Of a stretch of DNA of 64,000 nucleotides, positions 1 to 64,000 are shown piece by piece. This stretch comes from Paludisphaera mucosa. GTDB taxonomy: Bacteria; Planctomycetota; Planctomycetia; Isosphaerales; Isosphaeraceae. The position numbers were made by a program, and so were the translations under genes. The notes under the pieces were generated by a model. That model searched no databases. It worked only from the letters and a program-made list of their open reading frames with translations, and was not told the origin of the DNA. Every line of letters begins with the position of its first letter. The stretch's first letter is position 1. The stretch spans positions 5,146,001 through 5,210,000 of the forward strand of contig NZ_JARRAG010000002.1 of assembly GCF_029589435.1 (NCBI RefSeq). Direction: 5' to 3'.

Positions 1-782
1 GCGCCGATCACCGCCTCCTCGTTCGAGGCGTCGCCGGTGGTGGCGAACGAGGGGTCGGCGGGGGCCGAGGCGGCGGCAGGGCCGCCGTCGGGGCTCAACC
101 TCGCTCGTCGCGAGGTCGTGAACGGGTCGGACGCCGGGAGCGAGAGGTCGGAGGCCCGCAGCGGCGGGGCGAGCCTGGCCGAATCCCTCGCCGGCGTCGG
201 CTCTCGGCGGTCGGGGGAAGTCCTGCGCGGCTGACGGGCGCGGGGAAGCTCCTCCTGGTCGAACAGGCGGACTTCTCGAGTCAACGGCGCGAGGGCCTCG
301 TCGGGGACGTCCGTTTCGAGGACCGGGGGGCGGTCGTCCGGCGCCGGCAGGCTGGGCGTCGACCTCGGTACGGACGGGGGTGCGGCGTCGGGCTCCAGGG
401 CGGGCGTGGAAAGCCTGTCGCTGGTCGGGTCCGCGGCCGGCGGCGCGTCGATGCCGGGCTTGGGGGCGGGCGTAGGACGGGCGTCGTCCGGCTGCGGCAC
501 GGGGGAGAGCGTCGGGCCGGGCGTGGGCGTCGGGCCGGGCGTGGGGGTCGGCTGCGGCGCGGGAGGCTCCTGGTCGGGCGACATGTGGAGGCTGGCGAGG
601 ACCCGTTGCGGTCCCGCGACCGCCTGCTTCGATTGTTGCTGCAAGAGGTCCTGCAGGTCGGCCTGGAGCCTCTGCGCCCGGGCTCCCTCGCGCGCGGCTT
701 CCACCTGCCGGACGTAGAAGAGGGCCAGCAAGGCCAGGGCTCCGAGGGCCGCGACGACCGCGGTGGGCAGGCTTCGTTTCAT
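1..782 (-). CDS. Partial membrane-anchored Pro-rich protein, third gene of sigma/kinase operon
   Basis: Read on the minus strand from the ATG at 782, the frame stays open to the window edge, so only the first 260 residues are seen. It starts MKRSLPTAVVAALGALALLALFY, one N-terminal membrane helix (about residues 7-24). A short charged, Gln-rich coiled segment follows (about 25-60), then a long low-complexity region rich in Pro, Thr, Ala and Asp, including a PTPGPT tandem near residues 82-97. I recognise no catalytic domain. Its start lies 36 bases after the stop of the kinase gene at 819, so it is probably the third gene of the sigma-kinase operon and may be a membrane partner of that module. 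The function is unknown. Confidence 0.7.
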   Translation of the reverse strand, partial: MKRSLPTAVVAALGALALLALFYVRQVEAAREGARAQRLQADLQDLLQQQSKQAVAGPQRVLASLHMSPDQEPPAPQPTPTPGPTPTPGPTLSPVPQPDDARPTPAPKPGIDAPPAADPTSDRLSTPALEPDAAPPSVPRSTPSLPAPDDRPPVLETDVPDEALAPLTREVRLFDQEELPRARQPRRTSPDRREPTPARDSARLAPPLRASDLSLPASDPFTTSRRARLSPDGGPAAASAPADPSFATTGDASNEEAVIG

Positions 783-818
783 GGCGAGGGCTCCGGAAAG
801 GGTCGGAAGGAAGGAGGT

Positions 819-2318
819 TCAGCGAGGCGCGGCGATCGAGCGTTCGAACGCCTCCAGGTCGCGGTTCAGGTCGTCGATCAGGATGGACGTCGGGTCGGGG
901 TCTTCGGACTCGCTCGGGGCGAGGTGTTCGGCTTCGAGGCGGTCGGCGGCCTCGTTGGCCTCGCGGAGGCGGGCGGGCAGGGCGGCGATCTCGGCCCATG
1001 CGGGCGAGGGGGGCGGCGGCACGGCCGTCCGCGCTTCCTCGTCGGGGAGGGCGAGCGGCGACATCGACGGGACGACGGGGACGGGCCTCGGCCGCAGCGT
1101 GTAGACGCCGGTCGCGGCGGCGGCGAGCGCGCCCAGGGCGAGCAGCTCGCGGCGGAGCCGGCGGCGGGCGCGGGTCGCGGGGGTCGTCAACAAACCGGCC
1201 AGCTCGGGCGGGAGGGGGGCGGCGAGGGGCTGCTGGACATGGGCCAAACAGCGTTCGAGCAGGTCGGCGACCGCGACGGCCGAGGCGAAGCGGTCGGCCG
1301 GGTCCTTGGCGAGCAGGCGGTCGACGATCGCCTCCAGCCAGGCGGGGATCTCGGGGTTGATCTCGCGGAGGGGGCGGTGGCGGTCGTCGCAGACGCGCCG
1401 CAGGACGCCCAGCGGGGTCTCGGCGCGGAACGGCGGGCGGCCGGCGGCGGCGGCGTAGAGAGTGCTCCCCAGGCTGAAGAGGTCGGCCCGGTGGTCCACG
1501 GCCCCGCCCGACGCCTGCTCGGGGGCCATGTAGTGGGGCGTCCCGGCGATCACCCCACTGCGCGTGACCGCGGCGTCGGCCACGGCGCGGGCCAGGCCGA
1601 AGTCGGTCAGGCGGACGCGCTCGACGCCGTCCTCCAGGAGGATGTTGGCCGGCTTGACGTCGCGGTGGACGATCCCCTGGGCGTGCGCCGCGGCCAGCCC
1701 GGCGGCCGTCTGGCGGCCGATGCGGAGGATCTCGGCCAGGCCGAGCGGGCCGAAGCGGTCGATCCGCTCCTGCAGCGAGCGCCCGGGGACGTACTCCATC
1801 ACCAGGAAGGGGAGCCCGGCCGACTCGACGACGGCGAAGACCGAGACCACGTGCTCGTGCACCACCGCGGCCGCCGCGCGGGCCTCGCGGAGGAACCGCT
1901 TGCGCGAGGCCCCGCACGTCGCCAGCGCGGCCGAGAGGACCTTGATCGCCACGTTCCGCCCCAGGGCCGGGTCGTGCGCCTTGAGCACCACGCCCATCCC
2001 GCCCCGGCCGAGCACGCCCTTGATCTCGTACGTCCCCAGCCGGCCCAGCGAGTCGGGCCAGTCCGACGGGGCGAGGAAGTCGAGCGCCTCGGGGCCGACG
2101 GGGCCGGCGTCGGCCTCGTCGAGGTCGTCGTCGCGGCCGGCCTCGCGGCGGACGCCGGCCAGGCAGTCGTCGCCGCGGACGATCCGGTCCAGCTCGTCGC
2201 GGCAGGCGGCGCAGGCGTCGAGGTGCCGTTCCAGGCCGGCCAACTCGGCGGCGGGGAGCCGGTCCCATTCGAGGGTCCGGAGCCGGTCCGAGTCACAGGC
2301 GTTCGGGGTCTTGTTCAT
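819..2318 (-). CDS. Membrane-anchored serine/threonine protein kinase with N-terminal zinc-finger-like anti-sigma motif
   Basis: 499 residues. Residues 1-45 carry H32-x3-C36-x2-C39, the spacing of ZAS-type anti-sigma zinc fingers. A complete Hanks-type kinase domain follows (about 90-360): glycine loop GRGGMG, the VAIK lysine, HRDVKPAN catalytic loop, DFG and APE. It should therefore be active. A short hydrophobic segment after the kinase domain (about 390-410) probably anchors it, leaving roughly 90 acidic C-terminal residues outside. The start has GGAGA seven bases upstream and overlaps the sigma-factor gene by 26 bases, so the two are translationally coupled. In planctomycetes such kinases are known partners of the adjacent ECF sigma factor. 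The inferred role is to sense a signal and control that factor by the zinc finger and/or phosphorylation. Confidence 0.93.
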   Translation of the reverse strand: MNKTPNACDSDRLRTLEWDRLPAAELAGLERHLDACAACRDELDRIVRGDDCLAGVRREAGRDDDLDEADAGPVGPEALDFLAPSDWPDSLGRLGTYEIKGVLGRGGMGVVLKAHDPALGRNVAIKVLSAALATCGASRKRFLREARAAAAVVHEHVVSVFAVVESAGLPFLVMEYVPGRSLQERIDRFGPLGLAEILRIGRQTAAGLAAAHAQGIVHRDVKPANILLEDGVERVRLTDFGLARAVADAAVTRSGVIAGTPHYMAPEQASGGAVDHRADLFSLGSTLYAAAAGRPPFRAETPLGVLRRVCDDRHRPLREINPEIPAWLEAIVDRLLAKDPADRFASAVAVADLLERCLAHVQQPLAAPLPPELAGLLTTPATRARRRLRRELLALGALAAAATGVYTLRPRPVPVVPSMSPLALPDEEARTAVPPPPSPAWAEIAALPARLREANEAADRLEAEHLAPSESEDPDPTSILIDDLNRDLEAFERSIAAPR

Positions 2319-2901
2319 CTCGGATCTCCTCGATCATGCGGCGGATCCTGGCGAGGGTCCGGCTGCGGGCGATGTAGACGGCCCCGACGGTGGTCCCCAG
2401 CTCGGCGGCGACGTCGGCGGGGCTGCGGCCCTCGACGGCCGTCTGCTCGAAGGCCCGCCAGGTCGACGGGGTCGCCTCGCGGCGGGCCTGGTCGCAGGCC
2501 CATCGGAAGAGCCGCCGCCGGTGCTCGCGTTCGAAGAGCGCGGTGGCCGAGGGGTCGTCCGACGGCCGGGCCTCCAGCAGCGCGATCATGCTCGTCGCGC
2601 CGGTCCCCCGCGGCTGGCCGCCGCCGCGGGTCAGGAAGTTGATGAGCAGGTTGCGGGCGATCCGCGAGAGCCAGCCGCGGAAGCGGCCGCGCTCGGGATC
2701 CCAGCGGTCGACCGCGCCGGCGACGGCGCGGAAGACCTCCTGGCAGACGTCCCGCGCGTCGGCGTCCTGCAGCCCCTTGCGGCGGGCGAGCCGGAGCACC
2801 AGGGGCTCGTACAGGGTCACGAACTCGTGCCAGGCCCGCGAGTCCTCCGGGTCCCTCAGCTTGACGATCAGCGACCGCCGCGTCTCGGGCGACTCGTCCA
2901 T
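2293..2901 (-). CDS. ECF-type RNA polymerase sigma factor (kinase-linked group)
   Basis: 202 residues from the ATG at 2901, chosen because GGGAGGA lies a few bases upstream; an upstream in-frame ATG at 2928 has no such site. The sigma-2 region (about 10-80) shows the usual pattern DARDVCQEVF, then a WDPERGRFRGWL motif and IARNLLINFL. The sigma-4 helix-turn-helix is about 140-190 (ADVAAELGTTVGAVYIARSR). It is the first gene of the operon followed by the zinc-finger kinase and a membrane protein, so it is probably an extracytoplasmic-function factor controlled by that kinase. The target promoters are not visible here. Confidence 0.93.
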   Translation of the reverse strand: MDESPETRRSLIVKLRDPEDSRAWHEFVTLYEPLVLRLARRKGLQDADARDVCQEVFRAVAGAVDRWDPERGRFRGWLSRIARNLLINFLTRGGGQPRGTGATSMIALLEARPSDDPSATALFEREHRRRLFRWACDQARREATPSTWRAFEQTAVEGRSPADVAAELGTTVGAVYIARSRTLARIRRMIEEIRDEQDPERL

Positions 2902-2945
2902 GCTCGGTCCTCCCGCAAGACTATACACAGGCCGGCCGGGACCCT

Positions 2946-2974
2946 TTCACGGAATTCGCGGGGCAGGGTATGCT
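2946..2974 (+). promoter_or_regulatory. Putative promoter of TPR gene
   Basis: TTCACG, 17 bases, then TATGCT, ending 40 bases before the start codon at 3014. The -10 is good and the -35 only fair. It sits in the divergent gap between the sigma-factor gene (minus) and the TPR gene (plus). Confidence 0.4.
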
Positions 2975-3013
2975 GGCGGGGGCGACCGGGCTGCGGGCTT
3001 GCGGGGGACGGCC

Positions 3014-4684
3014 ATGGACGACGCGACGGGGGCCGAGTCGGAGATCGCACGCCTGACGGCCGAGGCCGCGGAGCTGCGAGGCCGACGCGCCTGGGCCGAG
3101 GCCTCGGCGCGGCTGGAGGAGGCGGTCGGCCTCGCCGAGTCGGCCTTCGGCGGCGACGACCCGCGGACGGCCCGCGTCCTGGCCGCCGCGAGCTGGAACG
3201 CCTACGTCCGCCTGCGCCACGCCGAGGCGGCCGACGCCTCGCGCCGGGCCCTGGCGATCTGCGAGGCGCGGCTGGGGCCGGACCACGCCGACACGCTCCG
3301 GAACCTGATGGACCTGGCCGGCGTCCTCTTCCGGCTGGCCCCCGAGCTCGACGAGGCCTCGGGCCGGCGCGACGCTGCGTACCGGGAGTCCCGCGCCCTG
3401 GCCGACCGCGCCCTGGCGGCCTGCGCCGCGAGCGGCCGCGACGACGTGGAGTTCGCCGACTTCCTGGGGGCGGCGGGCTACCAGCGCTACTGGGTCGGTC
3501 TCTACGAAGAGGCCGGGCCCCTGCTGTCGCGCGCCTTCGCCCTCCGCCTGCGCCGCGCCGGCCTGGGCGACCCGGAGACGGCCGAGGTCGCCGTCCGCCT
3601 CGCCCTCAACCACGAGCGCGAGGGCTACGACGAGACGGTCCTCGTCCCCATGTACCGCACCGCCCTGGCCGGATTCGAGGAGGCGTTCGCCGACGACCAC
3701 CCCGACGTGCTCGACGCCCGCGCCCGGGTGGCCATGTGGCTCGAAGACGTCGACCGCGGGGAGTCGGCCCGCCAGTACGACCGCATCGTCGAGGCCCTGC
3801 TCGCGCCGGGGTCGACCCTGGTCGAGGACGCGTTCCCCTGGTACCTGGACGGCTGCGGGGACCACCTGCGCGAGGCCGGCCGCGAGGCCGACCTGCAGGA
3901 GCTGGAGCGGCGGGCGGGCGGCTACGACGTCATGGTCGAGACCGGCCTGGAGGACGTCGACGACGCCGAGAAGCGCCACGGCGCCGACTCGATCGAGCAC
4001 GCCCGGGCGCTGGCGACGCTCGCCGAGTACTACGCCGACGTCGGCCGCGTCGGGCCGGCCGTCGACGCCGCGACGCGCGCCGGCGCGATCCTGCGAGCCC
4101 GCCTCGGACCCGACCACCCGGAGGCCTTCGAGGCGGCGATGCGGCTCGAAGAGGTCCGCGCGGTCGCCGAGGCCGAGAGCGGGACCCCCCGGCCCCGCCG
4201 CCGGCTCGGCCGCAAGGAGCCCGACGAGTTCTTCATGCTCACCCGGCCTTGGGCCGACGAGCGCCGGCACGAGCTGATCCGGGCGTACCTCGAATCGATC
4301 GTCGGCGTCATGGAGGGGGGCGAGGACGACTCGCGGGGGGCCGTCTGGGCCGTCCGGTCGTTGACGATCCAGGCCGACGCCGACGAGCAGTGGAGCTTCC
4401 TGCTCGACCTGATCGCCGCCGCGCCCGACGAGCCCCCGGTCCTCCTCGCCGTCGCCGCCGGCCCGCTCGTCGGCTTCCTCGAACGGTTCGGCGGGCGGGC
4501 GCTCGACCGGGCCGCGGCCGAGGCCGCTCGCGACGCGACGTTCGGCCGCGTCCTCAGCGGCGTCCGCCGGAACGGCCTGTCCGACCTGGACTTGGCCCGC
4601 CTCCGCGCCATCCAGGCCACCGTCGCCGACCCGCTCCCCGAGACGGGGCCGTTCGGCGGCGGCGACCAGGACGAGGGCGAGTGA
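3014..4684 (+). CDS. Tetratricopeptide-repeat protein (kinesin-light-chain type)
   Basis: 556 residues from the ATG at 3014, where the TPR homology begins (MDDATGAESEIARL). It has several 42-residue TPR units of the kinesin-light-chain/TPR_12 type, recognised by recurring signatures such as LGPDHADTL, DDHPDVLDA and LGPDHPEAF. There is no signal peptide or membrane helix, so it is probably a cytoplasmic scaffold for protein interactions. The last 150 residues are an acidic, helical, non-TPR region that I do not recognise. It is divergent from the sigma/kinase operon and ends 12 bases from the convergent DUF1080 gene. A functional link to the sigma/kinase module is possible but not shown. Confidence 0.85.
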   Translation: MDDATGAESEIARLTAEAAELRGRRAWAEASARLEEAVGLAESAFGGDDPRTARVLAAASWNAYVRLRHAEAADASRRALAICEARLGPDHADTLRNLMDLAGVLFRLAPELDEASGRRDAAYRESRALADRALAACAASGRDDVEFADFLGAAGYQRYWVGLYEEAGPLLSRAFALRLRRAGLGDPETAEVAVRLALNHEREGYDETVLVPMYRTALAGFEEAFADDHPDVLDARARVAMWLEDVDRGESARQYDRIVEALLAPGSTLVEDAFPWYLDGCGDHLREAGREADLQELERRAGGYDVMVETGLEDVDDAEKRHGADSIEHARALATLAEYYADVGRVGPAVDAATRAGAILRARLGPDHPEAFEAAMRLEEVRAVAEAESGTPRPRRRLGRKEPDEFFMLTRPWADERRHELIRAYLESIVGVMEGGEDDSRGAVWAVRSLTIQADADEQWSFLLDLIAAAPDEPPVLLAVAAGPLVGFLERFGGRALDRAAAEAARDATFGRVLSGVRRNGLSDLDLARLRAIQATVADPLPETGPFGGGDQDEGE

Positions 4685-4696
4685 ATCGCGGGCCGG

Positions 4697-5431
4697 TCAG
4701 GGCAGCTCGCGGATCCGGAGGTTGCGGAACTCCAGGGGGGAGCCCTCGGCCTCCAGGCAGAGGTGGCCCTCGGCGGGCTGGCACTGGGCGCCGCCCGAGA
4801 CCTCCTCGCCGTTGACCCAGAGGCGGATCTCGCCGTTGACCCCGCGGACGTAGTAGTGGTTCCACTGGTTCAGGCCCCACGACCGGTGCTTGGTCGGGAA
4901 GCTCCGCGAGCCGTCGGGGGAGAGGGGGGGAAAGGGCTTCATCGTCGACGAGCCGACGGGGAAGACGTCGCCGTGGGTGGTGAACCAGTCGGCCGTCTTG
5001 CCGGTGCTCAGCTTGTACTGCTCGGCGTAGCCGTGGTCGAGGATCTGCACCTCGATCCCGCCCGGCGGCAGGTGGCCGGGCTTCAGGTCCGCCAGGGCCT
5101 TCGGCGGGGCCCAGACGAAGACGCCCGAGTTGCCCCCCGAACGCAGGTGCCGCCACTCGACGACCAGCTCGAAGTTCTTGACCGCGTCCTTGGTCCGGAT
5201 CACGCCGACGGGCGTCCCCTTGCAGCGGATCTCGGCCTTGTCGTCGGCGAACGTCCAGGTGTCGGCCTCGTCGTTGACGTGCGCGAAGTCCGCCTCCTTC
5301 AACGGCCGCCAGCCGGGGCCGACGCCCACGACCAGCTCGCCCGGCTGGCGGGCGGCCTCGGCCGGGGGCTCCTCGGCGGTCGCGAGGGCCGGGATCGACA
5401 TGCAGAGGCAGAGGAACGCGAGTCGCTTCAT
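4697..5431 (-). CDS. Secreted DUF1080 / 3-keto-disaccharide hydrolase domain protein
   Basis: 244 residues with a signal peptide (MKRLAFLCLCMSIPALATA, cleaved near residue 19). The body is a DUF1080 concanavalin/laminin-G-like fold. Recognisable family signatures are the WTFADDKAEIRCKG strand, ELVVEWRHLRSGGNSGVF, the GIEVQILDHGY segment, WNHYYVRGVNGEIRLWVNG and the final PLEFRNLRIREL. Family members are secreted in planctomycetes and act on oxidised disaccharides or glycosides; the substrate here cannot be read from sequence. It lies 30 bases downstream of the beta-lactamase-like gene on the same strand, so the two may be cotranscribed. A convergent gene ends 12 bases away. Confidence 0.93.
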   Translation of the reverse strand: MKRLAFLCLCMSIPALATAEEPPAEAARQPGELVVGVGPGWRPLKEADFAHVNDEADTWTFADDKAEIRCKGTPVGVIRTKDAVKNFELVVEWRHLRSGGNSGVFVWAPPKALADLKPGHLPPGGIEVQILDHGYAEQYKLSTGKTADWFTTHGDVFPVGSSTMKPFPPLSPDGSRSFPTKHRSWGLNQWNHYYVRGVNGEIRLWVNGEEVSGGAQCQPAEGHLCLEAEGSPLEFRNLRIRELP

Positions 5432-5461
5432 GGGTACTTGGTCCTGAAGGGGGCGGGGCGG

Positions 5462-6349
5462 TCAGCGGGCGGCGACGGTTTCGTACGCGACGCGGGCGAT
5501 CTCGGCCGCGAGCTTCGGCGCGGCGCGGTCGGCCTCGATCCCCCGGGTCATGACGACCAGGACGAACGGCCTGCGGCCGGCCGGCTCGACGACCGCGGCG
5601 TCGTGGTAGACGTTGGTGATCGAGCCCGTCTTGTGGGCGACGGAGACCCCCTTGGGCAGGCCGGCGGGGATCCCGTCGTTGAACTTCTGGGCGCGGAGCA
5701 CGTCGAGCATGGCGGCGGACGCGGCCTTCGACACGGCGGTCCCCTCCGCCAGCCGCCCGAGGATCGTCATCATCCCCCGCGCCGTGCCGGAGTTGTTCAG
5801 GCCCGCCTCGAACGCCCGGTCGTCCTCGACGCCGCGGAGGACTTGCAGATCGCCGGCGCCCAGCTCCTTCATGAACGCGGTGACGGCCTTCGCCGAGACC
5901 TTGTCGATCAGGATGTTGGTGGCGAGATTGCTGCTCTCGGTGATCATCAGGAAGGTCAGCTCGCGGACCGTGGCGGTCTCGCCGACGCGGCCGTAGAGCT
6001 TCGTCTCCGAGTCGTCGGCGGCGTCGAGCGAGAAGGGGCTGCCGTCGGCGATGCTGACGAACGTGTTATTGACCTCGATCGGCTCGTCCAGGCCCAGGGT
6101 CCCGGCCTCGACGCGGCGGTAGATCTCCAGCATGACCGGCACCTTCATCGTACTGGCCGGGTGGATCGGCTCGTCGGCCCGGATCAGGTGCGTCGCGCCG
6201 GTCTCCAGGTCGTGCAGGGCGACCTCGACGAGCGCCCCGCGCCCGAACGGCGCGGTCAGCGCCGCGACCTTCTCTTCGAAATCCCCGGCGCGGGCGGCTG
6301 CGGAGAGGCCCGCGATCGCGAGGCAGGCGATGATCCAGGCTCTCGCCAT
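5462..6349 (-). CDS. Secreted class A beta-lactamase-like serine hydrolase
   Basis: 295 residues from the ATG at 6349 (GAGGA upstream) with a signal peptide ending near AAARA-GD. It shows the full penicillin-recognising serine-enzyme set: S66-T-M-K69, SSN at 139-141 in place of SDN, and a later KTG. It also has an EAGLN segment between SSN and KTG, which matches the ExxLN omega-loop motif that supplies the deacylating glutamate in class A beta-lactamases. The length fits class A enzymes (about 260-300). It may hydrolyse beta-lactams or be a D,D-peptidase relative; the glutamate favours the former. It precedes the DUF1080 gene on the same strand. Confidence 0.9.
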   Translation of the reverse strand: MARAWIIACLAIAGLSAAARAGDFEEKVAALTAPFGRGALVEVALHDLETGATHLIRADEPIHPASTMKVPVMLEIYRRVEAGTLGLDEPIEVNNTFVSIADGSPFSLDAADDSETKLYGRVGETATVRELTFLMITESSNLATNILIDKVSAKAVTAFMKELGAGDLQVLRGVEDDRAFEAGLNNSGTARGMMTILGRLAEGTAVSKAASAAMLDVLRAQKFNDGIPAGLPKGVSVAHKTGSITNVYHDAAVVEPAGRRPFVLVVMTRGIEADRAAPKLAAEIARVAYETVAAR

Positions 6350-6637
6350 GGGCGGTGGGTCCTCGACGGGATGCGCGTTCGATTCCACCTTGCAAGGGCG
6401 GTGAGTATAGCGGCTCGCCGCCGGCCGATCTACGGCCTGGCGGCGGCCCGTCGGGCTCCCCCCTGACGTGGTTTCGTGTCAGTTCAAACATTTTGTTTTC
6501 ATTATTGACAAGTCGTGGGCCGTCGGTCGAGATTGATGGATGGAACCCCGCGTGATCCCACGCCGACCCGCATCCGGGGCGGGCATGGAAGGTGTCGACG
6601 TCGGCGCCGGGGTCCAGTCGGCCGAGGAGCCCTGAAT

Positions 6638-8461
6638 ATGCTCGCTTCCATGTTCCACGCCGCCTCGCCCGGGACGGGCCGACGCGCCCGCGCCTTCGTC
6701 CCGACCCTGGCCGGCGTGTGGCTGGAGCCGCGGCGGCTTCTCAGCCTCGGCCCCAACTGGTCGCGAGCGGAAGCCGTCCGCTTCTATCGGGACGTCTTCG
6801 AGCCGACCGGCGCGGCCGTCCCGCAGTGGGACGGGAACGTCGACGCCGGCGTGGCCGGCGCCCTGGGCGACGACTATCGCAAGGCGATCCTCGCCCGCGT
6901 CAACGCCTATCGGACGATGGCGGGAGCCCCCGCCATCGGCGCGATCGACCCGACGATGTCGTACTACTCCCAGCAGGCGGCGCTCATGATGAGCGCGAAT
7001 GGGCGGTTGAGCCACACCCCCGACCCGAGCTGGAAGTTCTACTCGGCCGACGGCGCGATCGGCGCGGCGAGGTCGAACCTCCACCTCGCATCCGGCGACT
7101 ACGCGGTCGACGGCTACATCCTGGACCCCGGCCCGACCAACGGCCCGACGGGCCATCGTTGGTGGTCCCTCAACCCTCGCGTGGCGATGATCGGCGTCGG
7201 GGACGTCCCCGGGTCGCTGTCGCAGGATCGCGCGGCGAACGCCCTGTCGTTCGGGCTTGGGACGTCGGCGGTCGAGAGCACGGTCGTGGCGTGGCCGCCC
7301 GAGGGCGCCTTCCCCTCGGCCCTGGTCCCCGACCGATGGTCTTTCATCGACTACGCCGACGAACAGCGGTTCGATGACTCGGGGATCCACTACAAATACG
7401 ACTACACCTCGGCGGTCGTCCGGGTGACGAGCAACGGCGAGCCGCAGGCCGTGGTCGTGGAATACAGCAGGGGAGTTTTCGGAAACTACCTCGTCTTCTC
7501 GGGGATCCAGCTTCCCGGCCTGGCCATGAACGCCGACGTCGCGGTGGACGTGACGATCGACGACGTCCTGGTTTGGGGCGTCCCGCAGTCGATCCATTAC
7601 ACGACGAGGATCTTCTCGACGGAAGGCCTGGAGCCCGTCTACGCGGACTTCGGGAGCGACGGCCTCTGGCGGTTCAGCGAGGCCGAAGGATCAAGCAGGA
7701 TCACCGAGGCCGACCCCGACGCCTTCGTCGCCAGCCGCGACGGGACGCTCTACATCGACTTCGGCGCTTTCGGCCTCTGGAGCTGGGGCGACCTGCAGGG
7801 GGTCCGGAAGCTGAACGACGCCGATCCCGAGTCCATGGCGGCCGGCTCCGACGGCTCGCTCTTCGTCGACTATGGCGCGTACGGCCTGTGGCGCGTCGCG
7901 GCCGATTCGGGGTTTCACCTGCTGAGCGGGGCCGATCCCGAGTCGATGGAGGCCGGCCCCTACGACTCGATCTACGTCGACTACGGGTCGTACGGCACCT
8001 GGGCCTGGAAGGGGGCGACGGGCTTCCGGAACCTGACCGCGGCGAATCCGGAACAGCTGGCGATCGAGCCGGACGGCTCGCTCGACGTCGACTTCGGTCC
8101 GTACGGCGTGTGGAACTGGCGCGAGGGCGGCGGCTTCGTCTTCCTCGACGCGTCGAATCCCGAGTCCATGGCCGTCGGCGCGAACGGGTCGCTCTACCTG
8201 GACCTCGGGCCGGCGGGGCTCTGGCAGTGGATAAGAGTGGGCGGGCCGCGTTCGGCCCAAGGATCCCTCCAGCCGCTGCACCCTGCCGACCCGACGTCCG
8301 TCGTGGCGCAACCCTCGTTCTCGGTGCGCCTGGCCTGGTCGGAGCAGGCGCTCTACATCAGTTACGGGGCGTTCGGCCTCTGGAGGTGGAAGCCCGGGGC
8401 CCTCGGGGGGGCTTTCCGGCTGGTGGATGCGCGGAGTCCGCAGGGCGTCGTCACGCGTTGA
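6638..8461 (+). CDS. Secreted CAP-domain protein with seven tandem beta-repeat units
   Basis: 607 residues from the ATG at 6638, which has GAGGAG eight bases upstream; longer in-frame starts give an Arg-rich tail without a site. Residues 29-36 are LEPRRLLS, a leader motif common in exported planctomycetal proteins. Residues from about 80 to 230 form a CAP/SCP-like domain: VNAYRTMAGAP, then MSYYSQQAALMMSANGRLSH, then HRWWSLNP. From residue 334 to the end there are seven units of about 37 residues with the pattern Y-x-D-[FY]-G-x-x-G-L-W-x-W ... ADPESMAAG-x-DGSL. The sixth has an insert and the last is short. The units look like blades of a beta-propeller, which is an inference. The function is unknown; an extracellular or surface role is likely. 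Confidence 0.88.
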   Translation: MLASMFHAASPGTGRRARAFVPTLAGVWLEPRRLLSLGPNWSRAEAVRFYRDVFEPTGAAVPQWDGNVDAGVAGALGDDYRKAILARVNAYRTMAGAPAIGAIDPTMSYYSQQAALMMSANGRLSHTPDPSWKFYSADGAIGAARSNLHLASGDYAVDGYILDPGPTNGPTGHRWWSLNPRVAMIGVGDVPGSLSQDRAANALSFGLGTSAVESTVVAWPPEGAFPSALVPDRWSFIDYADEQRFDDSGIHYKYDYTSAVVRVTSNGEPQAVVVEYSRGVFGNYLVFSGIQLPGLAMNADVAVDVTIDDVLVWGVPQSIHYTTRIFSTEGLEPVYADFGSDGLWRFSEAEGSSRITEADPDAFVASRDGTLYIDFGAFGLWSWGDLQGVRKLNDADPESMAAGSDGSLFVDYGAYGLWRVAADSGFHLLSGADPESMEAGPYDSIYVDYGSYGTWAWKGATGFRNLTAANPEQLAIEPDGSLDVDFGPYGVWNWREGGGFVFLDASNPESMAVGANGSLYLDLGPAGLWQWIRVGGPRSAQGSLQPLHPADPTSVVAQPSFSVRLAWSEQALYISYGAFGLWRWKPGALGGAFRLVDARSPQGVVTR

Positions 8462-8474
8462 TCTCGATCCGACG

Positions 8475-8496
8475 AAACGGCCGGGCGCCGGCCTTT
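8475..8496. terminator. Bidirectional hairpin terminator between convergent genes
   Basis: GGCCGG / CCGGCC stem with a GCG loop, flanked by AAA on the left and TTT on the right, so it can work on both strands. It lies between the stop codon of the CAP gene (8461) and the stop codon of the convergent FMN-binding gene (8495-8497). Confidence 0.6.
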
Positions 8497-8965
8497 AGGC
8501 TTCGACGGCCATCTCGACGGCGTCGGTGTCGAAGGAAGGCATGACGACCATGCCGCCGACGAGCATGTCCCAGTACTGGGCGATGCGGACGTCGACGCGG
8601 AGGAGGGCCAGGTCGGGGTCTTCGAGGCCCTGGGCGAACCAGATCCGGTAAGACGGGTTCCACAGCTCGCGGATCTTCTCGGCGTCGCGCACGATCGAGG
8701 CGCGGCCCGAGAGGGAGATGTAGCGATGGTCGTCGGGCGACGCATAGGAGACGTTCACGTCGGAGTCGTGGCGGATCTCCTCGACCTTCCCGGACGAGGC
8801 CCTGGTGAAGAACCAGAGCGTGCCGTCGAAGTCGGCCTCCTGGGTGGCCATGGGCCGGCTGTGGAGGCCGCCGTCCGGGGCGACGCTCGTGAGCATCGCG
8901 ACCTTGATGCCCCGGATCATCATCCCCACCTTGCGGATCTCCGGATCGGGCCTCGTGTTGTCCAT
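8495..8965 (-). CDS. Pyridoxamine 5'-phosphate oxidase-like FMN-binding general stress protein
   Basis: 156 residues from the ATG at 8965, chosen for the GGGGAG upstream and because homology begins at MDNTRPDPEIRKVG. The split-barrel FMN-binding fold is seen in the order IKVAMLTSVAPDGGLHSRPM, LWFFTRASSGKVEEI, VNVSYASPDDHRYISLSGRA, the WNPSYRIWF segment and a C-terminal LRVDVRIAQYWD strand. This matches the general stress protein 26 subgroup (about 150-165 residues). Members bind FMN or F420, but the substrate is not evident. It is a single gene, convergent with the CAP gene across a short terminator. Confidence 0.9.
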   Translation of the reverse strand: MDNTRPDPEIRKVGMMIRGIKVAMLTSVAPDGGLHSRPMATQEADFDGTLWFFTRASSGKVEEIRHDSDVNVSYASPDDHRYISLSGRASIVRDAEKIRELWNPSYRIWFAQGLEDPDLALLRVDVRIAQYWDMLVGGMVVMPSFDTDAVEMAVEA

Positions 8966-9213
8966 AACCCATCTCCCCTGCGTGCGGACCTGTTTCCCTG
9001 CGGAGAGTCTCCCGCGACCCGCCGTACTCACTCCTGTCGCCTTAGGACTTTTGCAAGCGGCGTTCCAAACCCGGACGGCGCCGGGAACGGCCGGGGATTT
9101 GCATCTCCCACAGTCTCCTCGAAGGCCCGCGGTCGACGCCCGGGCCTCGCCGCCGATCGACATGGACGCGGGACGTCGCGATCCCGACGCGAACCCCATA
9201 AAGGAGCCGAACC

Positions 9214-9591
9214 ATGGCCCAGAACACCATCAGCCAGAACAAGAACCAGCCCCAGGGCAACAGCCACCCCCAGGGCCAGGAGCAGGCCCCGCTGCAGGAG
9301 TCGTGCGCCATGAAGAGCCATGAGGGAGGCCTGCAAGCCCTGCTGGGCGGCCATGCGGCGGCCAACGTGGGCGACGTGGAGCGGGTCGTCTCGGTCATGG
9401 GCGGCGGCCTGCTGACCCTGTTCGGGGCCACCCGCGGCGGCCTGGCGGGCCTCGGCCTGGCCGTGCTCGGCGGCGGCCTCATCTACCGCGGCGTGACCGG
9501 CCATTGCGAGGCGTACCACTCGCTCGGGATCGACACCACCGACTCCGCCGCGAAGGCGAACGTCGGCAAGCCCGGCCACGCCCACTCCTGA
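9214..9591 (+). CDS. DUF2892 (YgaP-like) small membrane protein
   Basis: 125 residues. The first 45 are polar, Gln/Asn-rich and probably cytosolic. The DUF2892 core follows: ANVGDVERVVSVMGGGLLTLFG, a second hydrophobic helix GLAGLGLAVLGGGLIYRG, and the hallmark TGHCEAYHSLGI. Two membrane helices are predicted. In other bacteria this domain occurs alone or fused to rhodanese; its role is poorly known. The start has AAAGGAG (9200-9206) eight bases upstream. A strong hairpin follows the gene. Confidence 0.85.
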   Translation: MAQNTISQNKNQPQGNSHPQGQEQAPLQESCAMKSHEGGLQALLGGHAAANVGDVERVVSVMGGGLLTLFGATRGGLAGLGLAVLGGGLIYRGVTGHCEAYHSLGIDTTDSAAKANVGKPGHAHS

Positions 9592-9597
9592 CCGGAA

Positions 9598-9639
9598 TGG
9601 CCGTCGCGCGGGCCCTTTGCCCCGCGCGACGACCGGCCA
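9598..9639 (+). terminator. GC-rich hairpin after DUF2892 gene
   Basis: The left arm TGGCCGTCGCGCGGG (9598-9612) pairs with the right arm at 9621-9639 apart from a four-base bulge. It begins seven bases after the stop codon. There is no T-run, as is usual in this GC-rich genome, so termination is inferred from the stem and its position. Confidence 0.5.
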
Positions 9640-9819
9640 TGGGCTGCTCTCGGATAGTTGATAGGTTTAGTAGGAAAAGATCTGTCGACGTCCTTGTTTA
9701 GGCGCTCGGCCGAGCCTACCATGGGGAAGTTCTCGGGGTTTCCTTCGGTGTCGGCCCGCGTCGCGTCGCACGCGGTCCGCGGCGATCCCCGGGAGGACTT
9801 TCACGGGAGGGGATTGCGC

Positions 9820-10197
9820 ATGGCGAGCTATCGCGGTTTGGTGCGTGTCGGGGCCGCCCTGGCGATGACGTTGGCGGTGGTGATGGGCTCGGCGTACGCC
9901 GACGAGATCTTCGGCTTCATCACCAAGGTCGATCCCGCGGCCAAGAAGATCACGGTCGTCGAGAAGGCGACCGACAAGGAGAGCGTCCTGGTGGTCGACG
10001 ACGAGGCGCTGCTCGTCACGCCCAAGGACGAGGCCGGCTCGAAGGTCGACCTGGAGAAGCTCGAGGGCCGGCTGACCAAGGCCAAGGAGAAGAACGCCAA
10101 CTCCAAGGGGATCAACGCCAAGATCACCCACAAGGGCGACAAGGCGTCGAAGATCGAGATCGTCGCCAAGAAGAAAGCGGCCGTGTCCGCCCAGTGA
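9820..10197 (+). CDS. Small exported Lys-rich protein of unknown function
   Basis: 125 residues from the ATG at 9820, which has GGGAGGGG nearby. A signal peptide covers residues 1-27 (GAALAMTLAVVMGSAYA-DE). The mature part begins EIFGFITKVDPAAKKITVVEKATDKE, a short beta-barrel-like pattern, and is strikingly rich in lysine at the C terminus. I do not recognise a named family. Similar small exported proteins with an FGxxTKVD start are seen in planctomycetes. The basic tail suggests binding to acidic polymers, but nothing in the sequence proves it. Confidence 0.75.
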   Translation: MASYRGLVRVGAALAMTLAVVMGSAYADEIFGFITKVDPAAKKITVVEKATDKESVLVVDDEALLVTPKDEAGSKVDLEKLEGRLTKAKEKNANSKGINAKITHKGDKASKIEIVAKKKAAVSAQ

Positions 10198-10760
10198 GCC
10201 CGGCGCACGCATCGCGCCGACCGTCGCCCCGCACGCCGTTTCGGCGACCTGGGGCGGGGGCCGGCGCGGGGTCAACGTCTTGCGTCGGGGCCGAGGACTC
10301 GCTACGGTCGTGTGCGGATCGCGATCCGACGAGCCGGGGAGACCCCGCAGACGATGCCGGCCAAGCTTCCGCCCCGACACCCGAAGGCCCAGCCCGCCGC
10401 ACGATCGGCGATCGCCCCCCCGCCCCCCCTCCCTCGCCGCCCATCCCCGCCGCCCCCTCGAATCGCCCGCAAATCCACCCCAGGCGGCCTCTCGTCGCTC
10501 CTTGCGATGCAGGAAAGACTGGAAACTCCGGCCCGAGCCGCATACCATTCCTTCGGGCGGATCGAGATTTTCACGAAAGTTCCAGGCAGGTCGGCGGATC
10601 GGGCGCGAACCCACGCGGTTCCCATCGGCGGCGCCGCGATCGAGATCGACCGCGAGATTCCTCGCGAACTGGGATCGGCCTCGGCTTCCAGGTCGGGCCT
10701 CGGCGACGGTCGGGACGTTTGGGGACGGCACGGTTGCGGCCTCGTGGAGCGGCATGCGTC
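10198..10760. other. Intergenic region, no supported gene
   Basis: 563 bases between the Lys-rich exported protein and the response regulator. It contains a C-rich, low-complexity tract near 10415-10460. Open frames here are proline/arginine-rich shadows without ribosome-binding sites. No convincing promoter or RNA was found. Confidence 0.5.
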
Positions 10761-11693
10761 ATGAGCCCGACAGGCGACTTTTCGGCATCCGGGACGATCG
10801 AACGGGACGGCCTCGCCGCGAGCCGGCCCACGGGAACCTCGAAGATGGCGACGGCGTTGATCGTGGAAGACCATCCCGAACAGGCTCGCCTGGTGGAGCG
10901 GATCCTGGGCCTGCGCGGCTTCAACGCGCTGATCGCCGAGGACGGCGAGACCGGCCTGATCATGGCCCAGCGCCGCCAGCCCGACGTCGTCCTGCTCGAC
11001 CTGATGCTCCCCGACGTCAACGGCTTCGACGTCTGCCGCCGGCTCCGCAGCGATCGCGCGACGATGCTCATCCCGGTGGTGATGCTGACCGCGCTGGACG
11101 ACCGCCAGCACCGGATGCACGGCTTCCGCGTCGGCGCCAACGCCTACCTCACCAAGCCCTACGGGGTCGACGAGCTGTTCGACGCGATCGAGGCCGCCCG
11201 CGGCTGGCGCGAGAGCATGCTGCGGCAGGCGCTGCAGGGCGAGATCCACGTCGAGCTCGACAGCGAGATCACGCTGCTGAAGGACCTCAACGACTTCCTG
11301 ATGAACGTCTGCCGGACGACGCCGCTGTCGAACGACCAGGTGATGCAGATCCGCCAGGCGGTGATGGAGATGGCCCAGAACGCGATCGAGTGGGGCAACC
11401 AGCACCGCAGCGACCGGCTGGTGGAGATCACCTACCGGGTCCACCGCGACCGGCTGGAGATCATCATCCGCGACCAGGGCTCCGGCTTCGACCGCGAGGC
11501 CCTGCCGCATGCCGCGGCCCCCGACGACCCGTTCTCGCACCTCGACGTGCGCGACAAGCTGGGCCTGCGCGCCGGCGGGTTCGGGATGCTGATCTGCCAG
11601 GGCATGGTCGACGAGATGCGGTACAATCGCGAAGGCAACGAGGTGACGCTGTTCAAGCGTTACCCCCGCCCCGAGCCCGCGTCGGGCTCCTGA
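10761..11693 (+). CDS. Response regulator with C-terminal RsbW-like ATPase domain
   Basis: 310 residues from the ATG at 10761; a second in-frame ATG at 10845 (MATALIVEDH) starts exactly at the receiver domain and is a real alternative. The REC domain has the acidic pair ED, phospho-acceptor D80 in VVLLDLMLPD, the T of MLTAL and the K of LTKPYG. A linker of about 50 residues leads to a HATPase_c_2 domain: QAVMEMAQNAIEWGNQH (N box), IIRDQGSGFD (G1) and GLRAGGFGMLI (G2). This is the anti-sigma or serine-kinase type of ATPase, so output may be phosphorylation or capture of an anti-sigma antagonist. The next gene, 68 bases on, is a REC-histidine kinase, likely its partner. Confidence 0.9.
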   Translation: MSPTGDFSASGTIERDGLAASRPTGTSKMATALIVEDHPEQARLVERILGLRGFNALIAEDGETGLIMAQRRQPDVVLLDLMLPDVNGFDVCRRLRSDRATMLIPVVMLTALDDRQHRMHGFRVGANAYLTKPYGVDELFDAIEAARGWRESMLRQALQGEIHVELDSEITLLKDLNDFLMNVCRTTPLSNDQVMQIRQAVMEMAQNAIEWGNQHRSDRLVEITYRVHRDRLEIIIRDQGSGFDREALPHAAAPDDPFSHLDVRDKLGLRAGGFGMLICQGMVDEMRYNREGNEVTLFKRYPRPEPASGS

Positions 11694-11761
11694 CGACTCG
11701 GGCTCGGCCCGGCCCCGCCCGGCTCGGCCCGCGTCGCCTGGATGATCGGAGAGCTGCGTCC

Positions 11762-13009
11762 GTGGTCACGACCCAAGAACGCCGCGACGAACCGAGGACG
11801 GCCCTGCTTTCGGCGACCGGGACGGCCGAGGCCGCCCGCGCCCGGCGGCGCCCCGTCGTCCTCGTCGTCGACGACGAGCCCGAGGTCCTGCGGTCGGTCC
11901 ACGACCTGCTCCGGATCGAGTACCAGGTCGTCACGCGCGGCGGCGGCGTCGAGGCCCTCGAATACCTCCGCACCGCCCCCGAGGTCGCGTCGATCCTGAC
12001 CGACCAGCGCATGCCGGGCATGACCGGCGTCGAGCTGCTGCGCGAGGCGGCCACGGTCCGGCCCGAGACGACCCGCCTCCTGTTCACCGCCTTCGCCGAC
12101 ATCCGCACGGTGGTCGACGCCATCAACCAGGGCCACGTCTTCCGCTACATCGCCAAGCCCTGGGAGCCGGCCGACCTGCAGGCCCTGATCCGCCAGGCCG
12201 TCGAGCGCCACGAGCTGATCGCCGAGAAGGCCCGGCTGGTGGCCGAGCTGCAGGCGGCCAACGCCCGGCTCCGCGAGGCCGATCGGCTCAAGGGGGCCTT
12301 CCTGGAGGTCGCCAGCCACGAGCTGAACACCCCCGTGACCGTCGTCAAGGGTCTGGCCGACCTCTGGAGGATGTCGCAGGGGCCGACCGCGACCCCCGCC
12401 GAGGTCGACTGGGTGGACCGGATCCACGCCGCCGCCGGCCGCCTCGCCCGCACCGTCGAGCGGATGCTCAAGCTGATCGACAACAAGAACTTCGCCCAGT
12501 CCCTCGCCCTCGCCACGGTCGATTTGGAGCCCCTGGTCCGGGCCGCCGTCGACGTTTTGGCCCCCTACCTGGAGAAGCGCGGCCAGCGGGTCGAGTTCGC
12601 CGTCCAGCCCGGGATCGCGCCGGTGTCCTGCGACCCGGACAAGATCCACGACGTCCTGATCAACCTGCTGGCGAACGCCGTCAAGTTCACGCCCGACGGC
12701 ATGAGCATCGCCGTGGAGATCGGCGACGACGCCGAGGACGCCCGCTTCGTCCGCGTGGCCGTCCGCGACCAGGGCGCCGGCGTCGACCCGGCCGACCGCA
12801 AGTTCCTGTTCGAGCCCTTCTTCACCGGCTTCGACACCCTCCACCACTCGTCCGGCGACTACCAGTTCGGCAAGCGCGGCATCGGCCTGGGCCTCTGCCT
12901 CGTCAAGACGTTCGTCGAGCTGCACGGCGGCCGCGTCGAGGCCTACTGCCCCACCGACGGCCGCGGCGGCTCGGTCTTCGCCTTCCGCCTCCCCCGCCGC
13001 CGGCCCTGA
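11762..13009 (+). CDS. Receiver-histidine kinase hybrid (REC-HisKA-HATPase)
   Basis: 415 residues. No ATG precedes the receiver domain; the GTG at 11762 is chosen because GGAGAG lies eight bases upstream. The REC domain comes first: VVLVVDDEPEVL, acceptor D81 in ILTDQRMPG, then YIAKPWEP, the RpfG/HupR-like variant of the conserved lysine region. A coiled linker (about 155-178) leads to HisKA with H186 in EVASHELNTPV, then HATPase_c with N box LINLLANAVKFTPDG, G1 DQGAGVDP, F box and G2 GIGLGLCLVK. There are no membrane segments, so it is cytoplasmic and takes its input through its own receiver. It is probably cotranscribed with the preceding REC-ATPase gene. Confidence 0.93.
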   Translation: MVTTQERRDEPRTALLSATGTAEAARARRRPVVLVVDDEPEVLRSVHDLLRIEYQVVTRGGGVEALEYLRTAPEVASILTDQRMPGMTGVELLREAATVRPETTRLLFTAFADIRTVVDAINQGHVFRYIAKPWEPADLQALIRQAVERHELIAEKARLVAELQAANARLREADRLKGAFLEVASHELNTPVTVVKGLADLWRMSQGPTATPAEVDWVDRIHAAAGRLARTVERMLKLIDNKNFAQSLALATVDLEPLVRAAVDVLAPYLEKRGQRVEFAVQPGIAPVSCDPDKIHDVLINLLANAVKFTPDGMSIAVEIGDDAEDARFVRVAVRDQGAGVDPADRKFLFEPFFTGFDTLHHSSGDYQFGKRGIGLGLCLVKTFVELHGGRVEAYCPTDGRGGSVFAFRLPRRRP

Positions 13010-13013
13010 GCAG

Positions 13014-13040
13014 CGTCCCCGCGCCCGCGACTTGGGGACG
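13014..13040 (+). terminator. Possible terminator after the histidine-kinase gene
   Basis: CGTCCCC and GGGGACG form a 7-bp stem with a 13-base loop, starting four bases past the stop codon. It is short and has no T-run. Confidence 0.3.
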
Positions 13041-13280
13041 ACCCGGATCCATTCACATAGGTGCCGACGTGGTGGAAATCGGCCCCGGCGGCGGTTGAAA
13101 TCCGGGCCCCCCGCCCCTAGAATGCCGCCGAACTCCTAAGGGCTTCGCGGCCGTCGCCCCGGCATCCCGGCGGCGAGCCGCCTCCTTTCGCAGCCCATCG
13201 GACCGTCGCGACGGCCCGCGCCTGCTCGCGGGTGCGGCGGCCCCCGGCCTGGCGAGAGGATCTTCTTCGTCCTCATCCCG

Positions 13281-14351
13281 ATGGAATCGCCCATGCATCC
13301 GGAGTCGTCCCTCCCCCGGCCCGTCGCGCGCCGTCGCGGCTTCACGCTGATCGAGCTGCTGGTGGTGATCGCGATCATCGCCGTCCTGATCTCGCTGCTG
13401 CTCCCGGCCGTCCAGGCGGCGCGCGAGGCGGCCCGCCGGGCCCAGTGCGTCAACAACCTCAAGCAGGTCGGCCTGGCGCTGCACAACTACGCGACGGCGC
13501 AGGCCGAGGCCTTCCCCTGGGCCCAGGGCCCCGGGCCCTACAACGGCTGGTCGTCGCACGTCATGCTGCTGCCGCAGCTGGAGCAGCAGCCGCTCTTCGA
13601 CGCGATCAACTTCGCCAACAACGGCATGGCCATGTGGGCCGGCAACCCCGACAACACGACGGCCTTCCGCATCCAGGTGTCGGCCTTCCTCTGCCCCTCC
13701 GACGCCGACCGGCTGACCAACGCCGACGGCCATTCCAACTACATGATGTGCGCCGGGGCGACCGCCGACGAGTTCTACTACTACAACACCAACAACGCCA
13801 ACGCGCCCCAGGCGCTGACGGGGGTGGGGCGGTCGTACGCCAGCTACTACATGTCGCCCAGCGTCCCCCACGTCAAGCTGACCATGATCACCGACGGCGC
13901 CAGCAACACGGCCGCGTTCGGCGAGCAAGTCCTCGGCGTCGGCGACGACGATTACGCCCTGTGGGACAACGCCCGGCCCACCTCGGCCAACGGCGACGCC
14001 ACGGGGACGAGGCCGGCCTTCCCGCCCAACCCCCAGGCCGACTACAACGTCTGCTACCAGCACGCCCCGACGGCGGCCTCGAACCTCCAGCTCTGGAGCC
14101 ACGGCTACCAGTGGTACGCCGGCGCGCCCAACGTCGGCTCGTACTGCCACGTGATGCCGCCCAACACCTGGAGCTGTGCCTTCGGCAACAGCGGCTTCGC
14201 CGCGACCGCCAGCAGCCGCCACCCCGGCCTGGTCAACGTCGGCATGGCCGACGGCTCCGTCCGCAGCGTCAAGAACTCGGTCAGCCTCCCCGTCTGGTGG
14301 GGCCTGGCCTCGATGGCCGGCGGCGAGATCGTCTCGGCCGACGCGCTCTGA
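13281..14351 (+). CDS. DUF1559 pseudopilin-like protein
   Basis: 356 residues. A type IV prepilin/type II pseudopilin leader is clear: [37 protein letters not shown], with cleavage expected after the Gly before F21. The DUF1559 body follows (NNLKQVGLALHNYATAQ near the start, FLCPSDADR in the middle). It ends with the family tail SRHPGLVNVGMADGSVRSVK, which contains H-x9-DG. Planctomycetes carry many such genes; they are thought to be exported by the type II/IV pilus machinery and to sit on the cell surface. Two Cys in the C-terminal third may form a disulfide. A lipoprotein gene follows 62 bases later and is a common neighbour of DUF1559 genes. Confidence 0.95.
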   Translation: MESPMHPESSLPRPVARRRGFTLIELLVVIAIIAVLISLLLPAVQAAREAARRAQCVNNLKQVGLALHNYATAQAEAFPWAQGPGPYNGWSSHVMLLPQLEQQPLFDAINFANNGMAMWAGNPDNTTAFRIQVSAFLCPSDADRLTNADGHSNYMMCAGATADEFYYYNTNNANAPQALTGVGRSYASYYMSPSVPHVKLTMITDGASNTAAFGEQVLGVGDDDYALWDNARPTSANGDATGTRPAFPPNPQADYNVCYQHAPTAASNLQLWSHGYQWYAGAPNVGSYCHVMPPNTWSCAFGNSGFAATASSRHPGLVNVGMADGSVRSVKNSVSLPVWWGLASMAGGEIVSADAL

Positions 14352-14413
14352 GTCGAGCGGCCCGTCGCCCGATCCCGCCCGACCCCGCCTCAGCCTCGGA
14401 GACGTCCGTGTCG

Positions 14414-14881
14414 ATGTCACGCAGAACCTGCAAAGCCCTCGCGGCGACGGCCTCGCTGGCCGCCTGCCTGCTCTCGGCCGGCTGCGAGACGAGCGCGCCG
14501 GCGGTCTCCGGTTCGACGGCGGAGGTCACGGTCCGGGGGACGGTGAAGATCCACGGCCGGCCGGCGGGCGGGGGCGAGATCCTGTTCGACCCCTCGAACG
14601 TCAAGCGCAAGTTCGCCCCGATCCGTTCGGCGGCCATCGGCCCCGACGGGGCCTATACGGTGACGACCCTCTACGGCGAGAATAAGATCTCGATCCGGAG
14701 CCGCGAGATCGCCGCCCCGACCGACGCGCCGGCCGCCGAGGGCAAGTCCCTCGACAAGGCCGTCGCGAAGTCGGCCGCCGTCAAGGCCGCCGTCAGGGCG
14801 GGGGACGGGATGCGCCTCAGGCCCAACGTCAAGCGGACCTTCATCGAGAGCGGCGAGCGGCCGATCGACGTCGAGCTGTGA
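14414..14881 (+). CDS. Lipoprotein with carboxypeptidase-regulatory-like fold, DUF1559 partner
   Basis: 155 residues from the ATG at 14414; the GTG two codons earlier (14408) is better spaced from GGAGAC and could be the true start. The lipobox LLSAGC is near residue 24, so it is a lipoprotein. The mature part starts with EVTVRGTVKIHGRPAGGGEILFDPSN and DGAYTVTTLYGENKISI, the beta-sandwich pattern of small planctomycetal proteins that follow DUF1559 genes. It has no catalytic motif. The position right behind the pseudopilin-like gene suggests a shared surface structure. Confidence 0.82.
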   Translation: MSRRTCKALAATASLAACLLSAGCETSAPAVSGSTAEVTVRGTVKIHGRPAGGGEILFDPSNVKRKFAPIRSAAIGPDGAYTVTTLYGENKISIRSREIAAPTDAPAAEGKSLDKAVAKSAAVKAAVRAGDGMRLRPNVKRTFIESGERPIDVEL

Positions 14882-14948
14882 CCCCGCCCCGCGACCCCGA
14901 CGACGGCGTCGCGTCGACCGACTTCCTGCAACCCCGGCGGGCCCGTCC

Positions 14949-15941
14949 ATGGCCGTCCTGACCTGCGGCGTCGTCCAGTTCCGGCACCGCCCGAGCGACA
15001 AGGCGTACAACCTCTCGGTCGTCGAGCGCTTCGTCGCCGAGGCCCGCGGCCGGGGGGTGAAGGTCCTCGCCTTCCCGGAGATGTGCCTGACGGGCTACTG
15101 GCACGCCACCCGGCTCGACCGGCCGGGCCTGGAGGCGCTCGCGGAACCGGTCCCCGACGGCCCCTCGTCGCTCCGGATCCGCGCGCTGGCGGAGGCGTCC
15201 GGGATGGCGATCGGGGCCGGCCTGATCGAGCGCGGCGACGACGGCCGGCTGTTCAACACGTACGTCGTGGCCCTGCCCGACGGCGCGGTCCACCGCCACC
15301 GCAAGATCCACGCCTTCGAGAGCGAGCACATCGCCGCCGGCGACCGCTACACCGTGTTCGACACCCCCTGGGGCGTTCGGGTGGGCGTCCTCATCTGCTA
15401 CGACAACAACATCGTCGAGAACGCCCGGGCCACGGCGCTGCTGGGGGCCGACGTCCTGCTCGCCCCCCACCAGACCGGCGGCTGCGACTCGCGCAGCCCG
15501 CACGCGATGGGCCTGATCGACCCCGCCCTGTGGGAGCGTCGCGAGGCCGACCCGGAGGCGATCGAGCGCGAGTTCCGCGGCCCCAAGGGGCGGGAATGGC
15601 TGCTCCGCTGGCTGCCGGCGCGGGCCCACGACAACGGCTACTTCATCCTCTTCAGCAACGGCGTGGGCGAGGACGCCGGCGAGGTGCGGACCGGCAACGC
15701 CATGATCCTCGACCCCTACGGCCGCATCCTCGCCGAGACCTGGAAGGCCGAGGACCGCCTGGTCGTCGCCGACCTGGACCTCGACCTCCTCCCCCTCTGC
15801 ACCGGCCGCCGCTGGATCCGCGGCCGCCGCCCCGAGCTTTACGGCCTGCTGACCGAGCGCCTCGGCCACGAGCTGGACCCCCGCGCCGCGCGGTTCTCGC
15901 GCGAGCACGTCGAGAGGCCCGCGCCCGGGCCGGCGTCCTGA
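14949..15941 (+). CDS. Carbon-nitrogen hydrolase (nitrilase superfamily)
   Basis: 330 residues. The catalytic triad of the superfamily is present: E44 in FPEMCLTGYW, K119 in RHRKIHAFE and C150 in VLICYDNN. The motif around the Cys (ICYD) is that of the aliphatic amidase/N-carbamoyl hydrolase branches rather than true nitrilases (CWE). A C-terminal extension of about 40 residues after the core is basic and has no known motif. It is cytoplasmic and hydrolyses an amide or carbamoyl C-N bond; the substrate is unknown. The preceding lipoprotein gene is 67 bases away. The convergent small gene ends seven bases after its stop. Confidence 0.92.
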   Translation: MAVLTCGVVQFRHRPSDKAYNLSVVERFVAEARGRGVKVLAFPEMCLTGYWHATRLDRPGLEALAEPVPDGPSSLRIRALAEASGMAIGAGLIERGDDGRLFNTYVVALPDGAVHRHRKIHAFESEHIAAGDRYTVFDTPWGVRVGVLICYDNNIVENARATALLGADVLLAPHQTGGCDSRSPHAMGLIDPALWERREADPEAIEREFRGPKGREWLLRWLPARAHDNGYFILFSNGVGEDAGEVRTGNAMILDPYGRILAETWKAEDRLVVADLDLDLLPLCTGRRWIRGRRPELYGLLTERLGHELDPRAARFSREHVERPAPGPAS

Positions 15942-15948
15942 CCTCGCG

Positions 15949-16230
15949 TCACGCGTCCGAGGCGGAGACCCTGAGGGTCACGACGCACCGCGAGTCGCTC
16001 CGATAGGAGAGGCGCTTCGCCAGGACTTCGTATCCCGACGAGCCTCCCCGATCGTCGGGGACCACGATCACCTCGCCCACCGAGGGGATCGGCAGCTGGG
16101 CTCGGACCTCCATGGAATGGAGCGGCTCGCCGCCCGCCGCCCGAGTGGAAGGCTCGTATTCGAAATTCAGTGTGACGAACGCGTGGGCCGGCGGCCCCGT
16201 GAGGGAGGCCCGGGAACCTGCAAAGGACAC
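15949..16230 (-). CDS. Small protein at the end of the arsenic operon, unknown function
   Basis: 93 residues from a GTG at 16230; an internal ATG at 16113 would give 54 residues. It starts 13 bases after the acr3 stop codon on the same strand, so it may be cotranscribed with the ars genes. The sequence alternates strands: AFVTLNFEYEP, then RAQLPIPSVGEVIVVPDD, then YEVLAKRLSYRSDSRCVVTLRV. This is the pattern of small all-beta planctomycetal proteins with a central P-x-VGE turn. One Cys lies near the C terminus. No metal-binding cluster is visible and its role in arsenic handling is unproven. Confidence 0.6.
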   Translation of the reverse strand: MSFAGSRASLTGPPAHAFVTLNFEYEPSTRAAGGEPLHSMEVRAQLPIPSVGEVIVVPDDRGGSSGYEVLAKRLSYRSDSRCVVTLRVSASDA

Positions 16231-16243
16231 GGTCGGCTCGCTT

Positions 16244-17347
16244 TCAGATGCCCCTCGGGGGCTGCAGCCCGGGCGAGGCGAAGAAGTTCCGCTGGAAGGA
16301 TGACGCGACGTTGACCAGGGCTATGAGCACCGGCACTTCGACGAGCGGACCGATCACCGCGGCGAACGCGGCCCCCGAGTCGATGCCGAAGACCGCGACG
16401 CTCACGGCGATGGCGAGTTCGAAGTTGTTCGAAGCCGCCGTGAAGGCTAGCGTCGCCGTCTTCGCGTAATCCGCCCCGAGCTTCCGTCCCATCCAGAACG
16501 AAAGAAGGAACATGGCGACGAAGTAGATGAGCAGCGGCATCGCGATGCGGAGGACGTCGAGCGGCGCCTTCACGATGTTCGCCCCTTGAAGGGAGAACAT
16601 GACCACGATGGTGAAGAGCAGCGCGACGAGCGTCATGGGGCTGACGGCCGGGATGAACTTCGTATCGTACCAGTCCCGCCCCCTGGCCTTGACGAGCACG
16701 AGCCGGGTGAGCATCCCGGCCAGGAACGGCACGCCCAGGTAGAGCAAGACGCTCTGGGCGATCGCCCCGACGGTGATCCGTGAGAGGTCCACGTCGCCGA
16801 ACTGGACGCCCACGAGCGGCGGCAGGACCTTCACGAAGAGCCAGGCGTAGATCGGATAGAAGAGCACCTGGAAGACCGAATTGAACGCCACCAGGCCCGC
16901 CGCGTAGTCGGAGTCGCCCCTGGCCAGGTCGTTCCAGACGATGACCATCGCGATGCAGCGGGCCAGGCCGATCATGATCAGGCCGATGGCGTATTCGGGC
17001 TTGTCCGAGAGGAAAGCCGAAGCCAGGCCGAACATGAGCAACGGCCCGATCACCCAGTTCTGCAGGAGCGAGAGCCCCAGCACCCGCGTATTGCGGAAGA
17101 CCTCGGGCAGTCGCTCGTAGCGGACCTTGGCGAGCGGCGGGTACATCATGAGGATGAGCCCGACCGCGATCGGGATCGACGTCGTCCCCACTGAGAGCCG
17201 CATAACGCCCTCGGAGACCGATGGGGCGAAGTTCCCGAGCGCGACGCCCGAGATCATCGCGAGGAAGATCCAGAGCGTCAGGTATCGGTCGAGGAACGAC
17301 AGGCGCCCTCCCGACCCGGGCCGACGCGTTTCCACGGCGGCGTTCAT
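16244..17347 (-). CDS. acr3: Arsenite efflux transporter ACR3
   Basis: 367 residues, ten hydrophobic segments. The family signature [16 protein letters not shown] contains the Cys of TM4 that is essential in ACR3 proteins, and [15 protein letters not shown] carries the second conserved region with its Glu. It exports arsenite (and possibly antimonite) across the cytoplasmic membrane using the proton gradient. The ATG at 17347 overlaps the stop of the arsC-like gene in an ATGA, so translation is coupled. Its place after arsR, arsM and arsC completes a detoxification route: reduction of arsenate, then methylation or efflux. Confidence 0.96.
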
Positions 17348-18321
17348 CGGCCCCTCGATGGCTTCGCGGCCAGTTCGCTGCGGGCCTGCATCAACGCGGC
17401 CAGCATGAGCCGCGCGACGTCGTCGCGTCGCTCGGCGTACTTGGCCGCCTCGTACGCCCCGTCGTCGTAGATCTTCGGGTCCAGGTAGGGCGTCGAGAGC
17501 CTCAGGGCCGCGCCTTTGACGAACGGGCAGCCGGCGTCGGCCTCGCTGCACACCATCAGCGCGGCGAAGCCGCCCTGCGGGTTGCCCGCGACGTCGTAGC
17601 GCTTCGAGAATTCCTCGGCCTCGAAGCCCTCGCCCCACGAGACGCGGTAGATGGGATTCTCCGTCTTCGGCTCGCCCCGCTCGGCCTCGGCGCCCGTGGG
17701 CTCGACCGAGAAGCCGACCGCCCGCAAGGCCGCGACGGTCCGCGGGTTGAACGCCGTGGGGGCCGTGCCGCCGCTGTGGAAGCGGACCTCGGGCAGCCCG
17801 TAGTAGGCGGCCGCCAGGTTGCCCATGGACGACCCCAGGATGCTCCGCCGGGAATTCCCGGTGCAGATCACCGTGACGTGGAGCGGCTTGCCGGGCTCGT
17901 AGTTCGCCGCGATCCAGCGGGCGAGCCGCTCGCCGGCCTCGCGGTGCGGCTCCGCCATCATGTCGAGGGTGGTGCTGAGGTAGTCGGCGTGCTCCCTGAG
18001 CTTCGCCGCGAGCCTCGTCCGGCTCTCGGGCGTCGCCGCGTCCACGGCCCGCGCGATCTCGGCCGGATCGAGCTTCGCGTCGGCCCCCGCGAGCTGGTCG
18101 AACGTTTCACGGTCCATGAAGTTTCCAAGCTCCGAGAGGGTGATGATTCCGTCCTTGGCGAGTGCCTTCGAGAGGGCCGCCTTCACGCGCTGATCGTTCG
18201 CGGGGCTCGTCCCCTCGGGGGAGCCGTGACGCTGCACGAGCCAGAGCGATCGCACGAGCGAGCCGACGTCGGGGGCGTCCGGCTGGGCCGAGAGGACGAG
18301 CAAGGCGAGGATGAGGTGCAT
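17344..18321 (-). CDS. arsC: Arsenate reductase (thioredoxin-type, LMW phosphatase fold) with a 145-residue N-terminal extension
   Basis: 325 residues. The C-terminal half is a low-molecular-weight phosphatase fold. C153 starts the P-loop C-T-G-N-S-R-R (CX5R). C258 and C265 lie in C-S-E-A-D-x-x-C-P, the motif of the two shuttle cysteines of thioredoxin-coupled arsenate reductases such as S. aureus ArsC. The three catalytic cysteines are therefore all present. The extra N-terminal part is odd. Residues 1-13 ([13 protein letters not shown]) resemble a signal peptide with little positive charge, and about 45-130 is a helical region containing [14 protein letters not shown]. The enzyme may be exported or tethered, or the extension may be a separate helical domain. 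It starts 25 bases after arsM and overlaps acr3 by four bases. Confidence 0.87.
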
Positions 18322-18346
18322 GGTCGGAGAGATTCCTTGGGAGTCT

Positions 18347-19219
18347 TCAAGGCTTGACGGCATAGACCTTCACGCTCGCCGCGAACGCGTTGAGGTCGTA
18401 CTTCCCCACCAACTCGACGAAGCCGCCGTGGACGTCGTTGCCGGCGGCCGCAGGCGTACAGCACGAGGCTTCGACCACGTCGAGCCCCGTCGTCGGGGTC
18501 GGCGGGGCGCAGCAGCCCGCCTGGCCTTCGACCTGGGCGTAGGCGTTGAGGTCCTTGCCGGCGTCGATCACCGCGACGTCGCGGAAGCCGGCCGCCCGCA
18601 GGCCGGCGACGTACTCCTCGATCGACACGGCCCCGGCGATGCAGCCGACGTACGCCATCACGTCGTCGGCGATCTCGGGCGGCAGCGGCCGCTTGAGCGC
18701 GATGTCCGAGACCGCGACCCGGCCGCCGGGCTTCAGCACGCGGAAGATCTCGCGGAAGACGGCCGGCTTGTCGGTCGCCAGGTTGATGACGCAGTTGGAG
18801 ATCACGCAGTCGACCGAGGCGTCCGGCAGCGGCAGCGCGTCGATCGTCGCCTGGTGGAACTCGACGTTCGCCAGGCCCATCCGCGCGGCCCCGGCGCGGG
18901 CCCGCTCCAGCATCTCGGGCGTCATGTCGATCCCGATCGCCCGGCCCGTCGGCCCGACCTTCTTGGCGGCGAGGAAGACGTCGAGCCCGCCGCCGGAGCC
19001 CAGGTCGACGACGACCTCGCCCGGCCGCAGGTTGGCCGTGGCCGTCGGGTTGCCGCACGACAGGCCCATGTTCGCCTCGGCCGGGATCGACGCCAGCTCC
19101 TCGGCCGTGTAGCCGAAGGCCTCGGCCACGCCCCGGACCCCGTCGTGGTCGCTCGACAGCCCGCCCGCGCCGATCGCCCCGTACTTCTCCCGCACCACCG
19201 CCTCGATCGACTTGCTCAT
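18347..19219 (-). CDS. arsM: Arsenite S-adenosylmethionine methyltransferase
   Basis: 290 residues. The SAM site is [17 protein letters not shown], followed by [13 protein letters not shown]. The arsenite-binding cysteines of the family are visible: C55 in MGLSCGNP, the Cys of VISNCVINL and that of YVGCIAGA. The C-terminal part has two Cys-Cys pairs (GCCAP and SCCTP), as in many bacterial ArsM proteins. It methylates trivalent arsenic with SAM to mono-, di- and trimethyl forms. The ATG at 19219 overlaps the arsR stop codon in ATGA, so the two are coupled. Coexistence with ACR3 gives two parallel exits for arsenite. Confidence 0.96.
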
Positions 19220-19578
19220 CGCTCGTCCTCCATCAGGCACAGGGCCCGATCCAGCAGGGGCGCGACGCATCCGTTCGCCACGCGGTAGAACACGTTGTTG
19301 CCGTCCCGCCGCGACGCCACGACCCCCGTGTCGGAGAGCCGCTGCAGCTGGTTCGAGACCGCCTGCGGCTTCATCGCCAGCGTCCGGGCCAGGTCCGTCA
19401 CCGTCGACTCGCCGCTGCGCACCAGGTGGTGCAGCATCCGGATGCGCGTGTCGTTCGACAGCATCTTGAACAGCGCCATCACCTTCACGGCCTCGACGAA
19501 CGACAGCAGCGGCCGTTCCTCCAGCGCCGGCCGGGTCGAGCACGCGTCGTTCAGGACCTCGATCGATCGCTTCGCCAT
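19216..19578 (-). CDS. arsR: ArsR/SmtB-family arsenic-responsive repressor with a non-classical cysteine set
   Basis: 120 residues from the ATG at 19578, supported by GGAGG seven bases upstream; an ATG at 19599 falls inside the promoter -10 region. The winged helix is clear: [18 protein letters not shown], recognition helix [17 protein letters not shown] and wing [14 protein letters not shown]. The classical As(III) site ELCVCDL on helix 3 is replaced by ESTVTDL (57-63), with no Cys. The only cysteines are C13, C104 and C114, so the inducer must be sensed by another arrangement, perhaps across the dimer or at the C terminus. It represses its own operon through the operator overlapping the promoter. 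Confidence 0.93.
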
Positions 19579-19597
19579 CGCTTCACCTCCGCGATTC

Positions 19598-19628
19598 ATT
19601 ATTACACAAGATCGTGTATCCGTGTCAA
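19598..19628 (-). promoter_or_regulatory. ars operon promoter with embedded ArsR operator
   Basis: On the minus strand, a perfect -35 TTGACA (19623-19628) and an AT-rich -10 (AATAAT at 19598-19603 or TAATAA at 19599-19604) are 18-19 bases apart. The spacer holds an inverted repeat TACAC-AAGATC-GTGTA (19603-19618), typical of ArsR/SmtB operators. Repressor binding would block RNA polymerase directly. This is the closest match to a consensus sigma-70-type promoter that I noticed in the window. Confidence 0.75.
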
Positions 19629-19719
19629 GTCGCGACCGTCGCGATCTCGTGCCGACGGGCGGGGGGCGTTACAATCGGCGGATCGTCCGTCCGCCCCGCC
19701 TGGAAAGGAGCGTAGTCCG

Positions 19720-21183
19720 GTGTCGATCGCCGCCTTGCTGGCCTGTTGCGCCCTCTCCGCGTCTCCCCCGCAGGCCGCCGCGGCCCGGCCGGCCCCGCCG
19801 CCCATCCCCCGCGAGTTCCGCGCGGCGTGGGTGGCGACGGTGGCCAACATCGACTGGCCGAGCAAGCCGGGCCTGCCGTCGGGCGTGCAGCAGGAGGAGG
19901 CCCGGGCGATCCTCGACCGCCTGGCGGCGTCGCACTTCAACGCGGTGATCTTCCAGGTCCGCCCCGCGGCCGACGCGCTCTACGACTCGAAGCTCGAGCC
20001 CTGGTCGTACTACCTGAGCGGCGTGCAGGGACAGGCCCCCGAGCCCTACTACGACCCCCTGACGTTCTGGGTCGACGAGGCCCACGCCCGCGGGCTCCAG
20101 CTCCACGCCTGGTTCAACCCCTTCCGCGCGAAGCAGGCGAACGCGAAGTACGAGGCCGCCGCGTCGCACGTCTCGAAGGCCCATCCCGAGCGGGTGCGGG
20201 CGTACGGCGACCTCTTGTGGATGGACCCCGGCGAGCCCTCGGCGCGGGCGCAGACGCTCGAAGTGGTGCTGGACGTCGTCCGTCGCTACGACGTCGACGG
20301 CATCCACCTCGACGACTACTTCTACCCCTATCCCGTCGCCGACCCGGCGACCAAGGCCGAGATCGACTTCCCCGACGACGCGAGCTGGGGCCGCGAGCAT
20401 CCCGGCGGCGACCCCGCCGCCCGCGCCGACTGGCGACGCGACAACATGAGCCGGCTGATCCGCGGCCTCTACGAGGAGATCAAGCGGGCCAAGCCCCACG
20501 TCCTCTTCGGGATCAGCCCGTTCGGCATCCCCCGCCCGGGCAAGCCGGCCGGCGTCGTCGGCTTCGACCAGTACGCCAAGCTCTACGCCGACACCGAGAC
20601 CTGGCTGGCCTCGGGCTGGGTCGACTACTGGACGCCCCAGCTCTACTGGAAGATCGACGCCCCCGGCCAGCCCTTCCGGCCGTTACTGGACTACTGGATC
20701 GCGATCAACGCCAAGGGCCGCCACGTCTGGCCCGGCCTGAGCGTCAGCCGGGTCGGCCGCCAGCCGGGTCAGGGCTACGAGCCCGAAGAGATCCTCAACC
20801 AGATCAAGATCATCCGCGAGGCACCCGGCGACGACGGCGTCGTCCTGTTCAGCATGAAACCCGTGCTCCAGGACCGCCGGGGGATCGCCGCGACGCTCGC
20901 CGAGGGCCTCTTCCGCGAGCCAGCCCTGGTCCCCGCGTCCCCCTGGCTCGGCGACAGGGCCCCCGCCGCCCCCGGCCTCCCGATCCGTCCGACCCCCGGC
21001 GAGCCGACCGCCTGGTGGGCCGTGCAATCCCGCAAAGGCGACGCCTGGACGACCCGGATCCAGACCTCCTCCCGACCTTTGGACGCCCCGAACGACGCCG
21101 ACGAGATCGTCGTCACCCCCGTGAGCCGCACCGGCGTCGCCGGCCCGAACGTCACGCTGGAACCCGCCAGGGCGGGACGCTGA
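19720..21183 (+). CDS. Secreted GH10-like glycosidase (YngK/DUF187 family)
   Basis: 487 residues from the GTG at 19720, with GGAAAGGAG nine bases upstream; the signal peptide starts directly there (MSIAALLACCALSASPPQAAAA). The family core begins EFRAAWVATVANIDWPS and runs through FNAVIFQVRPAADALY, LHAWFNPFRA, the YDVDGIHLDDYFYPYP barrel strand with its acidic pair, and VDYWTPQLYWKI. These are hallmarks of the glycosyl hydrolase-like 10 family, which acts on cell-wall or polysaccharide material. The usual length is 400-520. It is divergent from arsR; a TACAAT box at 19670-19675 may be its -10. The convergent gene downstream ends 25 bases away. Confidence 0.9.
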   Translation: MSIAALLACCALSASPPQAAAARPAPPPIPREFRAAWVATVANIDWPSKPGLPSGVQQEEARAILDRLAASHFNAVIFQVRPAADALYDSKLEPWSYYLSGVQGQAPEPYYDPLTFWVDEAHARGLQLHAWFNPFRAKQANAKYEAAASHVSKAHPERVRAYGDLLWMDPGEPSARAQTLEVVLDVVRRYDVDGIHLDDYFYPYPVADPATKAEIDFPDDASWGREHPGGDPAARADWRRDNMSRLIRGLYEEIKRAKPHVLFGISPFGIPRPGKPAGVVGFDQYAKLYADTETWLASGWVDYWTPQLYWKIDAPGQPFRPLLDYWIAINAKGRHVWPGLSVSRVGRQPGQGYEPEEILNQIKIIREAPGDDGVVLFSMKPVLQDRRGIAATLAEGLFREPALVPASPWLGDRAPAAPGLPIRPTPGEPTAWWAVQSRKGDAWTTRIQTSSRPLDAPNDADEIVVTPVSRTGVAGPNVTLEPARAGR

Positions 21184-21207
21184 CGACCTCGAGGATCGGG
21201 CTTCGGA

Positions 21208-21717
21208 CTATTCCGCCGGCTCTTCGGCCTCGGTTCGGCTCTCGATGTAGGTGCGGAGGAAGTTGAGGAAGGTGGGGAGGCCGTCGGCTTCCCAGGCCTG
21301 TTCGATGGCTTCCTTGAGGTGCTGGTTCTCCGCCTGCAGGTGCTTGAAGGCGTCGACGTCGGCGGCGGCGAGGTCGAGGCCGGCGACCTGGTCGTGGGTG
21401 TTGACCGAGAGCATGAGGCCCTCGGCGTTGTTCCAGGGCTGGAACTGCAGCTTCATGTGAGGGTAGCGGAGGTTCCCCAGCCGCAGCGCGAAGATCGGCG
21501 ACTGCGCCCCGGGGGTCTTGCCCGCGCGTTCGAAGGGCGGTTTGGCGAGCAACTCGTGGGGGGCGAGGCCCTCGGCCCAGGTGGTGCGCCGGCGGACGCT
21601 TTCGGGGTAGTCTCCCGAGGGGTAGGCGACCTTCAAATAGACCTCGACGGCGCGCCGCAGGACGTCGAGCCGCATGGCGTCGACGTCGGCGGGGCCGGAG
21701 TCGGGGTTCGCCTCCAT
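21208..21717 (-). CDS. Conserved hypothetical protein, about 170 residues
   Basis: 169 residues, no signal peptide, no membrane helix. Central strands IFALRLGNLRYPHMKLQFQPW and EGLMLSVNTHDQ are followed by an acidic coiled helix (about 120-160). I do not recognise a named family, though the well-formed alternation and a start preceded by GAGGA argue for a real gene. It lies on the same strand as, and 117 bases downstream of, the aldose epimerase gene. No function can be assigned. Confidence 0.72.
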   Translation of the reverse strand: MEANPDSGPADVDAMRLDVLRRAVEVYLKVAYPSGDYPESVRRRTTWAEGLAPHELLAKPPFERAGKTPGAQSPIFALRLGNLRYPHMKLQFQPWNNAEGLMLSVNTHDQVAGLDLAAADVDAFKHLQAENQHLKEAIEQAWEADGLPTFLNFLRTYIESRTEAEEPAE

Positions 21718-21834
21718 GTGCAGATCCTCATGGGTCGGGGGCGGTCGGTGGTTGGTGCGCTGGCCGGGTCGTCCCAGGATAACCGGCGGCCCGGCCCCCG
21801 GCCAAGTCGATCTGCCCTCCGCGTCGGCGACGGC

Positions 21835-22827
21835 TCAGCCGACGGTGCGCATGGTCAGCGTGAGCACCTGCTCCTCGCCGTGGCCGAGCACGCGCAGGCC
21901 GGCGTCGAAACCCCGGGGCTGGAGGTTGATCGCGTCGGTCGCCTGGGTGTAGGGCTCGATCGCGATCACGTCGTGCTTGCCCGGCGGCGTGTAGACCACC
22001 AGCTCGCGGAAGGCGTCGTCGAAGCCGAGCTGGAACTCGCCGTTCTTCTCCAGGTCCAGCAGCCGGCAGGTCCCCGCGCCGTCGACGTGCTCGAGGGCCG
22101 TCAAAACGTCGTCGAGCATCAGCCCCTCGATCGCCTTCCCCTTGCGGAAGTCGAGGCGGTCGGAGATCTCGGAGACCGCGCCCGTCGGCAGGAAGTCTTT
22201 CAAGGGCCAGTACTTCGAGGCCGGGAGGATGATCTTGGTCTTCGCCAGGTCGCCGCCGGGCGCGAACGGCAGCCGGAAATAGGGGTGGATGCCGAAGCCG
22301 TAGGGCAGGTCGACGGCCGTCGGGTTGGAGACGGTCGACGTCATCGTCAGCGTGCGGCCCGCCAGCGTGTAACGCACGTAGAGGACGGCGTCGGTCGGCC
22401 AGTGGTCGATGTGCCCGGGCGCGTGGACCGAGAGCTGGAACCGGCCTTCCACCACCGCGCCGTTGGGCGTCGCCTTGTGCTCGACGACGTCCCAGGGGAC
22501 GTCGATCGCGAAGCCGTGGATGGCGTTGCCCCCGTTGTTCGTGGGGATGACGTACCGCTTGTCCTCGAACTGGAAGGCGCCCCCGCGGATCCGGTTCGGG
22601 AACGGGAAGAGGATCGGCGTGCCGTTCCCCCCGGCGCGGCTGGGGGCCTCGGCGAAGGTCGGATCCGACACGATCACCGGCCGGACCTCGCCCGCGACCG
22701 GCAGCCGGAGGTCGAACAGGTTGAAGCCGTACGAGGGCAAGACCGAGGCCGAGGCCCCGGATACGTCGTCCCGCATGGTGTAGACGTCCCGACCGTCCCG
22801 CTTTTCCACATCGACGCGAAACCCCAC
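21835..22827 (-). CDS. Aldose 1-epimerase family protein
   Basis: 330 residues from a GTG at 22827 with GAGGAGGG just upstream. The galactose-mutarotase-like beta-sandwich is recognised from TPILFPFPNRIRGGAF (substrate-binding Arg), the catalytic His of NAIHGFA, the second His in YGFGIHPYFRL and the Glu of DVIAIEPYTQATDAIN near the C terminus. It interconverts alpha and beta anomers of aldohexoses or their phosphates in the cytoplasm. It has no visible sugar-metabolism neighbours except the glycosidase gene 650 bases away. Confidence 0.92.
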   Translation of the reverse strand: MGFRVDVEKRDGRDVYTMRDDVSGASASVLPSYGFNLFDLRLPVAGEVRPVIVSDPTFAEAPSRAGGNGTPILFPFPNRIRGGAFQFEDKRYVIPTNNGGNAIHGFAIDVPWDVVEHKATPNGAVVEGRFQLSVHAPGHIDHWPTDAVLYVRYTLAGRTLTMTSTVSNPTAVDLPYGFGIHPYFRLPFAPGGDLAKTKIILPASKYWPLKDFLPTGAVSEISDRLDFRKGKAIEGLMLDDVLTALEHVDGAGTCRLLDLEKNGEFQLGFDDAFRELVVYTPPGKHDVIAIEPYTQATDAINLQPRGFDAGLRVLGHGEEQVLTLTMRTVG

Positions 22828-23115
22828 GCGACCCTCCTCGGTCTTCGACCGTCGTCGTCTGCGAATCGGCCGTCGAATTCAAAATTCGCCGCCGGCGTTG
22901 AAAAAGTTGCCCAGGCCGCCTCGCGAGTGGGAAGCCTTTCGCACATCCGTCGGCCACGACCTTCCCGCGATCCTGACGCGCCCGGCGTCGCCCGCCAAGC
23001 GAAATATTCCCCGCCCCCGGCGCGGTTCGCGATCGGGCCCGAGTACGTCGAAGCCTGGGGATATTTAGCTCAAGAAAGCCAGGTAGCCCTCTCGGCCGTC
23101 GTCTCGGGATGACGC

Positions 23116-23137
23116 AAAGTCGCCGCCAAGCGACTTT
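23116..23137. terminator. Perfect 8-bp hairpin in low-GC island
   Basis: AAAGTCGC (23116-23123), loop CGCCAA, GCGACTTT (23130-23137). The TTT/AAA ends give a weak bidirectional terminator. No intact gene leads into it on the plus strand. Confidence 0.4.
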
Positions 23138-23542
23138 CTCGACGAGTATTCTAGAAGACGCCAGAGAAGAGAATTGCTCTGAGCCTCCTGCGATGTTACA
23201 CATATTGGATAGCAAGGTCGCAATCCGATGGGACGGAGTTCCGTTGCGGAGGCGGTCGCGCCGATAGGCGAGGTGGGCTGGCACTCCGACGCAAATCGGG
23301 GAAAAATCAGAAAATACACCTCATTGAACGTCCTTGGCGCCATGCTTGCGGGTTTCGCCGACGTATTCCTTCGTCCAAGCAAATCAAGTACAGGAATAGG
23401 TCCGGATTTCTCCGGACGCCGCCGGTCAGCGTGAGTCCGAATCAGCGCGGCGTGGTGATATACGCATCACGCGAGGTCGCGAGCGACGGGAGGCGGCCGA
23501 TGTCCGCACGGGAGAATCTTCGAAGATCACCCCAAGTCTCTG

Positions 23543-23570
23543 TTGACCAGCGACGCGAGGCTGCTATGAT
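23543..23570 (+). promoter_or_regulatory. Sigma-70-type promoter of small gene
   Basis: TTGACC, 16 bases, TATGAT, ending 88 bases before the ATG at 23659. The upstream in-frame ATG at 23566 would lie within the -10, which supports the later start. Confidence 0.6.
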
Positions 23571-23658
23571 GGATGTAGTCAAGCGAGGGCGGAAACGCAT
23601 CGAGCGTCCCGCCGCCGGCGAGGGATCGGTCGGGCCGACCCGGGATGAGGAGCTTCGA

Positions 23659-23934
23659 ATGGAATCCGACTTCGAAGTCAGTGGCGCGATCATCGACTCC
23701 TGGGTGGAGCCCTGCGGCGTCGACGACGATTCGACGCGCGTGGTCCTCCAGGTGGCCCCCAAGGGCCGTCCCCGCGAGCTGGTGTTCGTCGAGGCCCAGT
23801 CTTCCCTCGTCCCCGACGACGGCTGGCTCGAAGACCTGAGCGAGAACTCCTGCCACGGCAGCCCGGTCCGGGCCTTCGGCCGTCGCATGCTCAACGGCTT
23901 CATCTCGGCCACGCAGCTCCAGCTCGTCCGCTGA
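23659..23934 (+). CDS. Small acidic protein of unknown function
   Basis: 91 residues from the ATG at 23659, with GAGGAG eight bases upstream and a promoter at the right distance. It reads as strands: FEVSGAIIDSWVEP, then STRVVLQVAPKGRPRELVFVEAQ, then an acidic helix and LNGFISATQLQLVR. It has no signal peptide. I recognise no family. Two Cys (CGVDDD and SCHGS) are not spaced as a metal site. It is a single-gene unit. Confidence 0.65.
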   Translation: MESDFEVSGAIIDSWVEPCGVDDDSTRVVLQVAPKGRPRELVFVEAQSSLVPDDGWLEDLSENSCHGSPVRAFGRRMLNGFISATQLQLVR

Positions 23935-24267
23935 GAACGGCCTCTCTCCATCTCGACTCGCACCGTGCGCGTCCGATCTCGATCGGCCCGCGGAATCCCC
24001 CCATCTCGCTCGACGACCTTGCGACGTCGACCTCGTCGGATCATCCGCGAATTCGGCTGTCCCGCCCGTAGCTTTCGCGCTCCTTCTCCCGACGTACGAA
24101 GGCTGAGTCGTCACGGGCTGGAGCCCTGATCGATCCCGCCGTTTGGCCTCGATGCACCTCGCGCGCGCCGGATCCTAGGCGGGGCGGATGCCGAGAGGAG
24201 TCGGTTTCGCTATACTGGTCCGGCCGTCGAGGGGGGCGACTTCGAGGTTACGGACGGGGGACCAGCG
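23935..24267. other. Intergenic region with isolated TATACT box
   Basis: 333 bases upstream of the PBP4-type gene. The only signal is TATACT at 24211-24216, 52 bases before the start codon, without a recognisable -35. Confidence 0.4.
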
Positions 24268-26022
24268 ATGCAGCAGGCCGGGATCACTCCGCAGGGGCGG
24301 GTTTCGCGGGCGGGTTCGGGGCGGTTCGGGGCCCTCGTCGCGCTGGGGGTTGCGACGGTCGGGCTGATCGCCGCCCCGTCGCGGGCGCAGGAGGCTCCCA
24401 AGCCGCTGCGGGAGCCGGCCCCCAAGCCGCCGGCCGCGTCGGGCCCGCCCGCGCCGGGGCCCGCGGCCGCGGCGACCACGCTGCACGACCGGGTCAAGGC
24501 GGTGCTGGAGACGCCCGGCTACCGGAACGCCCACTGGGGGATCCTGGTCGTCGACGCCAAGACGGGCGAGACGGTCTACGACAAGAACCCGGACGAGCTG
24601 TTCGGGACGGCGTCGGTGGCGAAGCTCTTCTCCACGGCGGCGGCGATGGTCGAGCTGGGGGCCGACTACCGGTTCCAGACGCCCGTGGTGCGGCGGGGGA
24701 ACGTCGACGACCAGGGGACGCTGGGCGGCGACCTGATCCTGATCGCCCAGGGCGACCCCGCGATGGGCGGGCGGACGGGCCCCGACGGCAAGCTCCTGTT
24801 CGCGGACGAGGACCACATCTACACGTCGGGGGGCAAGGCGGCCGAGGTCCTGGTGAAGTGCGACCCGCTGGCCGGCCTGGAGCACCTGGCGCGCGAGATC
24901 CAGGCGGCCGGGATCAAGAAGATCGCCGGCGAGGTGATCGTCGACGCCCGCCTGTTCGAGCGGGCGCCCAGCTCGGGGAGCGGGCCCGAGAAGATCTCGC
25001 CGATCATGATCAACGACAACCTGATCGACGTCGTGGCGACGCCCGGCAAGGCGGCCGGCGACCCGGCGACGGTGGCGATCTCGCCGGCGACCCAGTACGT
25101 CGCGGTCGACGCCCAGGTCGAGACCGCGGCCGACGGCGAGCCCCGCATCCGCGCCTCGTTCGTCGGCCCGCGCCGGCTGCAGGTCCGGGGCCGGGTCCCG
25201 GTCGGGCCCGAGCCGCTCGTCGACACGGTCGAGATCGAGGACCCGGCCTCGTTCGCCCGCACGCTCTTGATCGAGGCGCTGCGGCGGCACGGGGTGGAGG
25301 TCTCGGCGTCGCCGCTGGCCGAGAACCCCGAGGCCGACCTGCCGCCCCCGGCGACGCTGGCGAGCCTCCCCAAGGTGGCCGAGTACACCTCGCCGCCGTT
25401 CCGGGAGTTCGCCCGGGTCATCCTGAAGGTGAGCCACAACCTCCACGCCAGCACCCTGCCGCTGCTGCTGGCCGTCCGCAAAGGAGACCGCACGCTGGCC
25501 GCCGGCCTGAAGCGCGAGGGCGAGATCCTCAAGGGCCTGGGGCTGGATCCGCTCGCCGTCTCGTTCGGCGGCGGGGCGGGGGGGATGTGGGCCGACATGG
25601 TCACGCCCCGCGCCGCCACGACCCTCTTGCGGGCCATGGCCGCCCGCCCGGACTTCGCCGCCTACGACGCCGCGCTGCCGATCCTGGGCCGCGACGGCAC
25701 GCTCGCCAAGGCCGTCCCCGAGGACAGCCCGGCGCGGGGGCACGCCCGCGCCAAGACCGGGACGATGTTCGTCAACGACGCCCTGATCGGCAAGCGGCTG
25801 CTCACCAGCAAGGCGCTCGCGGGCTACATGGAGACGGCCTCGGGCCGGCCGCTCGTCATCGCCTTCTTCCTCAACAACGTGATCCTCGACTCGAAGGACG
25901 GCAAGGTCCCGACCACCTCCGACGTCGGCAAGGTGCTGGGCAAGCTCTGCGAGGCGTTCTACCTCGGCGACGGGCCCGCACCCGGGCCGGCCCCGGCCGA
26001 TCGCCCCGTCGGCGGCAAATGA
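24268..26022 (+). CDS. dacB: D-alanyl-D-alanine carboxypeptidase/endopeptidase (PBP4, peptidase S13)
   Basis: 584 residues. The signal peptide covers about 1-40 (FGALVALGVATVGLIAAPSRA) and is followed by a Pro-rich linker. The transpeptidase motifs are S-V-A-K within LFGTASVAKLFST, S-H-N in KVSHNLHAS, and K-T-G-T in ARAKTGTMF. A large inserted domain between SxxK and SxN is typical of class C low-mass PBPs (S13). It trims or cleaves peptidoglycan peptide cross-links in the periplasm, consistent with the view that planctomycetes do make peptidoglycan. Members are usually 470-550 residues; the Pro-rich linker and a C-terminal Pro tail explain the extra length. Confidence 0.93.
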   Translation: MQQAGITPQGRVSRAGSGRFGALVALGVATVGLIAAPSRAQEAPKPLREPAPKPPAASGPPAPGPAAAATTLHDRVKAVLETPGYRNAHWGILVVDAKTGETVYDKNPDELFGTASVAKLFSTAAAMVELGADYRFQTPVVRRGNVDDQGTLGGDLILIAQGDPAMGGRTGPDGKLLFADEDHIYTSGGKAAEVLVKCDPLAGLEHLAREIQAAGIKKIAGEVIVDARLFERAPSSGSGPEKISPIMINDNLIDVVATPGKAAGDPATVAISPATQYVAVDAQVETAADGEPRIRASFVGPRRLQVRGRVPVGPEPLVDTVEIEDPASFARTLLIEALRRHGVEVSASPLAENPEADLPPPATLASLPKVAEYTSPPFREFARVILKVSHNLHASTLPLLLAVRKGDRTLAAGLKREGEILKGLGLDPLAVSFGGGAGGMWADMVTPRAATTLLRAMAARPDFAAYDAALPILGRDGTLAKAVPEDSPARGHARAKTGTMFVNDALIGKRLLTSKALAGYMETASGRPLVIAFFLNNVILDSKDGKVPTTSDVGKVLGKLCEAFYLGDGPAPGPAPADRPVGGK

Positions 26023-26152
26023 GCCCGCGGAAAGCCTCCCGTTCGGCCCGCGATTCGCTCCCGAAACTCCCGGGAACCCGACCGCCGCCCCATCGCCCGG
26101 GGCGGCGCGCCGGGCTTGTACGCATTCCGCGGCGAACGAAACGGGAGACACC

Positions 26153-26635
26153 ATGTCCGACGCACCCTCGGCCGAGGCCAAGCTGACGCGCGCCCAGCTC
26201 ATCGACCTGCTCAACGAGGACCTGGCGCGCGAGTACCAGGCGATCATCGCCTACGTCAACTACTCGCAGGTGCTCAAGGGCGCCCAGTACATGGCGATCG
26301 CCAGCGAGCTGGAGCTGCACGCCGCGGAGGAGCTCGATCACGCCCTGCGGATCGCCAAGCAGATCGACTACCTGGGCGGCATGCCGACCGTGGTCCCCAA
26401 GGAGGTCAAGACCTCCGAGAAGGCCGAGGACATGCTCCGGTTCGACCTCGACAACGAGAACGAGACGATCCGCAACTACCGCCGCCGCGTCCGCCAGTGC
26501 GAGGCCCTCGGCGAGTACGCCATGGCCGAGGAGATCCGCTCCATCCTGGTCCAGGAGCAGGAGCATCAGATGGACCTCGCCACCGCGCTGGGCATCGACG
26601 TCCCGGACGTCAGCGAGCCGAGCGAACGCGCCTGA
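26153..26635 (+). CDS. Ferritin-like/bacterioferritin-type diiron protein
   Basis: 160 residues, four-helix ferritin-like fold. Iron ligands are seen in LLNEDLAREYQAIIAYVNY (helix A Glu), ELELHAAEELDHALRIAKQI (helix B E-x2-H pattern) and RSILVQEQEHQMDLATAL (helix D E-x2-H). The start has GGGAG close upstream. It may store iron or act as a peroxide-consuming mini-ferritin. There is no Met for haem ligation at the bacterioferritin position that I can identify with confidence, so haem binding is uncertain. A strong terminator follows. Confidence 0.87.
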   Translation: MSDAPSAEAKLTRAQLIDLLNEDLAREYQAIIAYVNYSQVLKGAQYMAIASELELHAAEELDHALRIAKQIDYLGGMPTVVPKEVKTSEKAEDMLRFDLDNENETIRNYRRRVRQCEALGEYAMAEEIRSILVQEQEHQMDLATALGIDVPDVSEPSERA

Positions 26636-26647
26636 GGCGCGGCCCCG

Positions 26648-26685
26648 GGGAAGCGGCGGCCTTCGTAAGGGCGCGGCCGCTTCCC
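26648..26685. terminator. Bidirectional hairpin between convergent genes
   Basis: A perfect 10-bp stem GGGAAGCGGC / GCCGCTTCCC with an 18-base loop, centred between the ferritin-like gene and the convergent lipocalin-like gene. Confidence 0.55.
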
Positions 26686-26693
26686 GCGCGTGA

Positions 26694-27113
26694 TCAACTC
26701 GACTTCGGCTTGCGCGCGGCCTTCCACACCCTGAGGAACTTGCGCCCCAGCGAGTGGGTGGTCCCCTCCAGCGCGTCGCCGACCAGCTTGCCGGAGGTGT
26801 TGTACGTCCCGCCGCCGGGGTCGGTCGTGGTGAACGCGAAATGGACCGCGCCCCAGTCGGCGTTCGTCCGGCCGTCCTCGACCTCGCTGTCGTAGAACGT
26901 GCCGGCCAGGCCGCCGTCGGCCACGGCGGCGACGACGAACTCCTTGAGGTACGGCTGGTCCGCCGGCTTCGGTCGCAGGTCGACGACCCACGTGCCGACG
27001 AGCCCGGCCGGATCGGGGGCGGGATTCGCGTCCTGCGCCCGGACGGCTTCGAGCAGGGCGATCGACAGGCAGCCGATCAGGACGAGGGCGGCGACCGCGG
27101 AGGACTTTCGCAT
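26694..27113 (-). CDS. Small secreted beta-barrel-like protein of unknown function
   Basis: 139 residues with a signal peptide (SAVAALVLIGCLSIALLEAVRA-QD). The mature part begins GLVGTWVVDLRPKP and contains strands EFVVAAVADGGLAGTFYDSEVEDG and VHFAFTTTDPGGGTYNTSGKLVGDALEGTTHS. This looks like a small extracytoplasmic lipocalin-like barrel of the kind often annotated only as hypothetical. GGGAG lies six bases upstream of the ATG. No catalytic residues stand out. Confidence 0.72.
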   Translation of the reverse strand: MRKSSAVAALVLIGCLSIALLEAVRAQDANPAPDPAGLVGTWVVDLRPKPADQPYLKEFVVAAVADGGLAGTFYDSEVEDGRTNADWGAVHFAFTTTDPGGGTYNTSGKLVGDALEGTTHSLGRKFLRVWKAARKPKSS

Positions 27114-27229
27114 CGGCGACTCCCGCGGGATCGTCGCGGCCGCCGGAAGGCGGCGCGGACGTCCCGGTCGACGCCGATCCTACCGGCTCGGGGGGCCCGC
27201 CGGCCACGGCGGACCCGTCCGGTCGGGGT

Positions 27230-29149
27230 TCAGTCGTCGACGCCGGCGCGGGCCTCGGCGCGGTGCGGCTGGCCGGCGGGGCCGGCTCCGTCGCCGCGGT
27301 GGCGGCGGCCGCTGATGAGCCGGACCAGCTCGTCGGGGCCGCCGGCGACCGTGACCTCGCGCGGGGGGCCCGCCAGGGCGATCTTGCTCTGGGCGAAGCG
27401 CTCGCGGATCGCCTTGCAGATCCGGTGCTTGGCGCCCCCCATCAGGCCGGGGTCGGCGACGTAGACGGACAGCCCGAAGACCATGCCCGACTCGGCCAGG
27501 TCCTCCAGCAGCGCCGAGGGGGCCGGCTTGGAGAGCACGTCGAAGTCGTTCTTGGCGATCGTCAGCAGCAGATCGGTCACGTCCTCGACGTCGGAGTCGT
27601 GGGCGACGACGACCCGGACGCCGACGCGCATGATCTTGTCTTTATGCGTCCAGTTGACGAGCTTGCCGGTGATCAGCTCGCGGTTGGGGACGATCATGCA
27701 CTGGTTGTCGCCGTTGATGATCGTGGTGGACCGGGTGTTGATCCGGTCGACCTTTCCGGTGGTCCCGCCGACCGAGACGACGTCGCCGATGCGGATCGGC
27801 CGCTCCAGCAGCAGGATCAGGCCGCAGATGAAGTTGGAGACGACCTCTTGCAGGCCGAAGCCGAGGCCGACGCCGAGCGCCGCCAGGATGAAGCTGATCT
27901 GCGCGAGCTTCAGGTGGACCGACTCCAGGGCGACGAGCAGGGTGGCGGCGAGGATGGCGTAGCGGCAGAGCGTGACGACGGCGAAGCGGACGCCCGGGTC
28001 GTCGGGCATCTTGCGGAAGAGGGTGAAGGCGAAGAGGGCGGCCATGTACCGCCAGGCGACGCCGCCGGTGACGACCGCGGCCAGCGACGTGGCGAGGTCG
28101 CCGATGACGACCGACCGGCCCTCGGCGTCCGACCAGACGTGCTGCTTGGCGAGGAAGTCGAGCAGGGCGGGGTCGATGCCCCAGATCCAGCCCAGCATCC
28201 CCAGGGCCAGCAGGACGACCGCGACCGTCGAGGCCCGCGAGGCGTTGAGCATGAGGTCCGGGGCCTCGGCCGGCCGCTCGCCCGGGGCGGCCCCGGCGGC
28301 GCGGGCGCCCTTCGCCCGGGCGGTCAGGTAGGACGCGGCCGAGGCCCAGAGGCGGTTGGTCCGGACGTCGGCCCGGAGCCGCCAGGCGATCAGCCGGGTC
28401 AGCACGCGGTGGGTCGCCCAGGCGATCGCGAAGACGACCAGGGTCTCGACCCCGCCGACCGCCAGCCGGCCGGCCGCGAAGCTGTAGCCCCGGAAGTCGA
28501 GCACCACGACCAGGACCCCGAAGGCCACGATCAGCCGGGCGATCGCCCGGGCGCGGCGGCAGCTCCACGTCACCCACGCCTGGCCCATCGCCCCGAACGC
28601 CCGCGGCGTCGCCACGACCGTCGTCCCGTTCGAAGGCGTCGGGGCCGCCCCCGCCGCGTCCGATCCGGCCTCGGCGAGATCGGTCGGGCAGTCGGGGTTG
28701 ATCCAGCTCATGAGCGCCGAGCCGGGCCGCAGGTGGTAGGCCAGCGAGGCCACCACGATCAGCTCGAAGGCCAGGAACAGGAACCGCGAGAGCGCCGGGG
28801 CCGTCACGACGGTCCCCTGGTGCGCGACCTCGCCGTTGGCGAAGATGTGGATCGGGACCAGCAGGGCCGTCGCCGCGACGACCAGGAGCCGGCCCGCGCC
28901 GCGGAACTGCCGGGTCACGCTGGGGGGCGTGTCGAGGTAGCGCTCGCACCAGCCGCCGGGCTTGAAGAACCAGCTCCCCAGCCCCCGCGCGAACAGGCCG
29001 ATGGCCGCCGCGTTGAGGATCGTCGCGGCCAGGACGCTCGTCGACTTCGGCCAGGGGCCGAGCCGCGCGACCTGGGCGGCGGCCGCCAGGTACAGGGGCC
29101 AGGCCGACGCCCAGAGCACGCCCATCAGCAAGGATCGCAGAGCCAGCAT
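27230..29149 (-). CDS. MscS/MscK-type mechanosensitive channel, C-terminal (pore) half
   Basis: 639 residues from the ATG at 29149; the frame is also open up to a GTG at 29195-29197. Several N-terminal membrane helices begin with LRSLLMGVLWASAWPLYLAAAAQ, which fits the inner-membrane region of MscK-like channels. The MscS core follows: pore helix LAQISFILAALGVGLGFGLQEVVSNFICGLILLLERPI, then the beta domain RIGDVVSVGGTTGKVDRINTRSTTI and the C-terminal vestibule. Such proteins release osmolytes under membrane tension. The neighbouring upstream gene encodes what looks like the missing periplasmic half, so this is probably one gene split by a frame change near 29190. Confidence 0.88.
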   Translation of the reverse strand: MLALRSLLMGVLWASAWPLYLAAAAQVARLGPWPKSTSVLAATILNAAAIGLFARGLGSWFFKPGGWCERYLDTPPSVTRQFRGAGRLLVVAATALLVPIHIFANGEVAHQGTVVTAPALSRFLFLAFELIVVASLAYHLRPGSALMSWINPDCPTDLAEAGSDAAGAAPTPSNGTTVVATPRAFGAMGQAWVTWSCRRARAIARLIVAFGVLVVVLDFRGYSFAAGRLAVGGVETLVVFAIAWATHRVLTRLIAWRLRADVRTNRLWASAASYLTARAKGARAAGAAPGERPAEAPDLMLNASRASTVAVVLLALGMLGWIWGIDPALLDFLAKQHVWSDAEGRSVVIGDLATSLAAVVTGGVAWRYMAALFAFTLFRKMPDDPGVRFAVVTLCRYAILAATLLVALESVHLKLAQISFILAALGVGLGFGLQEVVSNFICGLILLLERPIRIGDVVSVGGTTGKVDRINTRSTTIINGDNQCMIVPNRELITGKLVNWTHKDKIMRVGVRVVVAHDSDVEDVTDLLLTIAKNDFDVLSKPAPSALLEDLAESGMVFGLSVYVADPGLMGGAKHRICKAIRERFAQSKIALAGPPREVTVAGGPDELVRLISGRRHRGDGAGPAGQPHRAEARAGVDD

Positions 29150-29186
29150 GACGACGGAATCCCTCGCGGAAGCGGGACGGGAACGC

Positions 29187-31253
29187 TCAACCCCCACGCA
29201 CGACCGGGTTCATGTCCACCTTCAGGCCCCCCGAGCCGGGGAGCGCCTGCGACAGCCGCCGCTTGAGGACGCGACGGACGCGGAAGATGCCCAGCGGCAG
29301 GACGACGACGACGGCCGACGCGGCCAGGAACTCGGGCGCGGCCCGCTTCCACGACGCCGGCGTCACCGCGTCCTGCGCCAGGCCGATCGAGACCCGGGTC
29401 AGCCGACGGACCTCGCCGGCGGCCAGGCCCACGGTGGTCGGGCTGATCGGGTCCTGGTCGCGGACCCAGAAGAGGTGGGTGCGGATGAAGTTCGACTCGT
29501 CCTCCAGGGTCCCCAGGCGGCGGTCGATCTCGGCGAGGATCTCCTCCTCGTTGCGGACCAGCTTCTCGAGGGCCTCGCGGCGGCGGGCGAGGATGGCGGT
29601 GTGCTTCTCCTCCAGCTCCCTCCAGATCGCGACGGCCTCGGGATGGCGGTCGGGCGTCAGCTTGTCCTGCAGGTCGTCGAGGTCGATCTGGTCGAGGAGG
29701 CGGTCCTCGATCTGGCTCAGCTCGACGCTCGTGAGCATGTTCGCATAGTCGCGCAGGCGCTTGTCGACGGCGTCGCGCTCGTCGCGTTCGATCCGCCGGC
29801 GCTCGGGCTCCAGGCGGCGGTAGTCGGCGTTGATGCTGAGGACGTCGAGCCGCCCGAGGCGGTCCTCGTCGCCCTCGATCAGGGTCTTGATCCGCTCGAA
29901 GTTGGCGCGGGCGATGTTGGCCTGGCTGCGCATGTCCTCGAGCGAGGGCTTCGATCCGGCGGTCACGGCCTGCTCGGCCCGGATCGCCGAGGCCTCCAGG
30001 TCGAGCAATTCGGCCAGGCGCTCGGCGCGGTAGCGCTCGATGGGGTCGCGGGCGGCTCCGGCCTTGGCCTGCTCGGCCTCCGCCTTGCGTCGGAGGTCCC
30101 CCTCGGCGGCCTCGGCGAGCTGGCGGAAGCGGGCCTGGGCCGGCTCCAGGACCTTCTTGCCGAGCCGGACGTGGGCGGCCCAGGCCTTGCGGCGGACCCC
30201 GGCGACCTCGGCCAGCTTCTCGGTGCGGACGATCTTCCGCTCGACGACCCGGAGCCGCAGGTCCTCGACGCTCGCCTCGACGCGCAGGTTGACGCCCCGC
30301 TCCTCGAACGCCTTCCGCTCGGCGGCCGTCCTGGGGGCGGCGGCGGCGGCCCGCGAGGCGTCGCGCGCCTTGAGCGCGGCGATCCCCTGGGCGATCCGGT
30401 CGCGGTCGGTCCGCAGCCCGGCGACCGCGTCCTTGGCCTTCTTCTCGGGCTCGGGGGGCGACGTCGCGAGCTTGTCCTGGTAGGCCTTGATGTCCTTCTG
30501 GAGGCCCTCGATGGCCTCTTGCATCTGCGCCCGCCCGGCCTGGTCGACCGCATCCTTCTGGGTGAACAGGGGGGGCAGCAGGGCGCCGACCGGCTGGTCG
30601 AGGCGGCCCTGGACGTCGGCGAGCTGGGCCTTGGCGTCGTCGAGCTGACGGTCGGGGCCGTTCTCGGGGGCGGTCATCTCGGCCAGCTCTTTGGCGAGCT
30701 TGTCGTAGTCGTCGAGCCGTCGGCGACGGTCTTCGAGGAGGTCGGCGAGGGCCTTGTCGTCGATCTTGGCGGGGTCGCCGTCGGCCTTGGCGTCGCCGCC
30801 GTCGGCGGGCGCCAGCGCCTTGAGCCGCTGGACCGCGTCGGCCCGGATCGCCTCGATCTCCTCGGGCTGGAGCAGGCCCGCGTCCGCGGCGGCCTTGGGG
30901 GCGGCCGGCGGGTCCGGAGCGGGGGCCCGGGGCTCGTCCTTCGGGGCGGCCGCTTTGGGCGTCTCGCCGGCCTTCGGGGCCGGGGCGGCCTCCACCTTGG
31001 GCCGGGCCTTGGCGGCCGGCGGGGGCGGGGCCTCGGCCGCCGGGCGATCGGGGGCGGGGAGCCTGGGGAGGGCGTCGCCGTCCCGGTCGGGCCTGTCGAC
31101 GGCCTGGGCCTCGCGGGTCGGGCCGTCGGCGGAGGGCTTGCCCGCTTGCTGGGTCTGGGCGCCGCCCCCGAGCACGCCGAAGACGATCGCCGCGGCCGTC
31201 GCCGCGCGGACGTCGATCCGCACGGGCCGGCGGTCTGTTTCGGATTGCGACAT
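29187..31253 (-). CDS. Coiled-coil periplasmic half of an MscK-like mechanosensitive channel
   Basis: 688 residues from the ATG at 31253 (AAGGA upstream). Residues 1-40 contain an export/anchor segment (ATAAAIVFGVLGGG). A long Pro/Ala/Lys-rich linker follows to about 150, then some 450 residues of charged coiled coil. Near the C terminus is FIRTHLFWVRDQDPIS, a motif that precedes the membrane part of MscK/MscM-like channels, and then one membrane helix (FLAASAVVVVLPLGIF). The protein ends in a basic stretch RVRRVLKRRLSQAL, just where the full-length family continues into more helices. Those helices are encoded in the next gene in another frame, overlapping by 11 bases. It is therefore either the N-terminal piece of a broken channel or a natural two-subunit form. 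Confidence 0.8.
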   Translation of the reverse strand: MSQSETDRRPVRIDVRAATAAAIVFGVLGGGAQTQQAGKPSADGPTREAQAVDRPDRDGDALPRLPAPDRPAAEAPPPPAAKARPKVEAAPAPKAGETPKAAAPKDEPRAPAPDPPAAPKAAADAGLLQPEEIEAIRADAVQRLKALAPADGGDAKADGDPAKIDDKALADLLEDRRRRLDDYDKLAKELAEMTAPENGPDRQLDDAKAQLADVQGRLDQPVGALLPPLFTQKDAVDQAGRAQMQEAIEGLQKDIKAYQDKLATSPPEPEKKAKDAVAGLRTDRDRIAQGIAALKARDASRAAAAAPRTAAERKAFEERGVNLRVEASVEDLRLRVVERKIVRTEKLAEVAGVRRKAWAAHVRLGKKVLEPAQARFRQLAEAAEGDLRRKAEAEQAKAGAARDPIERYRAERLAELLDLEASAIRAEQAVTAGSKPSLEDMRSQANIARANFERIKTLIEGDEDRLGRLDVLSINADYRRLEPERRRIERDERDAVDKRLRDYANMLTSVELSQIEDRLLDQIDLDDLQDKLTPDRHPEAVAIWRELEEKHTAILARRREALEKLVRNEEEILAEIDRRLGTLEDESNFIRTHLFWVRDQDPISPTTVGLAAGEVRRLTRVSIGLAQDAVTPASWKRAAPEFLAASAVVVVLPLGIFRVRRVLKRRLSQALPGSGGLKVDMNPVVRGG

Positions 31254-31688
31254 CGCGCGGGATCCTTCCCGAAGAAGTCCTGGGTGAAGACGCGAATCGG
31301 CCCGGCCGGAGTCCTTGGCGGGCGGGGCGTAGACTACCCGTCGGCCCGGCGACCGGCAAGCCGAGATCGGCCGCCGGGCGACCCGACCGGGTCGGCCCCG
31401 GAGGGCGGGGGCATGGGAGACGGCGCCCGGAAAGCCCCGCCTCGGCCGGCTGTTCCGGCTTGACCTGGATGGTGCGGCCCCTATCATTGGGACGGGCCGG
31501 CGCACGGCCCCAAGGGCCTCGCATTTCGACGGCGCCATCGGCCGTCGAGATCCCGCGTGCCGGCCGGCGCCCGCCGGCGTCCGAGGGCTCGTCCGTTCAG
31601 CCGACGCGTACGCCGCCCCTCGGAGAGTCCGTAACATTTCGGTGTCGAGCGTCTCGACGCTCGCTCGGCGTGGTGGATCGCAAATGCA
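31254..31688. other. Divergent intergenic region
   Basis: 435 bases between the channel gene (minus) and the CbiA-like gene (plus). It contains the strong plus-strand promoter at 31460-31487 and nothing else I can support. Confidence 0.5.
31460..31487 (+). promoter_or_regulatory. Sigma-70-type promoter upstream of CbiA-like gene
   Basis: TTGACC, 16 bases, TATCAT. The next plus-strand start codon is at 31689, so the transcript would carry a leader of about 195 bases. Confidence 0.55.
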
Positions 31689-33101
31689 ATGACGACGCCC
31701 GTCCCCCGCATCGCCCTGGCGACGTCCACCTCGGGCCCCGACCCGTCGATCGCCGGCCTGGCCCTCATCGCCGGCCTCACGGCCCGGCGGTGGCGCGTCC
31801 AGCACTTCCGCACCCGGGCCTGCCCGACCGCCACCGAGGTCGTCGCCCACGCGACCGGGATGCCGGGCCGCCACCTCGACACCTGGCTGATGCCGCCCGA
31901 CGTCTGCCGGACGCTGCTCGCCGAGGGCGTCCGCACCGCCGACCTCGGCGTGGTCGAGGGCCGCCTCGACTCGCCCGGCGTCCTCTGCGAGGCCGGCCTG
32001 GAGCCGGCGCCCGGCGACCTCGGCCCCCTGGTCCACATCCTGGACCTGCCGGTCGTCTCCGTCGTGCCGGCCGCCGGCTTCCGCGACGGCACGTTCCACC
32101 TGCCGGACCTGCCGCGGGACGCCGCCGCGGTGATCCTCGACGGCCTGGAATCCCCCGACGACCTGGACCGCCTCCGTCGGCTGATCCGGCTCACCAGCGG
32201 CCTGCCGGTCGTGGGAGCGGTCGACCTGCTCCCCGGGGCCCGTCGCGAGATCGAGGCCGCCCCCCCCGGCGCCTTCCCCCGCGAGGCGGTCGACGCCCTC
32301 GCCGCGAGCTTCCTGCGCCACGCCGACCTGAAGGCGATCGAGACGCTGGCCACCAGCCGGTCCTACCCGGAGTACGTCGAACGGCCGGGCCGCCGCCGTC
32401 CCGTCGGCTCGTCGGGGTTCCGCGTGGCCTACGCCCGCGACGCGGCCTTCGGCTGCTACTTCCCCGACACCTTCGAGGCCCTCGCGGCCCTGGGGGCGCA
32501 GCTCGTCGAGTTCTCGCCGCTCAACGACGGGGCCCTGCCCGACGGCGTGGACCTCGTGATGATCGGCTGCGGCCTGGCGGACGTCTACGCGGGCCAGCTG
32601 GCGTCGAACGTCAGCATGCTGGCGTCGCTGCGGCAGCACGTCTGCCGGGGCCAGCGGATCTACACCGAGGGGGGCGGCTCCGCCTACCTCGGCCGGTCGA
32701 TCATCGTCGACGGCGAGCGGATCCCCGGCGCGGGCATCCTGCCGGTCGAGGCCGAACGCGCGGCCGTCCCCAGGCCCCCCGAGCCGGTCGTCCGGACGCT
32801 CTCCCGCGACAGCTGGCTCGGACCCCGGGGCAGCAAGGTCCGGGGATACCGCAGCGGCCGCTGGAACCTGAAGTTCAGTCCCACCCCGTTCGAGTGCCCG
32901 TCCTGCTACGGCCGGCTCTCGGGCGACGGCGACTTCTACTTCCGCCACCACGCCGTGGGGAGCTTCGTGCACCTGCACCTGGCGGCGCTCCCCGAGGTCG
33001 TCTCGGCCTTCGCCGGGCCGCACCACCCGTCGCTCCGCCGGCCGACGACGATCGCCCTGCCCGACGAGACCCGGGAAGACGAGGCCGGCCCCGACGCCTG
33101 A
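31689..33101 (+). CDS. CbiA/CobB-family protein lacking P-loop lysine and glutaminase cysteine
   Basis: 470 residues. The overall order matches cobyrinic acid a,c-diamide synthases: an N-terminal dethiobiotin-synthetase-like domain, then a class I glutaminase-like domain, ending GSFVHLHLAALPEVVSAF as in CbiA. Key residues are missing. The P-loop, normally of the type GxxSGxGKT, reads TSTSGPDPSIAG, so the ATP-binding Lys is lost. The nucleophile region, normally AECGGLMYL, reads TEGGGSAYL, with Gly328 at the Cys position. It therefore probably cannot make glutamine-derived amides. No cobalamin gene is nearby. It may be a binding or regulatory protein derived from CbiA. Confidence 0.8.
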   Translation: MTTPVPRIALATSTSGPDPSIAGLALIAGLTARRWRVQHFRTRACPTATEVVAHATGMPGRHLDTWLMPPDVCRTLLAEGVRTADLGVVEGRLDSPGVLCEAGLEPAPGDLGPLVHILDLPVVSVVPAAGFRDGTFHLPDLPRDAAAVILDGLESPDDLDRLRRLIRLTSGLPVVGAVDLLPGARREIEAAPPGAFPREAVDALAASFLRHADLKAIETLATSRSYPEYVERPGRRRPVGSSGFRVAYARDAAFGCYFPDTFEALAALGAQLVEFSPLNDGALPDGVDLVMIGCGLADVYAGQLASNVSMLASLRQHVCRGQRIYTEGGGSAYLGRSIIVDGERIPGAGILPVEAERAAVPRPPEPVVRTLSRDSWLGPRGSKVRGYRSGRWNLKFSPTPFECPSCYGRLSGDGDFYFRHHAVGSFVHLHLAALPEVVSAFAGPHHPSLRRPTTIALPDETREDEAGPDA

Positions 33102-33124
33102 CCTGATGAAGCGAAGGCGCCCCG

Positions 33125-33976
33125 TCAGCGGGGGCCGTCGGACTCCAGGCGGGCTTCGAGCCGGCGGACGTTCTCGGTGAGGGCCTCGCTGTGGGGCTGG
33201 AGCTTGAGGCCGCGACGTAGGGTCTTCAGGGCCTCGCGGGGCTGGTCGAGTTCGAGCTGACACTGGGCCAGGCCGCCCAGGGCGCCGATGTGGTAGGGGT
33301 TGAGCGTCAGGGTCCGGATGCAGTCCTCGGCGCTCTCGGCGAACCGGCCGAGCTTGAAGTAGGCGATGGCTCGCTGGTTGTAAGCCTCGGCGAAACGGGG
33401 GGCGCGGGCGACCAGCCGCGAGGCGCGGTCGACGGCCTCGTCGAGCCGCTCGGCGGCGGCCAGGGTGCGCACCTCTTCGAGGGCCTGATTGTTCTCGGGC
33501 GCGTCGGCCCGGAACCAGACGACCCACAGGGCGCGTTCGGCCATCGTCCGGACGACGGGGTCGTCGTCGCGCAAGGCCCTTCCGAGCAGGGTGTTGCAGC
33601 CGTCGAAGGTGCCCATCACCCCGAGGGCGAGCACGGCCCCGCGGCGGGCCGCGACCTGGGGCGACGCGCCCAGCACCCGGCAGAGCGTCTCCTCCGAATA
33701 GCGGGCCGCGACCTGCTCTCGGAACCGGGCGAGGTCGCGATCGCGCAGGAAGGCCTCGTAGTACTCGGTCAATAACGGCCCGGAATGAGGACCCCACATG
33801 CCGGTGGCTCCCACCGATTGACGTTGTCGCGACGAATCGTCCGGCCCCGCCCACGTCCCCGGCGACGCCGCGGCGATCCCCCCCGTCAACAACGCGACCG
33901 CGAGGCCGAGCCGACGCGCGCCGGGCGTCGGCGGGCGATCGCGACGGCGGACCGTCGGGTGCGGGACGTCGTCCAT
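33125..33976 (-). CDS. Exported HEAT- and TPR-repeat protein
   Basis: 283 residues. A twin-Arg-rich, basic start is followed by a hydrophobic segment (GLAVALLTGGIAAASPGTWA) that fits a signal peptide ending near residue 43. The middle (about 105-155) has HEAT-like helices RRGAVLALGVMGTFDGCNTLLGRALRDDDPVVR. The C-terminal half has three TPR units (FAEAYNQRAIAYFKLGRFAESAEDC and similar). GGAG lies eight bases upstream of the ATG. It is probably a periplasmic scaffold. It ends 24 bases from the convergent CbiA-like gene. Confidence 0.85.
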   Translation of the reverse strand: MDDVPHPTVRRRDRPPTPGARRLGLAVALLTGGIAAASPGTWAGPDDSSRQRQSVGATGMWGPHSGPLLTEYYEAFLRDRDLARFREQVAARYSEETLCRVLGASPQVAARRGAVLALGVMGTFDGCNTLLGRALRDDDPVVRTMAERALWVVWFRADAPENNQALEEVRTLAAAERLDEAVDRASRLVARAPRFAEAYNQRAIAYFKLGRFAESAEDCIRTLTLNPYHIGALGGLAQCQLELDQPREALKTLRRGLKLQPHSEALTENVRRLEARLESDGPR

Positions 33977-34847
33977 GGCGCGACTCCTGATCGATTCGGA
34001 CGGCGGCTCCCGCCCCGGGAGCGTCGAGGCGGCCCGTGGGGGCTCGTCAACAGAACGGGGCGGACTCCTGGGCGTGTCTCTCCGTATGCGAGCAGAGGCG
34101 AGGCAAGGCGACGCGGATCGGGCCGCGGTGCGCGGTCGGGTGTGATCGTGCCGCCGAGTCTACCAGCGCCCGTCGACCCGCTCCAAGACGTCCGAATCCT
34201 TTCGTTGGCAATTTTTTTCGACCCTGCGCCGACCGGGAATCGAGTCCCGAAGCGGCGATGTTCGGGTCGAGCCGCGGGGACGGCGGGCCGTGCCCTCCTC
34301 TCCGCCCTCCGGGGCCGCCGACCCGGCTCCGCCGGAACCGGAGCGTCGCGTCATCGGGGACGACCCCCATTTCGACCCGGCCCGCCCCGCGAAGAGTGCA
34401 AACCGCCCCGGCCCGGATGGCCGAATGTGGCACGACGGCCACGACGATTGCCCATTTGCGCCCATATTACGGAAGGACGGTGGGGAAAAACGACATTCCG
34501 CGTCGGGGCAAGCAACTGGTTGGATTCAAGCATCAGGCTTTGCTCGACCGGATTGACACACGGGGTTGGCAAGATCGTAGAACCTGGTAGAAAGAGGATC
34601 GATGGGGAGCGGAAGGCCCTTCGGGGCGACCGGCTCTCCCGCGGGATATCCCACGGAACGCGACATCGACGACGCCGCGGCGGAGACGCTGCGCGCCTCC
34701 TCGGTAGATCGGATGTCACGCCTTTTTTGTTCGGTCCGGGATCAGCGTCGAGCGGACATCAGGACCGGCCGGTTCCGTGGGCGTCATGGAAGATTTTCGA
34801 GGGCGTCCGACTTCGGACGTCGCCGACGGTCGAGGAGTTGCACCAAG
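33977..34847. other. Long intergenic region before PEP-CTERM gene
   Basis: 871 bases. Open frames inside have no ribosome-binding sites or protein-like composition. A TTGACA at 34553-34558 followed by TAGAAC 19 bases later could be a promoter for the next gene with a long leader. Nothing else was recognised. Confidence 0.45.
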
Positions 34848-35330
34848 ATGGGTTTCATCGTCCCGCCATCGAAGTACGAGATTCAGCACGCGAAGCAGAT
34901 CTTCGCGGCCCAAACGTACCAGTCCACGCACAACGGCCAACTGCCGGACACGCGGGCCTGGCGCATGCTGGAGTCGCGGCACGCCCTGAACGCGACCCGA
35001 TTCGACTTCTACCACCCGAACATCGGCCGGATGATCGAGGGCCGGGGCTTCACGCCGCCGGCGACTCAGGTCGTCGTCAAGGGGTGGCAAGGCCACATGC
35101 GCGGACCGGAGACGACCCCGATCGTTCCGATCATCCCGCCGGTCGTCCCGCCGGTCGTCGACGTGGTCCCGACCACGCCCACGCTCCCCCCCACGGGGCA
35201 GGAAGTGACCCCGCCCGGCCCGCTGGCGCCGCAGTCCGTCGTGCCCGAACCCGCCGCCTTCCTGATGTTCGCCGTGGCCATGCTGACCATGGGCCTGTTC
35301 TTCCATCACGCGCGGCGACGGCCGCGCTGA
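34848..35330 (+). CDS. PEP-CTERM sorting-domain protein without visible signal peptide
   Basis: 160 residues from the ATG at 34848 (GAGGAG ten bases upstream). The C terminus VVPEPAAFLMFAVAMLTMGLFFHHARRRPR is a PEP-CTERM tail: the PEP motif, one membrane helix and a basic cluster. This marks proteins processed by exosortase. The middle is a Pro/Val/Thr-rich linker. The N-terminal 70 residues (KYEIQHAKQIFAAQTYQ ...) are polar and lack a signal peptide, which is unusual, because PEP-CTERM proteins normally have one. Either a start further upstream is used, for which I see no leader, or the protein is exported differently. Confidence 0.72.
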   Translation: MGFIVPPSKYEIQHAKQIFAAQTYQSTHNGQLPDTRAWRMLESRHALNATRFDFYHPNIGRMIEGRGFTPPATQVVVKGWQGHMRGPETTPIVPIIPPVVPPVVDVVPTTPTLPPTGQEVTPPGPLAPQSVVPEPAAFLMFAVAMLTMGLFFHHARRRPR

Positions 35331-35338
35331 TCCCGGCC

Positions 35339-35367
35339 GACGCTCCGCGAGGCGATCGCGGAGCGTC
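35339..35367 (+). terminator. Terminator of PEP-CTERM gene
   Basis: A perfect 12-bp stem GACGCTCCGCGA / TCGCGGAGCGTC with a five-base loop, eight bases after the stop codon, followed by CTT. Confidence 0.6.
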
Positions 35368-35442
35368 CTTGCCGCCGGACGGGCGGGATAGTACGTTCAT
35401 TGCAGCGGCCCACGACCCGTTCGTCGCGCGCAACGGACAACC

Positions 35443-35841
35443 ATGCCGACCTTTACGGAACACGCGTCCACGACGGCGGAGCCGCGGCCGGGACCCTGGT
35501 CGGCGGCGGGCCGAGCCTTGCTGACGGCCTCGGCGCTCGCCGCGGGCCTGGCGATGCTGGCCGTCGCCCCCGCGCGCCACGCCCGGCCGGCCCGCGCGCC
35601 GGTGCTCGTCGTGGACGTCAACGCGGTGCCGGTCGAGGTCCTCTCGGCGCTCCCCAGCGTCGGCCCGGCCCTGGCCCGCGAGATCGTCGAGCGGCGGGCC
35701 GAGGCCCCGTTCCTCAGCCTGTCCGACCTCGCCCGTCGCGCCCGGGGCGTCGGCCCCGTCACCCTCGCCCGGCTCGCCCGCCACCTCCGCGCCGGCGACG
35801 AGGTCGCCGCCCGCCTCCGCGAGGCGACCCCGGGCCGCTGA
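35443..35841 (+). CDS. ComEA-like membrane-anchored helix-hairpin-helix protein
   Basis: 132 residues. One hydrophobic segment (ALLTASALAAGLAMLAVAPA, about 25-45) anchors the N terminus. The rest is a ComEA-type double HhH: VDVNAVPVEVLSALPSVGPALAREIVERR and FLSLSDLARRARGVGPVTLARLARHL. These bind DNA non-specifically, as in the DNA-uptake receptor ComEA. The gene lies 99 bases upstream of uvrB on the same strand, which may be chance or a DNA-handling link. Family members are usually 100-200 residues. Confidence 0.88.
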   Translation: MPTFTEHASTTAEPRPGPWSAAGRALLTASALAAGLAMLAVAPARHARPARAPVLVVDVNAVPVEVLSALPSVGPALAREIVERRAEAPFLSLSDLARRARGVGPVTLARLARHLRAGDEVAARLREATPGR

Positions 35842-35876
35842 CCCGCTCGGCCTGGGAAATTCCTCCGCCTCGCCGG

Positions 35877-35882
35877 TATACT
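35877..35882 (+). promoter_or_regulatory. TATACT -10-like box upstream of uvrB
   Basis: TATACT lies 58 bases before the uvrB start; no -35 match is found 16-18 bases upstream. Confidence 0.35.
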
Positions 35883-35940
35883 GGAACGCCTAGACCGACG
35901 TTCACCGGGAAGCCCCCAGGCGCGACGAGGCCCAGACACG

Positions 35941-38001
<2,061 letters not shown>

Positions 38002-38024
38002 GCCCTCGGCCGGCCGGGCCGTCG

Positions 38025-38191
38025 TCCTTCTCCCCTCGTGGGAGAAGGTGGCCCGAAGGGCCGGATGAGGGGGATCCCCTCCGGGTCTCGGGCTGCGAGG
38101 CCGTCTTGGGGCCTGGACTGCGAAAGGCCCGCGTCGGATGACGAGCCCCTCATCCGGCCTGCGGCCACCTTCTCCCACGAGGGGAGAAGGA
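38025..38191. repeat. Long imperfect inverted repeat with nested palindromes (REP-like)
   Basis: The left arm 38025-38071 and the right arm 38145-38191 are near-perfect reverse complements of about 46 bases, separated by 73 bases. Each arm itself holds a palindrome, CCTTCTCCC...GGGAGAAGG. The only differences lie in the GGCCCGAAGGGCC / GGCCTGCGGCC segment. It begins 24 bases after the uvrB stop codon. The form matches the dispersed intergenic repeats found downstream of genes in many bacteria and could form a cruciform, a terminator or a transcript-stabilising hairpin. Confidence 0.85.
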
Positions 38192-38344
38192 GTTTTCGCC
38201 CCACCCGCCTCGATGAATTGGACAGGGCGTCTTCTAGATTCGGGACCCCGCGTTTCCACGCCCCACCCATGGTCGCGCGCGACGCCTTGGGATACACTAC
38301 CGACGTATCCTGTTACGGTGTCTCGCGGGAGGGATGGGGAAGTC

Positions 38345-39427
38345 ATGACGCGCCTCGGATTTGCTGGGACGGGTCTTCGTCGTGGGGTCGGGCTGATCGC
38401 GGCGGCCCTGGTGACGGCCGTCGCGGGCTGCGAGAGTCCGGTGCCGCCGGACGTCGCGGCGCGGATCCGGCCGGCGGGCGCCGCGCCGAAGAAGGGGCTC
38501 AAGAGCCTTGAGCTGGTGCCGGCCCCGAAGGCCCCCTACGAGCTGGAGGTCGCGAGGGCGGCGGCGCGGATCCAGGCGGGGCTCGAGACGGTCCTGGTCC
38601 GGACGGCGGAAACGCCGGCCGACGCCCCGGCCGGTCGCCAGGCGGAACTTGTCCGCGAGGCGATCCGCCGCGACCCGCCGGCCGTCATCATCGAGGTCCC
38701 GGGCCAGCCCGACGCCGAGCTGGCCCGCGCCGCGGGCGAGGCCCGGGCGAAGGGGATCCTGGTCGTCGCCCTGGGCCGGCCGCTGGGCGAGTCGGCCGGC
38801 GGCCCCGGCCGCGAGATCGTCGTCGCGCCCAAGCCGTTCGGCGAGTCGGCCGCGCGGATCGTGCAGGTGGCCGCGCGCAACGCCGTCACCGGCAAGACCG
38901 ACCCCAAGGCGGGGGCCGTGATCCTCGTCCACGAGCCGTCCGACCCCCTGGTCGGCGACCGCGTCGCCGCCCTCAAGGAGGCGCTCCAGGCGGCCGGGGT
39001 CGGCGAGGTCGGCGAGGTCCGATTCTCGGGCGAGGCCAAGGACGTCGAGCCCGGCCTTCATGAATACCTGGCCGCCCACCCCAAGGCGACCCTCGTGCTG
39101 GCGACCGACGCCGCGGGCGTCGCCGGCGCCCAGACGAGCATCAAGCCCGATCGCCCCTACGTCGTCGCCGGCTACAGCGACGACGAGTCCGCCTGCAAGG
39201 CGCTGACCAACGCGGGCGAGTACGCCGCGATCGGCGTCTACGTCGCCGACCGCCTGTTCCGCAAGGGGGTCAACGTCGCGGCGCACGTCCTCCGCGGCGA
39301 CACGGTCGCGGACCGGGTCGAGATCGACACGCCCATCCTCGCCTCTCCCCTCCAGTCGGGCCTGCCCCGGGGGCCCGTCGAGCCGCTCGGCCCCGGCAAG
39401 GGGAGATTGGCGACGCCCGCCGAATGA
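38345..39427 (+). CDS. Periplasmic-binding-protein-like (sugar-binding type 1) lipoprotein
   Basis: 360 residues. The lipobox VTAVAGC ends the signal peptide near residue 28. The two-lobed type 1 periplasmic-binding fold (Peripla_BP_4) is read from AIRRDPPAVIIEVPGQPDAELARAAGEARAKGILVVALGR, AGAVILVHEPSDPLVGDRVAALKEAL, and ATLVLATDAAGVAGAQTSI followed by VVAGYSDDESACKAL. No permease or ATPase gene is next to it, so it may be an orphan sensor rather than a transport component. The next gene, nadC, starts 31 bases downstream, so the two may share a transcript, perhaps by chance. Confidence 0.82.
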   Translation: MTRLGFAGTGLRRGVGLIAAALVTAVAGCESPVPPDVAARIRPAGAAPKKGLKSLELVPAPKAPYELEVARAAARIQAGLETVLVRTAETPADAPAGRQAELVREAIRRDPPAVIIEVPGQPDAELARAAGEARAKGILVVALGRPLGESAGGPGREIVVAPKPFGESAARIVQVAARNAVTGKTDPKAGAVILVHEPSDPLVGDRVAALKEALQAAGVGEVGEVRFSGEAKDVEPGLHEYLAAHPKATLVLATDAAGVAGAQTSIKPDRPYVVAGYSDDESACKALTNAGEYAAIGVYVADRLFRKGVNVAAHVLRGDTVADRVEIDTPILASPLQSGLPRGPVEPLGPGKGRLATPAE

Positions 39428-39458
39428 CGGCGGCGAGGCAGGGGAGGACCGACGCGCG

Positions 39459-40355
39459 ATGGCGAACCCAGACCCCGGCTTCGGCGAGCCCGAGAGGCGC
39501 AACGCCGAGGCCCTGATCCGCATGGCCCTGGCCGAGGACCTCGGCGACCGCGGCGACCTCACCACGACGGCCGTCATCCCCCCCCAAGCCCGCGGGTCGG
39601 CCCGGCTGGTGGCGCGGGCGCCGGGAGTGCTCGCCGGCCTGCCGATCGTCGCCATGCTCGTCGAGGCGTTCGGGGTCGAAGGCTGGCGGCCCCGCAAGGC
39701 CGACGGCGACCGCCTGAGCGCCGGCGACGTCGTCGCCGAGATCGAGGGCGACTTCCGCGCGATCCTGACCCTGGAGCGCACCGCCCTGGATTTCGTCCAG
39801 CGGCTGGCCGGGGTCGCCACCCTGACCTCGCGCTACGTCGCCGAGGTCGCGGGGACCGCCGCCCGGGTCCTCGACACCCGGAAGACGACCCCCGGCTGGC
39901 GGATCCTGGAGAAGTACGCCGTCCGCTGCGGCGGCGGCTTCAACCACCGCATCGGCCTGTACGACGCCGTCCTGATCAAGGACAACCACCTGGCCTGGCT
40001 CAAGGCCGAAGGCGGCGCCGACCCGATCCCCCGCGCCGTCGCCGCGGCCCGCGCCGCCGCTCCCGAGGGGACGGTCGTCGAGGTCGAGGTCGACACGCTC
40101 GACCAGTTCGACGCGGCCCTGGCCTGCCGGCCCGACATCGTGCTCGTCGACAACCTGGGGCCGGACGCGCTGGGGGAGGCCGTCCGCCGCCGCGACGCGC
40201 GGGCGCCGGGCGTGCGGCTGGAATCCTCGGGGGGCGTGACGCTGGCGACGATCGGGGCGCTGGCCCGGACGGGCGTCGACCGGATCAGCGTCGGGGCCCT
40301 GACGCACTCGGCGATCGCCCTCGACGTGGCCTTCGACTTCGCCGTCGCCCCATGA
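39459..40355 (+). CDS. nadC: Nicotinate-nucleotide pyrophosphorylase (carboxylating)
   Basis: 298 residues. It makes nicotinate mononucleotide from quinolinate and PRPP in NAD synthesis. Signatures: ALAEDLGDRGDLTT at the N terminus, ERTALDFVQRLAGVATLT, VLDTRKTTPGWR, GGGFNHRIGLYDAVLIKDNH and the C-terminal VRLESSGGVTL followed by GVDRISVGALTHS. Length and order are normal. Its stop codon overlaps the birA start by four bases (ATGA), so the two are coupled; both enzymes serve cofactor metabolism. Confidence 0.97.
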   Translation: MANPDPGFGEPERRNAEALIRMALAEDLGDRGDLTTTAVIPPQARGSARLVARAPGVLAGLPIVAMLVEAFGVEGWRPRKADGDRLSAGDVVAEIEGDFRAILTLERTALDFVQRLAGVATLTSRYVAEVAGTAARVLDTRKTTPGWRILEKYAVRCGGGFNHRIGLYDAVLIKDNHLAWLKAEGGADPIPRAVAAARAAAPEGTVVEVEVDTLDQFDAALACRPDIVLVDNLGPDALGEAVRRRDARAPGVRLESSGGVTLATIGALARTGVDRISVGALTHSAIALDVAFDFAVAP

Positions 40356-41422
40356 CCGCCGGGCCGTCGACCACCTGGGCCGACCCCGCCCCGCCGGCCC
40401 TGAACATCCCGCTGCTGGAGCGGATCCGGGGCGCGGCGGGCTTCGTGCCGCTCGCCGAACTTCCCGGCGACCCCCGGGCGACGGCCGCCGACCTCGACGC
40501 GCTGGCGGCCTTCGGCTTCGGGCTCGACCGCCGCGAGGACGGGGCCGTCGCCTATCGGGGGCCGGCGCGACGGCTCTGCCCGGACCAGATCGAGCACGAG
40601 TTGGGCACGGCGCGGATCGGCCGCCGGCTGGCCGTGTGGAGCCGCGTCGGCAGCACCAACGACGCCGCCGCGCGGGGGGCTTCGACGGCGGCCAACGACG
40701 GCCTGGTCGTGATGGCCGAGGAGCAGACCTCGGGCCGCGGCCGCCGGGGCCGGTCGTTCCACGCGCCCGAGCGGTCGAGCCTGCTGATGTCGGTCCTGCT
40801 CTTCCCGCCCGCGAGCCTCGCCCCGATGGGGAAGGACTCGGCCTCGGGCGTCGCCTGGCTGACCGTCGTGGGGGCGGTCGCCGTCGCCGAGACGGTCGCC
40901 GAACGCTCCGGCCGCGAGGCCCGCATCAAGTGGCCCAACGACGTCCGCGTCGACGGCCGCAAGATCTGCGGCGTGCTGGTCGAACGCGCGATCCGCCCGG
41001 CCGACGCCGACGGCCCGGAGACGGCGGTCGTCGTGGGGATCGGCCTGAACGTGAACGTCGCCGCCGATGCGTTCCCCCCCGAGCTGCGCGAGAAGGCGAC
41101 CTCGCTGCGGATCCTGTCCGGCCGCGATTTCGACCGCTCGGACCTGGCCCGCGACCTGATCCGCCGCCTCGACCGCTGGTACGACGCCAGCCTCCGCGAG
41201 GGCCCGTCGGCCCTGTCCCTGGCCTGGCGCGACCACTGCGAGCACCTGGGCCGCCCCGTCCGCGTCGCGACCGCCACGGGTGTCCTCGCCGGCCGCCTGG
41301 TCGACGTCGACCTCGAACAGGGCCTGACCCTCGAACCCGGCCCCGCCGACGACCCCGCCCGCCTCCCCGGCCTGGTCCGCATCCCCCTCGACGCCGTCGC
41401 GGCCCTCGAACCCGGAGCCTGA
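40352..41422 (+). CDS. birA: Biotin-[acetyl-CoA-carboxylase] ligase
   Basis: 356 residues. The N-terminal 80 residues resemble the winged helix of bifunctional BirA (LLERIRGAAGFVPLAEL ... ADLDALAAFGFGLDRR), so it may also regulate biotin genes, but the helix is divergent. The ligase core has GSTNDAA, EEQTSGRGRRGRSFHAPERSSLLMSV (biotinyl-AMP loop), IKWPNDVRVDGRKICGVLVE and GIGLNVNV. The C-terminal SH3-like domain follows the long helix WYDASLREG. It biotinylates BCCP of acetyl-CoA carboxylase. The start overlaps nadC. Confidence 0.95.
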   Translation: MTAGPSTTWADPAPPALNIPLLERIRGAAGFVPLAELPGDPRATAADLDALAAFGFGLDRREDGAVAYRGPARRLCPDQIEHELGTARIGRRLAVWSRVGSTNDAAARGASTAANDGLVVMAEEQTSGRGRRGRSFHAPERSSLLMSVLLFPPASLAPMGKDSASGVAWLTVVGAVAVAETVAERSGREARIKWPNDVRVDGRKICGVLVERAIRPADADGPETAVVVGIGLNVNVAADAFPPELREKATSLRILSGRDFDRSDLARDLIRRLDRWYDASLREGPSALSLAWRDHCEHLGRPVRVATATGVLAGRLVDVDLEQGLTLEPGPADDPARLPGLVRIPLDAVAALEPGA

Positions 41423-41693
41423 TCGATTGGCTTGGAATCGGCTCCGTTCGTCCGGCGACGCCTGTCGTGGTTTCGCCGTAAGCTTTGAGATTTCAAGGTG
41501 ATGGGGCGGAATCGGGTTGGCTTCGTTGGCTCGATAAATTTTGTGTTTCCGGCTGCCGCTCGGCCGCGGCGGCGTCGTGGCGGGGCGTGGCCGGGAGGGT
41601 CTTTCAAGGTAAAGGATGGTCTCCGATCGCGCGATCGGGAATCGAATCTCGCGGCGGTGGGCCGTTTCCGTCCCCGGGACGCTCGCACCGACG

Positions 41694-42149
41694 TCAATCC
41701 AACGTCGCAATCACGTACAGCATCAGGGCGACGTAGGCGAGGAGGCCGGCGATCAGGCCCGTGCCCAGGGCGATGAGGAGCCCGAAGGAGATCTTCGCGA
41801 GCGCGCCGCGGCGGGCGTCGGGATCTCGGAAGGATCGCAGTTCTCCGAAGCGCAAGGCGGCGAGGAGGAGGGGGACGGCGACGAGGACGAGGATCAGTCC
41901 CGACGCCGTCTCGTAGGATCGCTTGAGGCGATCGCGCGCGGCGTTCGCTTCCCGTCGATGCGACTCCGCCCGGTCGTGCTCTCCCCTGCGGGCCGAGGCT
42001 TCGGCCTTGCGGTCGGATTCCCGGGCGTTGGGGAGGTGCAGGAACGTCCCTTCCAGCAGGTGGCCCGCCCCCAGGAACGTGACGAAGAACGCGGCGAACG
42101 CGACGGTGGCCAGCATGAGCGCCGTGACGGAGCAGCCGAGTCGGGGCAT
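41694..42149 (-). CDS. Small three-helix membrane protein of unknown function
   Basis: 151 residues from the ATG at 42149. Hydrophobic segments are at about 7-30 (VTALMLATVAFAAFFVTFLGAGHLL), 86-103 (ASGLILVLVAVPLLLAAL) and 124-148. Between the first two lies a charged helix rich in Arg, Glu and Ala (about 40-80) that is likely a periplasmic coiled coil. I recognise no family. It is divergent from the winged-helix gene at 42321, and the short gap between them may hold a shared regulatory region. Confidence 0.68.
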   Translation of the reverse strand: MPRLGCSVTALMLATVAFAAFFVTFLGAGHLLEGTFLHLPNARESDRKAEASARRGEHDRAESHRREANAARDRLKRSYETASGLILVLVAVPLLLAALRFGELRSFRDPDARRGALAKISFGLLIALGTGLIAGLLAYVALMLYVIATLD

Positions 42150-42320
42150 GGGGCGAGGGCCTCGTCGCGTGGGGGTGGGTCGCATTTCCGCGTCCCGAGG
42201 ATCGCCCCTCTCCCGCGATGCGTCAAGCTCGGCCGGATTTTGCTGCGGGATTCGGGGGCGGGTCGGGTAGCATCGCGGATGGAGGCGGTGGATCTCATCG
42301 GTCGGATCGGGAGGTCGTTC

Positions 42321-42623
42321 ATGGCGGACGCCGGCGCCCGGATGACGGTCCTGCATGCGGTGGCCCACTTCGAGGGCCGGTGGGGAAAGGATCGGCTCGA
42401 GCGCGCCTTCCCGCCGGGCTGGTTCGCCGACGAGCCTCCGAACACGTCGGTGTTCAAGATCCTGTACGCCCTTCAAAGGGAAGGGCTCGTCGCCGGCCCC
42501 GACCGGACCGACCTCCGCTGGATCTACGTCGCGACCGATCGCGGCCTCGCCGCGCTCCGCGAGGCGGGCCTGGATTCGACCGGGCCCGTCGAGGGCCGCC
42601 TCGCCCCGGGGAACACGCCATGA
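42321..42623 (+). CDS. Small winged-helix-like protein
   Basis: 100 residues from the ATG at 42321, with GGGAGG six bases upstream; an earlier in-frame ATG at 42279 would add 14 residues. The central and C-terminal parts read like a winged helix: TSVFKILYALQREGLVAG followed by LRWIYVATDRGLAALREAG. No ligand-binding domain is present. Its stop overlaps the start of the next gene in ATGA. It may be a regulator or adaptor for the membrane protein encoded next. Confidence 0.65.
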   Translation: MADAGARMTVLHAVAHFEGRWGKDRLERAFPPGWFADEPPNTSVFKILYALQREGLVAGPDRTDLRWIYVATDRGLAALREAGLDSTGPVEGRLAPGNTP

Positions 42624-43150
42624 CGCCGAAATGGACCGATCCCGACTTCGAAGACGGGTCCAAGAAGGCCGATCGATGGACCGATCCGGACTTCGAGGAT
42701 GGGGCCAAGAAGTTCGCCGACGTCGGCGCCTTCTCGTCGCGGCGCTGGCGGCTCGCGTTCGCCATGGGCGTCGCGACGATGGTGCTCTTCTTCCTCCTGT
42801 CGTGGACGACCGTCAGGATCCGACCGCCAGGGCCCGTCGGCCCGACGCCGCCCCGGTCGCCGATCCTCGCGGCGAAGCGGCGGGAGCCCCTGAAAAAGTA
42901 CAGGATCGATTCTTGGACGGCCCCGTCGCCGCGGAGCGTCGCCGGCGCCCTGCGCGCCGGCCCCCTGCCGGTCGTCGCCCCCATCCCGGTCAAGCGACCG
43001 ATCCCGAGCGCCCCGCGTATCCGTCCCGCCACTCCGGTCCCGTTCGTCCCGAGCAGGGCGATATCGCCCCGGCCGATGGTCTCGTCCTCCACCCCGATCC
43101 CTCCGGCCACGCCGGCCGAGCCGGCCATGCCGCTGTTCCCATTCCCCTGA
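42620..43150 (+). CDS. Single-pass membrane protein with doubled WTDPDFEDG motif
   Basis: 176 residues. The N terminus holds the same 13-residue element twice: KWTDPDFEDGSKK and RWTDPDFEDGAKK (about residues 4-16 and 19-31). One membrane helix follows (LAFAMGVATMVLFFLLSWTTV, about 45-65). The remaining 110 residues are Pro/Arg/Ser-rich without order, probably outside the membrane. I do not recognise the motif. The next gene encodes a relative with one copy of it. Translation is coupled to the winged-helix gene through a four-base overlap. Confidence 0.68.
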   Translation: MTPKWTDPDFEDGSKKADRWTDPDFEDGAKKFADVGAFSSRRWRLAFAMGVATMVLFFLLSWTTVRIRPPGPVGPTPPRSPILAAKRREPLKKYRIDSWTAPSPRSVAGALRAGPLPVVAPIPVKRPIPSAPRIRPATPVPFVPSRAISPRPMVSSSTPIPPATPAEPAMPLFPFP

Positions 43151-43234
43151 GCGCCTCGGCCGGAACCGGGCGGCGGCCCTAAGGATCGGCCCGCCCGAAC
43201 GTGATGAAGCTGGACCCCGGGAAAGGAGGATGCC

Positions 43235-43729
43235 ATGACGACCCGATGGACCGATCCCGAATTCGACGACCGATGCAAGAAGGACGAGCCGGCGGCTCGG
43301 GCGCACGCCTTCCTGGGCATGCGGCCCGGGGTCGCTTGCGGGGCGACGACCGTCCTCGTCGCCATGCTGGCGGCCTACACCACGCTCGAAGGGCCGTCGG
43401 CCGCCACGACCCGCCCGCGGGCGCGGCGAGTCTCGATCGCGTGGCCGGCCCAGGTCCGGACGGCCCCGCCGAGGATCGCGCCCCGCGTCCCCGGGCCTCC
43501 GCTCCGGCGCGGCCGATTCACGCCCGCGCCGCCGATGGCGTTCGACCCCCCGATGGTCGTCCCGGCCCGCCCGGGGATCGACGAGGCGATGATCCACGAG
43601 GCCCGTACGGACCTCGATCCCGGGATGATCGTCCCGGCGCATCCCAGCTTCGGGCCGATCGACGCCGTCCCGATCGCGCCCGGGCCGCCGGCGGTCAGGG
43701 CGCCGGCGCGAACCACTCCGGGCCGATGA
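43235..43729 (+). CDS. Single-pass membrane protein with one WTDPEFDD motif, relative of the previous gene
   Basis: 164 residues with an excellent ribosome-binding site GAAAGGAGG five bases upstream. It starts MTTRWTDPEFDDRCKKDEP, a single copy of the element doubled in the preceding protein. A hydrophobic stretch follows (PGVACGATTVLVAMLAAYTTL, about 31-51), then a Pro/Ala/Arg-rich tail. The 3' end overlaps the convergent sialidase-like gene by 35 bases, and both frames look real. The function is unknown. Confidence 0.65.
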   Translation: MTTRWTDPEFDDRCKKDEPAARAHAFLGMRPGVACGATTVLVAMLAAYTTLEGPSAATTRPRARRVSIAWPAQVRTAPPRIAPRVPGPPLRRGRFTPAPPMAFDPPMVVPARPGIDEAMIHEARTDLDPGMIVPAHPSFGPIDAVPIAPGPPAVRAPARTTPGR

Positions 43730-45098
43730 TCCGGCCGAGGAGGAAGAACTTCCGGTCGGGATACCAGAGCACCGCGCGGCCGTTTCGGACGGTCGAGCTG
43801 GCGTAGAGGGCCAGGTCGAGACGCCCGGGCGTCCCCGGCTTGCCCAGCGCGACGCCGTCGTGATCCATGAACGGGCGGGGCTCGTCGAACCAGACCGGCT
43901 GGTCGGCCCCGGCCTGGAAGCGGCCGGCCGCCAGGAAGATCGGCCGGCGATGCCGGCCCGTGTCGGCCGGGCCGTAGCCCTTGTAGTGGCCGTCGTGGTT
44001 GTGGAGGAAGAGCGCGTATCGGCCGCCGCCGGCCGACTCGCCCACGTCGTAGATCGGGCAGGGTGAGAGGGGATGGAGCAGGGGGGCTCCGCCGTCCTTG
44101 CGCAGCAGCACCTGGGGCGAGGTCCAGGTCTCGCCGCCGTCGCCGCTCTGCGACCAGTACGGGCTGCCGGCCGCCGTCCGCATGACCACGAACAGCCGGC
44201 CGTCGGGGAGCCTCACGATCGACGGCTCCTGGCAGGCGCTCCGCTCGGGACGGCCCGGGAACGGCACGGCGAGCGCCTTGTCGTTCGAGGCGAACCACGA
44301 AATCTTCAGGTCGCGCGGCTCGGGGGCGTCGTCGACGTTCTCGAACCGCATGAACTCGACGCGGGCGTCGGCCGCGCGCCAGTCCTTGAGCGGGTTCGGG
44401 ATCACCGCGTAGCTGGTCCAGCGGGTGAAGCCGGCGAGGTATCTGCCCCCCGCGCCGAGCCGCAACGGCTTCTGCCAGCAGAGCATGTTGGGCGGCATCG
44501 TCGGGTCGGGGTTGTCGTGGATGCTGCGCGCGACGGGGACGTCCTGGGGCGGCGACCAGGTCCGGCCGGCGTCGTCGCTGATGACGCCCCGGAGCCATCC
44601 GGTGTGGTGGAAGAACGTGTCGAACCTGCCGATGTGCTGGCTGTACAACACGTAGATGCGACCGGTCTTCGCCACCAGCGGGTAGCCCCAGCTCGCCATG
44701 GGGCCGTCGCCCGGCTTCTTCGGCCCGGCGACCACCCGGGGCTCGGTCCAGGTCTTCCCCTCGTCGTCGCTGCGGGCGAAGGCGATGTGCTGGTCGGCGG
44801 GCTGGGCGGCCGAGTAGTTCTCGACCGAGCTTTGCGTCCACACGGCCATCAACGAGCCGTCGGGCCCGTCGAAGACCAGGAAATGCTCGTTGCCCGTGTC
44901 GGCGACCGCCCCGTCGCGGATCCTGGGGACGAAGACGACGAAATCGGGCTTCGTCGCGCGCAGCTCCGTCGCCGCCCGCGCGCGAAGGTCGTCGGCGTCC
45001 TTGATGAACTCCTTCGCCGCCGGCCCCTGGCCCGACGCCGGACTCGTCAGCCCCCACGCCCCCGCCAACGCGGCGGCCGCCACGAGATGATGTCGCAC
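43695..45098 (-). CDS. Secreted sialidase-like (BNR/Asp-box) protein
   Basis: 467 residues from a GTG at 45098 with GGAGGG six bases upstream; the signal peptide starts exactly there (VRHHLVAAAALAGAWGLTSPASG). Longer in-frame readings would run through the rnpB gene and are rejected. Three Asp boxes mark the beta-propeller: SDDEGKTWTEP, SDDAGRTWSPP and SGDGGETWTSP. An Arg in FARSDDEGK and one in the FVVMRTAAGSPYWS strand resemble the arginine triad of sialidases. The substrate may be a sialic acid or another glycan; planctomycetes often carry such exo-glycosidases. Confidence 0.87.
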   Translation of the reverse strand: MRHHLVAAAALAGAWGLTSPASGQGPAAKEFIKDADDLRARAATELRATKPDFVVFVPRIRDGAVADTGNEHFLVFDGPDGSLMAVWTQSSVENYSAAQPADQHIAFARSDDEGKTWTEPRVVAGPKKPGDGPMASWGYPLVAKTGRIYVLYSQHIGRFDTFFHHTGWLRGVISDDAGRTWSPPQDVPVARSIHDNPDPTMPPNMLCWQKPLRLGAGGRYLAGFTRWTSYAVIPNPLKDWRAADARVEFMRFENVDDAPEPRDLKISWFASNDKALAVPFPGRPERSACQEPSIVRLPDGRLFVVMRTAAGSPYWSQSGDGGETWTSPQVLLRKDGGAPLLHPLSPCPIYDVGESAGGGRYALFLHNHDGHYKGYGPADTGRHRRPIFLAAGRFQAGADQPVWFDEPRPFMDHDGVALGKPGTPGRLDLALYASSTVRNGRAVLWYPDRKFFLLGRIIGPEWFAPAP

Positions 45099-45317
45099 GA
45101 TCAGCCCTCCCCCCGGTCCCAGGCCTGGTTCCCCAACCAAGAGGCTCCGGCAAATCGGGCCGCGGATCAACGGGCATGCGGGTCGAACGAGGGACGGGCG
45201 CGGACGCCGTCGAACGCCCGGCCGGCCGCGAAGGCGAGGGGGTCGTGCGATCGGTCGGTCGGTCGTCGCCTCCCGCTCCCGGCCGTGGGGCGGCCGAGGA
45301 GCGAGGGGAAGAAGGTG

Positions 45318-45866
45318 AGAGGGCGTCGCGGCGGTGGCGTAAGCCGGATTCTGTCGGGGACGGAGGAACGGGGACCGCTCCATCCGGCCTCGGATGATCA
45401 TTTCTCTGGGACGCCGGTCTCCCGACGCCTCGAGCGACCTACCCGGGAGTCGATGACGGGTCGGGCCGACCCGTGCGGGACGAAGGCTCGCGAGGTCCGG
45501 TCGCCCGGCCCTTCGACGCCCACGCTGTCTCCCGCTGCTCCCCTATTTGGTCTTGCTCCCGGTGGGGTTTGCCGAGCCAGGCCGGTCGCCCGGCCTGCTG
45601 GTGAGCTCTTACCTCACCGTTTCACCCTTACCGCGACGTCGGGACGTGAATCCCGGCGGCGAGGCGGTTTGCTTTCTGTGGCACTTTCCCTATCCCGTAC
45701 GCGAACGCACCGGACGGTGGGCGTTACCCACCACCGCGCCCTGGGGAGTCCGGACTTTCCTCCGCGGCACGTCCCCCAGGCCGGTCCGCGCCCGCCGGGT
45801 CTCCCCGACGCGCCCGAGCCGCCCTGGGGCGCCACGGCGATCATCGCTTCCGCCGCGAGCCCTCTG
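45318..45866 (-). ncRNA. rnpB: RNase P RNA (bacterial type A, enlarged)
   Basis: On the minus strand the conserved blocks occur in order: GAGGAAAGUCCGGACUCC (45762 downward), GGUGGGUAACGCCCACC, CAGAAAGCAAACCGCC, GGUAAGGGUGAAACGGU, GAGCAAGACCAAAUAGGGG, GGGUAGG and ACAGAAUCCGGCUUA (45354-45340). The ends pair as P1: GAGGGC plus UCGCGGCGG at the 5' end with CCGCCGCGA plus GCCCUC at the 3' end. The length is about 549 bases against 377 in E. coli. The extra lies upstream of the GAGGAAAG block (about 104 bases) and between CAAAUAGGGG and GGGUAGG (96 bases against about 25). It is the catalytic RNA that matures tRNA 5' ends. Confidence 0.95.
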
Positions 45867-45871
45867 CACCA

Positions 45872-45900
45872 TGATAGGAGGTTTCCCCCCCATCCCCAAG
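45872..45900 (-). promoter_or_regulatory. rnpB promoter
   Basis: On the minus strand TTGGGG, 17 bases, TATCAT. The -10 ends six bases before the predicted 5' end of RNase P RNA, exactly where transcription should start. Confidence 0.6.
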
Positions 45901-46108
45901 ACGAATCCGCCGCCGGAAGGTTCGAATCGCCCGCGCCGGAATCCGCGGCGGGCCCCTCGGTCCGCGGCCGCCGGCCGCTCCAGGCCGTTTTCGGGGAAAT
46001 GCGCCGATTGCACCGGTTGCAAGGGTCTCGAAAACCTTGCCATCCCCCGTCAGGCCGCACGGCGCGAACTATACTTCGGTCGACGACCCATCCCTGGAGG
46101 CGACATCG

Positions 46109-46615
46109 ATGTATCTCACCGAATATCTCCGCAGCCGTCGCGTCTGGTTCAAGTCCCTGCCGCACGCCCCGGCCTCCTCGGCGGAACGCCTGGCGGCCCG
46201 GCTCCACGTCTCGGGTCGTGCGGTGGCCAAGGCCGTCTTGATGCGGGTCGGCGGCGAGGACTGGCTGGCGGTCCTGCCGGCCACCTCGCGGATCGACGTC
46301 GCCCGGCTCGCCGCGGCCCTCCACCGCGACCCCTCCGAGGTCCGCCTGGCGACCGCCGAGGAGGTCGCCCGCCGCTTCCCCAACTGCGAGCCCGGCGCGA
46401 TCCCGCCGTTCGGCCGGCTCTACGGCATCGCCACGATCGTCGACCCCTCGCTCATCCAGCCCGAGATCGCCTTCGCCGCCCACACCCGCCACGAAGGCCT
46501 GCGCATGCGGTTCGCCGACTACGAGGCCGTCGAGACCCCCCTCCGCGCCGAGTTCGCCGCCCCCATCTCGCCCGCCCCCGCCCCCTCGCCCAGCCCCCAC
46601 CGCCGCGCCGGCTGA
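46109..46615 (+). CDS. YbaK/prolyl-tRNA editing-domain deacylase-like protein
   Basis: 168 residues from the ATG at 46109 (GGAGG eight bases upstream; TATACT box at 46070-46075). The free-standing aminoacyl-tRNA editing fold is seen in WFKSLPHAPASSAERLAARLHVSGRAVAKAVLMRVGGEDWLAVLPA, in which the Lys of AVAKAVL is the catalytic lysine position. It continues with EVRLATAEEVARRFPNCEPGAIPPFG and then IAFAAHTRHEGLRMRFADYEAV. Such proteins hydrolyse mischarged tRNA. The C-terminal 20 residues are a Pro-rich tail. It is a single gene followed by a strong hairpin. Confidence 0.88.
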   Translation: MYLTEYLRSRRVWFKSLPHAPASSAERLAARLHVSGRAVAKAVLMRVGGEDWLAVLPATSRIDVARLAAALHRDPSEVRLATAEEVARRFPNCEPGAIPPFGRLYGIATIVDPSLIQPEIAFAAHTRHEGLRMRFADYEAVETPLRAEFAAPISPAPAPSPSPHRRAG

Positions 46616-46646
46616 CCTTCCCGCCCGCGACGGGCCCCGACGCCGC

Positions 46647-46685
46647 GACGCCGCCCCGAGCCCACCGCCGGCCCGGGGCGGCGTC
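46647..46685 (+). terminator. Terminator of the YbaK-like gene
   Basis: A perfect 12-bp stem GACGCCGCCCCG / CGGGGCGGCGTC with a 15-base loop, 31 bases after the stop codon, followed by GTTCGTTCG. Confidence 0.6.
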
Positions 46686-46849
46686 GTTCGTTCGTCGACC
46701 TCGTCGGACCCGTCGAGGGCGACGAACGATCCGCATCCTCGCGCGCTGAAAGTCGTTGGGTCTTGTCGTGGATCAGGCCGTCGTTCTCTGGAAAGTCCGC
46801 GAGAAATCATGAAAGATCGATCATCCAGCTCGTGTGCGGACGTTCTGAA

Positions 46850-47169
46850 GTGACATCCGGGCGCGGCCGGGGGGCCGGCCGCACGTCGGCGGTGAGGAGG
46901 CGTCGGCCCTCGCCGCCGACGCGCGGGCGAAGCTCCGGGCCCGGGCCCTCGCCTGGCTCGAGGCCGAGCGCTCGGCCTGGGTCGAGCGGCTCGCGACCGA
47001 CCCCGCCGAATCCCGGCCGACCACCCTCGCGACCCTCGCCCACCAGAAGCAGGACGCCGACCTCGCCGACGTCCGCGATCCCGACGCCCTCAAGTCTCTG
47101 GACGCGCCCGAGCGCGACGCGTGGGACGCCTTCTGGTCCCGCGTCGATCGGATCGTCGAGGCGAAGTGA
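46850..47169 (+). pseudogene. Headless C-terminal remnant of a large TPR/kinase-type planctomycetal protein
   Basis: The frame ending in the stop at 47167-47169 opens after a TGA at 46846 and contains no ATG or in-frame GTG. From about 46894 it reads EEASALAADARAKLRARALAWLEAERSAWVERL, then ATLAHQKQDADLADVRDPDALKSLDAPERDAWDAFWSRVDRIVEAK. This is the typical last 90 residues of large planctomycetal serine/threonine kinases or WD40/TPR proteins (the pattern RRQALDWLRADLAAW ... DPDLAGVRDP ... LPEAERxAWxxLWADVDALL). Only the tail remains, so it is a deletion remnant. The upstream flank shows no sign of the missing domains. Confidence 0.75.
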
Positions 47170-47211
47170 GCGGGCAGTCCCGATCGTCCGCCTCAGTCCC
47201 GGATCGAAGCG

Positions 47212-48444
47212 TCATCCCTCGCGGGGGTCATCCCTCCCGGCCGCGATCTCGGCGAGTCGTTCGGCGGCCCCTTCGTGGGCGGGCCGGATCTGCAACGCCC
47301 GCTCGAGATGTTCGATCGCCCGCCCCTGCTCGCCGTCGACCAGGAGCAAGCTGCGACCGAGAAGATAATGGGACGCGTCGTCCGTGGGGTCGAGGGCCAG
47401 GGCTCGCTCGAAGAGGACGATGGCCCGCCCGACGTCGTCGGCCCCCGGATCGCGTGCGTCCATGAGACATCGGCCGTAGTCCCGGATCGCGAGGACGCTC
47501 CGCGGGTTTCTCCGGAGGGCCTTCCGGAACAGCGCCTCGGCCTCGGCGAAGCGGCCCCAATCGGCCAGGGCGTCGGCGTACGTCGCGATCGCGATCCCAT
47601 ACGCGTCGAGGAGCATCGCCCGTTCGAAGCAGCTCCTCGCCTCGGCCTCGCGGCCCTCCCTCGACAGGGCCATGCCGAGGAAGAGGGTCGCATCCAGCAG
47701 CGTCGGTTCACGTCGGACGGCCGCGTCCAGGATCTCGATCGCCCCGACGGTGGACTGGGCCGTCCCCTTGCCTGCGTAGGTGAGCACGCCGAGCCGTTCC
47801 AGCGCCCTCGCGTGCCCCGGGTATCGCCCGACGGCCCGAACGAGCATGGCGGCGGCCTCCTCGTACCGCCGGGCCTTCTCGCGGACGAGGCCCTGCTTAT
47901 AATGGCCGTGCGAATCCCTCCAGCCGCCGCGCAGGGCCGCAATCTCCTCGGCCGGGGCCGGGTTGTGGACCGGATCGGGATGGTCGAACGGACGGGACCA
48001 GACCTCTCGACACCAGGACTCGGCGAACTCCTGGGCCCGGGTCTCGCTCGCGAATCTCCGGCGCGTCTTCCTCGCCCGCCCATCGACGACCTGGAGGTGG
48101 CCGAGCTCGTGGAGGAGGACGTCGTACAGCAGGAACCGGCGCACGGCGAGCGCAGGCCACTGACAGCCGCGGACCGCGCCGAAGCGAGTCGGCGACTGGG
48201 ATCGCGTCAGGAACGCGGCGAGGCTCACCCTGGGCGGCAGGGCGCAGAGGCTGATCTCATCCCGCATGCGGCCGACGTAGCCGAGGAGACGGCCGCCCCG
48301 GGACCGGTCGTTGAAATGGACCGCCGCGAGCCTCTCCCAAAGCCGTTCCGGGAGGCGTCCGAGGACGACTCGGACCTCGGCCTCCGTGACGAGGTGCCGC
48401 CGATCGCATCGTGGCGGGTGATGGGTGAAGACGATCCGTCTCAT
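47212..48444 (-). CDS. HExxH metallopeptidase-like protein with C-terminal TPR repeats
   Basis: 410 residues from the ATG at 48444. The N-terminal 190 residues hold LLYDVLLHELGHLQVVDG, an HELGH zinc-peptidase signature, and a downstream Glu in AQEFAESWCREVW, about 35 residues later, that could be the third ligand. The rest (about 200-400) is a row of TPR units: HYKQGLVREKARRYEEAAAMLVRAV, RAMLLDAYGIAIATYADALADWGRFAEAEALFRKAL, and others. It has no signal peptide. The combination suggests a cytoplasmic peptidase with a protein-binding platform; no close family is known to me. The gene is alone, convergent with the remnant at 46850-47169. Confidence 0.82.
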   Translation of the reverse strand: MRRIVFTHHPPRCDRRHLVTEAEVRVVLGRLPERLWERLAAVHFNDRSRGGRLLGYVGRMRDEISLCALPPRVSLAAFLTRSQSPTRFGAVRGCQWPALAVRRFLLYDVLLHELGHLQVVDGRARKTRRRFASETRAQEFAESWCREVWSRPFDHPDPVHNPAPAEEIAALRGGWRDSHGHYKQGLVREKARRYEEAAAMLVRAVGRYPGHARALERLGVLTYAGKGTAQSTVGAIEILDAAVRREPTLLDATLFLGMALSREGREAEARSCFERAMLLDAYGIAIATYADALADWGRFAEAEALFRKALRRNPRSVLAIRDYGRCLMDARDPGADDVGRAIVLFERALALDPTDDASHYLLGRSLLLVDGEQGRAIEHLERALQIRPAHEGAAERLAEIAAGRDDPREG

Positions 48445-48597
48445 GGGCTCGGTCGGACCTCCTCGAACGGGTGCGTGCGGGTTGGGCGACGACCGCATCG
48501 CGGCCGCATGAGCCGCGAGGGAGCACCGCCTCCTCGGGCTTGGAGGCCCATGCCGTCCCCGAGGCTCGCGCCCGCGTCTGAGTCCGCGCCGACCGCG

Positions 48598-50424
48598 TCA
48601 TCGCGCGAGGATCTGCACCTCCATCGGGCCGAGGTCGACCTCGACCATGTTGGCGGGGCCCGCGCCCAGGCCGCCCTCGATCTCCCGGATCTGGAGGCCG
48701 CCGCGGTTGCGGACGGGGCCCGGCGCGGCGGCGGACGGGTCGTTCAGGACGCGGAGCTGGTCGCCGTCCTGGTGGAGGAACAGGTCGACGAGGACATGGC
48801 CCCGGAAGCCCGCCTGGGTGTCGGCGTTGACGACGACGACGACCTCGCGGTCGTTCAGGATCCGCGAGAAGGCCAGGACCCCGGGCGCGAACGGCGAGGC
48901 GCCGAAGCGGACGCCGTCGCCGGAGATCGGCCGGAAGTAGAGCCGCCCGTACCGCAGCGCGGGCTCGGCCTCGCGGACCTCCGAGAGCCGCCGGATCGCC
49001 TGGTAGAGCGGATGCCGCGGGTCGAACGCGCCGGGCTTGCCCCATAGGGCCTCGCGCACGAAGCGGTCGCCGTCGCCGCGGCCGTGCAGGCCCTGCTCGG
49101 TGCCGTAGTAGAGGCAGGGGATCCCCTGGAGCGCGAACAGGAGCGCGACGCCCAGCACGACCTGGGGGTCGAACCGGTCGGGCCCGTCGGTCGCCGCGGC
49201 CCGGAACCGCTCGTGCATGTCGTGGTTGTCCAGGAACGTCACGAAGTAGCGCCCGGCCTCGCCGTGGCTGCTGAGGACCTGGCGCTCGACGGCCCGGCGG
49301 CGGCGGTAGACGTCGATCACGTCGGTCGGCGGCGCGAACCCCTTGGCGACCGAGGGGAGCCGGAAGAACAGCGGGAAGTCGAGCGCGGCGTCGACCCCCA
49401 CGAGGTCGCCGTCGTCGCTGGTGTTGCGGCCGATAAACTCGGAGATCTTCTCCTCGCCGTCGAAGACCTCGCCGAAGGTGAAGAAGTTCTTCTTGCCGAT
49501 GCTCAGCGCGTACTCGCGCATCGCGTTGCCGAACGTCTGGGCGAAGTCGCGCTCGACGAACTTGAGGGTGTCGATCCGGAACCCGTCGACGTCGTAGCGC
49601 GCGACGGCGTACTGATACGCCAGGATCAGGGCGTTGCGGACGGGGAAGACCTGGCCGTCGCGGGCGTCGGTCACGAACTCCTTGAGCGATTCGAAGTCGC
49701 CCCCCTCCTCGCCCCCCTTCCCCTTGCGGCGGAAGAAGTCGTTGCGCTGCAGCTCGCGCGGCCAGACCAGGCCGTCGGGCGTCCGCTCGGCGTCGGGGAC
49801 GGCCTCGACGACGGCGAAGTCGGGCCGCGCCGCGCCGGTCTCGTCGCGCCACTCGATCGGCAGGACGGAGGGGCTCGGCGGCGAGGACGGCCCGCGGTCG
49901 CGGTAGGCGAAGACGTCGCCGGCGTGGTTGAGCACCACGTCGAAGACGACGAACAGCCCCAGGGCGTGGGCCTCGTCCACCAGGGCCCGCAGCTCCGCGT
50001 CGGCCTTGTCGGGGGCGGACGCGAACCGGGGCTCGGGCTCGAGGAAGTCCTGGATGCCGTAGCCGTGGAAGCCGTCCGGATCCGACTGGCGGTTCTTCAG
50101 GACGGGCGAGAGCCAGACCGCGCCGGCGCCCAGGTCCTTGATGTATTTGAGGCGGGCGCGCACCCCGTTGTAGGTGCCGCCCTGGTACCCGCCGAAGGGG
50201 GCGTCGTACGCGCCGCCCGCGAGAACGCCGGCCGGCGGCCGGCCGTCCGAGCGGTCGAACCGGTCGAGCATCAGGAAGTAGATCCAGACGTCGCGCCAGT
50301 CCTGGGGCGAGGCGAAGGGCGTCAGGATCGGGCGTTCCTGGCCGTCGACCGACACGACCTTCACGGTCGGCCAGCCGGCCTCGTCGAAGGCGGCCCGGAC
50401 CCGTCGGTCCTTCAGAGTGAGCAC
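48598..50424 (-). CDS. Alpha-amylase family protein (GH13)
   Basis: 608 residues from a GTG at 50424 (GGAGGAGGG eight bases upstream). The GH13 barrel regions are clear: region I FDVVLNHAGD, region II GFRIDTLK with the nucleophile Asp, region III FGEVFD with the acid/base Glu, region IV FLDNHDM. It has no signal peptide, so it probably works on intracellular or imported alpha-glucans. The N terminus begins with an unusual 40-residue lead (RVRAAFDEAGWPTVKVVSVDG) before WIYFLMLDRFDR. The C-terminal all-beta domain is present. Spacing to the kinase gene upstream is 203 bases. Confidence 0.93.
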   Translation of the reverse strand: MLTLKDRRVRAAFDEAGWPTVKVVSVDGQERPILTPFASPQDWRDVWIYFLMLDRFDRSDGRPPAGVLAGGAYDAPFGGYQGGTYNGVRARLKYIKDLGAGAVWLSPVLKNRQSDPDGFHGYGIQDFLEPEPRFASAPDKADAELRALVDEAHALGLFVVFDVVLNHAGDVFAYRDRGPSSPPSPSVLPIEWRDETGAARPDFAVVEAVPDAERTPDGLVWPRELQRNDFFRRKGKGGEEGGDFESLKEFVTDARDGQVFPVRNALILAYQYAVARYDVDGFRIDTLKFVERDFAQTFGNAMREYALSIGKKNFFTFGEVFDGEEKISEFIGRNTSDDGDLVGVDAALDFPLFFRLPSVAKGFAPPTDVIDVYRRRRAVERQVLSSHGEAGRYFVTFLDNHDMHERFRAAATDGPDRFDPQVVLGVALLFALQGIPCLYYGTEQGLHGRGDGDRFVREALWGKPGAFDPRHPLYQAIRRLSEVREAEPALRYGRLYFRPISGDGVRFGASPFAPGVLAFSRILNDREVVVVVNADTQAGFRGHVLVDLFLHQDGDQLRVLNDPSAAAPGPVRNRGGLQIREIEGGLGAGPANMVEVDLGPMEVQILAR

Positions 50425-50627
50425 GGCTCGACCCTCCTCCCCCGTCGGCCGGCCGGCGGGACGCCGGGATCGGGAACGCGACGACGCCGTTCCGGTCGGA
50501 CGGCGCGGCGGGTCGCGCCGTCGTCAATCGAAATTGTCCCGAACGGGGCGGAAAACGGCCAGTGGAAAAAGGTCGATTTCGTATCGATTCGATCCCTGCG
50601 CGGCGCCGAGCGGGTCGCCGGCGGGGA

Positions 50628-53051
50628 TCAGGATTCGGGCTCGGCGGCGGCGAGCCGCAGGTATTTCTCGCGGAGGCCGGCGAGCGAGCGACGCGTATCC
50701 TCGCGGTCGGGGGCGAGGGCCAGGGCGAGCGTCATCTCGGCCAGGGCGACGCGGAGGGAACGCTCGACGGCGGCCTCGTCGGGGACGCGCCAGGCGATCT
50801 TGGACTCCTGTTCGAAGGCCCGCCCCAGCAGCAGGTGGGGGCCGGCGGAACGGGGGTCGCGGCGGCCGATCGCGCGGCCGAGGGCGACCGTCCAGCGGGC
50901 GCTGCGGCGGGCCTCGTCGAGCCGGCCGGCGCGGCGGGCGGCGATGGCCTGGAGGGTCGCGTACTGGCTCAGCCGTTCGAGGACGTCCTCGGTCCGCGTC
51001 GGCGACGGGCGGAGGCGGGCGAGGCCGGCGTCGAACCCGTCGAGGATGCGCCGGGCCGTCGCCTCGGGGTCGAAGCGGTCGCCGTCGCGGACGTCGGCGT
51101 CGGTCGACTCGCAGATTTCGCGGGCCGCGAGGTCGGCGAGCAGGAGTTCCACGGTCCGGGGCAGGCGGGTCGCCGCAGGGACCCGATCCAGGGCCTCCCA
51201 CGCGGCCGCGGTCGGCGAGCCCGGCCCCCGGGCCTCGCACTCGGCCAGGGCGTCGACCAGGTTCAGGATGGGGTCGGCGGTCGTCCGCGGGGCCCGGCCC
51301 GGCTCGGGGCCGGCCGCGGCGGGGGCCGCACGCGCGAGGTAGATGCGGAGGTGGCGCAGGGCGGCGAGCGCGTCATAGGCCCGTGGGTCGTCGACGTGGG
51401 GGGCGAGCGTCCGCTCGGCGAGCCGGAGGTCCTCGGCCGCCGCGGCGAAGCGGGCGCGGTCTTGCTGGCTGCCGCCGCGCCGCATGACGATGTCGGCGAG
51501 CCGGACCGCGGCCTGGACGCGATCGTCGCCCGCGCCGGCCCGGGCGAGCGTGGCCGCGACGAGGTCGGCGGCGTCGTCCATCAGGCGGAGGGCGTCGTCG
51601 CGGGCGCCGTTGCGGTCGCGGATGTTGGCGAGGCCCATCTCCATCGCCGCGATCGCGGTCGCGTGGCGCGCGACGAGGGCCGGGGTGCGGCGGAGCTTCG
51701 CCGTCAGGTCGAGCACGGCGGCGGTCGCGTCGTCGGTGCGCTCGCTGGAGAACTGGCCGGGGACCTCGACGGACCGGCGGAGCAGGGCGACGAGGTCGGC
51801 GACCGCGTCGTCGGCCGTCGCCTCGCCCCGCAGGGCGCGGACGCGAGCGGCCTCGGCGAGGCCGCGCTGGTGCTCCGAGCGTCGCCAGAGGGCGGCCAGG
51901 CCGGCGAGGGCCACGAGGATCGTGACCGCGAGCGCCGCGGCCAGGGCCGCCGGGGCCGGGCGGCGGCGGCACCAGCGCGCCAGCCGCCCGGCGGCCGAGA
52001 CCGGCCGCGCCTCGATCGGGCGGCCGTCGAGCCAGCGGCGGAGGTCGTCGGCCAGCGCGGCGGCCGAGGCGTATCGCCGCGAAGGGGCCTTCTGGAGCGC
52101 CTTCAGGCAGGCCGTCTCCAGGTCCCGGGGCACGCCGGGCGCGAGCGACCGCGGGGGCGGCGGCTCGGTCGCGCGCAGCAGGTCGAGGGTCTCGATCGCC
52201 GAGGCCCCCTGGAAGGGCGGGCGGCCGGTCAGCAGGGCGTACAGGGTCGCCCCCAGGGCGAAGACGTCGGCGGCCGGGCCGATCGCCCCCGGCCGGCCGT
52301 CGACCTGCTCGGGCGCCATGAACGCGGGCGTCCCACGCGCCCCGAGCGTGCCCGAGACGCTCGCCTCGAACGCCTCGGCCTCGTCGCGGGCGATCCCGAA
52401 GTCCGAGAGCATCGGCGTCCGCCCCTCCCACCCGGCGTCGGCGGGGCCGTCCATCAGGATGTTCGACGGCTTGACGTCGAGGTGGAGGAGCCCGACGCGG
52501 TGGATCTCCTCGACGGCGCGGGCCACCGCCTCGACCAGGCGGGCGGCGTCGCGCGGGGGGATCGGCCCCGGGGCCAGGTCGCGCAGGCTGCCGCCGGGGA
52601 TCAGGTCGAGCACCAGGTAGAGGCGGCCGTCGTGCTCGCCGGCCTCGTGGAGGCGGACGACGTTGGGGTGCCGCACCCTGGCGACGGCGCGGGCCTCGCG
52701 GAGCCATCGCTCGCGGGCCCGGGCGTCGAGGGCCGGGCCGCCGGCCAGGATCTTGACGGCGACCCGACGGCCGAGGCGCGGCTGCACGGCCTCGTAGACG
52801 ACGCCGGAACCGCCCCGGCCCAGCTCCGCCCCCAGCACGCAGCCGGGGACCTCCGCGGGCCTCGCGGGGGCCGGGCGCGGGCCGTCGCTCGTCTCCGTCG
52901 GCTCGTGCCGGGCGAGGCGGTCGAGCCGGTCCTGGCAGCAGGCGCACTCGGCGACGTGGGCCTCCAGGGCGAGGAAGCCTCCGACGTCGAGCGAGTCGGC
53001 GCCGAGGCGGTGGAGCGCCTCCGGCGGGGGGCACGGGCCGGGGGGCGTCAC
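50628..53051 (-). CDS. Membrane serine/threonine protein kinase with N-terminal zinc-finger-like motif and long helical extracytoplasmic domain
   Basis: 807 residues from the GTG at 53051, which overlaps the sigma-factor stop as GTGA. Residues 32-39 are H-x3-C-x2-C, at exactly the positions found in the first kinase of this window (819-2318). The kinase domain (about 65-330) has GRGGSG, VAVK, HLDVKPSN, DFG and APE. The HRD arginine is replaced by Leu, so it is a non-RD kinase without a normal activation-loop switch. A membrane helix follows (ALAAALAVTILVALAGLAALW, about 378-398), then 400 residues of TPR-like helices outside. It probably controls the adjacent ECF sigma factor. Confidence 0.93.
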   Translation of the reverse strand: MTPPGPCPPPEALHRLGADSLDVGGFLALEAHVAECACCQDRLDRLARHEPTETSDGPRPAPARPAEVPGCVLGAELGRGGSGVVYEAVQPRLGRRVAVKILAGGPALDARARERWLREARAVARVRHPNVVRLHEAGEHDGRLYLVLDLIPGGSLRDLAPGPIPPRDAARLVEAVARAVEEIHRVGLLHLDVKPSNILMDGPADAGWEGRTPMLSDFGIARDEAEAFEASVSGTLGARGTPAFMAPEQVDGRPGAIGPAADVFALGATLYALLTGRPPFQGASAIETLDLLRATEPPPPRSLAPGVPRDLETACLKALQKAPSRRYASAAALADDLRRWLDGRPIEARPVSAAGRLARWCRRRPAPAALAAALAVTILVALAGLAALWRRSEHQRGLAEAARVRALRGEATADDAVADLVALLRRSVEVPGQFSSERTDDATAAVLDLTAKLRRTPALVARHATAIAAMEMGLANIRDRNGARDDALRLMDDAADLVAATLARAGAGDDRVQAAVRLADIVMRRGGSQQDRARFAAAAEDLRLAERTLAPHVDDPRAYDALAALRHLRIYLARAAPAAAGPEPGRAPRTTADPILNLVDALAECEARGPGSPTAAAWEALDRVPAATRLPRTVELLLADLAAREICESTDADVRDGDRFDPEATARRILDGFDAGLARLRPSPTRTEDVLERLSQYATLQAIAARRAGRLDEARRSARWTVALGRAIGRRDPRSAGPHLLLGRAFEQESKIAWRVPDEAAVERSLRVALAEMTLALALAPDREDTRRSLAGLREKYLRLAAAEPES

Positions 53052-53674
53052 GGCCGGGCCCCGGCGTCGGCCCGCGTCGCGCTCTCGAGCCCCGCGGCCT
53101 CCTCGCGGAGCATGCGGCGGACGCGCTTCTGGGCGGCGAAGGCGGCGGCGTACGAGAGCCCGGCCGCCTCGGCCGCCTCGCGGACCGGGACGTCCTCGAC
53201 GGCGATGCTCCAGAAGACGTCCCAGGTCCGGGCGTCCACCCGCCGCCGGACGGCCTCCTGCACCCGCGCGGCCTCGCGCAGGAGCGCGGGGAGGCCCGGG
53301 GAGGCGTCCCCCTCGGGCTCCTCCTCGATCGCGACGCGGTCGAACCCTTCGGGGGGCGAGGCCCCGGCCCGCGCCTCCTCGGCCCGGCGCCGTCGCCAGT
53401 GGTCGACGGCGCGGGAGCGGCAGAGCCGCCCGAGCCACGAGCGGAACCGCCGGCCGGGGTCGTAGCGGTAGCCGCGCATCCGCCGCGCCAGCTCGATCCA
53501 GATGCGCTGGCAGAGGTCCTCGGTCGCCGCCGGGCCGAACCGGTAGGACCGGACGTGGCGGCGGATCGCCCGGTCGTAGCGGCGGACGCACTCCGCCCAG
53601 GCCTCGTGGTCGGCCCAGTCTCCCAGGCGTTCGAGCAGGTCCCCGTCGGTCGTCTCGCCCTCGTGCGGCGGCAT
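53048..53674 (-). CDS. ECF-type RNA polymerase sigma factor (kinase-linked)
   Basis: 208 residues from the ATG at 53674, with GGGGGGA seven bases upstream; an ATG 66 bases earlier is possible but adds a basic tail without homology. The sigma-2 region is AWAECVRRYDRAIRRHVR, ATEDLCQRIWIELARRMRGYRYDPGRRFRSWLGRL and ARAVDHW-like RSRAVDHWRRRR. The sigma-4 region (about 150-195) is WDVFWSIAVEDVPVREAAEAAGLSYAAAFAAQKRVRRML. Translation is coupled to the kinase gene by a four-base overlap. This repeats the layout at 819-2901, so the two modules are probably paralogous. Confidence 0.92.
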   Translation of the reverse strand: MPPHEGETTDGDLLERLGDWADHEAWAECVRRYDRAIRRHVRSYRFGPAATEDLCQRIWIELARRMRGYRYDPGRRFRSWLGRLCRSRAVDHWRRRRAEEARAGASPPEGFDRVAIEEEPEGDASPGLPALLREAARVQEAVRRRVDARTWDVFWSIAVEDVPVREAAEAAGLSYAAAFAAQKRVRRMLREEAAGLESATRADAGARP

Positions 53675-53840
53675 GACGCGTCCCCCCGGCGGGCGGCCCC
53701 CGAGTCGGCGGCCCCGCTTCGAGTTAATCCATTTCGTCATGATTGGTGAACGTCTCGATGCGACCCATCCTAACGGGACGGCGTTCGCATGGCGACGTTG
53801 TTGACTATTTCGAACCGACGCCGATCCTCAGGAGCCCCCC

Positions 53841-54650
53841 ATGCCCCGATCGTTCGCCTCCCGGCCCCGGATCCGGACCGCCGGGATCGCCGCCCTCTGC
53901 CTGGGCCTGGCGTCCGCCGCCCGCGCCGGCGACCTGATCACCTTCGAGACCCGGCCCAACGGGAACACGCCGACGGACGATGCGCCGCTGCTCAACCCCT
54001 ACGACATCGACGGCGGCGGCACGGTCCGGTTCTTCTTCGACACGAACGACAACAACACGTTCGAGGAGGGGGTGGACGTCCTGCCGCGGTTCGAGCAGGT
54101 CGGCGAGGACGGCGACGACGGCTTCCTCTCCAGCCAGGTCGGCGGCGGCACCCACGACCGGGCCCGGCCGGGCTTCCGCTCGCAGCTCGGCGACTACTTC
54201 CTCCGGCAGCCCGACGGCATCGGCACGCTGCCGGGCCCGTTCCTCATCGTGTACGACACGGCGCAGGCGATCCGGGGATTCTCGGGGGAGATCTGGGACA
54301 TCGACGGCCAGCCCCGGGCCGGGGTGACCGAGCAATGGCGCGTGGACGTCCTGAACGCGAGGGGGGATGTGCTGGCCATGCTCCCCTCGCCGCTGGGGGT
54401 GGACGCCTCGCCGGGGTCGCTCGACAGCCTGCCTTGGAACTTCGGATTCGAGGGCCTGCCCGACGGCGTCAAGGCGATCCGCCTGACGTTCACGGGGACG
54501 AAGGGGGACGGCATCGGGCTTGCATTCAACAATTTCAGCCCGACGTTCGCCGTCGCGGGCTCGGTGGTCCCCGAGCCGGCGAGCGTCGTGCTGCTGGGCC
54601 TCGGCCTGGGGCTGGCCGTCGCGGCGCCGGCCTTGCTGCGCCGGAGGTGA
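53841..54650 (+). CDS. Secreted PEP-CTERM protein
   Basis: 269 residues. Signal peptide about 1-29 (TAGIAALCLGLASAARA-GD). The mature domain is acidic and beta-rich (DLITFETRPNGNTPTDDAPL, GGTVRFFFDTNDNNTFEEGVDV), rich in Asp/Asn turns that could bind calcium. It ends SVVPEPASVVLLGLGLGLAVAAPALLRRR, a PEP-CTERM tail for exosortase processing. GGAG lies just upstream of the ATG. No exosortase gene is in this window. The function is unknown; related proteins occur in exopolysaccharide-producing bacteria. Confidence 0.88.
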   Translation: MPRSFASRPRIRTAGIAALCLGLASAARAGDLITFETRPNGNTPTDDAPLLNPYDIDGGGTVRFFFDTNDNNTFEEGVDVLPRFEQVGEDGDDGFLSSQVGGGTHDRARPGFRSQLGDYFLRQPDGIGTLPGPFLIVYDTAQAIRGFSGEIWDIDGQPRAGVTEQWRVDVLNARGDVLAMLPSPLGVDASPGSLDSLPWNFGFEGLPDGVKAIRLTFTGTKGDGIGLAFNNFSPTFAVAGSVVPEPASVVLLGLGLGLAVAAPALLRRR

Positions 54651-54725
54651 GCGGACCCCCGGGAACGCACGCGCCCGGCCCGGTCCGGACCCGGACGGGG
54701 CATGGGATCGCGGGGCCCGTCGCGA

Positions 54726-54731
54726 TACAAT
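54726..54731 (+). promoter_or_regulatory. TACAAT -10-like box upstream of giant kinase gene
   Basis: TACAAT lies 96 bases before the start codon at 54828, with no -35 match at the usual distance. Confidence 0.3.
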
Positions 54732-54827
54732 GCGATGCGACGGGCGTCGGCGATCCCGACCGCCGCAGGGAGCGTCCGGTTCCGACCCGGGGGCCGCCGG
54801 TCGCGGGCGTGTTTCTGAGGGGCGGGG

Positions 54828-57800
54828 ATGGGCGGGGAATTCGATCGCAACAAGGCCCTCGGCGTGGCGCTGCTCGCCTCGCTCGTCGTCGTCAACGCGG
54901 CGGTCTCCTACCGGAACGCCCGGGCGATCCGCGGCGACGCCGACTGGGTGGAGCACGCCCACGAGGTGCTGGCCGTCCTCGGCGGCGTCCGGGCCGACGT
55001 CCGCGACCTGCAGGCGAGCCAGCTCGACTACCTGCTGAGCGGCGACGACCAGGCGCTGACCCCGTTCCGTCGAGCCGACGCGCGGCTCCGCGAGGGGATC
55101 GCCCGGCTGGGCGAGCTGACGTCCGACGACCCCGGCCGGGCGCCCCGGGTCGCCGCGCTGGGCGAGCTGGTCCGGCGCGAGTCCGCACAGTTCGGCGAGG
55201 CGATCCGGGTGCGCCGGGAGGAGGGACTGGAGGCGGCCCGCGACCGGGTCGGGGCCTCACGGTCGCTGGTCGACGAGGCCGGCCGCGCGATCGACGCGAT
55301 CGAGGCCGAGGAGGGCGCGCTGCTGCGGGACCGCCGCGTGCGGACCGAGCGGTCGTACCGGCGCGCGGTGCTCTTCGGCGCCGCGGGGACGGCGTTCGGG
55401 CTGGCGGCGGTCGGCGGGGTCGCCTGGCTGCTGGCCCGGGGGGCCGCGGCGCGGCGGCGGGGGGACGAGGCGCGGGCGCGGCTGGCGGCCATCGTCGAGT
55501 CGTCGGACGACGCGATCGTGGGCAAGACGGCGGCGGGGATCGTCCAGACCTGGAACGCCGGCGCGGAGGCCCTCTTCGGCTACCCGGCGGCCGAGGCGGT
55601 CGGCCGGCCGATCGACCTGATCGTGCCGCCGGACCGCCGCGGCGAGTCGCGGGCCGTCCTGGCTCGGATCGCCCGGGGCGAGCGGGTCGAGCCCTTCGAG
55701 ACGGTCCGGCTGACCCGCGACGGCCGGCAGGTCGACGTCTCGGTGAGCGTCTCGCCGATCCGCGACGCCGCCGGCCGGGTCGTCGGGGCCTCGAAGGTCG
55801 TCCGCGACGTGGGCCCGCGGAAGCGCGCCGAGCGGCTGGCGCGGCAGGGCGAGGAGCGGTTCCGCACCGCGGCCGACCAGGCGCCGGTCCTGATCTGGAT
55901 CGCCGACGCGACGAGGGCGTGCGTCTGGTTCAACCGCCCGTGGCTCGAGTTCACCGGCCGGACGATGGAGCAGGAGCGCGGCGACGGCTGGACCGCGGGG
56001 GTCCACCCGGACGACCTCGGCCGCCGCCTGGACGCCTACGCCGCCAGCTTCGACGCCCGCGTCCCGTTCGCCGTCGAGTACCGCCTCCGCAGGCGCGACG
56101 GCGAATACCGCTGGCTGCTCGACAACGGCGCGCCCCTGTACGACCCCGAGGGCGGGTTCACCGGCTACATCGGGTCGTGCGTCGACGTGACCGACCAGAA
56201 GGCGGCCGAGGCGGGCGCCCGCGAGGCGGCGGCCGCGAACGCGAAGTTCCGCACCCTGTTCGAACAGGGGCTCCAGTTCGCCGGCGTCCTCTCGCTGGAC
56301 GGCGTGGTCGTCGAGGCCAACCGCTCGTGCCTGGACTCCTGCGGCTTCGCGCGCCCGGACGTGATCGGCCGGCCGTTCTGGGAATGCGGCTGGTGGAGCC
56401 CGTCGCCCGAGCTGGCCGAGATGATCCGCGACGCCTGCCGGCGGGCGGCGGCCGGCGAGACGATCCGCGGCGAGTCGCAATATTTCCTGGCCGACGGCAG
56501 CCAGCGGGTGGTGGACCTGGTCCTGGCCCCCGTCGTGGACGACGCCGGGCGGGTCCTCTTCCTGTCGTCGACCGGGACCGACGTCACCGACCGGAAGCGC
56601 GCCGAGCAGGCCGTGCGCGAGAGCGAGGCGCGGCTGCGGGAGTTCGCCGACGCCGCCCCGGCCATGCTCTGGGCGACCGACTCGGACGGCTCGTGCACGT
56701 TCCTGTCGCGGGGCTGGTCCGAGTTCACCGGCCAGGTCGAGTCCGAGGGCCTGGGCCGCGGCTGGCTCGACGCCATCCACCCGGACGACCGGGCGCGCGT
56801 CGAGGGGGCGATGCGGGCGGCCAACGCGCGCCGCGAGCCGTTCTCGCTGGAGCACCGGCTGCGGCGCGGCGACGGGTCGTATCGCTGCGTGCTCGACGCC
56901 GGCCGGCCCCGGCTCGCGGAGGCCGGCGAGCTGCTCGGCTACGTCGGCTCGGTCATCGACGTCGACGACCGCAAGGCGGGCGAGGAGTCGCTGCGGCGCT
57001 CCGAGGATCGCTACCGGACCCTCTTCTCGTCGATCGACCAGGGCTTCTGCGTGGTCGAGGTCCTGTTCGACGGCGACCGGCCGGTGGACTACCGCTTCCT
57101 GGAGGCCAACCCGGTCTTCGAGACGCAGACGGGCCTCCGCGCGGTCGTCGGCCGGAGGGTGACCGAACTGGTGCCCGACCTGGAGGATCGCTGGTTCGCG
57201 ATCTACGGCCGGGTGGCGACGACCGGCGAGCCCGTCCGGGTCGTCGAGGGGTCGGAGGCGATGGGCCGCTGGTTCGACGTCTTCGCCTTCCGGGTCGACG
57301 AGCCCGAGGCCCGCACGGTGGCGATCCTGTTCACCGACGTCACGGCGCGTCGGCTCGACGAGCTGGAGCGCGACCGGCTGCACCGCCACGTCGCCGAGGA
57401 GCGCGAGCGGCTGGCCGAGGCGTTCGAGCGGTCGCCGGCCTTCGTGGCCCTGCTCCGCGGCCCCGGCCACGTGTACGAGCGGACCAACGAGCGCTTCCTC
57501 CAGCTCGTCGGCCGCCGCGACCTGATCGGCAAGTCGGTCCGCGAGGCCGTGCCCGAGGTCGGCGAGCAGGGGTATTTCGAGACGCTCGACCGGGTCTACC
57601 GGACCGGCGAGGCGTACGTCGCCACCGACCGCCGGCTGACGCTCGGCCGCGGGCCGGGGGGCGCGATGGAGGAGCGCTGGCTGGACTTCGTCTTCCAGCC
57701 CTTGCTCGACCCCGACGGGGGCGTCACCGGGATCCTCATCCACGGCATCGACCTGACCGACCGCAAGCGGGCCGAGGTCCAGCTCCGCGAGAAGGACCAG

Positions 57801-59816
57801 CGGCTCCAGCTCCTGCTGGAGAACGCCGCCGACTACGCGGTGGTCGTCACCGACCCCGGCGGGATCGTCGTCGACTGGGCGGGGGGGGCCTCGGCGGTGA
57901 CCGGGTTCGCCCCGGCCGACGTCCTGGGCGGGCCGGCCGACGTCCTGTTCACGCCCGAGGACCGGGAGGCCGGCAGGCCGGCGTACGAGATGGAGACGGC
58001 GGCGCGCGAGGGGCGGGCCGAGGACAAGCGCTGGCACATGCGGAAGGACGGCTCCCAGTTCTTCGGCGAGGGGGTGATGGTCCCCCTGCGGGGCGACGGC
58101 GGGCTGCATGGGTTCGGCAAGGTCTTCCGCGACATGACCGCCCGCAAGCGGGCCGAGGAGTCGGTCCGGTTCCTCGCCGACGCCAGCGCCTCGCTCGCCG
58201 AGCTGGTCGACTACGAGAGCACGCTGCAGCGGATCGCCAACATCGCCGTCGGCGGCTTCGCCGACTGGTGCGCCGTCGACGTCCTCGACGACGACGGGGG
58301 CCGGCGGCGGCTGGCGGTCACCCGGTCGGAGCCGACGACGACCACCTCGGCGCGGGTCGCGGACGCGGCCGGCCGGGAGGCCGAGGAGATCACCGGCGTC
58401 ATCCCCCACGTCCTGCGGACCGGCGAGCCCGAGGTCGTCTTCGACCTCGCCGACCTGAAGCCGGACGCCGCGCCGCAGGGCTGGGACCGGATCCTCCGCC
58501 TGCGGGCGGCGGGGGTCCGGTCGTATCTGTGCGTCCCCGTCGTCTCCCGCGGCCGGGTCGTCGGCGGGATCACCTTCCTCAGCGCCTCGGACCGCCGCCG
58601 GTTCGGCCGCGAGGAGCTGCGGGTCGCCCAGGACCTGGCCGAGCGGGTGGCCGTCGCCATCGAGAACGCCCGGCTCTACCGCGACCTGCAAGAGGCCGAC
58701 CGCCGCAAGGACGAGTTCCTGGCCACCCTGGCGCACGAGCTGCGCAACCCCCTGTCCCCGGTCCGCAACGGCGTCCAGATCCTCCGCCTCGGCGGGCCCG
58801 ACGGCGCGGCCCGCGAGCGCACGCTGGCGATGATGGACCGCCAGATCGCCCACCTCGTCCGCCTGGTCGACGACCTCATGGACGTCTCCCGCGTCACCAG
58901 CGGCAAGGTGGTCCTTCGCAGGGAGCCGGTCGACCTCCGGTCGGTCGTCGAGTCGGCCGTCGAGACCAGCCGGCAGATGATCGACGCCGGCGGCCACGGC
59001 CTGGAGGTCCGCCTCGCCGCCACCCCCCTGACGCTCGACGCCGACCGCACACGGCTGGTGCAGGTCGTCGCCAACCTGCTCAACAACGCCGCCAAGTACA
59101 CCCCGCACGGCGGCCGCATCGAACTCTCCGCCGGCCGCGACGGCGACTGGGCCGTGGTGCGGGTGGCCGACACCGGGATCGGCGTCCCGGCCGACATGCT
59201 CCCCCGGATCTTCGACATGTTCACCCAGGTGGGGACGTCGCTCGACCGGGCGCAGGGGGGGCTGGGCATCGGCCTGACGCTGGTCCGCCGGCTCGTCGAG
59301 ATGCACGGCGGGACCGTCGCCGCCGAGAGCGCGGGGCCCGATCGCGGCGCGGTCTTCACCGTCCGCCTCCCCCTCGCCCGCGACCCCCAGGGGCCGGTCG
59401 ACGGCCCGGAGGCCGCGTCCGACGAGCCCGCGGCGCCCCGGCGGAACATCCTCGTCGTCGACGACAACCGCGACTCCGCCGAGAGCCTGGCGCAGCTGCT
59501 GGGCCTGCAGGGCCACGACGTCCGCACCGCCCACGACGGCCCCGAGGCCCTGCGCACGCTCGAGACCTTCCGCCCCCACCTGATCCTGCTCGACCTCGGC
59601 CTGCCCGGCATGAGCGGCTTCGAGGTCGCCCGCCGCATCCGCGCCAGCGTCGGCCTCAAGGGCGTTCGCCTCGCCGCACTCACCGGCTGGGGCCAGGACG
59701 AGGACCGCCGCCGCACCCGCGAGGCCGGCTTCGACCACCACCTCGTCAAGCCCGCCGACCCCGCGGCCGTCGAGGCCATCCTGGCCGACCTCGAAGCTCC
59801 CCCGCGCGTCTCCTGA
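54828..59816 (+). CDS. Giant membrane hybrid histidine kinase with seven PAS domains, GAF and receiver
   Basis: 1662 residues. Two membrane helices (about 10-26 and 182-203) flank an extracytoplasmic helical sensor of the CHASE3 type. Then come seven PAS domains starting near 217, 343, 473, 601, 727, 860 and 990, several ending in DVTDRKRAE-like PAC motifs, and a GAF domain (about 1120-1275). HisKA has H1303 in LATLAHELRNPLSP. HATPase_c has NLLNNAAKYTPHGG, DTGIGVP and GGLGIGLTLV. A C-terminal receiver has D1589 in LILLDLGLPG and K in LVKPADP. All phosphorelay residues are intact. GGGG-rich bases precede the ATG. No separate response regulator is adjacent, so output must go through a phosphotransfer protein elsewhere. 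Confidence 0.96.
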   Translation: MGGEFDRNKALGVALLASLVVVNAAVSYRNARAIRGDADWVEHAHEVLAVLGGVRADVRDLQASQLDYLLSGDDQALTPFRRADARLREGIARLGELTSDDPGRAPRVAALGELVRRESAQFGEAIRVRREEGLEAARDRVGASRSLVDEAGRAIDAIEAEEGALLRDRRVRTERSYRRAVLFGAAGTAFGLAAVGGVAWLLARGAAARRRGDEARARLAAIVESSDDAIVGKTAAGIVQTWNAGAEALFGYPAAEAVGRPIDLIVPPDRRGESRAVLARIARGERVEPFETVRLTRDGRQVDVSVSVSPIRDAAGRVVGASKVVRDVGPRKRAERLARQGEERFRTAADQAPVLIWIADATRACVWFNRPWLEFTGRTMEQERGDGWTAGVHPDDLGRRLDAYAASFDARVPFAVEYRLRRRDGEYRWLLDNGAPLYDPEGGFTGYIGSCVDVTDQKAAEAGAREAAAANAKFRTLFEQGLQFAGVLSLDGVVVEANRSCLDSCGFARPDVIGRPFWECGWWSPSPELAEMIRDACRRAAAGETIRGESQYFLADGSQRVVDLVLAPVVDDAGRVLFLSSTGTDVTDRKRAEQAVRESEARLREFADAAPAMLWATDSDGSCTFLSRGWSEFTGQVESEGLGRGWLDAIHPDDRARVEGAMRAANARREPFSLEHRLRRGDGSYRCVLDAGRPRLAEAGELLGYVGSVIDVDDRKAGEESLRRSEDRYRTLFSSIDQGFCVVEVLFDGDRPVDYRFLEANPVFETQTGLRAVVGRRVTELVPDLEDRWFAIYGRVATTGEPVRVVEGSEAMGRWFDVFAFRVDEPEARTVAILFTDVTARRLDELERDRLHRHVAEERERLAEAFERSPAFVALLRGPGHVYERTNERFLQLVGRRDLIGKSVREAVPEVGEQGYFETLDRVYRTGEAYVATDRRLTLGRGPGGAMEERWLDFVFQPLLDPDGGVTGILIHGIDLTDRKRAEVQLREKDQRLQLLLENAADYAVVVTDPGGIVVDWAGGASAVTGFAPADVLGGPADVLFTPEDREAGRPAYEMETAAREGRAEDKRWHMRKDGSQFFGEGVMVPLRGDGGLHGFGKVFRDMTARKRAEESVRFLADASASLAELVDYESTLQRIANIAVGGFADWCAVDVLDDDGGRRRLAVTRSEPTTTTSARVADAAGREAEEITGVIPHVLRTGEPEVVFDLADLKPDAAPQGWDRILRLRAAGVRSYLCVPVVSRGRVVGGITFLSASDRRRFGREELRVAQDLAERVAVAIENARLYRDLQEADRRKDEFLATLAHELRNPLSPVRNGVQILRLGGPDGAARERTLAMMDRQIAHLVRLVDDLMDVSRVTSGKVVLRREPVDLRSVVESAVETSRQMIDAGGHGLEVRLAATPLTLDADRTRLVQVVANLLNNAAKYTPHGGRIELSAGRDGDWAVVRVADTGIGVPADMLPRIFDMFTQVGTSLDRAQGGLGIGLTLVRRLVEMHGGTVAAESAGPDRGAVFTVRLPLARDPQGPVDGPEAASDEPAAPRRNILVVDDNRDSAESLAQLLGLQGHDVRTAHDGPEALRTLETFRPHLILLDLGLPGMSGFEVARRIRASVGLKGVRLAALTGWGQDEDRRRTREAGFDHHLVKPADPAAVEAILADLEAPPRVS

Positions 59817-59826
59817 GGCCCCTCGA

Positions 59827-60990
59827 TCACGGTCCCGGCGGCGGCGGACCGAGGGAGACGCTTTCCTCCGATTCCGAAGCCGACGGGCTCGTCCGGGCGT
59901 CGGGTGCGAGGTCGTACGAGAAGGCCCCCAGCAGGTCCCCCCGCGCGCCGCCGTGGCAGGCGACGCACGCGGCGAGGCTCCGGACGGCCCCCAGCATCCG
60001 CACCGAGTCGCCGTCCCGGGCGACGACCAGGTCTTCCCCCCGCCGCAGCGCCCCCAGGGCGGGCCCCTCGAAGCGGTCGAGCGGCCGGGTCGGCTTGCCG
60101 TGGAGCCGGTCCATCCGCGGCAGCTCGGCCGAGGTGTAGACGACCGGCTCCTCGTGCAACAGGAGGCTCGCCAGCTCCAGGTTCCGCAGCTTCCAGCGAC
60201 TCGCCGGCTCGGGGATCCGGCTGAACTGGTGCGTCTCGAAGCCGGCGACGTGCCGGCGGTCCCGGACGTAGCCGAACCCCTCGGGATTCACGAAGTCCAG
60301 GATGCTCGCCTCCAGCAGGGGCCCCAGCGGGGCCTCCGCCTCGGGGTCGACGCCTCGCAGTTCGCCGGGCGATCCGCTAAAGGGGATCCGGGGGCCCGGC
60401 TGGCGAGGGACCCCGGCCTTACGAAGGCCCACGGCGAGAAGCGCCTCGCTGGGCCTGAGCATCCGCGCCACCCCGAACCCCGGTGCGTCGATGAAAGATC
60501 CGACCGTGTTCTCGTGCAGGATGCGGAGTTGCCAGCCCCGGAATTCGCCCTCGTAACCGCCACTCTCCTCCAGGCGGGCGAGCCGCGCCAGCGAATCCGG
60601 GCCCGGCGGAGACTCGGCCGCGTCGGCCCGGGGCGCCGGCACCCGCGCCTCCATCGATTCGAGCGGATACAGGCCGCGCAGCCGCGCCGCCTCGCGGAAG
60701 GACGAGTGCGCCATCAGCCCGCCGATCCCGTAGGCGATCACGGTCGCGCCCAGGGCCATTCGCCGGAAGGCCGCCGGTCCGCCCCCTCTCACCCCCCAGA
60801 GGATGGCGACGACGCAGAGCAACAAGGCCTGGATCATCACGGTCGGGAGGACGAGCATCAGCAGGAAGGGCCCGAAGGCGAAGACCCCGGCGATGATGAT
60901 GATCCACGCCCTCGCGTCCGCGCCCCGCCGGGAGGCCCTGTCGACCGCCAGCAGCAAGAGCGCCGAGACGACCAGCGAGATGATGAGCAT
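59827..60990 (-). CDS. Membrane protein with C-terminal c-type haem motif
   Basis: 387 residues. Four hydrophobic helices in the first 110 residues (LIISLVVSALLLLAV; WIIIIAGVFAFGPFLLMLVL; VMIQALLLCVVAILWGV; MALGATVIAYGIGGLM). A soluble domain of about 240 residues follows with strands such as EGEFRGWQLRILHENTVGSF and FETHQFSRIPEPASRWKLRNLEL. Near the C terminus is C-V-A-C-H in SLAACVACHGG, a haem c attachment site, followed by an acidic Ser-rich tail. It is probably a periplasm-facing mono-haem protein, possibly redox sensing or electron transfer. It ends 11 bases from the giant kinase gene, convergent, and lies downstream of the HlyD gene on the same strand. Confidence 0.83.
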   Translation of the reverse strand: MLIISLVVSALLLLAVDRASRRGADARAWIIIIAGVFAFGPFLLMLVLPTVMIQALLLCVVAILWGVRGGGPAAFRRMALGATVIAYGIGGLMAHSSFREAARLRGLYPLESMEARVPAPRADAAESPPGPDSLARLARLEESGGYEGEFRGWQLRILHENTVGSFIDAPGFGVARMLRPSEALLAVGLRKAGVPRQPGPRIPFSGSPGELRGVDPEAEAPLGPLLEASILDFVNPEGFGYVRDRRHVAGFETHQFSRIPEPASRWKLRNLELASLLLHEEPVVYTSAELPRMDRLHGKPTRPLDRFEGPALGALRRGEDLVVARDGDSVRMLGAVRSLAACVACHGGARGDLLGAFSYDLAPDARTSPSASESEESVSLGPPPPGP

Positions 60991-61101
60991 GGGCCCGCCC
61001 CGGCGAGAGAGAGGAACGTCGCGCCTCGCACTACGACAAGTGTAGTGAAGGGGCGAGGCGAATTCCAGCTCCTCGGGCCGGGAAGTTCGGGCGAGCGCGG
61101 C

Positions 61102-62610
61102 TCAGCGCCAGTCGGACGGGCCGGCGGCGATGGCCGCGAAGGCTTCCTGCTTCTCCGACTCGGTCATCATGGCCATGGGTGACATCGAGACCTCTTCGCC
61201 TTCGCGGAGGCCCTCGACGACCTCGATCATCTCCTCGTTGCAGCCCCCGAGCCGGACGCCGCGGCGGACCATGCCGTCGGGCGTGTTGACGTAGACGTAG
61301 CTGTCGCCCCGGATCTGGAGGATCGACTTGAGGGGGACGGCCAGCACGTCCTCGGTCTCGCTGACGAGGATCTCGACCTGCGCCGTCATCCCCGGCCGCA
61401 CCGACGTCGGCGCCTGGTCGATGGCGACCAGGGTCGTGTACAGCCGCGAGTCGAACGGGGGCGGCATGCTCGGGTCGGCCATCGTCTGGACCACCGTGAC
61501 GGCCCCCGCGAGCCCCACGCCGGGGAGGGCGTCGATCTTGATGCGGGCCCGCTGGCCCGGCCCGATCCGGTTGAGGATCGACTCGTCGGCCTTGGCGTTG
61601 ACCCGCATGGAGGCGAAGTCGGGGATCTTGATGAGCGTCTGGCCCTCGCGGACCGAGGTCCCCTCCTGGATCAGCTCCTGCTGGCTGCCGCCCCGCATCA
61701 TCGCGTCGTTGGCGTGGACGACCAGGCCGTCGGCCGGCGCGAGCAGCTTGCAGCGCTCGATCTGGGTCTCGTACTTCTTCCGCTTCGACTCCTCGAGCGC
61801 GAACTTCGCCGACTTCGACAGCTCGTCGCTGCGGGCCTTCTGGACGGCCGCGGTCAGCTCGATGATCTTCTTGCGCTTCGTGAACCCCTCGAGCAGGTCG
61901 ATCTTGCCCTTGGTCCGGCCGAGCGTGATCTCGTTGTTGGCCTTCGAGTCGCGGTCGGAGATGGTCTGCGACTTGGTGACGAACCCCAGGGCGAACATCC
62001 GGCCCGACCAGTCGAAGCGCTGGATGGCCTGGGCCAGGTTGGTCTCGGCCATCTTGAGCGCGATGTCGGCGTCCTGCTTCGCCTGGGGATAGGTCCCCCC
62101 CTCGTACTCGCGGAGGGCGAACTCGGCGACCTCGCGGGTCTTGGTGGCGCTCTGGACGTCGGCCTCGGCCTGCTGGACGGTGATCCTCTCGGTGGTCAGC
62201 TTGTCGCGGAGCGGCGCCGAGTCCAGCTCGCAGACCAGGTCCCCCTTCTTGACCGACGAGCCGTCGGGCGCGATGAAGAGGATCGTGGTCTGGCCCTCGA
62301 CGCGGTTGATCACCTCGCGGTTCTTGCCGCTTTCGAGGCTCCCCCGCAGCGAGAACGTGACCGGGATCCGGGTCTTGGCCGCCCGGTGCCGGGGCGAGCC
62401 CGCACCCAGCCGCGCCGGCCTGCCGACGCCCGAGTAGACCGCCGCGGCGATCCCCGCCGCCGCGATCAGGCCGATCGCCGTGAGGCCCTTCCAGCGCGAC
62501 CGCTTGCGGACCTTCGGCGGCGGGCCATCCCCGGGCAGGATGGCCGCGGCCGGGCTCCAGCCGTTCGAGGAGGCCTGGGGATCGTCGATCGCGGTCGTCG
62601 AGGTCGTCAT
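61102..62610 (-). CDS. HlyD-family periplasmic adaptor (RND/ABC efflux membrane-fusion protein)
   Basis: 502 residues. One N-terminal membrane helix ([21 protein letters not shown], about 43-63). The lipoyl-like half-motifs flank a long coiled coil: [22 protein letters not shown] before, and [17 protein letters not shown] after. The beta-barrel ([25 protein letters not shown]) and membrane-proximal domain ([22 protein letters not shown]) follow. It couples an inner-membrane pump to an outer channel, but no pump or outer-membrane gene is in view. The gene 111 bases downstream encodes the c-haem membrane protein. The coiled coil is unusually long, with several basic blocks. Confidence 0.92.
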
Positions 62611-63048
62611 CTTGGGCCGTCTCCGTCGCAGCCAACCTCGCGGGCCCTCGCGGGGGCGGCCCGCGGTCCACTTCGCCCCCTACCCCATAGAAGCGACGCC
62701 GCCCGGCCCTCCGGACGCGGAATCGCCCGGCCCCGTCGTTTTCCCGGCCGCCTTCCACAATCCTACCCCGACGCAGCATTCCCGGCGAGGCTCGCCGGCG
62801 AGGATCCTGAGGACCATGCCGCGTGGGCGGTCGCAAGGCGATCATCGGAACGCCGACGCCCGCCGCGGACGCCCATCGGCCTCGACCCCAAGGTCGCCTG
62901 GAAAAGCTGGGGGTGGGTCGTCGGCTTGACCCTCCCCGTCACGTTCGCCATACTGCCGACCGACCTTCGACGAATAGCTTCATTGAGGCCGCCAATGCGC
63001 TCCCGGCGTCGATGGGGCGAACCATCTTCACGAGAATGGAGTCCGGCG
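62611..63048. other. Divergent intergenic region between HlyD and DUF1559 genes
   Basis: 438 bases; apart from the promoter at 62926-62954, no gene, repeat or hairpin is supported. Confidence 0.45.
62926..62954 (+). promoter_or_regulatory. Promoter of the DUF1559 gene
   Basis: TTGACC, 17 bases, CATACT, ending 94 bases before the start codon at 63049. Confidence 0.6.
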
Positions 63049-64000
63049 ATGGATGCCCTGGCCCTCCGATCGGCTTCCGGCGAGAGCATGGAGACGCGAC
63101 GCGGCCGTTGCGGATCGCGCGCCGCTTTCACGCTGATCGAGCTGCTGGTCGCCGTCTCGATCGTCGGCCTGCTGCTCGCGTTGCTCCTCCCCGCCGTCCA
63201 GTCCGCGCGCGAGGCCGCGCGGCGCATGCAATGCACCAACAACTTGCGGCAACTGGGCCTGGCGATGCATCTCTACGCCGAGCAGACGGGGCGGTTCCCG
63301 TTGGTCCAGCATCAGTATCGCAACTATCTGATGTTCTGCGACGTCCCCGCCTACAACGCCTACAACTTCGCCGTCGACGTGGACTGGATGGCCAATACGA
63401 CCGTCGACCTGATGGATTGGGAAACGTTCCACTGTCCATCCGACCCCGAGTCGAAGAAGGCCCTCTTCAGCTATCCAACCTGCTGGGGCGATGGGGACAT
63501 GAACGGGATCTTCAGCAACATCCCCTTCGTTACGCACTGGACCTCGCTGGTCGAGGTCAGCGACGGACTCGGCAACACCGCGGCCGCCTCGGAATTCCTG
63601 GTCGGGGCCCTGCCCCCCACGGAAAGTCGCCGCCTGTACTATCAACCGGCGGAGCAGCCGACGTCGCCCATGGCACCCCCCTGGGGCCCGGATCGGCTGT
63701 TCTCCCGTTGCCTCGATCTGAAGGATATGGTCCCGCTGGTCGGGATCTTCATGGGGCAGGCCGACCTCCACGGGGGGCCGATTCAGTACAGCCACTTTCT
63801 CACGCCCAACCGCCCGTCCTGCCAGAGCATGGGTCGGCTACCAACCCCCGAGGCGGCTATCACGGCGAGCAGCTTCCACCCCGGCGGCGTGAATCTGCTG
63901 AGGGCCGACGGCCGCGTCGGCTTCGTCAAGGACTCGATCGATCGAGGCGCCTGGAGGGCGATGGGGACGCGCGCCGGCGGCGAGATCGTCCAGGGCTCCG
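63049..64000 (+). CDS. DUF1559 pseudopilin-like protein, truncated by the window end
   Basis: 317 residues visible from the ATG at 63049 (GGAG upstream); no stop is reached. The prepilin leader reads [57 protein letters not shown]. The residue before the cleavage position is Ala instead of the usual Gly. The body has the DUF1559 FHCPSDPES segment. It nears its end with [40 protein letters not shown], containing the H-x9-DG tail, so only a few residues are missing. It is a second copy of the family seen at 13281-14351, but the central domain is quite different. Confidence 0.92.

Follow-up and report, generated by a model that had tools for sequence, protein, structure and literature searches.

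A candidate family of small exported proteins with a repeat tail in Isosphaeraceae, and its apparent local derivative in Paludisphaera mucosa

In the present work, we analysed a cluster of small predicted membrane proteins within a 64,000-nt stretch of Paludisphaera mucosa DNA (hereafter the window). The reading that we favour, at a probability of about one half, is that gene 2 of this cluster (43235-43729, + strand; 164 aa) represents a hitherto undescribed family of small exported proteins in Isosphaeraceae, bearing a repeat tail and an N-terminal box, and that the preceding gene 1 (42620-43150, +; 176 aa) is a local derivative of it. Members of this family would most likely be small anchored or secreted envelope proteins that work through the repeat tail.

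The locus and its N-terminal box

As a preliminary description of the locus had reported, gene 1 carries two copies of the box, KWTDPDFEDGSKK (42629-42667, +; residues 4-16) and, 45 nt further on, RWTDPDFEDGAKK (42674-42712, +; residues 19-31), and gene 2 carries one, RWTDPEFDDRCKK (43244-43282, +; codons 4-16), located by motif search. Each protein also has the single membrane helix ascribed to it, predicted by hydropathy at residues 45-63 of gene 1 (42752-42808, +) and at residues 33-51 of gene 2 (43331-43387, +), where it would form the membrane helix or signal-anchor core. The Pro-rich tail ascribed to both proteins fits gene 1, whose long Pro-rich tail is without repeats, but in gene 2 the Pro-rich part is a Pro/Arg linker, and the best-conserved segment of the protein had been missed. 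This is a tail of three 12-residue repeats (FDPPMVVPARPG, IDEAMIHEARTD and LDPGMIVPAHP; 43541-43645, +), delimited by a period-12 test, leave-one-out profiles and substitution ratios. The box itself is non-random and, in line with the earlier claim, falls in no described family that we found: degenerate DNA for WTDP[DE]F[DE]D, allowing up to three mismatches, picked out only these three sites in the window against 0.06 expected from shuffles, and with zero mismatches the same three sites were the only ones in the 8.2-Mb genome, in which a reversed control pattern had no match.

Upstream of gene 1 lie a birA-like gene for a biotin-protein ligase (40352-41422, +) and a small PadR-like (winged-helix-like) gene (42321-42623, +) that encodes 100 aa from an ATG behind GGGAGGT and has an alternative start at 42279. 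The Pro-rich end of gene 1 stops 84 nt ahead of gene 2, which is preceded by a GGAGGA Shine-Dalgarno sequence. A BNR/sialidase-like gene (43695-45083, -; start set by a codon model, with the longest ORF beginning at 45401) converges with gene 2 and overlaps its 3' end. The codon model was trained on ten genes, nine of which have Pfam matches while the tenth is presumably uvrB; it scored the PadR-like gene at 30, gene 1 at 28.5 and gene 2 at 15 over 164 codons, with -107.5 for the long antisense ORF. Between the birA-like and PadR-like genes, an orphan gene (41694-42149, -) encodes a 151-aa protein that apparently has several membrane helices and a sub-cutoff match to Exosortase_EpsH (E 0.0026); it is absent from the four orthologous gene 2 loci described below. 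Elsewhere in the window, positions 30001-32000 show an AT skew of -0.25, the remaining 2-kb steps ranging from -0.07 to 0.13.

The relation of genes 1 and 2 is confined to their 5' ends. Their DNA is alike at 39/48 nt over codons 1-16, at 15/42 nt over codons 17-30 and at 9/20 nt upstream. In gene 1 the box is doubled at a 45-nt spacing, as an internal repeat, and the repeat tail was found there neither with a full tail profile (no hit) nor with a partial one (E 58); the N-terminal box is all that it shares with the family. The simplest reading is that gene 1 arose as a local copy of gene 2's 5' end, about 16 codons long, in which the box was doubled and to which a different tail is joined. 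Identical codons between the box copies numbered 10/10, 7/9 and 8/11, where codon usage predicts 8.3, 7.2 and 9.1. As codon usage alone would give about this much identity, the copying event need not be recent. The three boxes thus look like one N-terminus copied locally and not like independent uses of a linear motif. The exact pattern was also used to look for a wide distribution of the motif, in 45 genomes of the family and 392 of the phylum, and the matches outside the source genome (G019 and G275) were set aside as unrelated; they have the form W-T-DPDFDD-x-x-W and lie in other, larger proteins, a form that we take to be typical of glycosidase jelly-roll domains. In G019 the same sequence around WTDPDFDDKSW occurs at two contig ends (L011 and L012), probably as one gene split by the assembly.

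The repeat-tail family

Four of the five other Paludisphaera genomes (G001, G003, G004 and G005) contain an ortholog of gene 2, the profile search matching named loci in P. soli JC670 and MAG 71-10. Each ortholog has an MTTRWTDPDF-like N-terminal box, a hydrophobic helix, a Pro/Arg-rich linker and conserved C-terminal 12-residue repeats (IDPxMIVPARPG-like), and in all five genes, gene 2 included, the start codon is preceded by GGAGGAYGCC. The orthologs begin with MTTRWTDPDFRDD (G001), MSTRWTDPDFSDR (G003), MTTRRIDPDFEER (G004) and MTTRWAESDFGDC (G005). The expectation that the motif would recur in small membrane proteins of other planctomycetes therefore holds for these orthologs and, in a looser form, beyond them, but WTDPDF itself is kept in only two of the four, the others reading RIDPDF and WAESDF. 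The surroundings are largely shared as well, with the sialidase-like gene downstream in 4/4 ortholog loci and birA upstream in 3/4. In G001 and G004 the ortholog sits between these two genes; in G003 it follows birA and is separated from the sialidase-like gene by about 3 kb of other genes; in G005 it adjoins the sialidase-like gene, and the stretch examined contains no birA. The sixth genome of the genus, G002, gave no match in the gene 2 search (E 0.01) or in the sialidase search, and carries a more distant member of the repeat-tail family elsewhere in its genome. The BNR/sialidase-like gene was itself detected at E 1e-50 in 4/5 other Paludisphaera genomes and in 0/7 other family genomes tested. 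A plasmid search with gene 2 returned no match.

Over the ten pairs of gene 2 orthologs, pN/pS was 0.39-0.80 in codons 1-16, which hold the box, 0.63-1.33 in residues 17-52 including the helix, 0.81-1.63 in linker residues 53-104, 0.27-0.61 in residues 105-136 and 0.51-1.33 in residues 137-153, with 0.74-0.97 for the gene overall. The lowest values fall in residues 105-136, making the tail the most constrained part of gene 2. Judged by these ratios, selection is centred on the box and the tail, and the helix and linker drift.

The tail also defines the wider family. Gene 2 and its homologs carry there two or three repeats of 12 residues, built around D-x-x-M-[VI], and across the tails 109/276 residue pairs were identical at offset 12, where shuffles gave a mean of 24 and a maximum of 42 (n = 2000); no other offset between 3 and 18 reached a third of the identity rate at this one. 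In other genera, weak matches were obtained with a five-sequence profile of gene 2 and its orthologs (A1), and those in G002, G059, G028 and G060 turned out to be small proteins built like gene 2. With these four added, the resulting profile (A2) found further members in G025 (E 1e-8), G009 (1.4e-8) and G021 (7.7e-4). In total, 20/45 Isosphaeraceae genomes passed E 0.05 and members were accepted in 12. The weak matches left out were those in G017, G033, G008, G032, G018, G062, G013 and G007, together with a second weak match in G028; we inspected G017, G033, G062, G013 and one of two places in G018, and for G008 an 11-residue piece of the match. Among the matches outside the count of 12, a small protein of G033 (L060; G033:C299:45625-45918) has VDPRFVVQARPMDEPMV near its end (E 0.0026) and may be a distant member of the family.

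Leave-one-out tail profiles recovered 12/12 members at E 7e-10 or better, the best decoy from a background of window reading frames and their reversals standing at 1.3 or worse. The five-ortholog profile placed the other seven members above the best background score (3.2), five of them at 2.3e-4 or better, G059 at 0.004 and G009 at 0.075, and a profile built without the five orthologs recovered all of them at 4.3e-8 or better, gene 2 itself at 6.3e-9; these leave-one-out and reciprocal figures are somewhat favourable, since the members had been selected by related profiles. Three members (G060, G009 and G021) were not called by the codon model trained on ten genes, so that the case for their being genes is made by position and by the conserved tail. 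When 118 genomes of the class were searched with the tail profile, 18 passed E 0.05; ten of these, at 1.4e-14 or better, are all Isosphaeraceae, and the other eight, at 3.5e-4 or worse, were not accepted as members, two of them after inspection. In the A1 search of 392 phylum genomes, only nine candidates per listed genome were scored; the absence of the family outside Isosphaeraceae is therefore drawn chiefly from the 118 class genomes and is incomplete. On present sequence evidence the family appears lineage-restricted, having been found so far in Isosphaeraceae alone, and fast-changing.

All 12 members, and gene 1 with them, show by hydropathy one hydrophobic helix behind a short N-terminus, followed by a Pro-rich linker. 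The N-terminus ahead of the helix spans 15-32 residues in the family and 44 in gene 1; the linker of the members contains 11-40% Pro, and each member has 0-2 Cys. Within the first 20 residues, an acidic-hydrophobic box of the form DP[DE][FWL] occurs in 8/12 members (as DPDF, DPEF, DPDW, DPDL or DPEL) and is absent from those of G005, G060, G021 and G025. Outside gene 2 and its orthologs it is present in 4/7 members, from three genera. It occurred at this position in 0/150 other called proteins of the window and the 12 loci (DP[DE] alone in 3/150), a control set that includes orthologs from related genomes and is therefore not independent, and the pattern was chosen after the sequences had been seen. 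Given the looser box in 8/12 members against 0/150 controls, we read WTDPDF preferably as the version that an older and looser DP[DE][FWL] box has taken in Paludisphaera.

Possible roles and alternative readings

Under the favoured reading of an anchored or exported envelope protein, the gene 2 product would enter the membrane N-in/C-out through a signal anchor, or be exported by means of a long-leader signal peptide, and the Pro/Arg-rich linker would carry the repeat tail away from the membrane. There the tail would bind an envelope partner. The box is probably on the cytosolic side, and may dock a partner; it would engage an inner-side factor or help targeting. Gene 1 would then amount to gene 2's first codons, with the box doubled by the 45-nt tandem repeat, in front of another tail. 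Charge does not settle the topology: in gene 2 the ten residues ahead of the helix carry +1 and the fifteen behind it +3, and 5/12 members are more positively charged after the helix than before. AlphaFold models are of low confidence (pLDDT 45 for the PadR-like protein and 53 for gene 2); that of gene 2 places the helix at residues 31-51.

A candidate partner is suggested by the gene neighbourhood. In G059, G028, G060, G009 and G021, a DUF1501 gene (E 1.2e-144 or better) lies directly upstream of the family member on the same strand, and with this gene next door the DUF1501 protein is the obvious candidate for the partner in those five genomes. The member is followed by an SGL gene in G060 and G009; in G021 the two are separated by a called gene that has no Pfam match. 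DUF1501 homologs close enough to score E 1e-160 or better occur in 37/45 family genomes, and of the 30 DUF1501 loci returned, five carry the repeat tail within a flank of at most 1.5 kb. The linkage is absent in 6/6 Paludisphaera genomes. In two of them (G000 and G005) what comes directly after the DUF1501 gene is an SGL-like frame, labelled by its likeness to Pfam-matched SGL genes; the small gene would thus have moved or been lost there, or have been gained in the other genomes. At the five loci with a repeat-tail gene behind DUF1501 (L047, L049, L050, L070 and L071), the DUF1501 start as called is twin-arginine-like in four, and SGL, methyltransferase and TilS genes lie nearby in some.

The strongest competitor is a secreted peptide, in which the box would belong to the n-region of a cleaved, extended Sec leader and affect export, only the linker and tail staying outside. 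Extended leaders are known from autotransporters. AxA-like sites occur near the helix end in 4/12 members (G003, G002, G060 and G025), and in G021 in mid-helix; in such members the helix could belong to a signal peptide that is cut off together with the box, which makes a long leader a serious alternative. The ten residues before the helix are also net positive in 11/12 members. However, neither gene 2 nor gene 1 has an AxA-like site, the N-terminus of gene 2 has a net charge of 0 and an acidic box, unusual in a leader, and neither protein matches an extended-leader model, as neither has any Pfam match up to E 1. We regard this reading as less likely than not, at odds clearly short of even.

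A more elaborate proposal is a two-ended linker, in which a docking box of the DP[DE]-hydrophobic type in the cytosol and a three-fold D-x-x-M repeat outside the cytoplasm, joined through the membrane, would connect a factor on the inner side with exported proteins, DUF1501 for instance; in the source strain, a new tail would have received a copied and doubled box and come under a new coupled regulator. We put this forward as a speculative extension of the favoured reading, improbable in its full form.

The regulator-membrane system of the preliminary description, in which the winged-helix protein would control the box proteins, or be tethered by them, through WTDPDF, fares considerably worse. 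In its favour, the PadR-like gene and gene 1 overlap at ATGA and no Shine-Dalgarno sequence is visible ahead of gene 1, so that the proposed translational coupling of the two is plausible; the box is probably cytosolic; and the upstream protein has a weak match to PadR (PF03551) of 17.4 bits, below the 27-bit gathering cutoff. The start at 42321 has the better Shine-Dalgarno sequence, and the codon model prefers 42279; a single-sequence AlphaFold model of low confidence (pLDDT 45) contains helices only, and one match was obtained in the PDB (E 0.23). Against the system, the PadR-like gene and gene 1 are missing from all four orthologous gene 2 loci, and neither has a convincing match in the 58 relatives searched, both having been found only in the source genome. 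Six non-self matches to gene 1 (E 0.001-0.008) all fell within Pro-rich query residues 67-167 and were rejected, as was the single match to the PadR-like query (G034, - strand; E 2e-4), which lies in an alanine-rich helical stretch, is probably due to chance and is presumably TPR-like rather than a winged helix. Gene 2 and its box thus exist without the other two genes, and the small membrane proteins do not lie beside the same winged-helix gene in those four loci. Within the reach of the searches, both gene 1 and the PadR-like gene would be strain-level additions that stand outside any conserved system; with both found only in the source genome and gene 1 sharing about 16 codons, no conserved three-gene system was found, and we consider the regulator-membrane system very unlikely.

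No better placed is a nascent-chain sensor on the model of CutF (PMC9973294), in which translation of an exported Pro-rich protein would control the gene that follows. The family is exported by prediction and Pro-rich, with a poorly conserved linker; the Pro-rich end of gene 1 closely precedes gene 2, and family genes precede an SGL gene in G060 and G009, and one gene further on in G021. However, a convergent gene follows gene 2, leaving no same-strand gene directly behind it, the 0-2 Cys per member provide no CxxxC motif, the conserved part is the repeat tail and not the extreme C-terminus, and the following gene differs between genomes, all of which renders a sensor role remote. We give equally little credence to a fast-evolving, near-neutral ORFan without maintained function, for although the overall pN/pS, the narrow distribution and the weak coding score would fit one, the box and tail are kept across genera, GGAGGAYGCC stands before the start in all five orthologous genes and the leave-one-out profiles score well.

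Relation to known systems

None of the 12 members matched a Pfam or NCBIfam model at E 0.01. With genes 1 and 2 as queries, PHROGs likewise gave no match, and NCBIfam gave only a sub-cutoff MotB match in the gene 1 helix region (E 0.41). Literature searches found no description of the repeat-tail family among the papers listed.

Proteins of the TonB/TolA type have a short cytosolic N-terminus, one helix, a Pro-rich linker and a C-terminal binding region outside, and the family resembles them in this architecture only. Its tail is a 35-residue repeat and not a folded domain, and the TonB C-terminal domain had no Pfam match in genes 1 and 2 (to E 1) or in the 12 members (to 0.01). The CutF-like nascent-chain sensors (DUF2946; PMC9973294) share with the family small size, export and Pro content, and, in some genomes of the family, an enzyme gene behind; the family differs in having no Cys metal motif (gene 1 has no Cys, and gene 2 only C14 and C35), no DUF2946 match and, in the case of gene 2, no same-strand gene directly behind. 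The likeness to PadR regulators amounts to the sub-cutoff match noted above, which covers model positions 28-75 of 75. A genomic parallel is with planctomycete DUF1501 gene clusters. In the part of PMC4452313 considered here, DUF1501 is treated as uncharacterised and tied to the gene sets of bacteria with intracellular membranes, and Kamneva et al. (2012) is cited. A family member directly follows DUF1501 in five genomes; Paludisphaera lacks the linkage, and that part of PMC4452313 mentions no repeat-tail protein.

The locus illustrates that a striking motif common to one locus can be a copied N-terminus and not a signalling system. At the same time, a small family conserved at its two ends, and encoded beside DUF1501 in several genomes, offers a short and testable handle on the planctomycete envelope. 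Taken against these known systems, the repeat-tail family is apparently an undescribed representative of a familiar kind, the small single-helix envelope proteins, rather than a new kind of system.
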